A stretch of 47,509 bases of DNA. Origin: a bacterium. GTDB taxonomy: Bacteria; Bacteroidota; Bacteroidia; NS11-12g; UBA955. The translations under genes were made by a program, and so were the position numbers. The notes beneath the pieces were generated by a model. That model did not search any database, had not been told where the DNA came from, and saw nothing but the letters and a program-made list of their open reading frames with translations. Positions 1-47,509 of the stretch are shown here, piece by piece. The DNA is taken from positions 1 to 47,509 of the forward strand of contig JAQSCZ010000019.1 of NCBI GenBank assembly GCA_029945665.1, given 5' to 3'. Each line of letters begins with the position of its first letter. Within the stretch, counting starts at the first letter, position 1.

Positions 1-370
1 ATACAAATAATTTGAATGTATTGCGCAATGCCTTTGGGTTGTTTTTTCTAAAGTCTGAAATGCTATGATAATTGGGTAATAGTTTGCACAACAACCATTG
101 CACTTCGATGTTGCGAACACATTCTTTAGCTAGTTTTCGGCTGCTTCGCAGCCCGTTTAAGTAACCATAGAAGTATAATTTCAAGAATACTTTGGGGTTA
201 TAGCTTGGGCGTCCTTCTGTTTTTTCTTCGCCAATCCCAAATCCAAGTTCTTTTAAATCGATGTGTTCTACAAACGCTTCTATAACCCTTACTGGATTGT
301 CTTTTTCTATAGTATCTTCTATACTACTAAAGCTTATTTGATCTCTTTGTACGCTAGCCTTTATTTCCAT
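1..370 (-). CDS. IS1182-family transposase, N-terminal part (cut by window edge)
   Basis: Reading the minus strand from the ATG at 370 gives an open frame of 123 codons that runs off the left edge. It begins MEIKASVQRDQISFSS and continues with the D-N-P-V-R-x-I-x-x-F-V and G-R-P-x-Y-x-P segments, then L-K-L-Y-x-Y-G-Y-x-N-x-x-R-S-S-R-x-L-E/A-K-E-C. These are the hallmarks of the DUF772-type N-terminal domain of IS1182/IS5-like DDE transposases. The catalytic DDE part would lie outside the window, so intactness cannot be judged. It is the only minus-strand gene in the first 23 kb, which fits an insertion into an otherwise co-oriented region. Confidence 0.9.
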   Translation of the reverse strand, partial: MEIKASVQRDQISFSSIEDTIEKDNPVRVIEAFVEHIDLKELGFGIGEEKTEGRPSYNPKVFLKLYFYGYLNGLRSSRKLAKECVRNIEVQWLLCKLLPNYHSISDFRKNNPKALRNTFKLFV

Positions 371-476
371 ATTGATGCTCAAATATCGCTTTTTTATTGC
401 TGACTTTTATGTATTTTTACGCCTAAGTTAAAGATAGTATTGTGGAGTATAGACGTGAGTTTTTTCACATACTGAC
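1..476 (-). mobile_element. Insertion sequence (IS1182-like), right-hand end
   Basis: The element comprises the transposase gene plus about 100 bp of non-coding DNA. Its outer boundary is inferred to lie somewhere in 440-476, just before the attC-like core GTTAGCGG at 477. The terminal inverted repeat cannot be verified because the other end is outside the window. Confidence 0.55.
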
Positions 477-486
477 GTTAGCGGTC
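477..486 (+). other. attC-like site, R' half only (site A)
   Basis: GTTAGCGGTC matches the integron R' core (GTTRRRY-like) and lies 5 bp before the start codon at 492, the position expected at the head of a gene cassette. No matching R'' arm is seen to the left, where the insertion sequence lies. The rest of the site was probably removed or displaced by that insertion. Confidence 0.45.
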
Positions 487-491
487 ATGCT

Positions 492-1001
492 ATGACGACA
501 CTAAAAACATACATATCATCAATTGACAAACAACTGCAGCAACAGCTGGGCATATTGATTACAAAATATGCAGCTTACTCAAGCAAGACAATGTATGGTG
601 ACATTATTGTTCCTAGAGACCATGTTATTGACTTTATTAATGGCCTAACAATTATTGGTATCATAATCAATTCTGTTAATTGGTGGTGCAATGCGACAGA
701 CGACAACAAAACCAAATACAGTTGCCCGCATGATTATGGCGGACCAATGACTAAATTTGGTTGGTTCAGTGAAATGTGCCACGACTTTGATGAGATTATT
801 GAAATCGAAAACGAACTATTTATTTCCTTAGATAACGACTTCAAACTTGAAACAATTAAAAACATAAACGAAAAAGCAATAAATCTTATTAAGAACAAAC
901 GGACAATAACATACGCAGACGGAACTTATTTGACATTTGAAAATAATCCTTGTTTGACTCCTGGACTTGACCTTTATGTTCCTGACAACTGGAAAAGATA
1001 A
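492..1001 (+). CDS. Conserved hypothetical protein (CPHxxGGP motif), cassette gene
   Basis: This 169-residue soluble protein has no signal peptide or convincing membrane helix. I do not recognise a named family. Residues about 62-100 hold a Trp/Cys-rich patch, V-N-W-W-C-N-A-T followed by C-P-H-D-Y-G-G-P and F-G-W-F-S-E-M-C. The spaced Cys and His residues could bind metal, which is inference. I have a vague memory of similar C-P-H-G-x-G-G-P proteins in other genomes, without a known function. The ATG lies 12 bp after the R'-like core at 477, and another attC-like site follows the stop, so the gene appears to be a single-gene cassette. Confidence 0.75.
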   Translation: MTTLKTYISSIDKQLQQQLGILITKYAAYSSKTMYGDIIVPRDHVIDFINGLTIIGIIINSVNWWCNATDDNKTKYSCPHDYGGPMTKFGWFSEMCHDFDEIIEIENELFISLDNDFKLETIKNINEKAINLIKNKRTITYADGTYLTFENNPCLTPGLDLYVPDNWKR

Positions 1002-1021
1002 ACAAAGGAATAAAGCACTAA

Positions 1022-1097
1022 CCACTAACATGCCAGTAGACATCATGCAATGGGCAAAATAGTTTGTAAAGCAGACATATTTTTCGTAAATTAGTTG
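1022..1097 (+). other. attC-like site B
   Basis: The R''-like core CCACTAAC (1022-1029) pairs with TTAGTTG (1091-1097) at 6 of 7 positions, giving a site of about 76 bp. It lies directly between two cassette ORFs, and the next start codon (GTG 1099) follows at once. Confidence 0.45.
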
Positions 1098-1098
1098 C

Positions 1099-1620
1099 GT
1101 GAAAAACCGAATAGAAATGGGACTTGATTTTAAGGTTGATAAACTGACGAACTCAATTGAAAACGTTAAATCGGGCGACAGTTTTCCAACAGAAATTTCT
1201 TTGTTGACTAACGCTGAATTAAAAGGGCTGACCAAGAAAAATGGCTGGCAATTTAATTGGGCAAGTGAACTGAAAGCGCCAGCAAGAGAAGTTTATAAAT
1301 TGACAATTAGCAATAATCCCAACATTATCCAAGGAGTTGTGAGTTTGGAAGTAAAATCAGACCATGTTCATATGCACCTTATTGAAAGTGCCCCATTCAA
1401 CATTGGAAAAAACAAGACATATTTGGGAGTGCCTGGAAATCTTGTTGCTTTTGTATGTAAAGTCTCATTTCAACGTGGCGGAGAAGGTTATGTTTCGTTC
1501 ATCGCCAAAACCAAGTTGATCAAACATTACATAAAATCTTTAGGTGCGGTTCAATTTGGAGGAAACAATATGATGATTACAACAGAAGCTGCACTCAAAT
1601 TGACTAACAAATATTTTTAA
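1099..1620 (+). CDS. GNAT-like N-acetyltransferase domain protein, possible toxin
   Basis: The product has up to 173 residues. The start is GTG at 1099, immediately after the attC-like arm, or ATG at 1117. Residues about 78-95 look like the central beta strands of a GNAT fold. They are followed by I-E-S-A-P-F-N and by R-G-G-E-G-Y-V-S-F at 126-134, which resembles the acetyl-CoA pyrophosphate loop (Q/R-x-x-G-x-G/A). The next segment, I-K-H-Y-I-K-S-L-G-A, resembles the following helix. The family is therefore probably an acetyltransferase with unknown substrate. A 57-residue basic protein starts 10 bp downstream, and the two form a two-gene cassette. GNAT enzymes beside small partners include several known toxin-antitoxin systems. 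That role is inference, and here the order would be toxin first. Confidence 0.7.
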   Translation: MKNRIEMGLDFKVDKLTNSIENVKSGDSFPTEISLLTNAELKGLTKKNGWQFNWASELKAPAREVYKLTISNNPNIIQGVVSLEVKSDHVHMHLIESAPFNIGKNKTYLGVPGNLVAFVCKVSFQRGGEGYVSFIAKTKLIKHYIKSLGAVQFGGNNMMITTEAALKLTNKYF

Positions 1621-1630
1621 TAAAATTACC

Positions 1631-1804
1631 ATGGGACTAATAAAAGAACCTCTTGACGTTGATTTTGTTGTTGACCCAAGACCATTGACTAAGGCAGAAG
1701 AAAAAGCTATTAGTGAGTTCATTCGCGCAGACAAAGATAAACGTAAACAAAAAGAACTAAGAGCGAAAGCAAAGTCAAAACGGAAATCGAAACAACTTGC
1801 CTGA
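1631..1804 (+). CDS. Small basic protein paired with the GNAT-like gene
   Basis: ATG at 1631 opens a 57-residue frame (stop 1802-1804). The N-terminal half is acidic and hydrophobic, M-G-L-I-K-E-P-L-D-V-D-F-V-V-D-P-R-P-L-T. It leads to a helix, K-A-E-E-K-A-I-S-E-F-I-R, and ends in a tail rich in Lys and Arg. I recall similar short proteins next to GNAT-like genes in other Bacteroidota but know no assigned function. The gap to the upstream gene is only 10 bp, so the two are surely co-transcribed. An antitoxin or nucleic-acid-binding partner is plausible. An attC-like site follows 13 bp after the stop. Confidence 0.7.
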   Translation: MGLIKEPLDVDFVVDPRPLTKAEEKAISEFIRADKDKRKQKELRAKAKSKRKSKQLA

Positions 1805-1817
1805 AAAGAGGCACGAA

Positions 1818-1950
1818 CCGCTAACAGCACCTTTGCCTTATGGCAGTGGAAGTGCGAATATAAACAGTTGTGCAACTAACAAACTTTGATTTGTAAAGAC
1901 AGCTGAGTGTTTCAAATCCTCCACAACGCAAAGCTGCGGAACGTAGCGGC
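1818..1950 (+). other. attC-like site C
   Basis: The 5' arm ACCGCTAACAGCACCTTTG and the 3' arm CAAAGCTGCGGAACGTAGCGG are imperfectly complementary over about 20 positions, with unpaired bases. Overall length is about 133 bp, within the known attC range. The R' core reads CGTAGCGG, apparently one T short of CGTTAGCGG. The next start codon is 10 bp downstream. This is the best-formed site in the array. Confidence 0.6.
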
Positions 1951-1959
1951 AATACTACA

Positions 1960-2709
1960 ATGGAAATAAATACATACATATTAAAAGGTATTGTTCACCC
2001 CCAGAGAGCCCTGCTGACATTTTCCAAGCCGGTTATTTCACAAGAAATTGAATATGGCAGTGGCGTTAAACTACAGTTCGAATTAAACATAGTTTGTAAC
2101 CAAATAACAATTTGGATTAAGACTTCCGGAAAAAGGAATATTAAAACATTAAGAAATATAGGGTCTTACATAACCAGGACTGCTTGTTTCGTATATTCTT
2201 ATACTCTAGGACATGGCTATTCGATAGAAATCACTCAAATACTCTGCAAAGAACTTGGTGTCGACTATGTTTTTGGTATTGACGTTCCTGAAATCAGGAA
2301 ACGTGAATTAGCAGATAAAATCATACTAAGACATAATGAAATCTTAGCATTAACAGCAAATGAATCTGGACAATACATTATAAGATGTTTCAAAGATCTT
2401 AATCAAGCAATTCTCGACACGGATGACAATGCTTTTCATGGTTTTCGGGCATTAGAAAGTTTACGACAATATTGCCGACTTGTGTACAATATTGATTCCG
2501 AAAAGGACCAATGGAATAAATTGGCTGAAATAACAGGTTTTGGAAAGGATTATATCGACGAAATCCGTTTAAGAGCATTTCCTATAAGACATGGAAATAA
2601 CGGTGCACAAACTGATGAAATAGGAAACCTTAACATTTTGCTAAAGACTTGGAATGTTGTGGACAATTTCATTCTATATATTTTAGATAATCCAGTGAAT
2701 CAAGGTTGA
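1960..2709 (+). CDS. Hypothetical protein with possible C-terminal HEPN-like domain
   Basis: The protein has 249 residues with no signal peptide or membrane segment. The N-terminal half (about 1-110) looks beta-rich and is unrecognised. The C-terminal half is mostly helical, with A-L-E-S-L-R-Q-Y-C-R at 164-173. It then has E-I-R-L-R-A-F-P-I-R-H-G around 201-212, where Arg205 and His211 give an R-x5-H arrangement. HEPN ribonuclease domains carry an R-x4-6-H motif in this helical setting, often as LRNxxxHG. The match is suggestive only. HEPN proteins are common in defence and toxin systems, which suits a cassette gene. It starts 10 bp after the R'-like core of site C. Confidence 0.7.
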   Translation: MEINTYILKGIVHPQRALLTFSKPVISQEIEYGSGVKLQFELNIVCNQITIWIKTSGKRNIKTLRNIGSYITRTACFVYSYTLGHGYSIEITQILCKELGVDYVFGIDVPEIRKRELADKIILRHNEILALTANESGQYIIRCFKDLNQAILDTDDNAFHGFRALESLRQYCRLVYNIDSEKDQWNKLAEITGFGKDYIDEIRLRAFPIRHGNNGAQTDEIGNLNILLKTWNVVDNFILYILDNPVNQG

Positions 2710-2720
2710 AAGAGGTACTG

Positions 2721-2728
2721 CCGCTAAC
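2721..2728 (+). other. attC-like R'' core (site D, partner not found)
   Basis: CCGCTAAC follows the upstream stop by 11 bp. The 126 bp up to the next gene contain inverted pieces (TTGGCGG near 2745, CGCCACC near 2811) but no clear R' core. The site looks decayed or divergent. Confidence 0.35.
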
Positions 2729-2784
2729 AGTACCTACAAGAAATTGGCGGTTCAGTCGTTAATTGAACATTCTACCTCGCATCA

Positions 2785-2801
2785 ATCCGCCTTAGGCGGA
2801 T
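2785..2801. repeat. Short palindrome ATCCGCCTTAGGCGGAT
   Basis: Two perfect 8-bp arms flank a single central base. Such TCCGCC/GGCGGA palindromes are frequent dispersed intergenic elements in Bacteroidota. It is not followed by a T tract, so terminator function is unproven. Confidence 0.55.
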
Positions 2802-2854
2802 GGTAAAAATCGCCACCTTCGACAAGCACCAAAACTTAATACCCAATTTTAAAT

Positions 2855-3442
2855 ATGTCGAATACAAATGAAGAAAATAAAGACCCAAATTTAGCACAAA
2901 GAATTCGGATTAAAATTTCTGATGAAACAGATATAAGGGTTGAAATGATTAGTCATATTCATCGATCTATTACAAAAGAAAGGAAAAATAAGGCTCATAT
3001 TGATTCAAAAAATGCAACACGATTCATCATTCAAGACTTAATTAATAATGACAATGGTTCTATACAAGAGATTTTAAAGTACAATGGGGTCAAATCAAGT
3101 GAGGATTTTGGAACTGTTGTGAAAAAGCTTTGCGAAGAAGGGATACTTATAAAGGAAGAAGATGATAATTACGAGGATTTCAATGGACATTTTATAACAG
3201 AATCAATTGATGATTTTATAAAACTTCAAAAACTAAAGAAAGACCGTGACTGGTTTAAAATTGTGAGCTATTCGCTGTATTCAATAGGAATTGCAATTGT
3301 AATTGTTTCTTATGCAACCTCTATTCCTAACAAAATTGGTTGGTTGGGTTGGGGATTGGGAATGGTTGGTTGGGGATTGCTTACCTACAAAAGCAAAATA
3401 AAAATTTCGCTCAACAAAATATTAAATATAAATAAAGTCTAA
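2855..3442 (+). CDS. Hypothetical membrane-anchored protein with winged-helix-like N-terminus
   Basis: The product has 195 residues. The first 130 are hydrophilic and largely helical. Residues about 55-105 (F-I-I-Q-D-L-I ... D-F-G-T-V-V-K-K-L-C-E-E-G-I-L-I) resemble the helix-helix-wing pattern of winged-helix domains, a low-confidence impression. Two hydrophobic segments follow, about 136-153 (Y-S-L-Y-S-I-G-I-A-I-V-I-V) and 160-175 (W-L-G-W-G-L-G-M-V-G-W-G), forming a hairpin close to the C-terminus. The protein is therefore probably an inner-membrane protein with a cytoplasmic N-domain. The family is not recognised. It has its own slot between two attC-like stretches. Confidence 0.7.
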   Translation: MSNTNEENKDPNLAQRIRIKISDETDIRVEMISHIHRSITKERKNKAHIDSKNATRFIIQDLINNDNGSIQEILKYNGVKSSEDFGTVVKKLCEEGILIKEEDDNYEDFNGHFITESIDDFIKLQKLKKDRDWFKIVSYSLYSIGIAIVIVSYATSIPNKIGWLGWGLGMVGWGLLTYKSKIKISLNKILNINKV

Positions 3443-3472
3443 GCATATTATTTTCACAATGAAGTATAATTG

Positions 3473-3603
3473 GGTTTAACAATGTGCTGTTTTCATTGCT
3501 GGGTTTGGTTGGTAAGTCAAACGTAATTCTTTAAATTTACTTCGGCAAAGGCGGACATTGTTGCACTTTAAAACCTGCAACGAAAACCAACTTATCGTTA
3601 GTC
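3473..3603 (+). other. attC-like site E
   Basis: It begins with GGTTTAAC and ends with CGTTAGTC (3596-3603). The inner arms TTTTCATTGCTGGGTTT and AAACCTGCAACGAAAA are clearly complementary. Total length is about 131 bp. The terminal cores themselves do not match each other well, so the site may be a hybrid or decayed. The next ORF starts 20 bp after the end. Confidence 0.4.
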
Positions 3604-3622
3604 ATAATATTACAGAAAAATC

Positions 3623-4267
3623 GTGGAAAAAGAGAAGTTTATAGAAAATGCAATTGAAGAAATTCTAAATCCAACTTTAGAAATTACTAAACAATATTTA
3701 GAAGTTCTTGAAGTTGAATTAGAAAATGGAAAGCCAAAAATTGAACGTTATGAAAATGATTCTAACCAAAATTTTGTTGCCGTTTATTTTCCAATAAAGA
3801 ATGAGGAATTTTTTCTTGAAATTCATTTAACTAAAAATGCTGAAATTGATTTTGTTTGGATTCAAAATGCGCATAAAACTTATCTTACTGCAACTTCTGA
3901 AAATCTAACGTATTCTGAATTAGCAAAATTATTACAAAAAGAACAAATAGAAGGTTGGTCAAAAGGCGAATTAAGAAATAATGGAAACTCAAAACATACT
4001 TTTAGCAGAATAAAATATGAACCAAATAAAAGTAAATGTTACGAACTAAATAATCACTTAGAAAAGTTATTAACTGAATTAGAAAAAAACAGAGAAAATA
4101 TATTAAAACTAACTGAAAAAGCTAATGCTTATATTTCTGTTTGTAAATATCAATATGTAAGTGGAAATGCGGGAATTAATTTTGACAACAAACTAATTGA
4201 AAGACTTGCTAAACTTAATTTAGGAATTGATATTGACATATTTATTGTAGGAAAACCTATAAAATGA
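3623..4267 (+). CDS. DUF4279-like domain protein
   Basis: This is a 214-residue, low-GC (Lys/Glu/Asn-rich) protein starting at GTG 3623, with no nearby in-frame ATG. The C-terminal segment, residues about 169-210, resembles DUF4279: Y-I-S-V-C-K-Y-Q-Y-V, then G-I-N-F-D-N-K-L-I-E-R-L-A-K-L-N-L-G-I-D-I-D-I-F. The N-terminal half (1-120) is unrecognised, and a coiled-coil stretch lies around 145-165. DUF4279 proteins are often predicted immunity proteins, so a protective role is conceivable but unproven. It fills the interval between attC-like sites E and F. Confidence 0.7.
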   Translation: MEKEKFIENAIEEILNPTLEITKQYLEVLEVELENGKPKIERYENDSNQNFVAVYFPIKNEEFFLEIHLTKNAEIDFVWIQNAHKTYLTATSENLTYSELAKLLQKEQIEGWSKGELRNNGNSKHTFSRIKYEPNKSKCYELNNHLEKLLTELEKNRENILKLTEKANAYISVCKYQYVSGNAGINFDNKLIERLAKLNLGIDIDIFIVGKPIK

Positions 4268-4276
4268 AAAAATACT

Positions 4277-4298
4277 ACGGCTAGCGCACGTTAGCCGT
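4277..4298 (+). other. Minimal attC-like hairpin (site F)
   Basis: ACGGCTA and TAGCCGT are perfect inverted arms around an 8-bp centre, with the R'-like core GTTAGCC at 4290-4296. At 22 bp it is far shorter than a normal attC and looks like terminal cores left after loss of the middle. Confidence 0.45.
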
Positions 4299-4331
4299 CA
4301 TTGTATAGCGACAGAAAAAAAGATATAGACA

Positions 4332-4697
4332 TTGAAAGAAACAGAAAAACATAACGAAAAAATTGTAAAAATGACTTTTGCTTCTGTTTATCCTCACTAT
4401 GTGAAGAAGGTGGAAACTAAGAGCAGAACAATAGCTGAATTAAACCAAGTTATTGAATGGTTGACGGGATTTGACCAAAACAAAATTCAGGAACTCATTG
4501 ACGAAAAAGTAACTTTTGAAACTTTTTTTAAAAGAGCCACATTGAACCCAAATGCTGAACTGATTAAAGGTTTAATTTGCGGTTACAGAATTGAAGAAAT
4601 TGAAAATCCATTAACAAAAAAAGTAAGATATTTGGATAAAATGGTTGATGAATTGGCGAAAGGCAAAAAAATAGAAAAAATTTTAAGACAATCATAA
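4332..4697 (+). CDS. DUF2200 family protein
   Basis: The frame opens at TTG 4332 and gives 121 residues. Family members normally have a short N-terminal stretch before K-M-T/S-F-A-S-V-Y-P-H/L-Y, which supports the TTG start over the internal ATG at 4371. The rest matches my memory of DUF2200 closely: V-I-E-W-L-T-G-F, L-I-D-E-K-V-T-F-E-T-F-F, L-N-P-N-A, I-C-G-Y-R-I-E-E-I-E-N-P-L, R-Y-L-D-K-M-V-D-E-L-A-K-G-K-x-x-E-K-I-L-R. Length is normal. The function is unknown. A VOC-family gene follows 29 bp later without an attC-like site between, so the two probably share one cassette and transcript. Confidence 0.85.
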   Translation: MKETEKHNEKIVKMTFASVYPHYVKKVETKSRTIAELNQVIEWLTGFDQNKIQELIDEKVTFETFFKRATLNPNAELIKGLICGYRIEEIENPLTKKVRYLDKMVDELAKGKKIEKILRQS

Positions 4698-4726
4698 AAT
4701 AATCATAAAACTCAAAATTTAAAAGT

Positions 4727-5161
4727 ATGGCAGAAATAAATCCACACATCAATTTCAATGGTAATGCCGAAGAAGCATTTACATTTTACAAATCAGTTTT
4801 TGGTGGCGAGTTCACCAAAATAATCCGATTTAAAGACTTACCAGCTAGTCCTGAATTTCCTATCCCAGCCAGTGAAGCCGATAAACTAATGTATATTGCT
4901 TTGCCTATTGGCAAAAATATTTTAATGGCCAATGATATTCCTGAATTTATGGGAAGGGTCAATGAAAATGAAAACAGGTCTAAAATATCTATTGGTGCAG
5001 AAAGTAAAGAAGAAGCCAACAAATTATTCAACGGACTTTCAATGGGTGGACAAGTTGAAATGCCCTTGGAAGAAAATCCTGATGGTACTTATTTTGCTAT
5101 GTTCAGAGACAAATTCGGTATTGAATGGATGATAAAGTTTGACCCAAATGATAAAGGATAA
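4727..5161 (+). CDS. VOC-superfamily protein (PhnB/glyoxalase-like)
   Basis: This 144-residue protein starts with the PhnB-like pattern I-N-P-H-I-N-F-N-G-N-A-E-E-A-F-x-F-Y-K-S-V-F-G-G-E-F. It ends with the second beta-alpha-beta module, G-T-Y-F-A-M-F-R-D-K-F-G-I-E-W-M-I. This is the usual full length for single-chain two-module members. The vicinal-oxygen-chelate fold supports metal-dependent enzymes and drug-binding resistance proteins. The substrate cannot be told from sequence. A second, divergent VOC gene lies at 33004-33426. This one sits downstream of the DUF2200 gene in the cassette region. Confidence 0.85.
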   Translation: MAEINPHINFNGNAEEAFTFYKSVFGGEFTKIIRFKDLPASPEFPIPASEADKLMYIALPIGKNILMANDIPEFMGRVNENENRSKISIGAESKEEANKLFNGLSMGGQVEMPLEENPDGTYFAMFRDKFGIEWMIKFDPNDKG

Positions 5162-5180
5162 ATGTAAAAAAAACAACAAA

Positions 5181-5188
5181 CGGCTAAC
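5181..5188 (+). other. attC-like R'' core (site G, partner not found)
   Basis: CGGCTAAC lies 19 bp after the stop of the VOC gene. The remaining 50 bp contain a CATTG...CAATG pair but no R' core, so the site appears truncated. Confidence 0.35.
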
Positions 5189-5238
5189 AAGGGTCATTGC
5201 AACAGCCCAGCACACACAATGTAAATTGAATACAAGAA

Positions 5239-5529
5239 ATGGTAGCAAAAAAGATTTTAAAGACTTGCAAAAATGGACATCAGTTCTATAAAAGTTCTGA
5301 CTGTCCGACTTGCCCTATTTGTGAAGAAGAAAGAAAACCTAAAGACAATTTTCTTTCATTACTTGGGGCACCGGCAAGACGAGCATTGGAAAATAACGGA
5401 ATAACCACCTTGGAACAACTTTCAAAATACAGTGAAAAAGAAGTACTAAAATTCCACGGTATGGGAAAAAGCACAATACCTAAATTACACAAACTACTTG
5501 CAGACAAAAAGTTTTCAGTTAAGTTATAA
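5239..5529 (+). CDS. Zinc-ribbon plus RNA-polymerase-alpha-CTD-like helix-hairpin-helix protein
   Basis: The protein has 96 residues in two parts. Residues 10-28 carry Cys10, His14, Cys22, Cys25 and Cys28 (C-K-N-G-H ... C-P-T-C-P-I-C), a likely zinc ribbon. Residues 43-87 (G-A-P-A-R-R-A-L-E-N-N-G-I-T-T-L-E-Q-L through G-M-G-K-S-T-I-P-K-L) match the helix-hairpin-helix of the RpoA C-terminal domain, which binds UP-element DNA and regulators. A free-standing copy could bind DNA or interact with transcription proteins. It heads a three-gene set with two DUF1801 genes (gaps 24 and 40 bp). Confidence 0.8.
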   Translation: MVAKKILKTCKNGHQFYKSSDCPTCPICEEERKPKDNFLSLLGAPARRALENNGITTLEQLSKYSEKEVLKFHGMGKSTIPKLHKLLADKKFSVKL

Positions 5530-5553
5530 CAAGCAATAATCACAGACAATAAA

Positions 5554-5925
5554 ATGAATGAAATTGAAATATACATTCAACAGTTTCCCGACAATGTGCA
5601 GGAAATTTTGCGGAACATTAGAAAATTGATAAAGGACAATGCACCTGAAGCAGAAGAATTGTTTGCTTACGGAATGCCTGCTTACAAAACAAACAAAAAA
5701 CCGTTGGTTTATTTTGCCGCATTTAAAAATCATATTGGATTTTATGCAACCCCATCCGGGCACAACGAATTTCAAAAGGAACTTTCAAAATATAAGCAAG
5801 GAAAAGGTTCAGTTCAGTTTCCTCTTGACCAACCAATACCATATAATCTAATTGAAAGAATTGTAAAATTCAGACTAATCGAAAACAACGAAAAGACAAA
5901 GAAAACAACGACCCATAAAAGTTGA
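5554..5925 (+). CDS. DUF1801 (YdhG-like) protein, copy 1
   Basis: The product has 123 residues. It has the DUF1801 pattern: a helical start (I-E-x-Y-I-Q-Q-F-P-x-N-V-Q-E-I-L-R-N-I-R-K-L-I), then A-P-E-A-E-E-L-F-A-Y-G-M-P-A-Y, P-L-V-Y-F-A-A-F-K-N-H-I-G-F-Y, and the final K-G-S-V-Q-F-P-L-D-Q-P-I-P-Y-x-L-I-x-R-I-V-K-F-R. Frataxin-like YdhG-type relatives have been proposed as iron chaperones, but most family members are uncharacterised. The Lys/Thr-rich last 12 residues are unconserved. It is the middle gene of a three-gene set. Confidence 0.88.
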   Translation: MNEIEIYIQQFPDNVQEILRNIRKLIKDNAPEAEELFAYGMPAYKTNKKPLVYFAAFKNHIGFYATPSGHNEFQKELSKYKQGKGSVQFPLDQPIPYNLIERIVKFRLIENNEKTKKTTTHKS

Positions 5926-5965
5926 TATTTCAAAAAGTAAGGGGAAATAACTTATTATTACAGAA

Positions 5966-6373
5966 ATGGCAAAAGAAAAAACTAACCTAAACAGTGAAGT
6001 TACTATCTTTTTAGATGAGCAAAAACATTCATTTAGAAAGGAAATTGAACAGTTAAGAATTTATATTCTGAGAGCAAACGAAAATTTAACCGAAAATATA
6101 AAATGGAACGGACCAAATTATTGTTTTAACAGCGAAGACAGAATTACAATGCGGATACAACCACCGACAACTAAACAAATTCAACTTATCTTTCACCGTG
6201 GTGCAAAAAAACAAGTACAACCCAAAGAAAAACTAATTGAAGAACATTCTAAACTGTTGATTTGGAAAGAAAACGATAGAGCAATAGCAACATTTAAAAA
6301 TATGGACGAGATTGAAAATGCTGAAACCAATTTGACAGAAATCGTGAAGAAGTGGATAAATGCGACAAAATAA
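5966..6373 (+). CDS. DUF1801-domain protein, copy 2 (divergent)
   Basis: This 135-residue protein belongs to a branch of DUF1801 distinct from its upstream neighbour. Recognisable parts are F-R-K-E-I-E-Q-L-R-x-Y-I-L, L-T-E-N-I-K-W-N-G-P-N-Y, the strand M-R-I-Q-P-P-x-x-x-Q-I-Q-L-I-F-H-R-G-A-K, and the end I-V-K-K-W-I-N-A. The two DUF1801 copies are too different to be a recent duplication, so they were probably brought together. The gap to copy 1 is 40 bp with no attC-like core in it. Confidence 0.85.
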   Translation: MAKEKTNLNSEVTIFLDEQKHSFRKEIEQLRIYILRANENLTENIKWNGPNYCFNSEDRITMRIQPPTTKQIQLIFHRGAKKQVQPKEKLIEEHSKLLIWKENDRAIATFKNMDEIENAETNLTEIVKKWINATK

Positions 6374-6418
6374 AAACAACGAACCGCAAACCTCGCCTAA
6401 GCCCATTTTTTTGCATGT

Positions 6419-6471
6419 TAGCGATCAACAGAGCAATCAACTGACGCATATTATTAAACCGTTATACGCTA
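6419..6471 (+). other. attC-like site H
   Basis: TAGCGATCAAC (6419-6429) and GTTATACGCTA (6461-6471) form inverted arms matching at 9 of 11 positions over 53 bp. A further hairpin, TCGCCTAA/TTAGCGA (6393-6424), overlaps its left side. A third core, GTTAGAC (6524-6530), lies 5 bp before the next ORF. The stretch may hold remains of two fused sites. Confidence 0.4.
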
Positions 6472-6535
6472 TTTTAGGACGACAAATCAACCTTAAATCG
6501 AGCAATTAAAAATCAAAAGATACGTTAGACAAAGT

Positions 6536-7843
6536 ATGAGTGACGGAATGAAAAAAATACAATTTGTAAGACTTATTTTATTGACTTTTTTAACGCTTGC
6601 AATTATACAAGACAGTATTGCTTGTAGTGGTTATAAAATTACAGTTGGCAACAAGACCATATTTGCAAGTAACGAGGATGCATGGAGAGTTACGCCACAT
6701 ATTTGGTTTGAAAAAGGAATAGGAAACGTACAATTTGGGGCGGCTTTTACAGGTTCAAGAGATGATGGAGAAAACGGATACGCACCACAGTCAGGAATGA
6801 ATGAAATGGGTTTAGCTTTTGAAAGACTTGTTTCATACTATCCAACACAAGAAAGCTTTGCTAACAGAAAAACCATATCCAACCCGACCAAATATCTAAA
6901 AGACATTTTACACACTTGTAAAACAGTAGAAGAAGTTAAGGAATATATTAGTAAATATGACCACAGCTATTTTATCGAAGATATTTTTATTTATGTTGAC
7001 AAATCAGGAAAATATCTTATTGTAGAGCCTTATACATTGACAATTGGCAACGAACCAACGTATGTTATCTCGAACTTTTGTCCTTCAATAACTTCTGCAC
7101 AAAATGCCAATAAACTTGAAAGATATCGAAACGGAGTTTCATTTTTAAAAAACGGTATTGACACTACCCTTGAATTTTGCACTGCTTTATCTGACACCAT
7201 GCACGTATGCAGAAAAAAAATTGGTGACGGAACTCTTCTGACTTCTATTTGGGACTTAAATAATGGAATAGTTAACTTGTATTTTTATCACAACTATAAA
7301 ACTACGGTTCGGTTCAATTTAAAGGAAGAATTGGAAAAAGGCGACCACATTATTGCCATACAAACACTGTTTCCTCATAACGCTGAATTTGAAAAATTAC
7401 GCAATTATATGACCCCAAAAAACAGCACTTTCATTGGCGTATTTATTGTTGCTTTCGCAGGTTTGTTTTTATTTACTTCAATATTTTTTTTAATTCAGTT
7501 TTTCAGAAAAAAAGAAAAGAAAAAATATCCTTATATTCAATTATTGATTTTCCCTGTTGGACTAATCCTATTTTATTATATGGTTGTCTTAAGCGGTAGG
7601 ATTAACGTTTTCTACTTTCCTGCACCATACAAAGACCCGACAAATGTTTTTGTTAGCCTAACCTCATACATACCATTTTTGTTGTTGTTTCTGATTATTC
7701 CTTTTTGTGTAATTAACTTTAAACTTTTCAAAGAAAAAAGCTGGAGTGTTTTTGCAAAAGGACTATTTACTTTTAACAATCTTGTTTATATAGTTCTCAT
7801 TGGACTATTTGTTTATTGGAGATTTTACAACATTTTCAGCTAA
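6536..7843 (+). CDS. Ntn-hydrolase (choloylglycine/penicillin-acylase-like) fused to a four-helix membrane domain
   Basis: The protein has 435 residues, or 430 from the ATG at 6551, which directly precedes a signal-peptide-like core. Residues 10-29 are hydrophobic and end S-I-A before Cys30. C-S-G-Y-K-I followed by F-A-S-N-E-D-A-W at 43-50 fits the N-terminal nucleophile Cys and following strand of linear amide C-N hydrolases (choloylglycine hydrolase, C45-type). The catalytic domain spans about 30-285. Four hydrophobic segments follow at about 300-324, 332-355, 374-396 and 408-430. The likely topology is an extracytoplasmic hydrolase anchored by its tail, with unknown amide substrate. The four-helix tail is unusual for this family. 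Confidence 0.8.
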   Translation: MSDGMKKIQFVRLILLTFLTLAIIQDSIACSGYKITVGNKTIFASNEDAWRVTPHIWFEKGIGNVQFGAAFTGSRDDGENGYAPQSGMNEMGLAFERLVSYYPTQESFANRKTISNPTKYLKDILHTCKTVEEVKEYISKYDHSYFIEDIFIYVDKSGKYLIVEPYTLTIGNEPTYVISNFCPSITSAQNANKLERYRNGVSFLKNGIDTTLEFCTALSDTMHVCRKKIGDGTLLTSIWDLNNGIVNLYFYHNYKTTVRFNLKEELEKGDHIIAIQTLFPHNAEFEKLRNYMTPKNSTFIGVFIVAFAGLFLFTSIFFLIQFFRKKEKKKYPYIQLLIFPVGLILFYYMVVLSGRINVFYFPAPYKDPTNVFVSLTSYIPFLLLFLIIPFCVINFKLFKEKSWSVFAKGLFTFNNLVYIVLIGLFVYWRFYNIFS

Positions 7844-7872
7844 CTGACAAATTGAATAAGACATAAAGAAAA

Positions 7873-7960
7873 ACGGCATATAGCAAGCGTTTACCATCGG
7901 TGAAGGCTGCGTCGTTAACAAAATGAAGGCAGAAGTACTAAAATAAACATTTGAACTTCT
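7873..7960 (+). other. attC-like site I
   Basis: The stretch starts CGGCATATAGC and shares an ordered set of words with site J: CGTTTACC, TCGGTGAA, CAAAAT, GGC-GAAGT-CTAAA and AAC-TTTG. The two stretches look homologous. No clear R' partner is visible before the next gene at 8037. Confidence 0.4.
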
Positions 7961-8036
7961 AATTCCCAAACTTAGCCAAGCTCGAAAACTCTAGTGATCA
8001 GTTTTGTGAAAGTAAATAATAAACAATAGAAAAAAA

Positions 8037-8450
8037 ATGAAAATTCATACAACAAATTACAAAGACACTTTTATAGAAATTGCAGAAGACTGCCCAACGA
8101 CAAATGGGGAAATTCCTCCAACAAAAATGGACACCAAAACTGTGGCAAACATTCAGTTTGAAATGGTAAGCAAAAACCCTTACAAATTCACTTCAGATGA
8201 TATTTTATTTCAAGTATTTGCAGACAGAAACGATTTAACCAAAAGTGAATATAAAGAAGCAAGAGAAAAATTCTTTTCAAAAGGACAGCCATGTTTTCGT
8301 GCATCGCCATTGACAAAACGTTATGGTTGGGGAGTTCATAACGACAAGGAAGGGAAAATGGCAATCTTCGGTGCTGAAAGTTTGGAATATAAAAAACTCT
8401 CAAAAGACAAAACTTTAAAAGTTGTTAAAGCAATGAAATCAAGTAAATAG
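8037..8450 (+). CDS. DUF6157 family protein
   Basis: The protein has 137 residues and matches the family from start to end: H-T-T-N-Y-K-D-T-F-I-E-I-A-E-D-C-P, G-E-I-P-P-T-K, K-T-V-A-N-I-Q-F-E-M, K-N-P-Y-K-F-T-S-D-D-I-L-F-Q-V-F-A, F-F-S-K-G-Q-P-C-F-R-A-S-P-L-T-K-R-Y-G-W-G, and the terminal K-A-M-K-S-S-K. No activity is established for the family as far as I know. It is soluble, with no signal peptide. Related attC-like stretches I and J lie on both sides, the layout expected of a single-gene cassette. Confidence 0.88.
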   Translation: MKIHTTNYKDTFIEIAEDCPTTNGEIPPTKMDTKTVANIQFEMVSKNPYKFTSDDILFQVFADRNDLTKSEYKEAREKFFSKGQPCFRASPLTKRYGWGVHNDKEGKMAIFGAESLEYKKLSKDKTLKVVKAMKSSK

Positions 8451-8534
8451 AAAAAATGAACTCATAAAAAATGACACTAGTAAATTTCCCAAAAATAAAA
8501 ACCGATTGACAGCAGACAACCAAAAAGTACAACG

Positions 8535-8620
8535 AACCGCTAATAATCGTTTACCTTCGGTGAAAACTACACCTTCGGCAAAATAGGGGCTGAAGTGCTA
8601 AATTGAACTTTTGTTATACG
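8535..8620 (+). other. attC-like site J
   Basis: It runs from ACCGCTAAT to TTGTTATACG, whose R'-like core GTTATAC is at 8613-8619. It resembles site I across about 75 bp. The 3' core is better than the 5' core. Confidence 0.45.
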
Positions 8621-8689
8621 ATTTGGTATTTGAATTAAGCACATCAAAATTTACACCAAAATTCATTTAAATATTAAACTAGCTAATAA

Positions 8690-9232
8690 ATGAAACATAT
8701 TATACAAATCACCCTTTTAATGTTAATTTTTTGTTCTTGCCGTAAATATACGCCTTCAGTTTACGAGGTGGTTGGGATCGAACTGGGCAATTGCGATAAT
8801 AGTGATATACGCCCTATTGAAGTGATAACAGATTCCGTACCTATGAAAGCTTACGCTATTAAAATTACTTTAACTCAGGAAATGCGAAAAAAATCCAATG
8901 ATCCCGAATCTGAAAGTGGCACTATTAATGAAGATCGCCTTAATTCTTTCAATATTTTCTCACTTAACAATTTTGATAGTTCACACCCGGCCCGTGCTTC
9001 CCTCAATACCTATTTTCTTACTGCCCTAGGCGCTTCAGCAACTATAGAATCGCTTGTTTCAAAGGGAGAAATTGGTGGAGGAATCAGGCATAATAATGAT
9101 GCATGGACAACAGAAGAATTCCTTTATTTAATGACCCCTCCCAGTGCTGCCGGCAATCAGTCTTTTGTTGTTAACATAGGCCTTTCAGATGGCAGGAACT
9201 TAAGTGACACAATTAAAGTGAAACTATATTAA
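8690..9232 (+). CDS. Putative lipoprotein (DUF5034-like)
   Basis: This 180-residue protein has a short signal peptide ending in the lipobox L-I-F-C-S-C, with Cys16 or Cys17 as the modification site. The mature part is beta-rich and includes the motif G-I-E-L-G-N-C-D-N and a late P-P-S-A-A-G-N-Q-S-F-V-V-N-I. I associate this with DUF5034-type lipoproteins, but not firmly. Its stop overlaps the start of the next gene (TAATG at 9230-9234), so the outer-membrane barrel protein is translationally coupled. The pair probably acts together in the envelope. Codon use looks less AT-rich than in the cassette genes before it. Confidence 0.75.
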   Translation: MKHIIQITLLMLIFCSCRKYTPSVYEVVGIELGNCDNSDIRPIEVITDSVPMKAYAIKITLTQEMRKKSNDPESESGTINEDRLNSFNIFSLNNFDSSHPARASLNTYFLTALGASATIESLVSKGEIGGGIRHNNDAWTTEEFLYLMTPPSAAGNQSFVVNIGLSDGRNLSDTIKVKLY

Positions 9233-10038
9233 TGAAAAAAACTACTTTACTTTTAACATCCCTTTTTTTTATTTTAGGTGCCGTTGCTCAGCAAAATTCA
9301 CACAAGGAAGAAGACACTCAAATTGCGGAGGTTAATCACAAATTAAATTTTAGTTTTTCATGGTTTGAACTAGGCGCGAGTGTTCCTCTAAATGAGAAAA
9401 AACTGTTAAAGCTCCCTTATGGGATGAATCATTATTTATATGGACCTAAAGGTGGTTTGGCAGGTGCACTTTTCGGAATCGGTCTTTACTACAAAAACCA
9501 TTGGGGTATTTCAGCTATTTTAAGTTTCCAAGATTACTATGTGCCTAGTAATGATTTCAAAAATTATGTCATTTCTCAATATCCCGGCCGTTCTATTGAC
9601 GGTTTCGCTCAGGCACACGCATATTCCCTTAATAATATTAATTACCGGATCGGATACAGGTTTCACAAAAACCGTTTTATTTTTGAACCACAATTTCAGC
9701 TTGGTATCAACGATTATAATGATTTTCAAACCCATTTCATTTTAAAAGAAAAAGGGAGCAATAATTTCGTTGAATATGACATTAAACAAGAGAGCAGAAG
9801 AAAAAATATAGTCAGCTACCGGGCGGCCCTGATAACGCGCTGGCAATTTTCAAAACCAGGCTCGGGTTGGAATTTGGAGCCTGGCCTTCGCGTTGAACTT
9901 TTAGTGATCCCAACGAACTTTAATTATACCATTACCTCAGGTTTTTATAACACCCCTCCCACCGTGCAAGAAGTGACCGTAAAACAAATGCACCCTGCCA
10001 TTTCCATAACTGCTGTAATGGGGTTTTTTAAGAAATAG
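9232..10038 (+). CDS. Outer-membrane beta-barrel protein
   Basis: The protein has 268 residues. A signal peptide (1-19, ending A-V-A-Q) is followed by alternating polar and hydrophobic strands typical of porin-like barrels: F-S-F-S-W-F-E-L-G-A-S-V, W-G-I-S-A-I-L-S-F-Q-D-Y-Y, Y-R-I-G-Y-R-F, F-I-F-E-P-Q-F-Q-L-G-I. The last strand is I-S-I-T-A-V-M-G-F-F-K-K, with the usual near-terminal aromatic residues. No enzymatic motif is seen. It overlaps the lipoprotein gene by one base and has no promoter of its own, so both should be made together. Confidence 0.8.
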   Translation: MKKTTLLLTSLFFILGAVAQQNSHKEEDTQIAEVNHKLNFSFSWFELGASVPLNEKKLLKLPYGMNHYLYGPKGGLAGALFGIGLYYKNHWGISAILSFQDYYVPSNDFKNYVISQYPGRSIDGFAQAHAYSLNNINYRIGYRFHKNRFIFEPQFQLGINDYNDFQTHFILKEKGSNNFVEYDIKQESRRKNIVSYRAALITRWQFSKPGSGWNLEPGLRVELLVIPTNFNYTITSGFYNTPPTVQEVTVKQMHPAISITAVMGFFKK

Positions 10039-10267
10039 CAGTACAAATCAATCCCATGTTTTTATTCTAAACATACCCAACAGAACATTTATAGCATATT
10101 GATTTATGATACTATATATTTGATTAAGGATACAAAAAAGCAATAAATTACGGAGGCAAACAAAGTGCCTATCGAATGCGAACAAAAGTATGAATTAAAC
10201 ATAAGGTATTTTCTTACATTTGAATTTTCATTGTGGCTTTTGGAAGTCGCCAACCAAGCCCTCGGAA

Positions 10268-10277
10268 CGTTATCGGT
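10268..10277 (+). other. attC-like R' core (site K)
   Basis: The stretch CGGAACGTTATCGGTTA has the shape of the L'/R' end of an attC (compare CGGAACGTAGCGGC in site C). It lies 33 bp before the ATG at 10311. The matching 5' arm was not found in the 230 bp upstream. Confidence 0.4.
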
Positions 10278-10310
10278 TATTTAACTTACGAGACAATAAC
10301 ACAACATTAA

Positions 10311-10888
10311 ATGAACAAACAACAAATATATAACATACTTGCAATTATTTCGACCTTAGGAATACTTGCTTGGATGCTTACTGACTATTTCGGTGGCATG
10401 CTTATTTATCTACTATCATACGGACTTATAATAATACCAATTATTATTCTTTATATTGTTTCATTTGGCAATACGATTGTATCATTAGCAAAAAGAGGTT
10501 TCAATCAAAATAAAATTAAAGTCATTTTTCACGGACTCGTTATACTTTCAATTATTCTGACCAATATTTTTCAATCTGACCTCCTAAAATCAAAGAGAAT
10601 ATTAACAGCTACTTTAAAAGACGACCAATTCAATTATACTTTAGTGTTTCAGAAAATGGGACATGTGAAAATGAAGTTTCTGGAATATTCGGCTTTCAAG
10701 AGGTTTTTCACGGAAAATATAAATTGCAAGGTGACACTATTATTTTTTCAAAAAAGCCTTATGACAATAATTTTATTCCTGACACGATACTAATCGACAG
10801 AAAAGAAAAAGCAATTTTTATTAATAAAGACAATCAAGGAAATTTCAACACGACAAAGGAATGGTTAAACCACTTCGAAATACAATAA
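10311..10888 (+). pseudogene. Membrane protein gene with a one-base frameshift
   Basis: The first frame gives three hydrophobic segments (residues about 8-29, 31-56, 71-88) and then D-Q-F-N-Y-T-L-V-F-Q-K. After CAGAAAATGGG near 10650-10660 the frame goes out of register and stops at 10793. The neighbouring frame continues sensibly as N-G-T-C-E-N-E-V-S-G-I-F-G-F-Q-E-V-F-H-G-K-Y-K-L-Q-G-D-T-I-I-F to a stop at 10888. Restoring one A to the A4 run joins the two parts into a protein of about 192 residues. The gene is therefore either recently broken or carries a homopolymer sequencing error. The product looks like a small membrane protein with a beta-rich extracytoplasmic domain; its family is unknown. 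Confidence 0.75.
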
Positions 10889-10896
10889 AAATAAAC

Positions 10897-10907
10897 CGAC
10901 TACTAAC
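10897..10907 (+). other. attC-like R'' core (site L, partner not found)
   Basis: CGACTACTAAC starts 9 bp after the stop of the frameshifted gene. Its distance from the stop matches the other R''-like cores, but no R' partner is visible before 11141. Confidence 0.3.
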
Positions 10908-11140
10908 ATCCCCTAAAAGAGACTGGCGATTCTGTGCGCCATTATTTATCATTTCTTGTATGCTTTTATATTGGTCTTTTACACTTAAAAGTTTGCCTGC
11001 TTTTTTTATTATTATTGTGTCAATTTTACATATTTTTGTGTCAAGCTCTCTAAGGATAAGACAAGATGGTGACAAGTATACATATGAACCATCTTTTCTT
11101 TAAATTTACGCTTTATAAATATTTTAAATTTAAAATTACG

Positions 11141-12007
11141 ATGAAAAATAAACACTTCGCATTGATTGCTTTTTTAGCATTGGGCATTTTAGTTAAGGGG
11201 CAGCAAGCACCTAATGTGGGTTTTGAAACTTGGACAAACCCATCCAAACCAGATGGTTGGTTTACATTTTCAACCGCTGGTTTTGTAAATTTAGCCAGCA
11301 AGGATACTACTGATAAAGTAGAAGGAACCGCTTCAGCAAAAATTCAAACAGCCAACGTATCATTTCAAACAATTTACGAAATTTTATCATTAGGTACTGC
11401 TGATTTTAGCTTCAATAATGGATATAGGTATAATCCTGTTTTTTTGCCTTTTCGGCCAGATACTTTGTTCTTCGCTTATAAGTATAATTCGCCAGGTATC
11501 GATACAGCGACTGCCTATATAAAACTTAGCAAAGGAAACACAATCTTGGCAGAAGCAACATTAAATTTAATAAAAAGTACTGCGTGGAATTTTCCTTTTA
11601 TTTTGTTAACACCGAAGTATCTTAATGCCGATAAACCTGACTCAATTTTAATTCAGTTTAAATCAAGCAAAGTAAGAAGTAACTTTTTTGGAGTTGATGG
11701 TTCTACCTTAAATGTAGATAATGTACATTTTGGATATAAGGGGAATTCTACATCAACACTGGCGTTAAAGGAACCTACTATTGCATCTATCATTCCAAAT
11801 CCATTTAGTAATAAACTTAGCATTTTCAATGCTAACAATGAGTCTGCTACTATATCATTATTCAACGCGCTCGGACAGCTTATTTTACAACAACCATTTA
11901 CAAACTCCGCGACCATAAACACTGAACAAATGCAGCAAGGCATCTATTTTTATCAGTTAAGCAACAGCATCGGCACAATTAAATCAGGCAAGATTGTAAA
12001 ACAATAA
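11141..12007 (+). CDS. Secreted protein with T9SS type A sorting domain
   Basis: The ATG at 11141 gives a typical signal peptide (M-K-N-K-H-F-A-L-I-A-F-L-A-L-G ... G-Q-Q) and 288 residues; earlier in-frame ATGs lack one. The mature part starts P-N-V-G-F-E-T-W-T-N, then P-D-G-W-F, like carbohydrate-binding or jelly-roll domains in T9SS cargo (PCMD-like). The last 70 residues are a type A sorting domain: I-I-P-N-P-F-S-N-K-L, I-S-L-F-N-A-L-G-Q, and the end G-I-Y-F-Y-Q-L ... G-K-I-V-K-Q. The protein should cross the outer membrane by T9SS and be released or anchored. No enzyme motif is seen. Confidence 0.85.
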   Translation: MKNKHFALIAFLALGILVKGQQAPNVGFETWTNPSKPDGWFTFSTAGFVNLASKDTTDKVEGTASAKIQTANVSFQTIYEILSLGTADFSFNNGYRYNPVFLPFRPDTLFFAYKYNSPGIDTATAYIKLSKGNTILAEATLNLIKSTAWNFPFILLTPKYLNADKPDSILIQFKSSKVRSNFFGVDGSTLNVDNVHFGYKGNSTSTLALKEPTIASIIPNPFSNKLSIFNANNESATISLFNALGQLILQQPFTNSATINTEQMQQGIYFYQLSNSIGTIKSGKIVKQ

Positions 12008-12021
12008 CATAGAAAATTACT

Positions 12022-12030
12022 AGCCACTAA
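12022..12030 (+). other. attC-like R'' core (site M, partner not found)
   Basis: GCCACTAAC lies 14 bp after the stop of the T9SS gene. The next 145 bp show no convincing R' core. Confidence 0.3.
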
Positions 12031-12175
12031 CAAAGAATTTACAGTAACAAGAGCTACGTCCTTTGCATTAAATTTGGAGTAGAATCGCGACCTTCGCAAC
12101 CCCTCTGAAGGCTACAGGCCATTTTGAGACAACTACAAACTAAAGAGGATGAAATTAAAATACACGTAGAAGAGA

Positions 12176-12754
12176 ATGGTAAAAACCGAAAATTTTCAAC
12201 AAGTTGAAATAACTTCTCATACTCAATTAAGAGCTTGGCTATCCGCCAACCATAATCAAAAAGAAAGTATTTGGTTGGTAACATACAAGAAGAATGTAAT
12301 AGACAAATATGTCTCTATTCAGGAGGTGTTAGATGAATTACTTTGCTTTGGTTGGATTGATGGCCTAAGAAGAAAGCTAGATGAAAACAGAACGATGCAA
12401 CTAATCGCACCAAGAAAGGTTGAACATTGGACGAAAACGTATAAAGACAGGTACGCTAAACTTGAAAGTAAAGGACTTATCGAAAACGCAGGGAGAGAAG
12501 CTGTTTTAAAATCCAAGGCAAATGGACTTTGGGATCATATGGACGATGTTGATGCCCTAATTAAACCAACTGATTTTATTAAGTGTTTGAATGGATATGA
12601 AAATGCAACAAATAATTTTAATAAATTTGGAGCTTCAAGCCAACGCTTTATTTTAAGATGGATTAAAATAGCTAAGACAACTGAAACAAGAGCAAAAAGA
12701 ATCAAACAAGCATCTGAATTGGCAGAAAAAAATCAAAAAATACCAGGTTTATAA
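12176..12754 (+). CDS. YdeI/OmpD-associated family protein
   Basis: The protein has 192 residues of normal family length. Diagnostic parts are L-R-A-W-L-S-A-N-H, E-S-I-W-L-V-T-Y-K-K, E-V-L-D-E-L-L-C-F-G-W-I-D-G, R-T-M-Q-L-I-A-P-R-K, H-W-T-K and the C-terminal R-W-I-K-I-A-K-T-x-E-T-R-A-K-R-I. Members are annotated as bacteriocin-protection or YdeI-like proteins; YdeI of enterobacteria is linked to peptide tolerance and OmpD. The exact role here is unknown. No signal peptide is seen, so it is cytoplasmic. It is a typical cassette-size gene flanked by R''-like cores on both sides. Confidence 0.88.
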   Translation: MVKTENFQQVEITSHTQLRAWLSANHNQKESIWLVTYKKNVIDKYVSIQEVLDELLCFGWIDGLRRKLDENRTMQLIAPRKVEHWTKTYKDRYAKLESKGLIENAGREAVLKSKANGLWDHMDDVDALIKPTDFIKCLNGYENATNNFNKFGASSQRFILRWIKIAKTTETRAKRIKQASELAEKNQKIPGL

Positions 12755-12803
12755 TTATTTGGGGGAAATATTTACAAGAGCTAAAAAAAAGCAAATACAA
12801 TAA

Positions 12804-12814
12804 CGGCATATAAC
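12804..12814 (+). other. attC-like R'' core (site N)
   Basis: CGGCATATAAC repeats the opening of site I (CGGCATATAGC) and lies 49 bp after the YdeI stop. No matching 3' end was found before 12991. Confidence 0.3.
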
Positions 12815-12990
12815 AATGGTTAAATACTTTGAGTGTTTAGCCGATACTAAAATCAGCAATTTAATGCTCCACAGATCGGCCGAATCGAATGCAAAAATAG
12901 CATCAGTGACCAAGCCCCAAAACCATCGCATCAAATATGTATTTTGCCTTAACCAACAATGACAAACAATAAAATTAAAAGATATAAAAA

Positions 12991-13887
12991 ATGACTAAAA
13001 AAATTATAGTAGTAGCTGGTGGAATGGGAAATCTTGGAGGCAGGATAATTAATGCGTTACTAAATAAAGGAGCGGAAGTGCGGGCTTTGGTGCGTTCAAA
13101 AAGCAACAAAGAAAAAATAATTCAGCTTGAACGCATTGGCGCAAAAGTCATTCTTTTAGACATGACAAACGAACAAGAAATATCGAATGCATGCTCGGGT
13201 GCAACATGCGTAGTTTCTGCATTAGCAGGTTTGGATGACGTGGTTATTGAAAGTCAAAAAGTATTATTAAATGGCGCAATATTGGCGGGCGTACCTCGTT
13301 TTATCCCATCCGATTATTCATTAGACTTTACAAAATTTAAAGATGGTGAAAATCGGAACTTAGATTTAAGAAGAGATTTTCATAAATATCTAGATACTGC
13401 ATCTATTTCGGCAACATCCATTTTTAATGGTGCATTTATGGATATGCTAACGAAAGAAATTCCTATGATAATTTTCAAAAAGAGATTGGTGCTTTATTGG
13501 GGCAATGCCGACCATAAAATGGGTTTCACTACTGTAGACGACACTGCTATGTATACGGCAAATGTAGCTTTGGATGAAACTACACCCCGTTATTTAAGAA
13601 TTGCTGGCGACCAAATAAGCCCGAGGGAAATAAGCGAAGTAATGAATGAGGTATCGGGACAAAAGTTTCGTTTATTAAGAACAGGTGGACTTGGATTATT
13701 AAGTGGGATTATAAAAATTACCAAAATATTTTCGCCAGGAAAAACGGACCTGTATCCTGCATGGCAAGGAATGCAATACATGCGGAATATGATGGACGAT
13801 AGAGCAACTTTAAACACAATTGATAATAACCGTTATGTAGATATGAAATGGACAACGGTTAAAGATCTAATAGCAAAATTATATTAG
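12991..13887 (+). CDS. NmrA-like NAD(P)-binding family protein
   Basis: The protein has 298 residues. The N-terminus V-V-A-G-G-M-G-N-L-G-G-R-I-I is the Rossmann G-x-x-G-x-x-G loop. It is followed by V-R-A-L-V-R-S, a basic end to beta 2 that suggests NADP(H), and a later D-M-T-N strand. The rest, with R-F-I-P-S-D-Y at 106-112, fits NmrA/isoflavone-reductase-like atypical SDRs, which lack a standard Y-x3-K pair or use other residues. Possible roles are reduction of small carbonyl compounds or redox sensing. It is the last gene of the accessory stretch with attC-like cores around it. Confidence 0.85.
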   Translation: MTKKIIVVAGGMGNLGGRIINALLNKGAEVRALVRSKSNKEKIIQLERIGAKVILLDMTNEQEISNACSGATCVVSALAGLDDVVIESQKVLLNGAILAGVPRFIPSDYSLDFTKFKDGENRNLDLRRDFHKYLDTASISATSIFNGAFMDMLTKEIPMIIFKKRLVLYWGNADHKMGFTTVDDTAMYTANVALDETTPRYLRIAGDQISPREISEVMNEVSGQKFRLLRTGGLGLLSGIIKITKIFSPGKTDLYPAWQGMQYMRNMMDDRATLNTIDNNRYVDMKWTTVKDLIAKLY

Positions 13888-14197
13888 ACAGAGAAACAAC
13901 ATCTCCAAAAGACTTTTAACTTCGTTGAGGGCTCCTTCGATGGAAAAGGTGAATCTGCAAAAGCGGGTTATTAAAATTACTATATTCGCTAAGCTACAAA
14001 ACGATGGGGAAAAATAACTGTCCGTTGCGCATTAAATAGTTGTTAGAAGCCACTAACTGCAATTGAAAATATGCAATCTTGATAGGTAATGTAATTATAA
14101 ACTGTAATTGAAAGATTTAGGCAATGGAAAAAATTTACTTACAAATAGAGAAACGTATATTGGTGTTTTATCCCAATAATTTTATACAATAAAAATA
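13888..14197. other. Intergenic stretch with one core pair (site O)
   Basis: This 310-bp gap holds GTTAG (14042-14046) and GCCACTAAC (14049-14057) side by side as a small inverted pair. The latter is the same core as at 12022. It is the last recognisable member of the attC-like series. No ORF or promoter is convincing. Confidence 0.3.
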
Positions 14198-15019
14198 GTG
14201 CAAGTGTTAAAGTCTCTTAAACCCTCCTCTCCTATTCTAAAAAAGTATATTGAATGCTTTTATTTTTATTCCGGTGAATCAAGTTCCTCACTCCGCTATT
14301 TAGCATTCCCTCATTTCAATACTTGTCTTTCAATTTTCAAGGGAATTACCATTCAAAGACAAGCGTCACAATTGAAAGTTATTGAATCAAACAGCAATGC
14401 ACACTGTATGGAATTCATTGGTAAATACATGGGTCCTGTATTGATTCAATACGAAGGTAAATGTGAAGAAATTTCTATAATCTTTAAACCATTAGGTATT
14501 AACCTATTTTTAAAAGACTATACTCAACCCATTGAGCCAAACTTTTCGAAACCCATTACGGAAAAGGCATGGATTGATTTCATTGAAAATTTTTTTAAAC
14601 ATGACTTTGATTTAAAATCGTTGGAAACATTCCTCATTTCTCAATATCGCGAAACTTTTGAATATACTAAACTACAAACGTCGTTATTGTTACTTAATGG
14701 CCTTGATGGCAATAAATCAATTGCATCCATAGCCTTGGAATTGGGATACAATCCAAAAACATTTCATAGAAATTTTGTAAAACACATGGGATGCACACCC
14801 ATTGAATATAGAAGAATTTGTAAGTTTAGAAATTCTGTTGCCACTAAACTCAATGAAAATAATATAAAATCGCTCACTGACTTAACCTATGAAAATGGCT
14901 TTTTTGACCAAGCACACTTCATTAGGGAATTCAAAAAACTCACTAACCTCAATCCAAAAGCCTATTTTAAGGCCGTTCATAAAGTGGATGGTGACAAAAT
15001 TGTTTGGAAAATACTTTAG
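14198..15019 (+). CDS. AraC-family transcriptional regulator (DUF6597-type sensor domain)
   Basis: The product has 273 residues from GTG 14198; GTG 14204 is also possible. Residues 1-150 have the pattern of the DUF6597 ligand-binding region, with P-H-F-N-T-C-L-S-I-F and I-F-K-P-L-G-I-N-L-F. The AraC DNA-binding domain occupies about 165-265. Its first helix-turn-helix is K-S-I-A-S-I-A-L-E-L-G-Y-N-P-K-T-F-H-R-N-F-V-K, and its second ends F-D-Q-A-H-F-I-R-E-F-K-K-L-T-N-L-N-P-K-A-Y. Its target is unknown. The next gene (15084) begins 64 bp downstream, so both may share a transcript. Confidence 0.9.
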   Translation: MQVLKSLKPSSPILKKYIECFYFYSGESSSSLRYLAFPHFNTCLSIFKGITIQRQASQLKVIESNSNAHCMEFIGKYMGPVLIQYEGKCEEISIIFKPLGINLFLKDYTQPIEPNFSKPITEKAWIDFIENFFKHDFDLKSLETFLISQYRETFEYTKLQTSLLLLNGLDGNKSIASIALELGYNPKTFHRNFVKHMGCTPIEYRRICKFRNSVATKLNENNIKSLTDLTYENGFFDQAHFIREFKKLTNLNPKAYFKAVHKVDGDKIVWKIL

Positions 15020-15083
15020 TGTCCAAAAAATACAATTTCAACTTAATAGATGGTGTTTCCTTTGTATAAAAATTCAATCAAAA

Positions 15084-15326
15084 ATGAAACAACCATTCAA
15101 CAAATTTCTTTACATAGGTTTTCTAATTTTGGGAGCCTATCAAGCGCTATTTTCCAAAGACTATATGCAAGCAGCTGCGTCGCTTGGAATAGCACTTGCT
15201 TTTGATCCTTTCGACCAAGAACAGGCTTGGAATTTGAGACCAATATGGCAAAAAATAGTTTTAATCATTCATTTGGCTTGTGTAGCAGCAATGTTTGGCT
15301 TCGGAATAGGACTCGATAGTAGATAA
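15084..15326 (+). CDS. Small two-helix membrane protein
   Basis: From ATG 15084 the product has 80 residues. Hydrophobic stretches at about 9-20 (Y-I-G-F-L-I-L-G-A-Y) and 58-75 (I-V-L-I-I-H-L-A-C-V-A-A-M-F-G-F-G-I-G) flank a central loop with A-F-D-P-F-D-Q-E-Q-A-W, W-N-L-R-P and W-Q-K. I recall similar short proteins in Bacteroidota but no function. It follows the AraC gene on the same strand. Confidence 0.75.
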   Translation: MKQPFNKFLYIGFLILGAYQALFSKDYMQAAASLGIALAFDPFDQEQAWNLRPIWQKIVLIIHLACVAAMFGFGIGLDSR

Positions 15327-15475
15327 TCAATTAGTTTTAAAATATTTTTACGAAAGACTAATATAACTTTTTAAGAGACTTCACTTTTACTCAAAGTGAC
15401 TTTTCAACACTTCATAAAATATAAACGTGAAATTTTTATTAATTTATTAATAAAAGTAAAAAAATATTATTTCAT

Positions 15476-15625
15476 TCTATTCATGCATTGCTTGAAAAAA
15501 TCATTGACCTTCTCGGTATGCAACAAGAAAAGGCTATTGATGTATCCAATTTATTATCGGGGGTGTATACTTTATATATCCAAGGTGATGGATCAAACAC
15601 AATAAGACGATGGGTTAAATTGTAG
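15476..15625 (+). pseudogene. Relic of a T9SS type A sorting domain
   Basis: The frame ending at the TAG 15623-15625 reads E-K-I-I-D-L-L-G-M-Q-Q-E-K-A-I-D-V-S-N-L-L-S-G-V-Y-T-L-Y-I-Q-G ... R-R-W-V-K-L. That is the second half of a type A sorting domain: D-L-L-G, then D-V-S-x-L-x-S-G-x-Y, then a terminal K-L. No signal peptide or long upstream frame is attached. It is followed 35 bp later by a terminator-like hairpin. It looks like the 3' end of a lost T9SS cargo gene whose terminator has survived. Confidence 0.65.
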
Positions 15626-15660
15626 ACTTTACAGACTATTCTTAAATCTTATATCATAAA

Positions 15661-15691
15661 CCTTCTCAATTTAAATTGGGGAGGTTTTTTT
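15661..15691 (+). terminator. Rho-independent terminator-like hairpin
   Basis: CCTTCTCAATTT pairs with AAATTGGGGAGG (two G-U wobbles) and is followed by seven T. It sits after the T9SS relic. Confidence 0.7.
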
Positions 15692-16277
15692 ATTCATGTG
15701 GATTTATAAAACGAATAATTAAAATCCCTGCATCAAAATTAGAACTTCACATCAAATTAAAGAAATTAAGAGATATAAAGCTTTAAGTATTCTTTCTGAG
15801 AGGCATTAGTTTTTATTAAAAGTTTTTATCATAAAATGAATTACTAAACTTTTTGCAAGAAATTGGCATAGTTTAATTTTATTTGATTTTTTAACGATAA
15901 AATAAAATACAAAAATATTAACTGGTTGAGGGAATTTAACTCGACCATTCTATCAATTACTTCATGCCTTTTTCAAAATCGAATCGCAAAATATTGCTTT
16001 ATACTTTGCAATAAACCAATAAATATTAGCAGTCATTCGGAAGCTAATTGGATTGCCGTTTCATTTGTATTCAGTTAGGTTAGGATGCTCAATATGTTGA
16101 TATTTATGAAACTTGTATTCCCATTTTTTTGTTTGATTTAGTGCAGTACTAATATCCAATATAATATCCTATTTTTGAAAACTACTTGTTAGGTTTTCGG
16201 CCTATAACGCAATTACTAAAACTGATTTTTCTCGCAAGTATAGAAAGGCAAAACAAATCATTAATCAATCCATAAAT
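15692..16277. other. AT-rich intergenic region without a gene
   Basis: About 590 bp with no supported ORF. The only structure I see is GTTAGG-7 bp-CCTATAAC at 16188-16208, an inverted pair of attC-like cores in the opposite order. It lies 70 bp before the next gene. Confidence 0.4.
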
Positions 16278-17219
16278 ATGCAAACAATTTTAGGCTCTGG
16301 AGGGGCCATAGGAACAGAGTTAGCCAAAGCTTTAAAACAATATACTACTGACATTAGACTAGTTAGTAGAAACCCAAAAAAGGTAAACGAAACAGATAGC
16401 TTATACCCTGCCGACCTTTCAGATAAAAGCCAGGTAAATAAAGCAATTGAAGGTAGTGAAATATGTTATTTAACTTTAGGATATGACTACAACACAAAAA
16501 TATGGCAAGAAAAGTGGCCCGCATTGATTAGAAATGTGGTAGAAGCATGTATTAACCATAAAACAAAATTGGTTTTCTTTGATAATATTTATGCGATTGG
16601 AGGTGAAAATGTGAGGCATATTACAGAGCTCTCTCCAATAAGCCCTAGCAGTAAAAAAGGAGAAGTACGTGCATTTGTTGATCAACATATTCTAGATCAT
16701 ATTGAGACGGGAAAACTAGAAGCCATTATTGCAAGATCACCAGACTTTTTTGGTCCTGGTAAAAAAGAGACAAGTTTGGTTTTGAATTTGGTCTATGACA
16801 ATCTCATTAAAGGTAAAAAAGCGCAATGGTTTTGCAATGCCGATGTGATTCATACCATGGGTTATACCCCAGATCTTGCATTGGGCACTGCCATGCTGGG
16901 CAATACCCCTGATGCATATAACCAGATTTGGAATCTTCCTGTTGATATGCATAATCTTACAGGCAGAGAATGGGTTGCATTATTCGCTACAGAATTGAAA
17001 ACATCTGATAAGGTAATGGTATTGCCAATGTGGGGCCTTAAATTATTAGGATTATTTATTCCAATAATGAAAGAGATGCCCGAAATGATGTATCAGTTTG
17101 ATAGACCTTATAATTTTGATTGTACCAAATTTATGAATAGATTTGAGTTTAAAGCGACTAGTAATATAGATGCTGTTAAGTTCACTGTTGACGCCTTGCG
17201 AGATAATGTTAGCCAATAA
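16278..17219 (+). CDS. NAD(P)-dependent epimerase/reductase-like (extended SDR) protein
   Basis: The protein has 313 residues. It begins with the Rossmann loop L-G-S-G-G-A-I-G-T-E-L-A-K-A-L, then R-L-V-S-R-N-P and A-D-L-S-D. C-Y-L-T-L-G-Y-D-Y occupies the usual beta-4 position, and V-F-F-D-N-I-Y-A-I-G-G lies where extended SDRs place the start of the catalytic region. I-I-A-R-S-P-D-F-F-G-P-G matches the R-x-x-x-x-x-G-P loop of epimerase-like proteins. The classical Y-x3-K pair is not evident. The substrate is unknown. It stands alone between two gene-poor gaps. Confidence 0.85.
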   Translation: MQTILGSGGAIGTELAKALKQYTTDIRLVSRNPKKVNETDSLYPADLSDKSQVNKAIEGSEICYLTLGYDYNTKIWQEKWPALIRNVVEACINHKTKLVFFDNIYAIGGENVRHITELSPISPSSKKGEVRAFVDQHILDHIETGKLEAIIARSPDFFGPGKKETSLVLNLVYDNLIKGKKAQWFCNADVIHTMGYTPDLALGTAMLGNTPDAYNQIWNLPVDMHNLTGREWVALFATELKTSDKVMVLPMWGLKLLGLFIPIMKEMPEMMYQFDRPYNFDCTKFMNRFEFKATSNIDAVKFTVDALRDNVSQ

Positions 17220-17543
17220 GCGCATTGTAAGAAATTGGCCCTTAACCGATGTATTTATGAGATTAGAGATTCTGTCATTTCTTAGCTTCACAATTTTACA
17301 AAATGTTTATTTATAATAGGCGAGGACAAAATATAAATGATAATTAAATGCTTAAAAAATTAAATTAAATTCCAGACATTTTGCTTTCAAAACTTACATG
17401 GATCAAGCGTAATTTATTAAGCTAATGGAACCTGCTCAACCCGAAGGTTTTATGTCATTACTTTCGATAATGGGTGTAGTTTATCTGTGAGTTTAAATTA
17501 GCCGAGGTACAATATCTATAAGAAAAATGCATACAACAATTCA
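17220..17543. other. Intergenic region, nothing recognised
   Basis: 324 bp of AT-rich sequence without a supported ORF, terminator or promoter match. Confidence 0.4.
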
Positions 17544-18083
17544 ATGAAGACTAAGCTATTTAAAATAACAATATCAATAATCACACTGACAATACTTATT
17601 CTGAATAGTTGTCAATTTGCAAATTCAGAAACATCGGAAATAGGATCTATTAGCGCACGTTGTTTAGATAGCCTCGCTTGGGGGAAAATTTGCCAACAAT
17701 ATTCAACTGATAGTATAAAGAAGTCGAAACTACTTGCTGAATTGGAGAAAGTGAAAAATCATTTCATAAAACCTCAATACATACTTTATTTCAAAGATGA
17801 ACCAGAAGAAATAATTGGATGTGATTGGTCTTCAATTCGTGTCGTTTATAACGCAAGTATTGCCAACCAAACCCTTACTGGATTAGATCCACTTTTGGGC
17901 AATGGCGAACAAAAAAGAATTAGAAATAGAGTACTAAAAGAAATCATGAAATACCAGTGTGAGGCAGGTAAAATGGAGACAATTAAGGCAATGAAAGCGG
18001 AGGTGCCATACGCAGAATCTCATAAAAATTATCCTTTAAAAATAAAGCCTGAAATGATTGAACCAAATTCTAATGAAAAATAG
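17544..18083 (+). CDS. Putative lipoprotein, function unknown
   Basis: This 179-residue protein has an N-terminal signal sequence I-T-I-S-I-I-T-L-T-I-L-I-L-N-S-C. The lipobox L-N-S-C predicts lipidation at Cys23. The mature part has I-S-A-R-C-L-D-S-L-A-W, P-Q-Y-I-L-Y-F-K-D-E-P-E-E-I-I-G-C-D-W-S-S-I-R-V-V-Y-N and a Lys-rich tail ending P-N-S-N-E-K. Three further Cys (about 41, 51, 95) and one near 149 may form disulphides. I do not recognise the family. It is monocistronic as far as can be seen. Confidence 0.7.
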   Translation: MKTKLFKITISIITLTILILNSCQFANSETSEIGSISARCLDSLAWGKICQQYSTDSIKKSKLLAELEKVKNHFIKPQYILYFKDEPEEIIGCDWSSIRVVYNASIANQTLTGLDPLLGNGEQKRIRNRVLKEIMKYQCEAGKMETIKAMKAEVPYAESHKNYPLKIKPEMIEPNSNEK

Positions 18084-18545
18084 AATTGTCAATCAAAATT
18101 ATTAGCAATTGCGTTTTCATACCAACTATTTCTGCCAAGTTATCGTTTAAAAAATTCCAAAATAAAATTCCTATTTTGGTTGGATTGAGAAGCTTGGAAA
18201 ATAATTTCCCGTAAGCCTTCAATGGCGATAAATATTCAGTAGATATGCAAAATTAATGTGATTGCACTTTAGCAAGATCTACTATTCTATAGACTGCTTT
18301 TGGATAATTGGAACAGGCGCTTGTAGCAGCCATAAAAGCAAGCAGGAATCATAAATTAAAGCTGATTAACTAGAAGGAAAACAATTAAAAAAACAATGTT
18401 TCATTTAAACAATGTTTGCCCTTTTTTATCAGACTATAAAGTGTAAATAATATAAGTATTCTCGATTGGCGTGTAATGGTTTACCAATTGAATTTTGTCA
18501 GTTTTGTGATTAAATTTTCTAAATAAATAATTTAAATTAAAAAAA
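18084..18545. other. Intergenic region with an AT-rich hairpin
   Basis: 462 bp without a gene. It contains the hairpin at 18391-18417, listed separately. The 20 bp before the next start are A-rich and nearly lack G. Confidence 0.4.
18391..18427 (+). terminator. AT-rich hairpin with T tract, possible terminator
   Basis: Two copies of AAACAATGTTT separated by CATTT can pair with each other at 10 of 11 positions and are followed by GCCC and six T. It lies 308 bp after the nearest upstream stop, so it may end an unseen short transcript. Confidence 0.4.
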
Positions 18546-19043
18546 ATGAAAGCTATAATAAATCAAAAAATCGAAAAGCTATTGGAAATGGCAAAAGATT
18601 CACGTGTTTGTATGTTCATCACCCACGAAAAAAACACTGAAAATTTATCTGGTAGACCAATGGGAATCAGTAAAATTGATGCAGATGGAACCCTGTGGTT
18701 TTTTACAAAAGCATCGTCTTATAAAGTTGAAGAAATAGGAGATAGTCAAAAAGTATCCATTGCCATTGCCAACGAAAGCAGTCAGAATTATCTTATGATA
18801 CATGGCAATGCAACCTTGGTAAATGACAAAATTAAGATGAAAGATTTGTGGAATAATTTTATGAAAGCATGGTTTCCACTTGGCCTCGAGGACCCCGATA
18901 TAACTTTGATAAAAGTTGTGCCGAGCGAAGTTAATTATTGGGATAGTAGTTCCAATAAAATGGTTGTACTTTTTAATCTGATAAAAGCAATTGCAACTGG
19001 TAAAGTATATGATGAAGGTGAACATGGAAAAATCAATTTATGA
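18546..19043 (+). CDS. Pyridoxamine-5'-phosphate-oxidase-fold protein (general stress protein 26 type)
   Basis: The protein has 165 residues, the usual length for the GSP26 subgroup. Recognisable parts are S-R-P/G-R-P-M-G-I near 36-42, D-G-T-L-W-F-F-T near 48-55, V-S-I-A-I-A-N, Y-L-M-I-H-G-N-A and M-K-A-W-F-P-L-G-L-E-D-P-D-I-T-L-I-K-V. The split-barrel fold binds a flavin, probably FMN, in relatives, and the group is linked to stress conditions. It is followed by a DJ-1/PfpI-family gene 25 bp later (or 20 bp overlapping if that gene starts at 19024), so they probably form an operon for stress or carbonyl damage. Confidence 0.88.
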   Translation: MKAIINQKIEKLLEMAKDSRVCMFITHEKNTENLSGRPMGISKIDADGTLWFFTKASSYKVEEIGDSQKVSIAIANESSQNYLMIHGNATLVNDKIKMKDLWNNFMKAWFPLGLEDPDITLIKVVPSEVNYWDSSSNKMVVLFNLIKAIATGKVYDEGEHGKINL

Positions 19044-19068
19044 AAAACAGATAAGCATTAAACAAATT

Positions 19069-19785
19069 ATGAAAATATTAATGGTATTAACATCACACAG
19101 CGAGCTAGGAAATACAGGAAAGAAAACTGGCTTTTGGGTCGAAGAATTTGCAGCACCTTATTATACACTTAAGGATGCTGGGGCGAGTATTACTGTTGCT
19201 TCACCTAGAGGTGGACAACCTCCCATTGATCCATCTAGTATGGAGCCGCTTAATCAAACAGAAGCAACGCATCGCTTTGACAAAGATGAAGTTTTAAAAA
19301 AATTACTAGCTCATTCAGAAAAATTATCAGAAGTATTAGCCGATGATTTTGATGCTGTTTTTTATCCCGGTGGCCATGGTCCATTGTGGGATTTAACCGA
19401 TGATAAAAACTCAATCGCCTTAATTGAAAATTTTTGGATCAACAAGAAACCTATAGCTGCCGTTTGCCATGCACCGTCGGTATTATTAAACGTAAAAGAT
19501 AAAAAAAATACCCCCTTTTTAAAAGGCAAAAAAGTTACTGGTTTTACTAACAGTGAGGAAGAAGCTGCCGGGCTAATAAAAGTAGTGCCCTTTTTATTGG
19601 AAGATGAATTAAAAAGCAAGGGAGGTATCTATTCTAAAAAAGAAAACTGGGCTTCTTATACTGTATCAGATGGTTTATTAATAACTGGACAAAATCCGGC
19701 ATCTTCAAATGCGGTAGCAGAAAAACTACTAACACTTTTAACCGCAAATAATAGCATGAAAATGAATCACAGTGATAACTTATAA
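19069..19785 (+). CDS. DJ-1/PfpI-family protein (HSP31-like glutamine-amidotransferase fold)
   Basis: From ATG 19069 the protein has 238 residues beginning K-I-L-M-V-L-T-S-H, the standard start of the family; ATG 19024 would add 15 residues. The nucleophile elbow A-A-V-C-H-A-P-S-V-L has its Cys in the strand-turn-helix, with F-Y-P-G-G-H-G-P-L-W-D-L before it and G-F-T-N-S-E-E-E-A-A after it. This is typical of the YhbO/Hsp31-like branch, which includes methylglyoxal-handling chaperone proteins. The C-terminal G-L-L-I-T-G-Q-N-P-A-S-S fits too. It is coupled to the stress-protein-26 homologue upstream. Confidence 0.9.
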   Translation: MKILMVLTSHSELGNTGKKTGFWVEEFAAPYYTLKDAGASITVASPRGGQPPIDPSSMEPLNQTEATHRFDKDEVLKKLLAHSEKLSEVLADDFDAVFYPGGHGPLWDLTDDKNSIALIENFWINKKPIAAVCHAPSVLLNVKDKKNTPFLKGKKVTGFTNSEEEAAGLIKVVPFLLEDELKSKGGIYSKKENWASYTVSDGLLITGQNPASSNAVAEKLLTLLTANNSMKMNHSDNL

Positions 19786-20191
19786 AATGAATTTCAAAAA
19801 TTGACCGCATATAATGTACTATTATAAGCAGCCATTCATTACTTTCTAAACCATTGCTATATATGAATGTGGCATGTATAAATAGCATGATCCATCCAAA
19901 GAAAATTGCAATTCAAGCCTTCAAACTTACTCGAAAAACTAAGTTGAGAGGCATACAAATCGATTCCGTATTTATCATCAAAAGAAAAAATATTTACCTT
20001 AGTAAAAAACATTTGTATATTTGAAAATACATTTACAACAAAATAATATTAAATGGTTTCTTAAGGCAAAAAATGACCGCAATACTTATTTGCAAGTTAT
20101 CCAATGAAAAAGTTGTAAAATTAAAATTACAAGCCATGGATAAAACCCATTTAAAAGTTGTAAATATGCCAATAAGACCTATAAAAACGAT
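19786..20191. other. Intergenic region with a -7-like box
   Basis: 406 bp without a supported gene. TATATTTG at 20016-20023 fits the Bacteroidota -7 consensus, but no TTG lies about 19 bp upstream. It could serve the gene at 20192 with a long leader. Confidence 0.3.
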
Positions 20192-21787
20192 ATGAAAAAA
20201 AACTACTCATTCCTGTTTTTTTTAATTTTAAAAACGATGACTGGCTTTTCTCAACCTGCCAATAACAATATTTCAAATACAAGTTTTTTTGCAGGCGAAC
20301 CCTATCTCGCAGTCAATCCAAGTAATCATCAAAACATTGTCATTGCTTGGATGGCTTTAGATTTTTCAACTGGTTTTCGAGTCGCCATAAAAAGTAAAGT
20401 AAGCTTTGATGGAGGCAATACTTGGGGCAATCAATACATACAACCTCATTTCGGGGCCACCTGGCAGTCGGCGGATGTTTGTTTGCAATACAGACCCAAT
20501 GGAACACTTTACCTCACATACATCGATTACCGTGAAGCACCAGATTCGGGTGGCGTCTATATTACACATTCTAAAAATGGTGGAATTACCTGGACATTGC
20601 CAACAAGAATTTGGAACGGATTAACTGAAGATCCAAGCAAAAGACCCTTTGATAGACCTTGGTTAGCTATTGATAATTCAGCGACTTCGAACGGTGGCGC
20701 ATTTTATATGACTACTAAGCCAGCACCGTGGATTGCAGCGCCCAATAGACCCTATCTCAAAACATCATTAGACAGTGGACAAACATGGAGTAACTATCGA
20801 AATATTGACACCTTCAATTATTTAGTAGGTAATCTTGCTGCACCTATGGCATTTCCAACTGTTTCGGCAGATGGGGCATTGTGTATTGCCTATCCAAGCT
20901 ATCTGACTTCTCAATTTGTTTATCCAAAATATTTATTAGCAAAATCCTATAACCGTGGCGCAAGTTTCCTGTATTACGACTTATTCATAAATCCTGTAAG
21001 TGTAACAAACTCAGAATACAAATTAGGTTATCGCTTGGCTGCAAATCCTTCGAACGCGAATCAATTGGCCTTTGCTTTTATTGCTCAAACAAATGGCGAT
21101 CCAGATGTTTTTTTAACAACTACAAATAACGGGGGCATTTCGTGGAACAAGCCAGTAAGAGTAAACGATGATTTAATTTCGAATGGAAAAGGCCAGGACA
21201 TGGTATGGGTAAATTATGACAATAACAATAAATTAGTCTTAACTTGGCGAGATAGAAGAAACGGCACAGGTTCGGGTTTTTATCAATCAAGCGATACTTA
21301 TTGCGCAGTTTCAACTGATAATGGCAATACGTTTCAAACGAATGTTCGGTTAAGTAATGCAACTGTGCCATTTGATTCCATATTAACGCAATCTGGCAAT
21401 GATTTTCTTTCCAACCAATTCTTAAACGATACCATTTATTCTGCATGGGGCGATGTAAGAACTGGCAAACTCAATATTTTTTTTACCAAAACTGCTTATA
21501 CAACAGGAACAGGCCTTCTCCCTATAAATATCAACGAAGGATTATTTTCTATCTATCCAAATCCAGCAAGTAACAAACTAAACTTTACTTATTCTGACAA
21601 CAAAATAAAAAAGCTTGAAATAAAATTATTAAATGCAACTGGGCAAGAAGTTTTAAGTAAGGAAATATTGCTTAATTCTCATGAATTTTCACTTGACGTA
21701 TCGCATCTGTTACCAGGCATTTATTTTGTAAATATAATTGCAGATAAACAAAAACAGTTCGAGCAGACAATAAGTATAAGCAAATAA
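20192..21787 (+). CDS. Sialidase-fold (BNR repeat) secreted protein with T9SS type A domain
   Basis: The protein has 531 residues. A signal peptide (1-20, ending T-G-F-S-Q) is followed by a beta-propeller with Asp-box repeats S-x-D-x-G-x-T-W. Examples are S-F-D-G-G-N-T-W near 69, S-K-N-G-G-I-T-W near 127, S-L-D-S-G-Q-T-W near 193, T-N-N-G-G-I-S-W near 311 and S-T-D-N-G-N-T-F near 379. The last 80 residues are a type A sorting domain (I-Y-P-N-P-A-S-N-K-L, L-L-N-A-T-G-Q-E-V, L-L-P-G-I-Y-F-V). The protein is probably a surface or secreted glycan-related or adhesive propeller. Catalytic sialidase residues (R-I-P motif, Tyr/Glu pair) are not apparent, so activity is not claimed. Confidence 0.85.
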   Translation: MKKNYSFLFFLILKTMTGFSQPANNNISNTSFFAGEPYLAVNPSNHQNIVIAWMALDFSTGFRVAIKSKVSFDGGNTWGNQYIQPHFGATWQSADVCLQYRPNGTLYLTYIDYREAPDSGGVYITHSKNGGITWTLPTRIWNGLTEDPSKRPFDRPWLAIDNSATSNGGAFYMTTKPAPWIAAPNRPYLKTSLDSGQTWSNYRNIDTFNYLVGNLAAPMAFPTVSADGALCIAYPSYLTSQFVYPKYLLAKSYNRGASFLYYDLFINPVSVTNSEYKLGYRLAANPSNANQLAFAFIAQTNGDPDVFLTTTNNGGISWNKPVRVNDDLISNGKGQDMVWVNYDNNNKLVLTWRDRRNGTGSGFYQSSDTYCAVSTDNGNTFQTNVRLSNATVPFDSILTQSGNDFLSNQFLNDTIYSAWGDVRTGKLNIFFTKTAYTTGTGLLPININEGLFSIYPNPASNKLNFTYSDNKIKKLEIKLLNATGQEVLSKEILLNSHEFSLDVSHLLPGIYFVNIIADKQKQFEQTISISK

Positions 21788-22150
21788 ATTAAAGCATTGA
21801 TTTGAAACTTAATAGAACTGATATAAAATTTCAAAAGTCAACGCATCCCCAAAATTTAAACTTTTAGAAAAAGGCGTCATGAGGTATTGTGAATGGCTAA
21901 ATGATAGATTTTTTGACTTGAATTTTTATTTGATTTTAAAGACTCATGGTATTAAATAGTATTCTATCAACGGTCGCTATTAGGAGAATTCCAGCAATAA
22001 AATTGAATTTGACAAATATTATACAACATGCCTACATTCTAAATATTTCGGGTATTTTTGCCCCTTGTAAAATGTAGTTTCATTTAATAAAATTAGTTTA
22101 ATGCATAGAACAATTTATGATTGATATTACAAACTAGCACATAGTAAACA
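21788..22150. other. Intergenic region with a -7-like box
   Basis: 363 bp with no gene. TATTTTTG at 22053-22060 matches TAnnTTTG and lies 91 bp before the acyltransferase start. A -33 TTG at the usual distance is missing. Confidence 0.35.
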
Positions 22151-23293
22151 ATGGATAAAGAGAAGATTTATTTTCCTAACTTAAATGGACTAAGATTTAT
22201 TGCGGCATTATTAGTGATTATCCATCACATTGAGCAATTTAAGTACATCCTAAAAGTTAGCACCTATTGGGGGAAAAGTCCCTTTATCGGAATTATTGGT
22301 AATCTTGGAGTTGTTATGTTTTTTGTATTGAGTGGTTTTTTAATAACTTATCTTTTACTATCGGAAGAGCACGCTTTTAAAACAATTAGTATCAAAAAAT
22401 TTTATATCAGAAGGATACTGAGAATATGGCCATTGTATTTTATGCTAATTTTAATTGCATTCTTAATTCTTCCTAATATTAGTTTGTTTACTTTACCGGG
22501 CTATGGCAAAGAGGTTGTATATAGCAGTTTGTTATTGAAACTGGTTTTATATGCACTCTTTTTCCCTAATTTAGTATTGTGGCTAGTCGGTGTTGTTCCT
22601 TACGCTTCCCATACCTGGTCAATTGGCCTAGAGGAACAATACTATTTAATATGGCCAGTGCTTCTAAAGTATTTTAAAAAGTATCGGCTGCTTTTAATTG
22701 TATTGATTATCTTAATCTATATGGGTTTTGCACAATTTCTCGAGACGCCCTATTCAGACTTTATTCCTCACAAAAATGTAATTGTTGCGCTCTGGGGTTG
22801 CTTCAATATCGATTGTATGGCTATTGGGGGTTTTTATGCCATCTTACTCTTCAAAAAAAATTGGATACTCTCTTTGATAACCAATACTTACTTTTTCTAT
22901 CTAACCATTTTGTTTGTATCCGCTCTAATGTTCAAAGGGATATTTGTTCCAATTATACATTATGAATTTTATGCTGTTCTGTTTGGAATAATCATTTTAA
23001 ATTTTGCTGTTAACAAAAAGATGCACCTTTCGCTTGAAAACAAAGTAATGAATTATTTAGGCAGCATATCGTATGGTTTATATATGTACCATTCAATTGG
23101 CATTGTTTTATCCATAGCAATTTGCATCTCTCTCAATTTAACAAGCAATTGGTTTATTTATCCAATGTGTTTTATAATTACCATTTTGCTTGCTTCCATT
23201 TCATTTAAATATTTTGAAAAATTCTTTTTGAAATTCAAACCGAAATTCTCTCCTATCATTAGTGGAAATGATACTAAAGTAGAGAAATCATAG
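22151..23293 (+). CDS. Acyltransferase-3 family membrane protein (OafA-like)
   Basis: The protein has 380 residues and about ten membrane helices. The start N-L-N-G-L-R-F-I-A-A-L-L-V-I-I-H-H is the family signature, with the conserved His in helix 1. It is followed by G-V-V-M-F-F-V-L-S-G-F-L-I-T-Y and by the loop F-Y-I-R-R-I-L-R-I-W-P-L-Y, the R-x-x-R-I-x-P-x-Y/W motif. H-T-W-S-I-G-L-E-E-Q-Y-Y lies further on. Such inner-membrane proteins transfer acetyl or other acyl groups to surface sugars. The acceptor is unknown, because no polysaccharide genes are nearby. Confidence 0.92.
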   Translation: MDKEKIYFPNLNGLRFIAALLVIIHHIEQFKYILKVSTYWGKSPFIGIIGNLGVVMFFVLSGFLITYLLLSEEHAFKTISIKKFYIRRILRIWPLYFMLILIAFLILPNISLFTLPGYGKEVVYSSLLLKLVLYALFFPNLVLWLVGVVPYASHTWSIGLEEQYYLIWPVLLKYFKKYRLLLIVLIILIYMGFAQFLETPYSDFIPHKNVIVALWGCFNIDCMAIGGFYAILLFKKNWILSLITNTYFFYLTILFVSALMFKGIFVPIIHYEFYAVLFGIIILNFAVNKKMHLSLENKVMNYLGSISYGLYMYHSIGIVLSIAICISLNLTSNWFIYPMCFIITILLASISFKYFEKFFLKFKPKFSPIISGNDTKVEKS

Positions 23294-23352
23294 ACCTTAA
23301 ATGCTATCGCTTGAGTGGATAGATATGCACCAATTCTATTGGTTCTAAATGT

Positions 23353-23565
23353 TTAGTGTTTTTTGAAAAACAGAGGTAAAAACTTACGTATTATCATTTG
23401 GCCAGTGTTGGAATCAAAAAACAATCGACCAGCTACCTCACGCGGCTTTTGTTTAATATGGTGCTTTTCGTTACCTTCGTATCTTGGAAATACTCTTGAA
23501 CGTGGGTGGTGAATCCAATAAGCCTCCTCACATTTCTTTGATGTAAGCGCTGATTTACTTGGCAT
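23353..23565 (-). CDS. Small conserved-looking protein on the opposite strand
   Basis: The minus-strand frame gives 70 residues starting M-P-S-K-S-A-L-T-S-K. It includes Y-W-I-H-H-P-R-S-R-V-F-P-R-Y, then K-P-R-E-V-A-G-R-L-F-F-D-S-N-T-G-Q-M-I-I-R-K. The composition is balanced and basic, with no low-complexity runs, and reads like a real protein rather than a shadow. No gene overlaps it on the other strand, and it fills a gap that would otherwise be empty. Function is unknown. It is divergent from the DapB-like gene, with 78 bp between the two starts. Confidence 0.5.
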   Translation of the reverse strand: MPSKSALTSKKCEEAYWIHHPRSRVFPRYEGNEKHHIKQKPREVAGRLFFDSNTGQMIIRKFLPLFFKKH

Positions 23566-23643
23566 AATCGTTTAGCTTTTTTTAATCAAAAAAAGTTAAC
23601 AGCAATGTTCTATACAATTAGAAAAAACCATAAAAATAAAAAA

Positions 23644-24408
23644 ATGAAAGTAGGATTAATAGGATTTGGAAAAACAGGCAAAGCCGTTGCAAATTTAATA
23701 TTGCAAAATAAAGAATTTTCACTTGAATGGGTGCTCAGACAAAGTTCTGTTTTAGAACACAGAAGTGTGCATGAATTTTTTGGTTTTGAGTCCGACCATC
23801 CAGGCCATATTTATTCGAGTTCGAAAATAAGTATTGAAGACTTATTAGATAAACACCCAGTAGATATTATCATTGATTTTTCCTCTCAAAGTGGAATCTA
23901 TACTTACGGTAAAACTGCCGCTAAAAGACAAATTAAAATAATTTCAGCCATTTCTCATTACACAGATGAAGAAAAAAATCTACTGCCTGAACTCTCAAGT
24001 CAGACAGTCGTTTTCTGGAGTCCAAACATTACGTTAGGTGTAAACTACTTGCTTTTTGCGGCTAAATTTTTAAAGAAAATTGCGCCTTTTGTTGATATTG
24101 AAATTATTGAAGAGCACTTTAAAGGCAAAGAAGGTATTTCTGGCACAGCCATTAAAATTGCCGAATCTTTAGATCTACAGACCTCGGATATCAATTCTGT
24201 AAGGGCTGGTGGAATTGTTGGAAAACACGAAATAATATTTGGATTTCCATTTCAAACTGTTCGACTAATACACGAATCAATTTCAAGAGAAGCTTTTGGA
24301 AATGGCGTGCTATTTGTTGCAGAGAATTTAAAAAACAAGCAAATAGGGCAATATAATTTCGAGGATTTATTACTGCCTTATTTTAGTACAGAAACAGAAT
24401 TGAAATAA
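23644..24408 (+). CDS. Dihydrodipicolinate-reductase-like protein (divergent DapB)
   Basis: The ATG at 23644 begins the Rossmann strand M-K-V-G-L-I-G-F-G-K-T-G-K-A-V and gives 254 residues; the codons before it form a longer frame without support. DapB landmarks are I-I-I-D-F-S-S, then S-P-N-I-T-L-G-V-N-Y near 138-147. The active-site segment is E-E-H-F-K-G-K-E-G-I-S-G-T-A-I near 165-179. Canonical DapB reads E-x-H-H-x-x-K-x-D-A-P-S-G-T-A. The first His and the Lys are kept, but the second His is Phe and D-A-P is changed. It may be a functional divergent reductase in lysine synthesis or an enzyme on a related substrate. No other lysine gene is nearby. Confidence 0.8.
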   Translation: MKVGLIGFGKTGKAVANLILQNKEFSLEWVLRQSSVLEHRSVHEFFGFESDHPGHIYSSSKISIEDLLDKHPVDIIIDFSSQSGIYTYGKTAAKRQIKIISAISHYTDEEKNLLPELSSQTVVFWSPNITLGVNYLLFAAKFLKKIAPFVDIEIIEEHFKGKEGISGTAIKIAESLDLQTSDINSVRAGGIVGKHEIIFGFPFQTVRLIHESISREAFGNGVLFVAENLKNKQIGQYNFEDLLLPYFSTETELK

Positions 24409-24779
24409 AAAAGTCATAGCTATTGCTTGCAGGAAGCGCTATTCACTAGTCGAGGATGATGGCGAAGAATACTTTGAAACTTTTTGCACCTACTTATTTT
24501 TACAGGTAATTTCAGTCATTTAAAATTATTTATTATCATCATGAGAAAGGTATGGTAAGATATGATGATACTGAAAATTATATGTCCTTATTTATAGAAA
24601 TCAAGCTGAATATTTACAAGCATCTTAAAGTTGAATTGATGCCATCCTTTTCAAAATAGTTTCATAGATTATATTACACAATAGAAAAATCGGTACTTCA
24701 TAATTCAAATACCATAAATCGAATGTACCTTCCGAAAATATTTGTTATTTGAGTTAATAATAAAAATTAGAATAAATAA
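24409..24779. other. Intergenic region, nothing recognised
   Basis: 371 bp without a supported gene or clear terminator. AT-rich in the second half. Confidence 0.4.
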
Positions 24780-25997
24780 ATGACCTTATACTTTGCCCTT
24801 ACAATATTAATTTGCCTTTCGGCCGGGTTCGCTTTTTTAAATCAACATTTACTAAAACTCCCCTTTGTAATAGGTATTTTTATTTTATCTACGATGCTTT
24901 CACTGTTTATAATTAGCTCCAAATTATGGCTAAATCTACCTGTTGAAGAAATTAGAAGCTATATTGAATTGGCCCATATCGACAAAATAATACTCAATTT
25001 TCTACTGGGATTCTTACTCTTCGCCGGTGGACTTCATACCGATTGGAACAAGCTTAAATTACAAATTAGACCTATTGCAACTTTTGCATTAGCTGGTGTA
25101 TTGCTTTCAACACTGCTTATTGCCTTCTTGTTTTTTGGACTTATGCAGTTGCTTAATTTACAAATAGATTTTATATACTGCTTGATTTTTGGTGCATTAA
25201 TATCCCCTACTGACCCCATTGCAGTGTTGGGAATTTTAAAACAAGCAAATGTGCCACCTAGAACAGAGTATACGATTATTGGTGAAAGTTTATTTAACGA
25301 TGGTATCGGTGTAGTTGTTTTCATCACCCTTTTGGACACTTTGAATACCGGACTTTTTAGCTTTTCTCATTTTGGAACCCTATTTTTCCAAGAAGCCGTT
25401 GGAGGCATAGTAATGGGTTTAGTAATGGGTTATAGTCTTTATTTATTTCTAAAATCGGTAGACCATTATGAAACAGAAGTGTTGTTAACACTTGCATTTG
25501 TAATGGCTGGATATACCTTTTGCAACTACTTGCATATATCAGGAGCCTTGGCAATGGTGGTTATGGGATTAATGGTAGGAAACTTTAGAGAAAGTTTAAC
25601 AATGAGCACGCATACTAAAGAATATGTTCACAAATTTTGGGAACTGGTCGATGTAATTCTCAATGCTATTTTATTTATTCTGATAGCATTTGTGCTCATC
25701 GTCATTGAATTCAAAACAACCTATATTATCGTAGGCATCATTTCAATTCTGATTATTTTAGTATCAAGATTTATCATTGTCTATTTACCTCATAAAGTGG
25801 TTCCAAATCTTTTAAAATTAACAAATAAAGAAGCTACAATTATCAGCTGGGGAGGACTTCGTGGCGGATTGTCCTTAGCATTGGTACTATCATTGCCCGA
25901 TAGTGAACCTAAAAATATACTATTAATTTGTACTTACTTTTGTGTGTTATTTAGTATTGTTGTTCAGGGACTCACCATTAAAAAAATTGCGAAGTAG
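24780..25997 (+). CDS. Na+/H+ antiporter, CPA1 (NhaP-like) family
   Basis: The protein has 405 residues with about twelve membrane helices and almost no C-terminal tail. Landmarks are F-L-L-G-F-L-L-F-A-G-G-L-H near 74-86, A-L-I-S-P-T-D-P-I-A-V near 139-149, and G-E-S-L-F-N-D-G-I-G-V-V-V-F near 168-181. The Asn-Asp pair of the last is the ion-binding site of CPA1 antiporters. W-G-G-L-R-G-G-L-S-L-A-L-V lies near 355-367. The inner-membrane protein exchanges Na+ (or K+) for H+, serving pH and salt homeostasis. A small membrane protein gene follows after 20 bp and may be co-transcribed. Confidence 0.93.
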   Translation: MTLYFALTILICLSAGFAFLNQHLLKLPFVIGIFILSTMLSLFIISSKLWLNLPVEEIRSYIELAHIDKIILNFLLGFLLFAGGLHTDWNKLKLQIRPIATFALAGVLLSTLLIAFLFFGLMQLLNLQIDFIYCLIFGALISPTDPIAVLGILKQANVPPRTEYTIIGESLFNDGIGVVVFITLLDTLNTGLFSFSHFGTLFFQEAVGGIVMGLVMGYSLYLFLKSVDHYETEVLLTLAFVMAGYTFCNYLHISGALAMVVMGLMVGNFRESLTMSTHTKEYVHKFWELVDVILNAILFILIAFVLIVIEFKTTYIIVGIISILIILVSRFIIVYLPHKVVPNLLKLTNKEATIISWGGLRGGLSLALVLSLPDSEPKNILLICTYFCVLFSIVVQGLTIKKIAK

Positions 25998-26017
25998 ATT
26001 TTGTGATTTTGAAAATT

Positions 26018-26590
26018 ATGTCATTAGAAACCATCCATATTTCAGCAAGCTATAGAAAGCGATTCATGGGTTTGTTTGGTGCCTTATCATTTGTTTTAGT
26101 GGGCGCCTATCTCATATACTTACCCGCAGAGGAGGGCGATGGATTCTATCATTATTTCACGCCCGCAAAAATAAGCGGATGGGCTTCTATCCTATTCTTT
26201 GGAAGTTGCACGATTGTGATGCTATATTACTTGAAAAATAGTCAACTTGGTTTACTAATCTCAGATATGGGCATTACAGATTATTCGAGTCCGGTAAGTG
26301 CTGGCTTTATTCCATGGTCGGATGTGCTAGATATACAAGTGATTCAAATAGAAAAGCAACGACTGATTCTGATACTTGTACAAGATTCAGATGTGTATAT
26401 CAATCGACAAAAAAATAAATTTAAGAAAGGTGTGATGCAATTGAACGACAAGTATTATGGCACGCCTATTCATATCACGGCAAATGGTTTGAAAATTAAA
26501 TTTAATGAATTAGAAGCGCTATTGTTTCAACGCTTCAAACAGGTATGCGAATCAACAAACAGGAATGGGTTTACCATAGAATCCGAGTAA
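26018..26590 (+). CDS. STM3941-like membrane protein
   Basis: ATG 26018 gives 190 residues; GTG 26003 would add five. Two hydrophobic segments, about 19-37 (L-F-G-A-L-S-F-V-L-V-G-A-Y-L-I) and 55-74 (G-W-A-S-I-L-F-F-G-S-C-T-I-V-M), precede a PH-like beta domain. That domain includes G-L-L-I-S-D-M-G-I-T-D-Y, G-F-I-P-W-S-D-V-L and P-I-H-I-T-A-N-G-L-K. This two-helix plus W-x-D/E-I layout is typical of STM3941-family proteins of unknown function. The antiporter gene ends 20 bp upstream. An inverted-repeat operator-like site lies 124 bp downstream of its stop. Confidence 0.75.
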   Translation: MSLETIHISASYRKRFMGLFGALSFVLVGAYLIYLPAEEGDGFYHYFTPAKISGWASILFFGSCTIVMLYYLKNSQLGLLISDMGITDYSSPVSAGFIPWSDVLDIQVIQIEKQRLILILVQDSDVYINRQKNKFKKGVMQLNDKYYGTPIHITANGLKIKFNELEALLFQRFKQVCESTNRNGFTIESE

Positions 26591-26713
26591 CGAATAAGGT
26601 GCCTTCCGATTTACCAAAATGCAAATAACTGGTCAACTTACCTAGTATCAAATTCATAACTTCTAAAAAATCACAAGTAACTATTTAAATTAGGGCGCTT
26701 CATTGTGATAAAT

Positions 26714-26737
26714 AAAACATACCGATTGGTATGTTTT
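26714..26737. promoter_or_regulatory. Perfect inverted repeat, TetR-type operator candidate
   Basis: AAAACATACC-GATT-GGTATGTTTT is a perfect repeat with 10-bp arms. ACATACC-n4-GGTATGT is a common operator shape for TetR-family repressors in Bacteroidota. It lies 59 bp upstream of the gene at 26797. No tetR gene is in the window. A terminator role is possible because more T follow, but the stem has only four G-C pairs. Confidence 0.6.
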
Positions 26738-26796
26738 TACAAAAATTGAACCTTTTCCTATTTTCTTGAGAACTTTTATGTTAATTTGAAATTAGA

Positions 26797-27399
26797 ATGA
26801 CTATCCAAAACGAGCAGACGATTATCACAACGCGGGCCAGTATCAAGCTAATTGTGCTAGGACTATTATGCGGCGTGCTTTTTGGTTGTTTTGCAGATAT
26901 TTTTATTTTATCAAGTCCCAAATTGTTTCAACTCAATGCGATTCATAAGAACTGGCTATGTTTCACCATTGGTTTTACAACAAGTTGTCTATGTATCTTG
27001 CCACTTAAAATTATCAGTCTTACAAAGACTACACTTGTTATAAGCAGGCCATTGGTATTCATGGAAAAAGTAATTCCTTTGGAACAAATCATTGGCATTA
27101 AAGAACAAATTTATTCGATTCACACTGCTGGGGCATCTAATTTTGGAATTATTAGTGCACTGTATTTTGGAAATCAAATGAAAATCGAAATGAGTAACAC
27201 CAAAATTATAAGGATAAATTCATTCGATATAGGCGACTACGAAAAACTATGTCCATTGTTAATGCAGAGCAAAGGTTTAAAGGCTAAAATGGGGCAAATT
27301 CCTCCAAGGTTTTATCGGGAATACCATTGGCTAATTGGAATGTTTATACTTGCAATAATTTTAGTAATAGTGCTATTTAAGTTTAATGAACCGACATGA
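26797..27399 (+). CDS. Membrane protein with central PH-like domain, function unknown
   Basis: The protein has 200 residues. Two N-terminal hydrophobic segments (about 17-38 and 50-70) and one near the C-terminus (about 176-196) frame a soluble part. That part has L-V-I-S-R-P-L-V-F-M-E-K-V-I-P-L-E-Q-I-I-G-I-K-E and the end I-R-I-N-S-F-D-I-G-D-Y-E-K-L-C-P-L-L. This resembles the strand pattern of bacterial PH-like (PH_10/YcxB) domains, though I cannot name a family. Its TGA overlaps the next ATG (ATGA at 27396-27399), so the secreted protein downstream is translationally coupled. The operator-like repeat upstream may control both. Confidence 0.7.
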   Translation: MTIQNEQTIITTRASIKLIVLGLLCGVLFGCFADIFILSSPKLFQLNAIHKNWLCFTIGFTTSCLCILPLKIISLTKTTLVISRPLVFMEKVIPLEQIIGIKEQIYSIHTAGASNFGIISALYFGNQMKIEMSNTKIIRINSFDIGDYEKLCPLLMQSKGLKAKMGQIPPRFYREYHWLIGMFILAIILVIVLFKFNEPT

Positions 27400-28076
27400 A
27401 ATATATAATATTCACACTATTTTATTGGCTTATTTGCCCTGTAAAATCTCAATCTTGTAATTGCTTAAAAGATTCAACATTGGCATACAGCATGCCTTCA
27501 TGTGATACCATTCAATTCAAAAATGGATCATTGATTTACTGGCAATTTGATTGCGATTTTGCTTGGTTAACTTTCGAAACCGTTCAAGGAACCAAAGAAG
27601 TTATAGACAATTTTGATTCGAACTTGGGTGAATTAATCGACAAGTTAGGTCTTGAATTCGAAGCAGAATACAAGGCAGGGTTCTTAATGGAACGACCAAC
27701 ATGCTCTGGATCCGATTGTCCCATGATTTACCAATGGATGAATGCAAACACTGGAAAAACTGAAAAATATTTTGAAAATGTGATAGAGGTTTACAAAGAT
27801 TCCATTCATCATTTTATGATTAATTTTAAAGATGAAGAATGGAATTCAATTTTAGTTTTTGATATGGACAATTGCGATACATTTGAAATAGTATTGCCTA
27901 TAAAGTCAATCAGCATGACCTTGAATTCGGAAGATGACTTTTATTTACACGCTTGGGATTTATTTGCACCAGCTGCTGTAGTAAATCAACAACTGTGCCT
28001 TACGTATCAATACAACGAGCGTTTTTCAACGGGATTGAAGCAAAAAAACAGCGTATTCTTAAATTTGAAAAATTGA
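27396..28076 (+). CDS. Secreted Cys-containing protein, function unknown
   Basis: The protein has 226 residues. A signal peptide (about 1-18, F-T-L-F-Y-W-L-I-C-P-V-K-S-Q-S) is followed by C-N-C-L-K-D-S, M-P-S-C-D-T-I, F-D-C-D-F-A-W, R-P-T-C-S-G-S-D-C-P, D-N-C-D-T and Q-Q-L-C-L. The many Cys suggest disulphides in a periplasmic or surface protein. No known domain is recognised. It overlaps the upstream membrane gene by four bases. A third envelope gene follows after 74 bp, giving a membrane, secreted and lipoprotein series. Confidence 0.7.
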   Translation: MKYIIFTLFYWLICPVKSQSCNCLKDSTLAYSMPSCDTIQFKNGSLIYWQFDCDFAWLTFETVQGTKEVIDNFDSNLGELIDKLGLEFEAEYKAGFLMERPTCSGSDCPMIYQWMNANTGKTEKYFENVIEVYKDSIHHFMINFKDEEWNSILVFDMDNCDTFEIVLPIKSISMTLNSEDDFYLHAWDLFAPAAVVNQQLCLTYQYNERFSTGLKQKNSVFLNLKN

Positions 28077-28136
28077 GTACCCATTCAAAATCTGATGATA
28101 TAGAAAGGATTCATCAAACTACCCAAGATGTTAATT

Positions 28137-28144
28137 TATATTTG
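28137..28144 (+). promoter_or_regulatory. -7-like box TATATTTG close to a start codon
   Basis: It matches TAnnTTTG and ends 6 bp before the ATG at 28151. A transcript from it would be almost leaderless. No -33 TTG is seen at normal distance. Confidence 0.35.
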
Positions 28145-28150
28145 TAATTC

Positions 28151-28906
28151 ATGAAAATAATCTGCCAAATCTATCCATTCATTTTAATTGGATTATTTGC
28201 CTGCAACAATGCAGCCCAAGGTGTGCAAATTGAAAACTCAAAACCGATGGTTCGCACTAAACCGATTGCTAAACTTTTGTACAATAACAATGGTCTAATA
28301 CTTGCGAACGAAATGACATTGTATGACGCTTACAAAAACCCAATTAAAACCGTTCAAGTGCCGTTTGGGGAATATGTGACCATTGATACTATAAGCGAGG
28401 AAAAATTTGATTTAACAAATGGCATAGACAGATGTAATCTTCACAATTTTGTAAAAGTAAAAGGTGACAATATCAACGGATGGGTGTATGGAAAATATCT
28501 GTTTGAAGCTGAATTAAAAGGTCGCGATACTATACTTACTTTAAATGGAATCACATTTAAGATTATTCCAACTAAGAATTTCAATATTGGTGTATACGAT
28601 GAGATAGAGGAAGGCCTATCCACTTGCGAGATGACTTATAGCCCAGTGCTATTTTATAACAGCCTTTTCAATAAATACGAATATTTACCAATCGTGGATG
28701 AAAATTATCCTGATCATTTTTTTACCCTCGATAACCATGATGGCTGGTTAGATAAGATTAGAAGCATTGAATACACTAATCAACAGTTATTACTCAATAT
28801 AGAAAGGGAATGCCAAGAGGGCTTTGCGGATATACAAATAGCAATTAAAATTGACGGAAAACAATCGACCGCAAAATTACTTAAGATTAGCAGGCGCGAA
28901 GGGTAA
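28151..28906 (+). CDS. Putative lipoprotein with SH3-like segment
   Basis: This 251-residue protein has a signal ending in the lipobox G-L-F-A-C, with Cys18 as the lipidation site. Residues about 40-115 include V-P-F-G-E-Y-V-T-I-D and F-V-K-V-K-G-D-N-I-N-G-W-V-Y-G-K-Y-L. The latter looks like the last strands of a bacterial SH3 domain (V-K-x-x-G-x-x-G-W-V-x-x-x-Y-L). The remaining 130 residues are unrecognised. It is likely anchored in the inner or outer membrane facing the periplasm. It follows the secreted protein gene by 74 bp and could belong to the same unit or have its own near-leaderless start. Confidence 0.75.
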   Translation: MKIICQIYPFILIGLFACNNAAQGVQIENSKPMVRTKPIAKLLYNNNGLILANEMTLYDAYKNPIKTVQVPFGEYVTIDTISEEKFDLTNGIDRCNLHNFVKVKGDNINGWVYGKYLFEAELKGRDTILTLNGITFKIIPTKNFNIGVYDEIEEGLSTCEMTYSPVLFYNSLFNKYEYLPIVDENYPDHFFTLDNHDGWLDKIRSIEYTNQQLLLNIERECQEGFADIQIAIKIDGKQSTAKLLKISRREG

Positions 28907-29219
28907 ATAGAGTTTTTTGCTCATTTCAACCTGCTACTTTCTTTAAAACACAAAGCGGGGCTTATTAACATGCTCAGATAAAAATTAAATCGGAATTGAA
29001 GTTCTTCCAAATACTTATTGACTATAGCCATCAGTTTCTAAACCATAGGGAGACTATATTGAAAAGAGCATAGGCTATTAAATCCCAGAATTATTATTTA
29101 TGAAATATCCAAATGCTGCTTATATTTGTCAAGGCTACTTCCATGAATAATCATTTATCAATGAGTAGGCTCAACCACTAAACAACCTAAAAATAACTCA
29201 ACAACTACCCAATCAACCA
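28907..29219. other. Intergenic region and leader of the SPFH gene
   Basis: 313 bp without a gene. It contains a -7-like TATATTTG at 29121-29128. The last 50 bp before the ATG (29170-29219) contain no G at all and are mostly A and C, an unstructured leader without a Shine-Dalgarno sequence. Confidence 0.5.
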
Positions 29220-31121
29220 ATGGAAAATGTATTCGCAAATTACGGCTGGATTCTTATTGTACTACTTAGCATTGTATTTTATAAATTTATCTTAAGATTT
29301 ATATTCGGTATGGTTATCGTACCAGAAGATAAAATAGGCCTTGTAACTAAAAAATTCGTGCTTTTTGGAGAGCATAAAGAACTGCCAGATGGCCGAATTA
29401 TAGCCACCTTAGGCGAAGCAGGTTTTCAAGCCAAAACTTTGGCTCCAGGTTTATATTTTTGGAAATGGGTATGGCAATATGAAATTACCATGTCACCATT
29501 CACTATTATTCCAGAGGGAAAAATTGGCTTGGTAATGGCCAAAGATGGTTCCGAAATTCCGACTGGCAATATTTTAGGAAAAGATGTTGAAAGCGACAAT
29601 TTTCAAGACGCTTCTAATTTTCTTTTAAATGGTGGACAACGCGGAAGACAAACGACTTATATAACAGCTGGTTCATACAGAATTAATACTTTACTTTTCC
29701 AAATATCTACCACAGACATGGTGCGAATACAAGAGAGCATGGTAGGCATCATTACAACCTTAGATGGTAGACCAATTGATGCGGGACAAATTGCAGGTAA
29801 AAACATTGATGGGCACAATAATTTCCAAGATTTTGACACCTTTCTTAACAGCGGTGGTAACCGTGGCTTACAACCTCAAGTGATACTTGCTGGTTCATAT
29901 AATTTAAATCCGTGGGCGATACAAATTGAAGAAACGCCAATGACCGAAATACCAATTGGTTTCGTAGGTGTTGTAATTTCGTATATTGGTTCGGAGGGTC
30001 ATGATTTAACTGGCATTGATTTTAAGCATGGCAATATTGTAGAAAAAGGTTCTAAGGGTGTTTGGTTGGAGCCACTTGGCCCAGGCAAATATCCAGTGAA
30101 TAAATACATTATGAAAGTAGAGCTAGTGCCAACAACTAACTTGGTTTTAAATTGGGCCTCAGCAAGAAGTGAAGCACACGATTTGGATAAAAATTTATCA
30201 ACGATTACTGTGCGTTCGAAAGATGGATTTCCATTCAACTTAGATGTTGCACAAATTATTCATGTACCTACCACCGAAGCACCAAAAGTAATTGCCCGTT
30301 TTGGAAATATGGTCAACTTAGTTTCCCAAGTTTTAGAACCAACCATTGGCAACTATTTCCGAAATTCAGCACAGGATAGCGATGTAATTGCTTTCTTATC
30401 GACCCGTAAAGAACGCCAAGAATCGGCCAAAGCGCATATCAAAAAGGTATTGGATGAATACAATGTGAATGCCGTTGATACATTAATAGGAGACATCGTT
30501 CCACCTGAATCTCTCATGAAAACATTAACGGATCGTAAATTAGCAGAGGAACAGAAAGTAACCTACGACACCCAAAAACGCGCACAAGAAACCAGACAAG
30601 GAATGGAAAAAGAAACAGCCATTGCCGATATGCAAAAAGACATCGTTAAAGCACAACAAAGTGTTGAAATTGCAGAACGCACAGCTAGCGCAACTGTTAA
30701 AAAAGCGGAAGGGGATGCTGCGGGTGTAAAATTAGCAGTTGGTGCTGAAGCGGAGGCTACCAAATTAAGAGCTTATGCCGAAGCAGAATCTACAAAGGCA
30801 AGAGCGCAAGCCGATTCTGAAGCCATTAAATTAAAAGCATCTGCTCAAGCTGAACAAATTTCTTTAACAGGTTCGGCTGAAGCTGGTAAGATTTTAGCCA
30901 TCGGTAAATCAACAGCCGAAGCATACGAATTAGCAGTAAGTGCGTTGGGTGGCGAAAACTTTACTAAATATAAAATAACGGAAGAATTAGCTAAAGGCCA
31001 TATTAAGTTAATTCCAGATGTATTGATAGGCGGCAACGGCGGAAGTGCGATGGACGGCTTATTAGGCCTAAAATTGATGGAAATGATGGACCCTAAACCG
31101 AAGGAAGATAAAACAGAATAA
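29220..31121 (+). CDS. SPFH/band-7 (flotillin-like) membrane protein with four N-terminal repeats
   Basis: The protein has 633 residues. A hydrophobic segment at 10-33 anchors the protein. Four related beta-rich modules follow at about 35-90, 98-163, 171-237 and 246-300. Each begins x-x-x-x-G-L/I/V-V and ends A/P-G-x-Y-x-x-N/K. The SPFH core comes next (T-I-T-V-R-S-K-D-G-F-P-F-N-L-D-V near 328-343, R-F-G-N-M-V and Q-V-L-E-P-T-I-G-N-Y-F-R-N). Residues about 430-575 form a long Ala/Glu/Lys-rich coiled coil. Flotillin-type proteins oligomerise on membranes and organise protein complexes. The exact role here is unknown. Its stop lies 7 bp from the stop of the convergent TPR gene. Confidence 0.9.
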   Translation: MENVFANYGWILIVLLSIVFYKFILRFIFGMVIVPEDKIGLVTKKFVLFGEHKELPDGRIIATLGEAGFQAKTLAPGLYFWKWVWQYEITMSPFTIIPEGKIGLVMAKDGSEIPTGNILGKDVESDNFQDASNFLLNGGQRGRQTTYITAGSYRINTLLFQISTTDMVRIQESMVGIITTLDGRPIDAGQIAGKNIDGHNNFQDFDTFLNSGGNRGLQPQVILAGSYNLNPWAIQIEETPMTEIPIGFVGVVISYIGSEGHDLTGIDFKHGNIVEKGSKGVWLEPLGPGKYPVNKYIMKVELVPTTNLVLNWASARSEAHDLDKNLSTITVRSKDGFPFNLDVAQIIHVPTTEAPKVIARFGNMVNLVSQVLEPTIGNYFRNSAQDSDVIAFLSTRKERQESAKAHIKKVLDEYNVNAVDTLIGDIVPPESLMKTLTDRKLAEEQKVTYDTQKRAQETRQGMEKETAIADMQKDIVKAQQSVEIAERTASATVKKAEGDAAGVKLAVGAEAEATKLRAYAEAESTKARAQADSEAIKLKASAQAEQISLTGSAEAGKILAIGKSTAEAYELAVSALGGENFTKYKITEELAKGHIKLIPDVLIGGNGGSAMDGLLGLKLMEMMDPKPKEDKTE

Positions 31122-31128
31122 AAGACCC

Positions 31129-32055
31129 CTATTTACAGTTGCTTTTTTGAAAGTCTAACAAATCATTGCCATAAGAATTGGTGAATCCTAGTTTTAATCC
31201 TGTTACCACTGCTTCACAAGCTTTTTCAATCTCATTTTGTTGTTTGTAAATTTCTGCCAAATACTTATAAGGGTAGGCATTTGAAGGCAATATTCTCAAA
31301 GATTCAAATATGAAATCTAATCCTTTTTTTGTGTCCCCTAAAATGTGTTTAACATATCCATAATTATTCAGAATGTAAGGATTTCTTTTATCTGATTGAT
31401 ACAATTTTTCGTAGGCAAGTGCCGCTTTTTCATACTGCTTGGTTGATATGTAACAAAATGCCAAATTAATTTTAGAAATCTTATCGGTACTATCCAGCTC
31501 AATTATTTTCTCAAGGTCAACCATGGCCCCTTCTATATTACCTATATAATTATAACATTCTGAACGGTTGTGATAGCTTAAGATATAACTTGGATTTATT
31601 TTAATAGCCTTCGTGAAATCAGCGATGGCTAAGTCGAACTTTTTCATTAAAAAATAGGTGTGTCCTCTGTTTATGTAAACACTTATACTATCACTATTGA
31701 CAGCTTCTGCTGCTGAAAAATCACTCAATGCATTTACATATTCTCCTTGAACAGAATATAAATTACCGCGGTTAACCAAAGCACCATAATGGGTTGGCAT
31801 TTCTTTTAATACCATTCCCATGTCTTTTATGGCTCCATCCAAATCGCCAAGCTGTATTTTCGACATGCCCCGCCAAAACAAAGCCTCTATATTTTTCTTA
31901 TCCGATTTGTAAGCCTTTTTATAAAAGTCTAGTGCCATTTCATATTCTTTGTCAACATAAGCGGCTTCTCCCTGTTTCATTAAAGATGGACTATTTGTTT
32001 GCGCAATTGCGCCAAACGAATAGAGACAAAGAAGGCTAAAAAAGATAAATTTCAT
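31129..32055 (-). CDS. Secreted tetratricopeptide-repeat protein
   Basis: The protein has 308 residues. A signal peptide (1-18, S-F-G-A-I-A-Q) is followed by about eight 34-residue TPR units. Clear units are E-A-A-Y-V-D-K-E-Y-E-M-A-L-D-F-Y-K-K-A-Y near 30-49, G-D-L-D-G-A-I-K-D, K-K-F-D-L-A-I-A-D-F-T-K-A-I-K-I-N-P, G-N-I-E-G-A-M-V-D-L-E-K and K-Q-Y-E-K-A-A-L-A-Y-E-K-L-Y. The protein is probably a periplasmic scaffold. It is single and convergent to the SPFH gene; adjacency alone does not prove a joint role. Confidence 0.88.
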   Translation of the reverse strand: MKFIFFSLLCLYSFGAIAQTNSPSLMKQGEAAYVDKEYEMALDFYKKAYKSDKKNIEALFWRGMSKIQLGDLDGAIKDMGMVLKEMPTHYGALVNRGNLYSVQGEYVNALSDFSAAEAVNSDSISVYINRGHTYFLMKKFDLAIADFTKAIKINPSYILSYHNRSECYNYIGNIEGAMVDLEKIIELDSTDKISKINLAFCYISTKQYEKAALAYEKLYQSDKRNPYILNNYGYVKHILGDTKKGLDFIFESLRILPSNAYPYKYLAEIYKQQNEIEKACEAVVTGLKLGFTNSYGNDLLDFQKSNCK

Positions 32056-32254
32056 AAAATAAAAGTATTAAAAGGATGAATGTTAAGACACAAATATTAC
32101 GAATTTATATTGAAAAGCAATTACGCGACATGGATTCTTTGGTATTGTTGACCAAAATGGTTTATCGACTGGGGAAATAAATGCAACAACAGCCATTGGT
32201 GAAAATGCTTTAGCTGTGAAGATAGCTATTCGATTAAGCGTTTAAATCGAATAT

Positions 32255-32884
32255 TTAAAGCGACTTTATTGCTTTTTTGAAATGATTATAAGCTTCGTGA
32301 ATTTCAGTATTAAAACCTTGTAATTTTACTTCTGCTTTTTGCTTATTCGACTTTGCCTCCGCGATTATTTCATCGACCTTTTCTGAGGCTTTCTTCATCT
32401 CGGCTCTGAAGCCAGTTAACACTTTTTCTTTGCTACCCCATTTCATCTCAAATAATCTAATTTGTAATCTGGCATTTTCAGAAGCAGCTGTAAAAAAATC
32501 AGATGCTTTGTGCACCTCTGGATTGGCCTTTATTTCCTCTTTCACCAAATCCATCGCCTGCAAAATATTTTTCTTTTGAGCTTTGAAAACCTCTTTAGTT
32601 TCAGCTTTCGAAGCAGATAACTGTTCTTCCAAATGTGTTAACTTTTCTTTGAATCCTACCGACCATTCTTTGTTATCGTTGTATACTTCCTTTAAGTCGA
32701 CCTTAAATGCATGCAAACTGGCCTTTAGTTTTTCCTTTAGTGATTCAAATTTATCTTTCACTTCGGCCTTGCCTAATGATAATTGCACAGCCAAATGATC
32801 TAATTCTTGCTGATCCTTTACTAATTGCTCAGCAATTCGGGTCAAGAGTGGTTTCGTCACCTTTTTTTGAGAAGTTGGTTTCAT
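32255..32884 (-). CDS. Cytoplasmic coiled-coil protein, function unknown
   Basis: This 209-residue protein is rich in Lys, Glu and Ala, with almost no hydrophobic segment and no signal peptide. Heptad-like runs cover most of it, for example A-E-Q-L-V-K-D-Q-Q-E-L-D-H-L-A-V-Q-L and K-F-E-S-L-K-E-K-L-K-A-S-L. It resembles apolipoprotein-like or phasin-like helical proteins in composition only, and I assign no family. It stands alone on the minus strand. TATATTTG (minus strand, near 32909-32916) lies 25 bp upstream and could be its -7 box. Confidence 0.7.
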   Translation of the reverse strand: MKPTSQKKVTKPLLTRIAEQLVKDQQELDHLAVQLSLGKAEVKDKFESLKEKLKASLHAFKVDLKEVYNDNKEWSVGFKEKLTHLEEQLSASKAETKEVFKAQKKNILQAMDLVKEEIKANPEVHKASDFFTAASENARLQIRLFEMKWGSKEKVLTGFRAEMKKASEKVDEIIAEAKSNKQKAEVKLQGFNTEIHEAYNHFKKAIKSL

Positions 32885-33003
32885 GCTATTTCAAAATTAA
32901 TTAAAGCAAATATACTACAATAAAATATTTAAGGATTATGACTCCCATCATAACTACCTATATAGCTCGACAAAAAGATTCGATAGCCCTAATCTAAATG
33001 ATA

Positions 33004-33426
33004 TTATGCATCCTTAAGTTCAGCAATAACCAATTTCTTCATCCCCATAAATACTTTGGTAACGCGTTCGGCTTTTTCTGGATCACCCATTAATTGACCA
33101 AGTACACTTGGTACCACTTGCCATGATACGCCAAACTTATCTTCTAACCAACCACACATCCCTTCCTTGCCCTCATTGGTCAATTTCTCCCAATAATAAT
33201 CAACTTCCTCTTGATTGTCGCATGAGATCATAAATGAAATGGATTCATTGAATTTAAAATTAGGACCACCATTTAAAGCCATAAACTTGTGGCCATTTAG
33301 TTGAAAATTGACAACAATGGGATTGACAGATGTGATTTTTGAATTCGGAAAAACTATACAATAAAATTCCGCCATTTCTTTGGCCTTTCCGTCTACCCAA
33401 AGACAGTTTGTAATCGAATTATTCAT
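33004..33426 (-). CDS. VOC-superfamily protein (3-dmu-9-like glyoxalase fold)
   Basis: The protein has 140 residues with the pattern of the PhnB-like 3-demethylubiquinone-9-methyltransferase domain. It has C-L-W-V-D-G-K-A-K-E-M-A-E-F-Y, F-P-N-S-K-I, F-M-A-L-N-G-G-P-N-F-K-F-N-E-S-I-S-F-M-I-S-C, E-V-D-Y-Y-W-E-K-L-T, C-G-W-L-E-D-K-F-G-V-S-W-Q-V-V-P and L-M-G-D-P-E-K-A-x-R-V. The name is historical and does not imply methyltransferase activity. Its start overlaps the stop of the DoxX gene by four bases. It is the last gene of a four-gene minus-strand operon. Confidence 0.9.
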   Translation of the reverse strand: MNNSITNCLWVDGKAKEMAEFYCIVFPNSKITSVNPIVVNFQLNGHKFMALNGGPNFKFNESISFMISCDNQEEVDYYWEKLTNEGKEGMCGWLEDKFGVSWQVVPSVLGQLMGDPEKAERVTKVFMGMKKLVIAELKDA

Positions 33427-33812
33427 AAAGTTTCTTTAATTTTTTTGTGGTATAATAAATAAGAAATTGCCCCAACCATAATTGGCAATAAAATAAAAAC
33501 ATGGTCAATTTTAAATCCAGCAACGCTCACTACCGAATAAAATGCTGCTATTAGATCGTAAAACAATCCAGCATAAGCCCATTCCTTTAGGCGTGGAAAA
33601 CTAGGAATTAAGATTGCAATGCTGCCTAATAATTTAGCGATTCCGATGAAAGGAATAAAATATTCTGGGTAGCCTAAATTTTTAATAAATATTAAAGCCT
33701 CTGGCGATTTCAATATATCTGGAATTGCGGTGAATGCCATAAAAACGGCAAACAAAATTGTTGCAATCCAATACCATGTTTTAGTACTTTTGAAATTATA
33801 ATAATTATACAT
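33423..33812 (-). CDS. DoxX-family membrane protein
   Basis: The protein has 129 residues with four membrane helices: about 12-30, 48-65, 73-92 and 99-119. Family-typical parts are G-Y-P-E-Y-F-I-P-F-I-G-I-A-K-L-L-G-S-I-A-I-L-I-P and R-L-K-E-W-A-Y-A-G-L-F-Y-D. DoxX-like proteins occur with redox and stress genes; a defined activity is rarely known. It shares four bases with the VOC gene and follows the membrane-anchored SRPBCC gene by 76 bp, so it belongs to the same operon. Confidence 0.88.
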   Translation of the reverse strand: MYNYYNFKSTKTWYWIATILFAVFMAFTAIPDILKSPEALIFIKNLGYPEYFIPFIGIAKLLGSIAILIPSFPRLKEWAYAGLFYDLIAAFYSVVSVAGFKIDHVFILLPIMVGAISYLLYHKKIKETL

Positions 33813-33888
33813 TTAAAAAAGGTTGTTAAACAGCCATATCCCTTTAATTTGGGGCGTTGTAAAAAAAATCAGACCCTGTTGTCATCAC

Positions 33889-34425
33889 CTATTTTTGTTC
33901 TAATATTTTCTTTATGTTTTTTAAATTCTGAGCTTGTGCCTCTCGGATATATTTCCGTCCGAAAATATAAGAGGGTAAATTCATTGGATACTTGCTATCA
34001 CTATAAAATTCACTGGTAATTTGTGTTTCTGTTTCTGAAATAGATTTAAGAATATTTGCAGCTTTTGCTTCACTTTTCATTGGCCGAACGAATCGCAAAT
34101 CGACATCCATACGATCGGGCGTTAATGCCACAATTTCTTGTTCACCTTCACCCACATTATCCAACTTACTATTCCAATTCTGCTTTGCACCTATGCTTCC
34201 ATCGGTGCCTGTAATAACTGGCAACATATTAGGATCACTCATCACCCAAATGCTGTAATCTTTTTGGTTTTTAAGCATGCGAATGTAATCAAACACCACT
34301 TGCCTTGGCTGATGAATGGTTTCTGTAACACTTACGGTGTATTTATAAGGTATAAACAGCGCTACAACAAAAGGCAATGCGACAAGGCAAAGCACAATAA
34401 TTAGAATTTTTTTTAGAATTTTCAT
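33889..34425 (-). CDS. SRPBCC-family protein with N-terminal membrane anchor
   Basis: The protein has 178 residues. A hydrophobic helix (about 5-25, I-L-I-I-V-L-C-L-V-A-L-P-F-V-V-A-L-F) is followed by a polyketide-cyclase/START-like domain. That domain has T-V-S-V-T-E-T-I-H-Q-P-R-Q-V-V-F-D-Y-I, K-D-Y-S-I-W-V and the long C-terminal helix. The N-terminal anchor places the ligand-binding domain outside the cytoplasm. It starts 1 bp after the stop of the upstream SRPBCC gene, so the two are almost certainly translated together. Ligand unknown. Confidence 0.85.
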   Translation of the reverse strand: MKILKKILIIVLCLVALPFVVALFIPYKYTVSVTETIHQPRQVVFDYIRMLKNQKDYSIWVMSDPNMLPVITGTDGSIGAKQNWNSKLDNVGEGEQEIVALTPDRMDVDLRFVRPMKSEAKAANILKSISETETQITSEFYSDSKYPMNLPSYIFGRKYIREAQAQNLKNIKKILEQK

Positions 34426-34426
34426 A

Positions 34427-34846
34427 TTAGTTATTATCTACAAATTTTTTAAAATTATTAAGTATTGCTTGCCAACCACCTTGTTGTAATTCAATTGAAT
34501 TCTCTTGCTCGGCTTCAAACATCTGGGTGAATTGCGTGTACTGGCCATCATGCGTCATTTTTACAACCACTTTTCTGTAATCATCCAAGGTATAGGCAAT
34601 CAATTCATGCATTTTTAAATCAGTGTAAACGCCTCCAAAATCGAATCCAAAGCTCCCATCTTTAGCCTCCATTCTGAAACTAAATCTTCCATTTATCCTC
34701 AGGTCGTTTTCGGCCTTGGGCGCATGCCAATCATCGGAAGCGAAATTCCATTGTGTTATGAATTCAGGACTTGTAAAACACGTCCAAACCTTATCTAATG
34801 GGGCATCTATTACAACCCCTACGGTAAGCATTTTTTGTTCAGTCAT
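34427..34846 (-). CDS. SRPBCC-family protein (AHSA1-like), soluble
   Basis: The protein has 139 residues. It starts V-V-I-D-A-P-L-D-K-V-W-T-C-F-T-S-P-E-F-I-T-Q-W-N, the usual opening of Aha1-C-like START proteins. It continues with F-S-F-R-M-E-A-K-D-G-S-F-G-F-D-F-G-G-V-Y and ends with the helix G-G-W-Q-A-I-L-N-N-F-K-K-F-V. No signal peptide. Such proteins bind small hydrophobic ligands or co-chaperone. It heads the operon SRPBCC, SRPBCC, DoxX, VOC and is divergent from the GlxA-type regulator gene, which may control it. Confidence 0.88.
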   Translation of the reverse strand: MTEQKMLTVGVVIDAPLDKVWTCFTSPEFITQWNFASDDWHAPKAENDLRINGRFSFRMEAKDGSFGFDFGGVYTDLKMHELIAYTLDDYRKVVVKMTHDGQYTQFTQMFEAEQENSIELQQGGWQAILNNFKKFVDNN

Positions 34847-34871
34847 TTTGTAATCTACTAATTTAGAACTA

Positions 34872-34907
34872 CAAACATACAGCCTAAATTTAAAAATACA
34901 CAGTGTA
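34872..34907 (-). promoter_or_regulatory. Putative promoter of the SRPBCC operon with palindrome
   Basis: On the minus strand TATGTTTG (34872-34879) fits the -7 consensus 25 bp before the start codon. A palindrome TACACAGTGTA at 34897-34907 lies where the -33 element would be, with no TTG at the standard distance. It could bind an activator such as the divergent AraC-type regulator. Confidence 0.4.
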
Positions 34908-34959
34908 CAAACGACATATTTAGGGTCAATTGCGACAAATAATTAATTACATTTGCTCC

Positions 34960-35937
34960 ATGAAGTCTATCTCTATTTTAGTTCCTGAAACTGCAATTAT
35001 TGAAGCCATAGCCGATCCTCAGTATATGTTTAATGCCGTTAATCAGTTTTTAACAAACGTTGGCAAACCGCCCTTATTCAAGATTCAATTGGTTGGATTA
35101 ACAAAAGAAATTAAACTTAGTGGAGGCCATTTTACAGTTCATACAGATAGGCTAATAAATGAAGTGAAATCGACCGACATCATTTTTATTCCTGCAATTA
35201 GTGGCGACATTTCAACAGCCTTAAAACTGAATCAAAAATTCATTCCTTGGCTTATCCAGCAGCATAAAAAAGGTGCCGAGCTAGCTTCGCTTTGTATGGG
35301 CGCATTTCTATTGGCCAACACAGGCTTATTGGACGGGAAAAAATGCTCAACACATTGGCATACTGCGGATACTTTTAGACAGATGTTTCCAAAAGTTAAT
35401 TTGGTAGATGGCCTCACCATTACTGATGAAAATGGGATATACTCTAGTGGTGGTGCTAATTCATATTGGAGCCTTTTATTGCATCTTGTAGAAAAATATA
35501 CCAACCGTGAAACAGCTATTTTAGCGTCTAAATTTTTTGAAGTAGAAATCAATCGAAATAGCCAATCTGCGTTTGCTATTTTTACTGGACAGAAAACCCA
35601 CAAAGACGAGGCTATTCATATAGCACAAGCCTATATTGAAAACAATGTTGCGCAAAAAATTTCGGTGAATGAGCTGGCCGATAAAGTTGCAATTGGTCGA
35701 CGAAGTTTTGAACGCCGTTTTAAAGCAATGACCAACAATTCAGTACTTGAATACATTCAAAGGGTAAAAATAGAGGCTGCAAAACGCAATTTCGAAAACA
35801 ATCAATTACAAATCACCGAAGTGATGTACAATGTAGGATACAATGATATCAAGGCATTTAGAACCATCTTCAAAAAAGTAACTGGCCTTACTCCTATTGA
35901 ATACCGCAACCGCTATAATAAACAAATGTTAAACTAA
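34960..35937 (+). CDS. GlxA-type transcriptional regulator (DJ-1/PfpI plus AraC domain)
   Basis: ATG 34960 gives 325 residues; the frame upstream has only a TTG. Residues 1-180 have the amidotransferase-like fold: I-S-I-L-V-P-E, I-I-F-I-P-A-I-S-G-D, then L-A-S-L-C-M-G-A-F-L-L-A-N-T-G-L-L-D-G-K-K-C-S-T-H-W, with the Cys in the nucleophile-elbow position. The AraC domain (about 220-320) includes I-S-V-N-E-L-A-D-K-V-A-I-G-R-R-S-F-E-R-R-F and P-I-E-Y-R-N-R-Y-N-K. It probably senses a metabolite and controls the divergent SRPBCC/DoxX/VOC operon. TACATTTG ends 4 bp before the ATG, which suggests a nearly leaderless transcript. Confidence 0.9.
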   Translation: MKSISILVPETAIIEAIADPQYMFNAVNQFLTNVGKPPLFKIQLVGLTKEIKLSGGHFTVHTDRLINEVKSTDIIFIPAISGDISTALKLNQKFIPWLIQQHKKGAELASLCMGAFLLANTGLLDGKKCSTHWHTADTFRQMFPKVNLVDGLTITDENGIYSSGGANSYWSLLLHLVEKYTNRETAILASKFFEVEINRNSQSAFAIFTGQKTHKDEAIHIAQAYIENNVAQKISVNELADKVAIGRRSFERRFKAMTNNSVLEYIQRVKIEAAKRNFENNQLQITEVMYNVGYNDIKAFRTIFKKVTGLTPIEYRNRYNKQMLN

Positions 35938-35984
35938 ATATAGTCAACTTAGTTTACTAAATTCAAAAATGAATACACATTAAA

Positions 35985-36010
35985 AAGGGTTATTCTTTCG
36001 AACAACCCTT
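35985..36010. terminator. Bidirectional terminator-like hairpin
   Basis: AAGGGTTATTC and GAACAACCCTT pair at 10 of 11 positions around TTTC. It lies between the convergent regulator and PKD genes and is flanked by A-rich and T-rich ends, so it could end both transcripts. Confidence 0.7.
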
Positions 36011-36068
36011 GTTTATCAACCATATTAAATAAGTACCGGTAGTCAGCCGATAAAATCCACAAAATATC

Positions 36069-39000
36069 TTATCTCAAGAGGGCAACGATGCCTCTGAAAG
36101 TAAATTCATCTTTATTGTCATATTGTCCAGAAACTTTCCAAACATAATTCTCTTGTTCGCACAGTTGGCCATTAAAAATACCATCCCACTCTGCATTAAT
36201 ATCGTTAGTTTCAAATACTTTTTGACCCCATCTGGTAAATATACTAAAGCTAAAATTATCAGGGCTTACATTCACTAATGAGGGTTTAAAACCATCGTTT
36301 CTTCCATTGTTATTTGGGGTAAATGCTGTTGGCACATAGCAATAACCAGGCAACATGGTTGTTAAATAAGATGGCTTGAATAGTGTATCCGAACAGTTAT
36401 AATTATTTGTTGCAATTAAGGTAACGCCAAACCTTCCACTCACATTCAAAGTGAAATTAGGATTTCTCATGTTAGAGGTATTTAAAATATTTCCAACACT
36501 ATCCGACACCGTCCATTTTTGTGCAATCGAATTATTGGTGCGATTGGTTATAAAGAAATTTGCATTTGGCAAACTCACAAAGCGTTGGTCGACAGTAAAG
36601 TCAGCTGTTGGGGTTGGATAAACCGTAATCATTCCTGTATAGGTTACAGTTGACGATCCGCCCACACCAGTTGCTATTAATGTTACATCCCAAGTACCTT
36701 CAAACTCAAATTTATGTATTGGATTTTCTTCTTCAGAATCTGGCGAACCATCGCCAAACACCCAACGGTAACTTGTGGCATGTGCGGTTGTATTTATAAA
36801 ATGAACCACTAGTGGCGAGCAACCTTCAAATTTATCCGCACTAAATTTAACAATTGGTTTAGCATTTTGAATGAAAATTGGTTTGATAATAAAATCGGAA
36901 CATTGTTTATTGTAAACCGTAAATCTTACTTCCACATTTCCAGCATTAACGTAAGTATGGTCAGGATCTTTAACAAAATTGCTGGCGTCATTAGTTGAAC
37001 CATCACCAAAGTCCCATTCGAATTTCAAATTATTAATATTGGTAGATGTAATCATTGGTTTTCCAACAAAGCCAACAATGGCATTTGGCAAAATCGGTTT
37101 TCTCATTAGATAATCAAAATCTGCAGTAGGGCGCTCAATTACATTAAATACATCACTACCATCGGTGCTATCTACACAACCATCTTTATCGTATCCGAAC
37201 AACATAATTCTATAGGTTCCAAACTGATTGTAAACATAAGATGGATTGGTTTCTGTTGACAAGCCACCATCACCAAATTTCCAAAAATATCTAACGGTAT
37301 TCACTGATTCATTTTTAAAATCTACCACGCCTCTTTCGCAGGCTTCAATTTGATTTTTGCTAAAACGCACTTTCATTTTTGGTTTAACCTTAATGGTAGT
37401 AGATGTTGTATCTGCGCAGCCATAAGCATTCTTTACAACTAATTCTACTGAGTAAAAGGTATCAACAACTTGAGCAGAAGGTAGAACCTTTGAGAAACTA
37501 GAAGATACATAGACACTGCCATCATTAAAAGTCCACTCATTCTGAGTAAAATTCTTTGACTTATTAATGAATTGATAATACCCAATATCGCAAGGATTAT
37601 TTCTAGAGGCTTTTAAATCAGCACTTGGTTTTGGATATACCAAAATAATAGTTGATGCTGTATCATAACAGTTGAAACGGGATCTGCGCAAAGTTAATTT
37701 TGGCGAATAGGTAATGTTCGATAAATTGGTATAAGTATGGGTTACCGCATCGGTTGTAGCCTCGCCGGAATTATCTCCAAACTCCCAATAGTCCGTTTTA
37801 AATAATTTTGAATTATGACTCATTTTAATAGTCAAATCAGTACAACCAATGCTTTTATCCAATACCATTAAATCCTTTGGCTTGTTAACCAAATAGACAT
37901 CCTTTTTGGTTGTGTCTTTGCAATTGGCTGAAGAACTTACTTCCAATGTTACATGATAGACTGTATCTCTATAATTCAATGGATTGATATAGAACTTATG
38001 ACGTGGATTGATTAGTGTTGAAGAGGTGTTATCGCCAAATTTCCAAGTATATCTATAACCACCTAAAGTATTATTAACAAAATTCACATTCTCCTTAGCG
38101 CACAATGAATCTTTTGCTACAACGAAGTTTGCGTCTGGACGACCAAGCACTAAGACTTGTTGAAAAACGGTGTCGCTCAAGCAACCGTATGGCGAAGTAA
38201 CAGCATGGCTAATGTAATATGTGGTATCGAAAATCTTAATACCTGGCAATATGATGTTTTGATTGGCGCCAGAGGCATTCATTTGGCTACCGATTCCCCA
38301 AAAGTATGTATTGGGATTTACAGATGCATCTTTTAATGCAACTTGCAAAGGCGCGCAACCTTTCTTAGTTGAAACAGTAAAACCTGCAACTGGCTTTGGA
38401 TGAACTGTCACGCTGCCAGCAGCAGTATCTTTACAGCCATACTGACTTGTGGTTTCGTACCAAACTTTAAAGGCAGTATCCTTATTTGAATGGTTATAGA
38501 AAACAACTGAATCGTTCATATCAAAACTAATTACACCATTGCCAAATTTCCAATTGTGGGTTAAAGCACCACCATCATAAGCAACTGAGTTATTAATGGT
38601 GTTAATATTAAGCGGTGTACAACCACTTACTACATTTAAATTAAATTGTGCCTTAGGGTCAGGATGCACAGTAACATTAATTGTGCTGCTATCTTTACAT
38701 CCATGCTCGCTATATCCTACCAATTTTGTTTTGTAAACAGTATCTTTTGTTAAGGCCGCTTTAAATGAAGCACTGAAATTTTTAGACGTTGAAGTTTGTC
38801 CGTTACCAGCATTCCATTTAAAAGTCATGATTCCTATTGAACCAGTATCACGGGGATTCGATTGGTTGTTATAATTTACTTTTAACAATTGACAACCGCT
38901 TAGCTTATCAGCAACAAAATTAATAAATGGTTGCGGATAAACTTGTATTTGTTTGGCAACTGAATCATAACAACCATTGATTGTAGTGGTCGTTAGGGTA

Positions 39001-41627
39001 ACAGTATAGAAAGTATCTTTTGTTGCACTCGAAGTAAAGCTAGCATTTGGATTTACCGCACTAGAAGATGCACCGTTGTTAAATAACCATTTATATTTCA
39101 AGGTACTAATATTGTTGCCATTATTGGTTGTTGATTGATTGGTAAAAGTAACACTCAATGGACCACAACCATTCACCGTATTAGATGTAAACGCCGCAGT
39201 TGGACCAGGAAATACTTTTACAATAACAGATGTTGAATCTTTACAACCAGCCCAGTTGGTTACGTTCAATTTAACCTTATAAGTCGTATCAACTTTTTTA
39301 GCTGAAGGGTAATAAACAGTTGGATTAATAACACTGCTAGATGTTCCATTGCCTAAATTCCAAACATTGGTATAAGCGCTTGTTGAAGCATTGTTAAATA
39401 TTACTTTAAGAATTCCGCAACCTGAATCCCTATTTGTAACGATGGCCTTAGGATTCTTAGGTGTAAAATAAATTTTCTCCATTGAATCACCCTGGCAAGA
39501 AGAGGCGCTGGTTGCAATTAATTTTAATTTAACAAGCGTTGTATCGTTATAAAGTATAGAGTCAGATAAATTGGCGGCGGTAGAGATTAATTTATTATTT
39601 GCATACCATCTAAAATCTTTACCATAAATACTTGTATTTGTAAATTTAAAAGTGGCTGGTGTACAAGCATAAGCTTGATTGATTGTAAACTGTGCTTTTG
39701 CACCTGGTTTAATTCTTACATTGTGGTAAATGGTATCTTTACAACCTGAGCCAGTGCCAGCAATCAATCTAATATTGAACAACCCAACAGTACTATACAC
39801 ATGTTTATAGATACCACTATTTGTAGTCGATGCCGTTGTATTATCACCAAAAGTCCAATCATACTGATTTGAATTGATGGATTGGTTATTGAATTTTAAT
39901 GAATCAAAAGTACAGCCAACGGTATCGCCAACTAATATAGCTTTTGGCAACCCGAAGGCAGTAAAGGTTTGACTGAAAGTATCCAATCCGCAACTGTCGC
40001 TAACAATTAAACGAACAGTATAATTACCGGCTGTACTGTATACTTTAGTCGCAGGATTAGCAGATGCACTTGTTGTGCCATCGCCAAAATCCCATGAATA
40101 GCTTGGATTAACAAAATACGAAGTCGTATTATTAGTATAGGTAACAGTCACTGGAATACAAGTGCTGTTAATATTTGCAAACATAGCTGTCGGTTTGTCG
40201 TTAACTCTAAAAGTCTGTGTTATAGAATCGGCGCCACATTGATTAGCAACTTTTAATTTGATAGTGTATACACCTGCATTTATAAATGCGTATGACAACA
40301 ATGAATCCGTATATTGAGTAGAGCCATTTTTATCTGTGATGGTCCAAGTACGGGTATATCCTCTGCCTTTAGAAGTATCTTTAACATTTACATTTAAAGG
40401 TTTGCAACCTCTATTAATATTGTATACAAAACCAGCTTTAGGTTTGTAATAAATTCTTAACAACGATTTAAAAGTATCTTTTCCGCAACCGTTTTTTGAA
40501 ATCAAGGTTACATAATAATCACCCTCTGTGGCATATTTGTGAGCTTGATCTGCTTTGCTGCTGGTCCAACCCACAGTTGTTCCATCCCCAAAATCCCAAA
40601 AGTATTCCTTTAAATCTGGCAATAGACAATACTTATCATCGGTCGCATTTTGAAAGATATAATTTTTTGTAGGATCACAAGTTGTAGTAACTGTCCATAA
40701 CGCTTTGTCTTTATCACTAACATCCACTGGATTCCAAGTTGCTAATGAGCTACCACAGGCATTCTTTGCTTTAATTTGCAAAATAGCATTACAAACACCC
40801 TTGGTATATCGGTGATAAATTGTGTCTGCAAAACTACTCGCTGGTTTGGTTTCATTATCCCCATTGCCCCAATCAATATCGAAGGTGGTATTATCAGAAA
40901 TATTATACGATGAATTGACAATTCTCAATATAAAAGGCACACAACCTCTATTTGCTCCAGATGGCGGACCAACAATACCCGCAGTTGGCTGTCTTTGGTT
41001 ATAGGCAGTGCCATAAACAGTATCGATACAACTGCCGTTCTTGGTCACAATTTTAAATGTAAACACGCCCAATTGATTATATAAGTGGGTTTTAACATTT
41101 CCTGGAGCAAAATCACTTCCAGTAGTATCCATTAAACCATCGCCCCAAAATATTTTAAGTTTCTTTAAGGTATCATTTGATTCTACCTTAATTGAAAAGG
41201 TATCTGGATCGGCTATGTATTGTATACAATTAATCCAATATGGATTGGTATTAGCATTCCCTGATTGATCAATGATAGATTTCGCATTGCTGGTAACTGA
41301 AATAGTTGCAGCAGAAGAAGAATCGATACAACCACTTGAATCCTTAACAAATAATTTTACAGTGTTATTTCCTGTTCTCTTTAACAAGAAGGTAATTGAA
41401 TCCAATCCTTTTGTGGAATCCACAATCAAATTGTTCACTTTCCACCAATAGGTGGCTTTGTTTTTAAAATTACCTGTAGAAGTGTTTTTTGCCTTTATAA
41501 TGTATGGCAAACCACAGGTGTGAGTTGATGAATAAGTGAACGCTGGCGAGATGTTACACGCGTGAGTGTTTTTACCCAACAAAATTAAAACTACTAAAAC
41601 TAAACTTTTTAAACTAAAACTTTTCAT
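36069..41627 (-). CDS. Giant PKD-repeat surface protein with T9SS type B (gliding_CHU_C) domain
   Basis: The protein has 1852 residues. A signal peptide (1-23) is followed by about twenty Ig-like PKD modules of 75-100 residues. Clear copies read Y-F-W-D-F-G-D-G-T-T, Y-S-W-D-F-G-D-G-T-T, Y-T-W-K-F-G-D-N-T-S, Y-F-W-K-F-G-D-G-G-L, F-E-W-D-F-G-D-G-S-T and Y-R-W-V-F-G-D-G-S-P. Many modules open with a single Cys in G-C-x-P-L-x-V. The last 90 residues form a type B sorting domain: C-Y-V-P-T-A-F-T-P-N-N-N-G-R-N-D-G-F, F-T-R-W-G-Q-K-V-F-E, E-W-D-G-x-F-N-G and Y-V-W-K-V-S-G. It should be exported through T9SS and stay on the surface as an adhesin or matrix component. No enzymatic domain is seen. Confidence 0.93.
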   Translation of the reverse strand: MKSFSLKSLVLVVLILLGKNTHACNISPAFTYSSTHTCGLPYIIKAKNTSTGNFKNKATYWWKVNNLIVDSTKGLDSITFLLKRTGNNTVKLFVKDSSGCIDSSSAATISVTSNAKSIIDQSGNANTNPYWINCIQYIADPDTFSIKVESNDTLKKLKIFWGDGLMDTTGSDFAPGNVKTHLYNQLGVFTFKIVTKNGSCIDTVYGTAYNQRQPTAGIVGPPSGANRGCVPFILRIVNSSYNISDNTTFDIDWGNGDNETKPASSFADTIYHRYTKGVCNAILQIKAKNACGSSLATWNPVDVSDKDKALWTVTTTCDPTKNYIFQNATDDKYCLLPDLKEYFWDFGDGTTVGWTSSKADQAHKYATEGDYYVTLISKNGCGKDTFKSLLRIYYKPKAGFVYNINRGCKPLNVNVKDTSKGRGYTRTWTITDKNGSTQYTDSLLSYAFINAGVYTIKLKVANQCGADSITQTFRVNDKPTAMFANINSTCIPVTVTYTNNTTSYFVNPSYSWDFGDGTTSASANPATKVYSTAGNYTVRLIVSDSCGLDTFSQTFTAFGLPKAILVGDTVGCTFDSLKFNNQSINSNQYDWTFGDNTTASTTNSGIYKHVYSTVGLFNIRLIAGTGSGCKDTIYHNVRIKPGAKAQFTINQAYACTPATFKFTNTSIYGKDFRWYANNKLISTAANLSDSILYNDTTLVKLKLIATSASSCQGDSMEKIYFTPKNPKAIVTNRDSGCGILKVIFNNASTSAYTNVWNLGNGTSSSVINPTVYYPSAKKVDTTYKVKLNVTNWAGCKDSTSVIVKVFPGPTAAFTSNTVNGCGPLSVTFTNQSTTNNGNNISTLKYKWLFNNGASSSAVNPNASFTSSATKDTFYTVTLTTTTINGCYDSVAKQIQVYPQPFINFVADKLSGCQLLKVNYNNQSNPRDTGSIGIMTFKWNAGNGQTSTSKNFSASFKAALTKDTVYKTKLVGYSEHGCKDSSTINVTVHPDPKAQFNLNVVSGCTPLNINTINNSVAYDGGALTHNWKFGNGVISFDMNDSVVFYNHSNKDTAFKVWYETTSQYGCKDTAAGSVTVHPKPVAGFTVSTKKGCAPLQVALKDASVNPNTYFWGIGSQMNASGANQNIILPGIKIFDTTYYISHAVTSPYGCLSDTVFQQVLVLGRPDANFVVAKDSLCAKENVNFVNNTLGGYRYTWKFGDNTSSTLINPRHKFYINPLNYRDTVYHVTLEVSSSANCKDTTKKDVYLVNKPKDLMVLDKSIGCTDLTIKMSHNSKLFKTDYWEFGDNSGEATTDAVTHTYTNLSNITYSPKLTLRRSRFNCYDTASTIILVYPKPSADLKASRNNPCDIGYYQFINKSKNFTQNEWTFNDGSVYVSSSFSKVLPSAQVVDTFYSVELVVKNAYGCADTTSTTIKVKPKMKVRFSKNQIEACERGVVDFKNESVNTVRYFWKFGDGGLSTETNPSYVYNQFGTYRIMLFGYDKDGCVDSTDGSDVFNVIERPTADFDYLMRKPILPNAIVGFVGKPMITSTNINNLKFEWDFGDGSTNDASNFVKDPDHTYVNAGNVEVRFTVYNKQCSDFIIKPIFIQNAKPIVKFSADKFEGCSPLVVHFINTTAHATSYRWVFGDGSPDSEEENPIHKFEFEGTWDVTLIATGVGGSSTVTYTGMITVYPTPTADFTVDQRFVSLPNANFFITNRTNNSIAQKWTVSDSVGNILNTSNMRNPNFTLNVSGRFGVTLIATNNYNCSDTLFKPSYLTTMLPGYCYVPTAFTPNNNGRNDGFKPSLVNVSPDNFSFSIFTRWGQKVFETNDINAEWDGIFNGQLCEQENYVWKVSGQYDNKDEFTFRGIVALLR

Positions 41628-41820
41628 ATCATTAATTTGATAATATGTTCAAGTTAGCATCAAAAATTTATTAGCACAATGCTTTTAAAAATGCGCCATT
41701 TTTTTCTAAAAAATAATTATAAAATGCTGATTTATAGTGGTTTTAATTTATTTTTATATGTAGAAAACGAGTGAATAAATAATTTTTTGTTTAAGTTTTT
41801 TTTAAGTTTATTAAACAGTT

Positions 41821-44274
41821 TTAAATTTTGATATCGAGCCCGACCAAAAAATTAATTTTACTTTGCGGATAATAAAAATTTTCAATGGTGATTTCTTTCT
41901 TCAACACATATTTAAAAGTATACCCATTGTTTGTGTAATTAATACTACCAAGGTTGTTTACAACCCCTCTAAACACTATAACTGGCGCATTTTTGATTTT
42001 AATTTCCTTCTGAAAATTGATACTTATTGTGCTATAAGAATTCAATTTTTGAGACTCATTTTGGGTGTTATCGAGGTACTGTTTTCCAACATATTTTAGA
42101 TTAATCCCCAACTGCAAATTTTTAATGTGTTTATCGGTTATTCCAAAATAGCCAATTACATTCGGTGAAAATGAAATATCGGTGTTTTTATGAATCACTT
42201 TTACCTCATCATATTTTTCACCACTATCACCATAATCATAGTAAATATCTGTAAATGACTTAATCTTATTGCTACTCAATGTTAAGTTACCCTCGAAAGT
42301 TAACTTACCTTTCATAACCGATTGCATACCTATTAGCTCAATACCTCTTCTGTAAGACGCATCTGCATTTCTTCTTATGGAGTTGCCCACATCATTAACA
42401 GCACCTGTCAAAACCAATTGATTGACATAGTTCATATTATAGGCATTTACTTGAACAAAATGGGTACGACCTTTATTAATCCAACCCAATTCATAATCAG
42501 CCATTTGTTCAGACTTTGGTATATCCTTATTTGCATTATCTGTAAAATCGCTGCGCACAGGCTCTCTGTTTCCTTTACTATAACTTGCATACACTTGATT
42601 AGTTTTATTGTATTGATAGTTGAAACCAACTTTAGGATTAAAGAAATTATAATGTTGTTTGAATTTCACTTCGGTTAGTTCCGAGCCTATACCTGAACTA
42701 CTGTAATCAATTTTACGCATTTGTAATTCTGCTAATACCTTTAGTCCTTTTAATAGGGTGTACTCTCCTTTTAAAAATCCATTCACTTCATTCTTTTCAC
42801 TTTTTGCACGGTAATAGTCTTGATCGTTGCCAAAAGGCTGAGCCACACTGGCCCATGTTACTTTTCCAAAATGATTGCCTTGATAACTTGTGGCGCCTAT
42901 TCCTGCATTTAATTTTAAATTATTGCCATTGTAATCTAAGGTAGTAAAATTACCAAAGTAAATATTGTCTAACCATTTCTGACGGATTAAATCTGTAGTG
43001 GTAATTGTATCTGCATTGGGACTAATAAAATTATTCACCCCATAATTTGCAAAAGATGCGCCTTCCTTAAACTCCTCATAAAAACCTTTACCAGTAGTTG
43101 TGAAGAAAGAAGATTTAAAATTTATTTTATTAAACTGTTTGCCTATATGCAATTGATAATGGTTTTGCCAATAATTGTCCGTTTGATTTTTATAGGTATA
43201 ATAATTATAAGTTCTGCCGCTGTTTAATAAATTATGAGCTTGCGCTGGTGTTAAACTGTTGCGACTAATGTAGGCTTGCATTCCAGAGTCGTTGCCCTCA
43301 TATCTGCTTTGTGGTGTTCCATACCACGATTGATAGGTTTTTTCTTTACCCCCAAAACTCACTGCATTGATAGCCCATTTATTTTTATAATAATTTAAAT
43401 TGAATTGAAAAGCAGAAAGATTACTACTTGCCCTATCAATATAACCATCGCTTAAAATTTTTGATAAGCGACCGTTAAAGGAGAAATTCCCAATTCTGCC
43501 CGTACTGAACTTTAAATTACTTTTCGTTGTATTAAAAGAGCCATAGGATTGTTGAATTTGAAAGCCCGGTAAATTGCTGTTCTCAATATTATTAATACTG
43601 ATATTCGCTCCAAATGAACCATTGCCATTGGTGCTTGTTCCAACGCCTCTTTGCACTTGCACACTATTAGTAGAGCTTGCCAAGTCGGGCATATTTACCC
43701 AGTATACACCATGGCTTTCGGCATCATTTATAGGTACCCCATTAATTGTTACATTTATTCGCGTGGCATCACTTCCTCTAATTCTTATACCGGTATATCC
43801 AACACCCGAACCAGCGTCACTTGTGGTAACGGCCGAAGGTGTATTGCCTATAAGATAAGTAAAATCTTGTCCTAAATTTTGCGCAGCTATTTCTCTTGCA
43901 TTTAAATTGGTATAAGCAAAAGCATTGTTCTTATCTACCCTTGTGGCTTTCAAAATGAAGCTGGTTTGTTCGATTAATTTCTCTTTCAAAAGTATCGTTT
44001 GTTTTTGTCCAGTTAGCTTTACACTGGTGCGAGATTCCCAATATCCAAATTTTTGAATTACTAGGACATAAGATTTGCCAATTGTTAAATCATATTGCGT
44101 TTTATTGGGAATAAAATTAGTTGAATCAGTTCCTATTATTTTCGAATAGAAATCAATAACAACATTGCTATCTTCATCGATACAATTGAATGTGAAATTA
44201 GATTTAGATGTTTTGTTTTGAGCACTCGCAGAAAGCAATGCAAAAAAGAGAATGAGGGTGAACTTTATTTTCAT
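41821..44274 (-). CDS. TonB-dependent outer-membrane receptor
   Basis: ATG 44274 begins a clear signal peptide (M-K-I-K-F-T-L-I-L-F-F-A-L-L-S-A-S-A-Q) and gives 817 residues; the upstream in-frame ATG adds a second hydrophobic stretch and is less likely. Residues about 25-100 look like a carboxypeptidase-D regulatory-like domain. The plug (about 105-225) has I-A-A-Q-N-L-G-Q-D-F-T-Y-L-I-G-N-T-P-S, G-I-R-I-R-G-S-D-A-T-R-I-N-V-T-I-N-G-V-P-I-N-D-A-E-S-H and V-Q-V-Q-R-G-V-G. The rest is the 22-strand barrel with N-P-K-V-G-F-N-Y and Y-A-S-Y-S-K-G-N-R-E-P-V-R-S-D-F. It probably imports a ferric siderophore, which is inference from barrel type. Partner transport genes are not in the window. Confidence 0.92.
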   Translation of the reverse strand: MKIKFTLILFFALLSASAQNKTSKSNFTFNCIDEDSNVVIDFYSKIIGTDSTNFIPNKTQYDLTIGKSYVLVIQKFGYWESRTSVKLTGQKQTILLKEKLIEQTSFILKATRVDKNNAFAYTNLNAREIAAQNLGQDFTYLIGNTPSAVTTSDAGSGVGYTGIRIRGSDATRINVTINGVPINDAESHGVYWVNMPDLASSTNSVQVQRGVGTSTNGNGSFGANISINNIENSNLPGFQIQQSYGSFNTTKSNLKFSTGRIGNFSFNGRLSKILSDGYIDRASSNLSAFQFNLNYYKNKWAINAVSFGGKEKTYQSWYGTPQSRYEGNDSGMQAYISRNSLTPAQAHNLLNSGRTYNYYTYKNQTDNYWQNHYQLHIGKQFNKINFKSSFFTTTGKGFYEEFKEGASFANYGVNNFISPNADTITTTDLIRQKWLDNIYFGNFTTLDYNGNNLKLNAGIGATSYQGNHFGKVTWASVAQPFGNDQDYYRAKSEKNEVNGFLKGEYTLLKGLKVLAELQMRKIDYSSSGIGSELTEVKFKQHYNFFNPKVGFNYQYNKTNQVYASYSKGNREPVRSDFTDNANKDIPKSEQMADYELGWINKGRTHFVQVNAYNMNYVNQLVLTGAVNDVGNSIRRNADASYRRGIELIGMQSVMKGKLTFEGNLTLSSNKIKSFTDIYYDYGDSGEKYDEVKVIHKNTDISFSPNVIGYFGITDKHIKNLQLGINLKYVGKQYLDNTQNESQKLNSYSTISINFQKEIKIKNAPVIVFRGVVNNLGSINYTNNGYTFKYVLKKEITIENFYYPQSKINFLVGLDIKI

Positions 44275-44477
44275 TTGATTTGTAAAAAATAAAGTTGTGG
44301 GGATTGAAATTAATATCACAATAAAAAATTGCATACTAATTCTAGTTTTTCCTGTCGCAGTAATTACACTTATCCAGGTATTGTGGGTTTAATCTCAGCT
44401 AAATATTTATAGCACCCCAAAACTTTGATGCAAAGAAAAGGAAAAATTTGAAATAAGATTAAAATACTTTTGGCAAA

Positions 44478-45896
44478 TTATTTTAGTTGCTCAGCAACAG
44501 TGTATAACAATGCTTCATCAAATGGCTTAGCCATTAATTGCAGTCCTATAGGCATATTGGTAACAGTATCTATGCCTGCTGGTATAGATAGCGCAGGAAT
44601 ACCTGCCAAATTAGCTTGTACTGTAAATAAATCGGCCAAATACATAGCAACAGGATCACTTGATTTTTCTCCCAATTTAAATGCAGGTGTGCTGGTTGTT
44701 GGTGTCAATATTAAATCATAACGCTCAAAAATTTCCAATGTTTTTTGACGGATGAGTTGTCTTACTTTTTGCGCTTTGGTATAGTAAGTATCATAATAAT
44801 CGCTACTCAGTACAAAAGTACCTAACATTATTCTGCGTTGTACTTCGGGTCCAAATCCTTCTGTTCTGCTCTTTTTAAAAGTACTTTCTAAATCGGTCGC
44901 ATTGGCACTTCTATAACCATACATTAATCCAGAAAAACGACTTAAATTACTACTGGCTTCTGCTGTAGTTAAAACTTGGTAGCAAGGCACCATGGCATCT
45001 AGGTAAGGAAAATCAATTCCACTTACTTCATGGCCTTTATCTTTTAATAATTGTATATAATTTTCTGTACTAGCTTTAATTTGAGGATCGAGTCCTTTGC
45101 TATTTAAACATTCATTGATATAGGCAATTTTTAAGGGTCTGTTTAAACCATCAATTTCACTTTTATCTGCCTTTCTTTTGGCCATTGTAGCATCGTTTTC
45201 ATCTTCGCCAGCAATTACATTCATCAGTAATGCCATGTCTTGGATGCTCGAAGTAAATGGACCGATTTGATCGAAACTACTTGCAAATGCTATTAAGCCC
45301 CAGCGACTGATGCGGCCATAAGTTGGGTATAATCCATAAATTCCTGTGAATGCAGCTGGCTGCCTAATGGAACCACCTGTATCGCTTCCAAGCGAGGCCA
45401 AACACATATCAGCTTGTACTGCTACAGCACTTCCACCGCTACTTCCACCTGGTACTCTGCTCATGTCTGCTGCATTCAAAACTGGACCAAAAGCCGAGTT
45501 TTCGTTGGAAGCACCCATTGCAAATTCATCACAATTTGTTCTGCCAATAATGATTGCATCTTCGGCCAATAGACGCTCAACCACATTAGCAGAAAAAAGA
45601 GAAGTAAAGCCTCCTAAAATTTTTGATGAAGCTGAAGAATGATGCCCTTTGTATACAATGTTATCTTTAATGGCTATTACCATACCAGCCAATTTACCAG
45701 CCGTTTTATTGTCTATTTTAATTTGGATAGCACGTGCACTTTCTATTGCTTCCTCAGCATATATTTCTAAAAAAGCATTTAAACTAGCGTTGAGATTAAT
45801 TTGACCGAGGTAATAATCAACCAATGCAGATACAGTAAGATGTCCAGCAGAAATTTCAGATTGTATTTCTGCAAGTGATGAAAAGCGTTTTTTCAT
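44478..45896 (-). CDS. gatA: Asp-tRNA(Asn)/Glu-tRNA(Gln) amidotransferase subunit A
   Basis: The protein has 472 residues, normal for GatA. The amidase signature runs through G-M-V-I-A-I-K-D-N-I (catalytic Lys of the Ser-Ser-Lys triad), N-C-D-E-F-A-M-G-A-S-N-E-N-S-A-F-G and V-P-G-G-S-S-G-G-S-A-V-A-V. It ends with G-S-D-T-G-G-S-I-R-Q-P-A-A, which holds the Ser pair, followed by G-L-Y-P-T-Y-G-R-I-S-R-W-G-L-I-A-F-A-S-S-F-D-Q-I-G. GatA releases ammonia from glutamine and passes it to GatB for amidation of misacylated tRNA. The gene lies 17 bp after tatA on the same strand. gatB and gatC are not in the window, which is common in Bacteroidota. Confidence 0.96.
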   Translation of the reverse strand: MKKRFSSLAEIQSEISAGHLTVSALVDYYLGQINLNASLNAFLEIYAEEAIESARAIQIKIDNKTAGKLAGMVIAIKDNIVYKGHHSSASSKILGGFTSLFSANVVERLLAEDAIIIGRTNCDEFAMGASNENSAFGPVLNAADMSRVPGGSSGGSAVAVQADMCLASLGSDTGGSIRQPAAFTGIYGLYPTYGRISRWGLIAFASSFDQIGPFTSSIQDMALLMNVIAGEDENDATMAKRKADKSEIDGLNRPLKIAYINECLNSKGLDPQIKASTENYIQLLKDKGHEVSGIDFPYLDAMVPCYQVLTTAEASSNLSRFSGLMYGYRSANATDLESTFKKSRTEGFGPEVQRRIMLGTFVLSSDYYDTYYTKAQKVRQLIRQKTLEIFERYDLILTPTTSTPAFKLGEKSSDPVAMYLADLFTVQANLAGIPALSIPAGIDTVTNMPIGLQLMAKPFDEALLYTVAEQLK

Positions 45897-45913
45897 GCCC
45901 CAAAAAACAGAAG

Positions 45914-46114
45914 TTATTTAGCGTCTGTTGATTTGTCCTGAGATTTTTCTTGCATGCCTTTTTCAATTTCGCTTCTAACATTGTTTTTAGCATTTTGAAA
46001 TTCACGCATTCCCTGTCCAACACCACGCATTAATTCTGGAATTTTTTTACCACCGAAAAGAATAAGAATTGCAACAATTATTAAGATAATTTCAGTTGCC
46101 CCTAGATTTCCCAT
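45914..46114 (-). CDS. tatA: Twin-arginine translocase component TatA/TatE
   Basis: The protein has 66 residues. It has the single N-terminal membrane helix of the family, [32 protein letters not shown]. This includes the F-G hinge and the G-x-K-x-I-P-E-L motif, then an amphipathic helix (M-R-E-F-Q-N-A-K) and a charged tail. TatA forms the protein-conducting oligomer of the Tat system for folded proteins with a twin-arginine signal. tatC is not in the window. A good promoter lies upstream and gatA follows after 17 bp, so both are probably co-transcribed. Confidence 0.95.
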
Positions 46115-46138
46115 ATTATTAATTTATTTAATTAACTG

Positions 46139-46167
46139 CAAAGGTAGCGAATAATCAGCATTTGCAA
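46139..46167 (-). promoter_or_regulatory. Bacteroidota-type promoter of tatA-gatA
   Basis: On the minus strand TTG (46165-46167), 18 bp, then TACCTTTG (46139-46146) matches TTG-n17-23-TAnnTTTG. The box ends 24 bp before the tatA start. It is the best promoter match in the window. Confidence 0.65.
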
Positions 46168-46218
46168 TAAAATTATTTCCTAAGGCAACGTAAAAATAAA
46201 AATCGGTGTTTTGGATAT

Positions 46219-47509
46219 ATGAATATTAGATTTTTAGTTCGTTTTATAATTTTGGTTGTTTTAGTCTATATAACTAATCAACAAGCCAAAGCCTCGCACA
46301 TGATGGGTAGCGACGTTTCATACGTATGTATAAGTCCTGGCAAATACAAAATCACTGCCAAGGTCTACCGCGATTGCCGTGGTATCCCTCTCAATAGCCC
46401 AGCTATCAATGCTTTCAGTCCAAGTTGTGGCTCCTCCGTTGCTATCTCCTATACAAGAACAGAAATCAACGATATCACGCCTACATGTATAGGCACACCG
46501 GGTCCTTGTAATCCCGAAAATACAACTGTTGGTGCCGAAGGGATTGAAGAACATGTATTTGAAGGCATTGTAGATTTTAATACAGCTCCATATGATGCAT
46601 TTATAAAAAACGGTTGTTGTAAAATCTATTTTTCAGTTGAACAATGTTGCAGAAATAGCGCAATTACAACCTTAACGCAAGGTAACCTTTACACCGAGGC
46701 GATGTTAGATTTATGTAACATCAAAGGCAAATGCAATACCTCTCCTCAATTGACTATTCCTCCTGTAGCCTATATATGTTGCAATATGCCTTTCACCTTT
46801 AACAATGGTGCTAGCGAAATAATTGATGGCGATAGCCTTTCCTATTCACTCGCTAATCCGCTAAAAGGACATAACGATAACGAATCTTACCAAGGTACTT
46901 TCACTCCAACTATTCCTATGACTCCATTTTGTTTGCCTCCAGGTGTTATAAATTGCAAAGCTTTACCAAATGCCAAGCCGCCTCGTGGTTTGTATTTCGA
47001 TAGAAACACTGGTGATATTATCTTTACCCCTTCTAAATGTGATGAGGTTGGAGTAATTGTTATTCAAATTGATGAGTATCGAAAGGATTCCGCTTCAGGT
47101 AAATATCTATTAATTGGTGTCACTAGAAGGGACATGCAGCTGGTTGTAACCAAATGCGCTGATAATAATCCGCCTCAAATTCCTACCAATAATAAGCAGA
47201 CTATTTGTGAAGGAGAAAAACTATGTTTCACCATTCAATCACGCGATACAAGAACAATCAATGCAACGCGAGATGACACTACCCAATTAAGTTGGAACTA
47301 TGGCATTCCTGGCGCAACCTTTAAAGTTATTGACCCTACTGCAAGAGAAAAGGCCGCTGAATTCTGTTGGCAAACCAAAATTGGTGACGCAAGAGATTAT
47401 GCGTATCAATTTACTGTAACTGCTGTGGATGATAATTGCAATCCCGCTCCTGCAAAAATCAATAAAGGCTTCTTAGTTGCAGTCAAAGCAAAAGCTACAG
47501 CCAACCGCA
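46219..47509 (+). CDS. Large secreted protein (gliding/T9SS-type surface protein), N-terminal part, cut by window edge
   Basis: ATG 46219 opens a frame that stays open to the right edge (430 codons seen). A signal peptide, F-I-I-L-V-V-L-V-Y-I-T-N-Q-Q-A-K-A, is followed by S-H-M-M-G-S-D-V-S-Y-V-C and Y-K-I-T-A-K-V-Y-R-D-C-R-G-I. This is the start commonly seen in long Bacteroidota proteins that end in a gliding_CHU_C (T9SS type B) domain and contain many Cys. The segment G-L-Y-F-D-R-N-T-G-D-I-I-F-T-P-S near 255-270 resembles a cadherin-like/Ig repeat unit. The C-terminus is outside the window, so sorting type is inference. It diverges from tatA with 104 bp between the start codons. Confidence 0.85.
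   Translation, partial: MNIRFLVRFIILVVLVYITNQQAKASHMMGSDVSYVCISPGKYKITAKVYRDCRGIPLNSPAINAFSPSCGSSVAISYTRTEINDITPTCIGTPGPCNPENTTVGAEGIEEHVFEGIVDFNTAPYDAFIKNGCCKIYFSVEQCCRNSAITTLTQGNLYTEAMLDLCNIKGKCNTSPQLTIPPVAYICCNMPFTFNNGASEIIDGDSLSYSLANPLKGHNDNESYQGTFTPTIPMTPFCLPPGVINCKALPNAKPPRGLYFDRNTGDIIFTPSKCDEVGVIVIQIDEYRKDSASGKYLLIGVTRRDMQLVVTKCADNNPPQIPTNNKQTICEGEKLCFTIQSRDTRTINATRDDTTQLSWNYGIPGATFKVIDPTAREKAAEFCWQTKIGDARDYAYQFTVTAVDDNCNPAPAKINKGFLVAVKAKATANR

What the first reader, a model, noticed from the sequence alone, without database searches (positions are those of the whole stretch)
26797..28906. Unrecognised envelope trio: membrane, Cys-containing secreted and SH3-like lipoprotein
The first two genes overlap by ATGA, the third follows within 74 bp, and none belongs to a family I can name. 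Together with the operator-like site this could be a small uncharacterised regulated envelope system.
Basis: partly seen in the sequence, partly recalled or inferred. Interest (0 to 1): 0.5.

Follow-up and report, generated by a model that had tools for sequence, protein, structure and literature searches.

The report
Dispersed palindrome beside orphan envelope genes
Three neighbouring unknown genes turn out to be an ordinary lineage-specific cluster, but the palindrome in front of them is one of about fifty near-identical sites scattered through the genome, mostly behind genes, and is probably the binding site of a regulator found only in this small group of bacteria.

Summary
The three ORFs are real at the stated coordinates (ATGA overlap, 74-bp gap, operator-like palindrome at 26717-26734) and match no Pfam, NCBIfam or PADLOC family. 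The trio is not a conserved system: gene 3 has relatives in 2 of 58 other genomes and gene 2 in 4 of 107, none beside the other trio genes; gene 1 has none in 58.

The lasting result is the palindrome. ACATACC-NNNN-GGTATGT has 49 exact copies in this 3.8-Mb genome, 18-24 in four sister species, none in the other 12 genus members searched. The centre varies (20 kinds), the outer A and T runs do not. Among imperfect copies, 18 carry one arm change and none a compensating pair. Copies favour stop codons and convergent gaps and avoid divergent ones. One TetR clade occurs in exactly these five of 17 genus genomes, with a near-cognate block just before its start codon in all five.

Best reading: binding sites of this autoregulated TetR protein. 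A transposase-linked, REP-like origin and a terminator role remain live rivals: some copies lie near Y1 transposase genes, and one relative without the TetR has another repeated hairpin. Binding is inferred, not shown.

The parts
26714..26737 (.). Palindrome AAAACATACC-GATT-GGTATGTTTT, one of 49 perfect-arm copies in the genome; core 26717-26734
26003..26590 (+). STM3941-family protein gene, upstream neighbour; its stop is 126 bp before the palindrome; accessory (2 of 17 genus members, own included)
   Evidence: NF041635 E 1.3e-42
26797..27399 (+). Gene 1: 200-aa orphan with hydrophobic segments, start 62 bp behind the palindrome; no intact relative found
27396..28076 (+). Gene 2: 226-aa Cys-containing orphan with signal-like N terminus, overlaps gene 1 by ATGA; relatives in 4 of 107 other genomes of the order, not beside the other trio genes
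28151..28906 (+). Gene 3: 251-aa lipoprotein-like orphan with a weak SH3 hint; relatives in 2 other genus members, not beside the other trio genes

Best explanation
The trio is a lineage-specific run of orphan envelope-type genes, possibly one transcript (genes 1 and 2 overlap), in an accessory stretch that also holds the STM3941 gene. The palindrome in front of it is one of about fifty dispersed binding sites of a TetR-family dimer (TetR_N plus TetR_C_13) found in this genome and four sister species. SHOWN: the copy numbers, exact arms with variable centre, preference for gene 3' ends, recurrence at some orthologous places, a TetR clade limited to the same five of 17 genus genomes, and a near-cognate block directly before the TetR start codon in all five. 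INFERRED: that the TetR protein binds the palindromes, represses itself through the weaker promoter site, and that the strong sites behind genes act as road-blocks, decoys or DNA-organising sites; at 26717 a bound dimer would separate STM3941 transcription from the trio and could repress the trio.
For: 49 exact ACATACCNNNNGGTATGT in the own genome, reversed control 0; 18, 24, 21 and 22 in G005, G006, G011, G014 (control 1 in G014); 0 in the other 12 genus members. Three bases outside the arms are A/T at 93-96%; 20 central tetramers among 49 copies. Half-sites outside palindromes hardly enriched (39 seen, 30 expected, reversed word 55). In loci held from the five genomes: 92 perfect sites, 18 single arm changes (4 of them keep a G-U pair), 0 compensating pair changes. 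A-run before and T-run after are equal in the gene's direction (3.96 and 4.0, 26 sites), as for a symmetric protein site. Behind tex the site is present in 5 of 5 of these genomes (G005 with one changed arm base), 0 of 10 others, with a different centre in all five. TetR clade with 100/100 support in exactly the five (the two TetR matches left out of the tree belong elsewhere). Block ACATACC-(A)NCT-AGTATTT before the start in all five. A site with up to 3 mismatches in 18 occurs in the loci of 5 of 73 TetR genes, all five of this clade; in 3 of the 5 the promoter site itself is among them.
Against: The five genomes are one clade (tex 92-93% identical), so co-occurrence is one event. The TetR promoter site has two arm mismatches, more in the flank in G000, and in G005 a spacer one base short. 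Three of the five TetR loci (L043, L148, L253) were fetched so as to hold palindromes and are longer than the rest. Only 4 of 66 sites with both neighbours called lie between divergent genes, where a repressor regulon would be expected. Sites with up to 1 mismatch lie within 1 kb of 6 of 11 Y1 transposase genes of these genomes, against 0 of 29 control TetR loci. A relative without this TetR (G012) has its own repeated hairpin, TTCAACC-GGTTGAA, 4 copies in 400 kb, a similar density. Three G000 sites have no counterpart in G014. The sample is centred on perfect sites. No binding data exist.
Confidence: 0.47

Rival explanations
1. Untagged REP-like repeat: a short extragenic palindrome spread by a tyrosine (Y1, IS200-like) transposase, without a dedicated binding regulator; the TetR promoter happens to contain a decayed copy.
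For: Location behind 3' ends and between convergent genes is what has been described for REPs (passages of PMC3733652). Y1 loci of the five genomes have a site with up to 1 mismatch within 1 kb in 6 of 11 (three of them look like one orthologous place), other genomes 0 of 7, control TetR loci 0 of 29 (18 of the 25 Y1 matches were examined, the 7 weakest, none in the five genomes, were not). G014:C22 has sites on both sides. One Y1 group, judged by eye, occurs in all five. At one locus the site sits in about 143 bp absent from G014. Sites are clumped in G014, 11 of 22 within 5 kb against 1.2 expected. G012 carries another repeated hairpin, 4 copies in 400 kb.
Against: No GTAG or CGTC tag next to the palindrome and no tagged hairpin near the Y1 genes of these five genomes. 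RAYT genes are described as always flanked by two REPs (PMC2817692 passages); neither of two Y1 genes of the own genome is, and 1 of 11 in the clade is. Copies share only about 26 bp with variable centres, and behind tex the place is kept in all five genomes, unlike recent copies.
Confidence: 0.27
2. Bidirectional intrinsic terminator with a shared stem: the palindrome works as an RNA hairpin with flanking A/T runs that ends transcription of the preceding gene (here STM3941).
For: Gene ends 1-60 bp from a site: 22 in G000, 9 in G014, 14 in G006; convergent gaps hold 25 sites against 9.7 expected by length; the hairpins fold at -8.1 to -21.4 kcal/mol (26 sites); 4 of 18 single changes keep a G-U pair.
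Against: A terminator needs pairing, not one sequence: 0 compensating pair changes against 14 that break a pair. No longer T-run on the transcript side. 14 of 90 sites lie inside called ORFs. At 26717 it is 126 bp behind the stop, and the terminator scan of 25900-29300 did not list it.
Confidence: 0.2

Closest known systems
SlmA (E. coli) and RefZ (B. subtilis), TetR-family proteins with chromosome-dispersed sites (passages of PMC6657595)
   Same: TetR-family protein; dozens (SlmA) or five (RefZ) sites spread over the chromosome; RefZ sites nearly palindromic and conserved in position across a genus
   Different: Here no link to FtsZ or division is known; the protein is TetR_C_13 type; among 17 genus genomes it is in five; its own promoter carries a near-cognate site
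KstR (Rv3574), mycobacterial TetR-type repressor with a large regulon (title and start of abstract of PMC1995591)
   Same: One TetR-type repressor with a large number of targets
   Different: As recalled, its sites are promoter operators of metabolic genes; here most sites lie behind genes
REP/RAYT repeats (PMC3733652, PMC2817692, passages)
   Same: Short palindrome, tens of copies, between convergent and tandem genes close to 3' ends, some near Y1 transposase genes
   Different: No GTAG/CGTC tag; transposase not flanked by two copies in the own genome; symmetric arms with fixed sequence and free centre
NemR / YxaF-type TetR repressors
   Same: TetR_N plus TetR_C_13 domains; NemR chain matches at E 2.9e-7 and YxaF at 2.3e-7
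   Different: Best solved match is an uncharacterised TetR (3qbm, E 8.4e-15); similarity of the operators is recalled only, not tested

Membership tests
TetR-family operator set | Dyad-symmetric site of fixed sequence | tested here: met
   7-bp arms exact in 49 copies, reversed control 0; outer AAA/TTT 93-96%
TetR-family operator set | Cognate TetR gene in the same genomes and with a site in its own promoter | tested here: met
   Clade in 5 of 5 palindrome genomes and 0 of 12 other genus members; imperfect promoter site in all five; one clade, so one event
TetR-family operator set | Sites lie in promoters of regulated genes | tested here: not met
   Divergent gaps 4 seen, 16.3 expected; convergent 25 seen, 9.7 expected
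TetR-family operator set | Protein binds the site | not testable with these tools
   needs EMSA or ChIP-seq
REP/RAYT repeat | GTAG or CGTC tag at one end | tested here: not met
   flanks are A-run and T-run; no tagged hairpin near Y1 genes of the five genomes
REP/RAYT repeat | Y1 transposase gene flanked by two copies | tested here: not met
   own genome: C55 one imperfect site on one side, C10 none; both sides in 1 of 11 clade loci
REP/RAYT repeat | Extragenic, near 3' ends, depleted between divergent genes | tested here: met
   but 14 of 90 sites lie inside called ORFs
Intrinsic terminator | Stem held by pairing, T-run on the transcript side | tested here: inconclusive
   T-run present but equal to the A-run; no compensating changes
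DNA uptake sequence | Half-site enriched on its own across the genome | tested here: not met
   39 seen, 30 expected, reversed word 55, in 264,625 bases
SlmA/RefZ-type chromosome-position factor | TetR protein that inhibits or positions FtsZ from dispersed sites | not testable with these tools
   dispersed sites shown; division role unknown

The most novel reading that the evidence does not exclude
A Bacteroidota TetR-family protein uses some fifty identical-armed sites behind genes as a chromosome-wide scaffold or division landmark (a nucleoid-occlusion or DNA-bridging factor of SlmA/RefZ kind), rather than as promoter operators; the site beside the trio is one anchor of that network.
Probability: 0.1. 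Interest if true: 0.8.

Novelty: new variant of a known kind. Interest (0 to 1): 0.42.

Why it matters
The trio itself is an ordinary set of orphans. The palindrome set matters if the TetR reading holds: a repressor-type protein whose strong sites sit behind genes would be an unusual network, young enough (five species of those searched) to watch how a binding-site network arises, and it gives one concrete protein and one concrete site to test.

Tried and rejected
Conserved trio: rejected, genes scattered. Gene 1 as a paralogue of the STM3941 protein: no BLASTP alignment at E 100 or better. Defence system: no PADLOC match at E 0.1 or better. Known RNA: no Rfam match in the window at gathering scores. 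Structure: gene 3 model mean pLDDT 60, no PDB fold match at E 0.001 or better; gene 1 model mean pLDDT 45, not used. DNA uptake sequence: half-sites not clearly enriched. Synteny from 80 flotillin loci (up to 6 kb a side): no trio gene found by tblastn at E 1e-4. Sister genomes without the palindrome: in 400,000 bases of G012 (2,500 read N) the commonest stem, TTCAACC, has 4 copies; in 210,942 bases of G008 plus G013 the commonest has 2. 160,000 unselected bases of G014 held no palindrome copy; about 1 is expected at its average density. Turnover: three G000 site neighbourhoods with orthologues in the unselected G014 stretches had no site there. Literature: searches were seen as listings, and of three papers (PMC3733652, PMC6657595, PMC2817692) I saw passages; no listed title or abstract start describes this palindrome. 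One search looked for the two arm strings: 176 papers hold both, 15 were listed, none was opened.

Full report
OBSERVATION. None matches Pfam or NCBIfam above cut-off, and none matches PADLOC. The gene before them, 26003-26590, is an STM3941-family protein (NF041635, E 1.3e-42). The operator-like site is ACATACCGATTGGTATGT at 26717-26734.

THE TRIO IS NOT A UNIT. Among 59 genomes (own included), gene 3 has a match in G013 and G012 besides the own genome, the same in 108 genomes of the order; in G013 it follows a gene that reads as gatB, in G012 it stands among unrelated genes. Gene 2 has matches in G010, G014 (a fragment) and a marginal one in G008; with an alignment and 108 genomes also in G103 and G057, and no longer in G008. 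The loci of these relatives (about 1.5 kb a side, cut at contig ends; G010's copy begins 76 bases from a contig end) carry no other trio gene. Gene 1 was searched in 59 genomes; it has only a marginal second hit in its own genome with four stops (E 8e-4). A scan of the GTDB contig collection, which reaches close relatives only, found none. The STM3941 gene is itself accessory: 2 of 17 genus members. In 80 flotillin loci from named records no trio gene appears; in the one with 96% flotillin identity another gene precedes flotillin. So the trio is a lineage-specific run of orphans, possibly one transcript, with envelope-type signals judged by eye; AlphaFold models were too weak to assign a fold.

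THE PALINDROME IS A GENOME-WIDE SET. The own genome holds 49 exact copies of ACATACCNNNNGGTATGT, reversed control 0. Four genus members hold 18 (G005), 24 (G006), 21 (G011) and 22 (G014, control 1); the other 12, several of them incomplete assemblies, hold none; of the 42 genomes outside the genus G028 has 2 and G043 has 1. I read the surroundings of all 49 own sites, all 22 of G014 and 19 of the 24 of G006; sites of G005 and G011 were seen only where they lie in loci fetched for other reasons. The three bases on either side are A and T at 93-96%; the centre shows 20 different tetramers, mostly purine-N-N-pyrimidine; beyond that the flanks look unrelated except for local duplications (C44, C82, C94). 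A tandem array of 10.9 units of 112 bp at C36 carries a variant with one changed arm. Half-sites alone are not clearly enriched: 39 seen, 30 expected, 55 for the reversed word; for the longer AAACATACC 18 seen, 14 expected, 9 reversed.

ARMS ARE KEPT AS SEQUENCE. Nine pairs or triples of perfect sites stand at apparently orthologous places in two or three of G000, G014 and G006 (gene names such as tex, CorA-like, TrpF-like are my reading). These were found as perfect sites, so their equal arms are by choice; what is informative is that centres mostly and flanks often differ. tex was then tested in the genus: the site lies 28-30 bases from the first base of the stop codon in all five genomes, including the two (G005, G011) that had not been chosen for it, G005 with one changed arm base; the centre differs in all five; 10 other genomes with a tex match have none; 2 of 17 had no full tex match. 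In the loci held from the five genomes there are 92 perfect sites, 18 with one arm change (14 break a pair, 4 give G-U), 14 with two unrelated changes and none with a compensating pair change; 10 array copies were set aside (this sample is centred on perfect sites). Against full conservation: three G000 sites have no counterpart at the orthologous place in unselected G014 stretches, in one case because about 143 bp are absent; and only 2 of the 5 TetR genes have a site behind their stop.

WHERE THEY LIE. Of 66 sites with a called neighbour on both sides, 25 are between convergent genes (9.7 expected from gap lengths), 37 between tandem genes (40.1) and 4 between divergent genes (16.3); 14 more lie inside called ORFs and 10 at stretch or contig ends, 90 in all. 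The gene calls are simple longest-ORF calls of 80 aa or more. A-run and T-run are equal with respect to the gene's direction (26 sites). In G014, 11 of 22 sites have a neighbour within 5 kb against 1.2 expected; in G000, after leaving out local duplicates, 11 of 44 against 4.6.

A TETR CLADE FITS THE SET. TetR_N gave 73 matches in the 17 genus genomes. Of 71 in a tree one clade, supported 100/100, has one member in each of the five palindrome genomes and none elsewhere; the two left out belong to another group. Two of its proteins were scanned and have TetR_N and TetR_C_13. Loci of 5 of 73 TetR genes contain a site with up to three mismatches in 18, and these five are this clade; three of these loci had been fetched so as to hold palindromes. 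The block ACATACC-(A)NCT-AGTATTT stands just before the start codon in all five while the DNA further upstream differs between G000/G014 and the other three. In G000 and G014 a site also follows the TetR stop by about 20 bp. The five genomes form one clade by tex identity, so this co-occurrence is one event, not five.

THE RIVALS. Sites with up to one mismatch lie within 1 kb of 6 of 11 Y1 transposase genes in the five genomes, 0 of 7 in others, and 0 of 29 control TetR loci; three of the six look like one orthologous place. This and the 3'-end location recall REPs. G012, which lacks palindrome and TetR clade, has another repeated hairpin, TTCAACC-GGTTGAA, 4 copies in 400 kb, absent from the samples of the other genomes; such repeats may therefore be a habit of the genus. 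Against REPs, tag and double flanking are missing.

HOW IT MOST LIKELY WORKS. I take the palindrome as the dyad site of the TetR dimer, which represses its own gene through a weaker site just before the start codon. What the strong sites behind genes do is open: road-block at gene ends, titration, or DNA organisation as for SlmA and RefZ (PMC6657595 passages). In the window, a dimer at 26714-26737 would stand between STM3941 and gene 1, 62 bp before its start, and could stop read-through or repress the trio. Binding, repression and any effect on the trio are inferred.

VERDICT. Observation confirmed; interpretation as a regulated envelope system only partly supported. The trio is ordinary; the palindrome set is worth a binding test.

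Noticed in passing
G000:C36:2256-3490 (L029): Tandem array of 10.9 copies of a 112-bp unit, most with a palindrome variant in which one arm reads ACAGACC instead of ACATACC.
   Followed up: partly
L176 / L148 (G014:C22:56.0-58.2 kb): TetR gene and a Y1 transposase gene are neighbours, with palindromes between and around them; one palindrome is extended into a longer inverted repeat behind the TetR stop.
   Followed up: partly
L293:3848, L293:19025, L298:11381, L298:19480 (G012): Another dispersed hairpin, TTCAACC-5 bases-GGTTGAA, 4 copies in 400 kb of a relative that lacks the ACATACC palindrome; not seen in the samples of G000, G014, G006, G008 or G013.
   Followed up: partly
L044:2544 and L162:1535: A palindrome copy lies inside a glycosyltransferase-like coding sequence (NIPSGMF) in both G000 and G006, in the wider neighbourhood of the TetR gene.
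   Followed up: no
L016 (G000:C74:78-470): Possible decayed paralogue of gene 1, E 8e-4, with four in-frame stops.
   Followed up: no
L041, L043, L031: Local repeats with motifs such as CCACGAAGTGGTTGAA and GCCACAGATTCACAG adjoin several palindromes.
   Followed up: no
window 36069-41627 and L057: A 1852-aa PKD-repeat, gliding-type protein (my reading) has a close counterpart right of flotillin in L057, so synteny holds on that side while the side with the trio differs.
   Followed up: no
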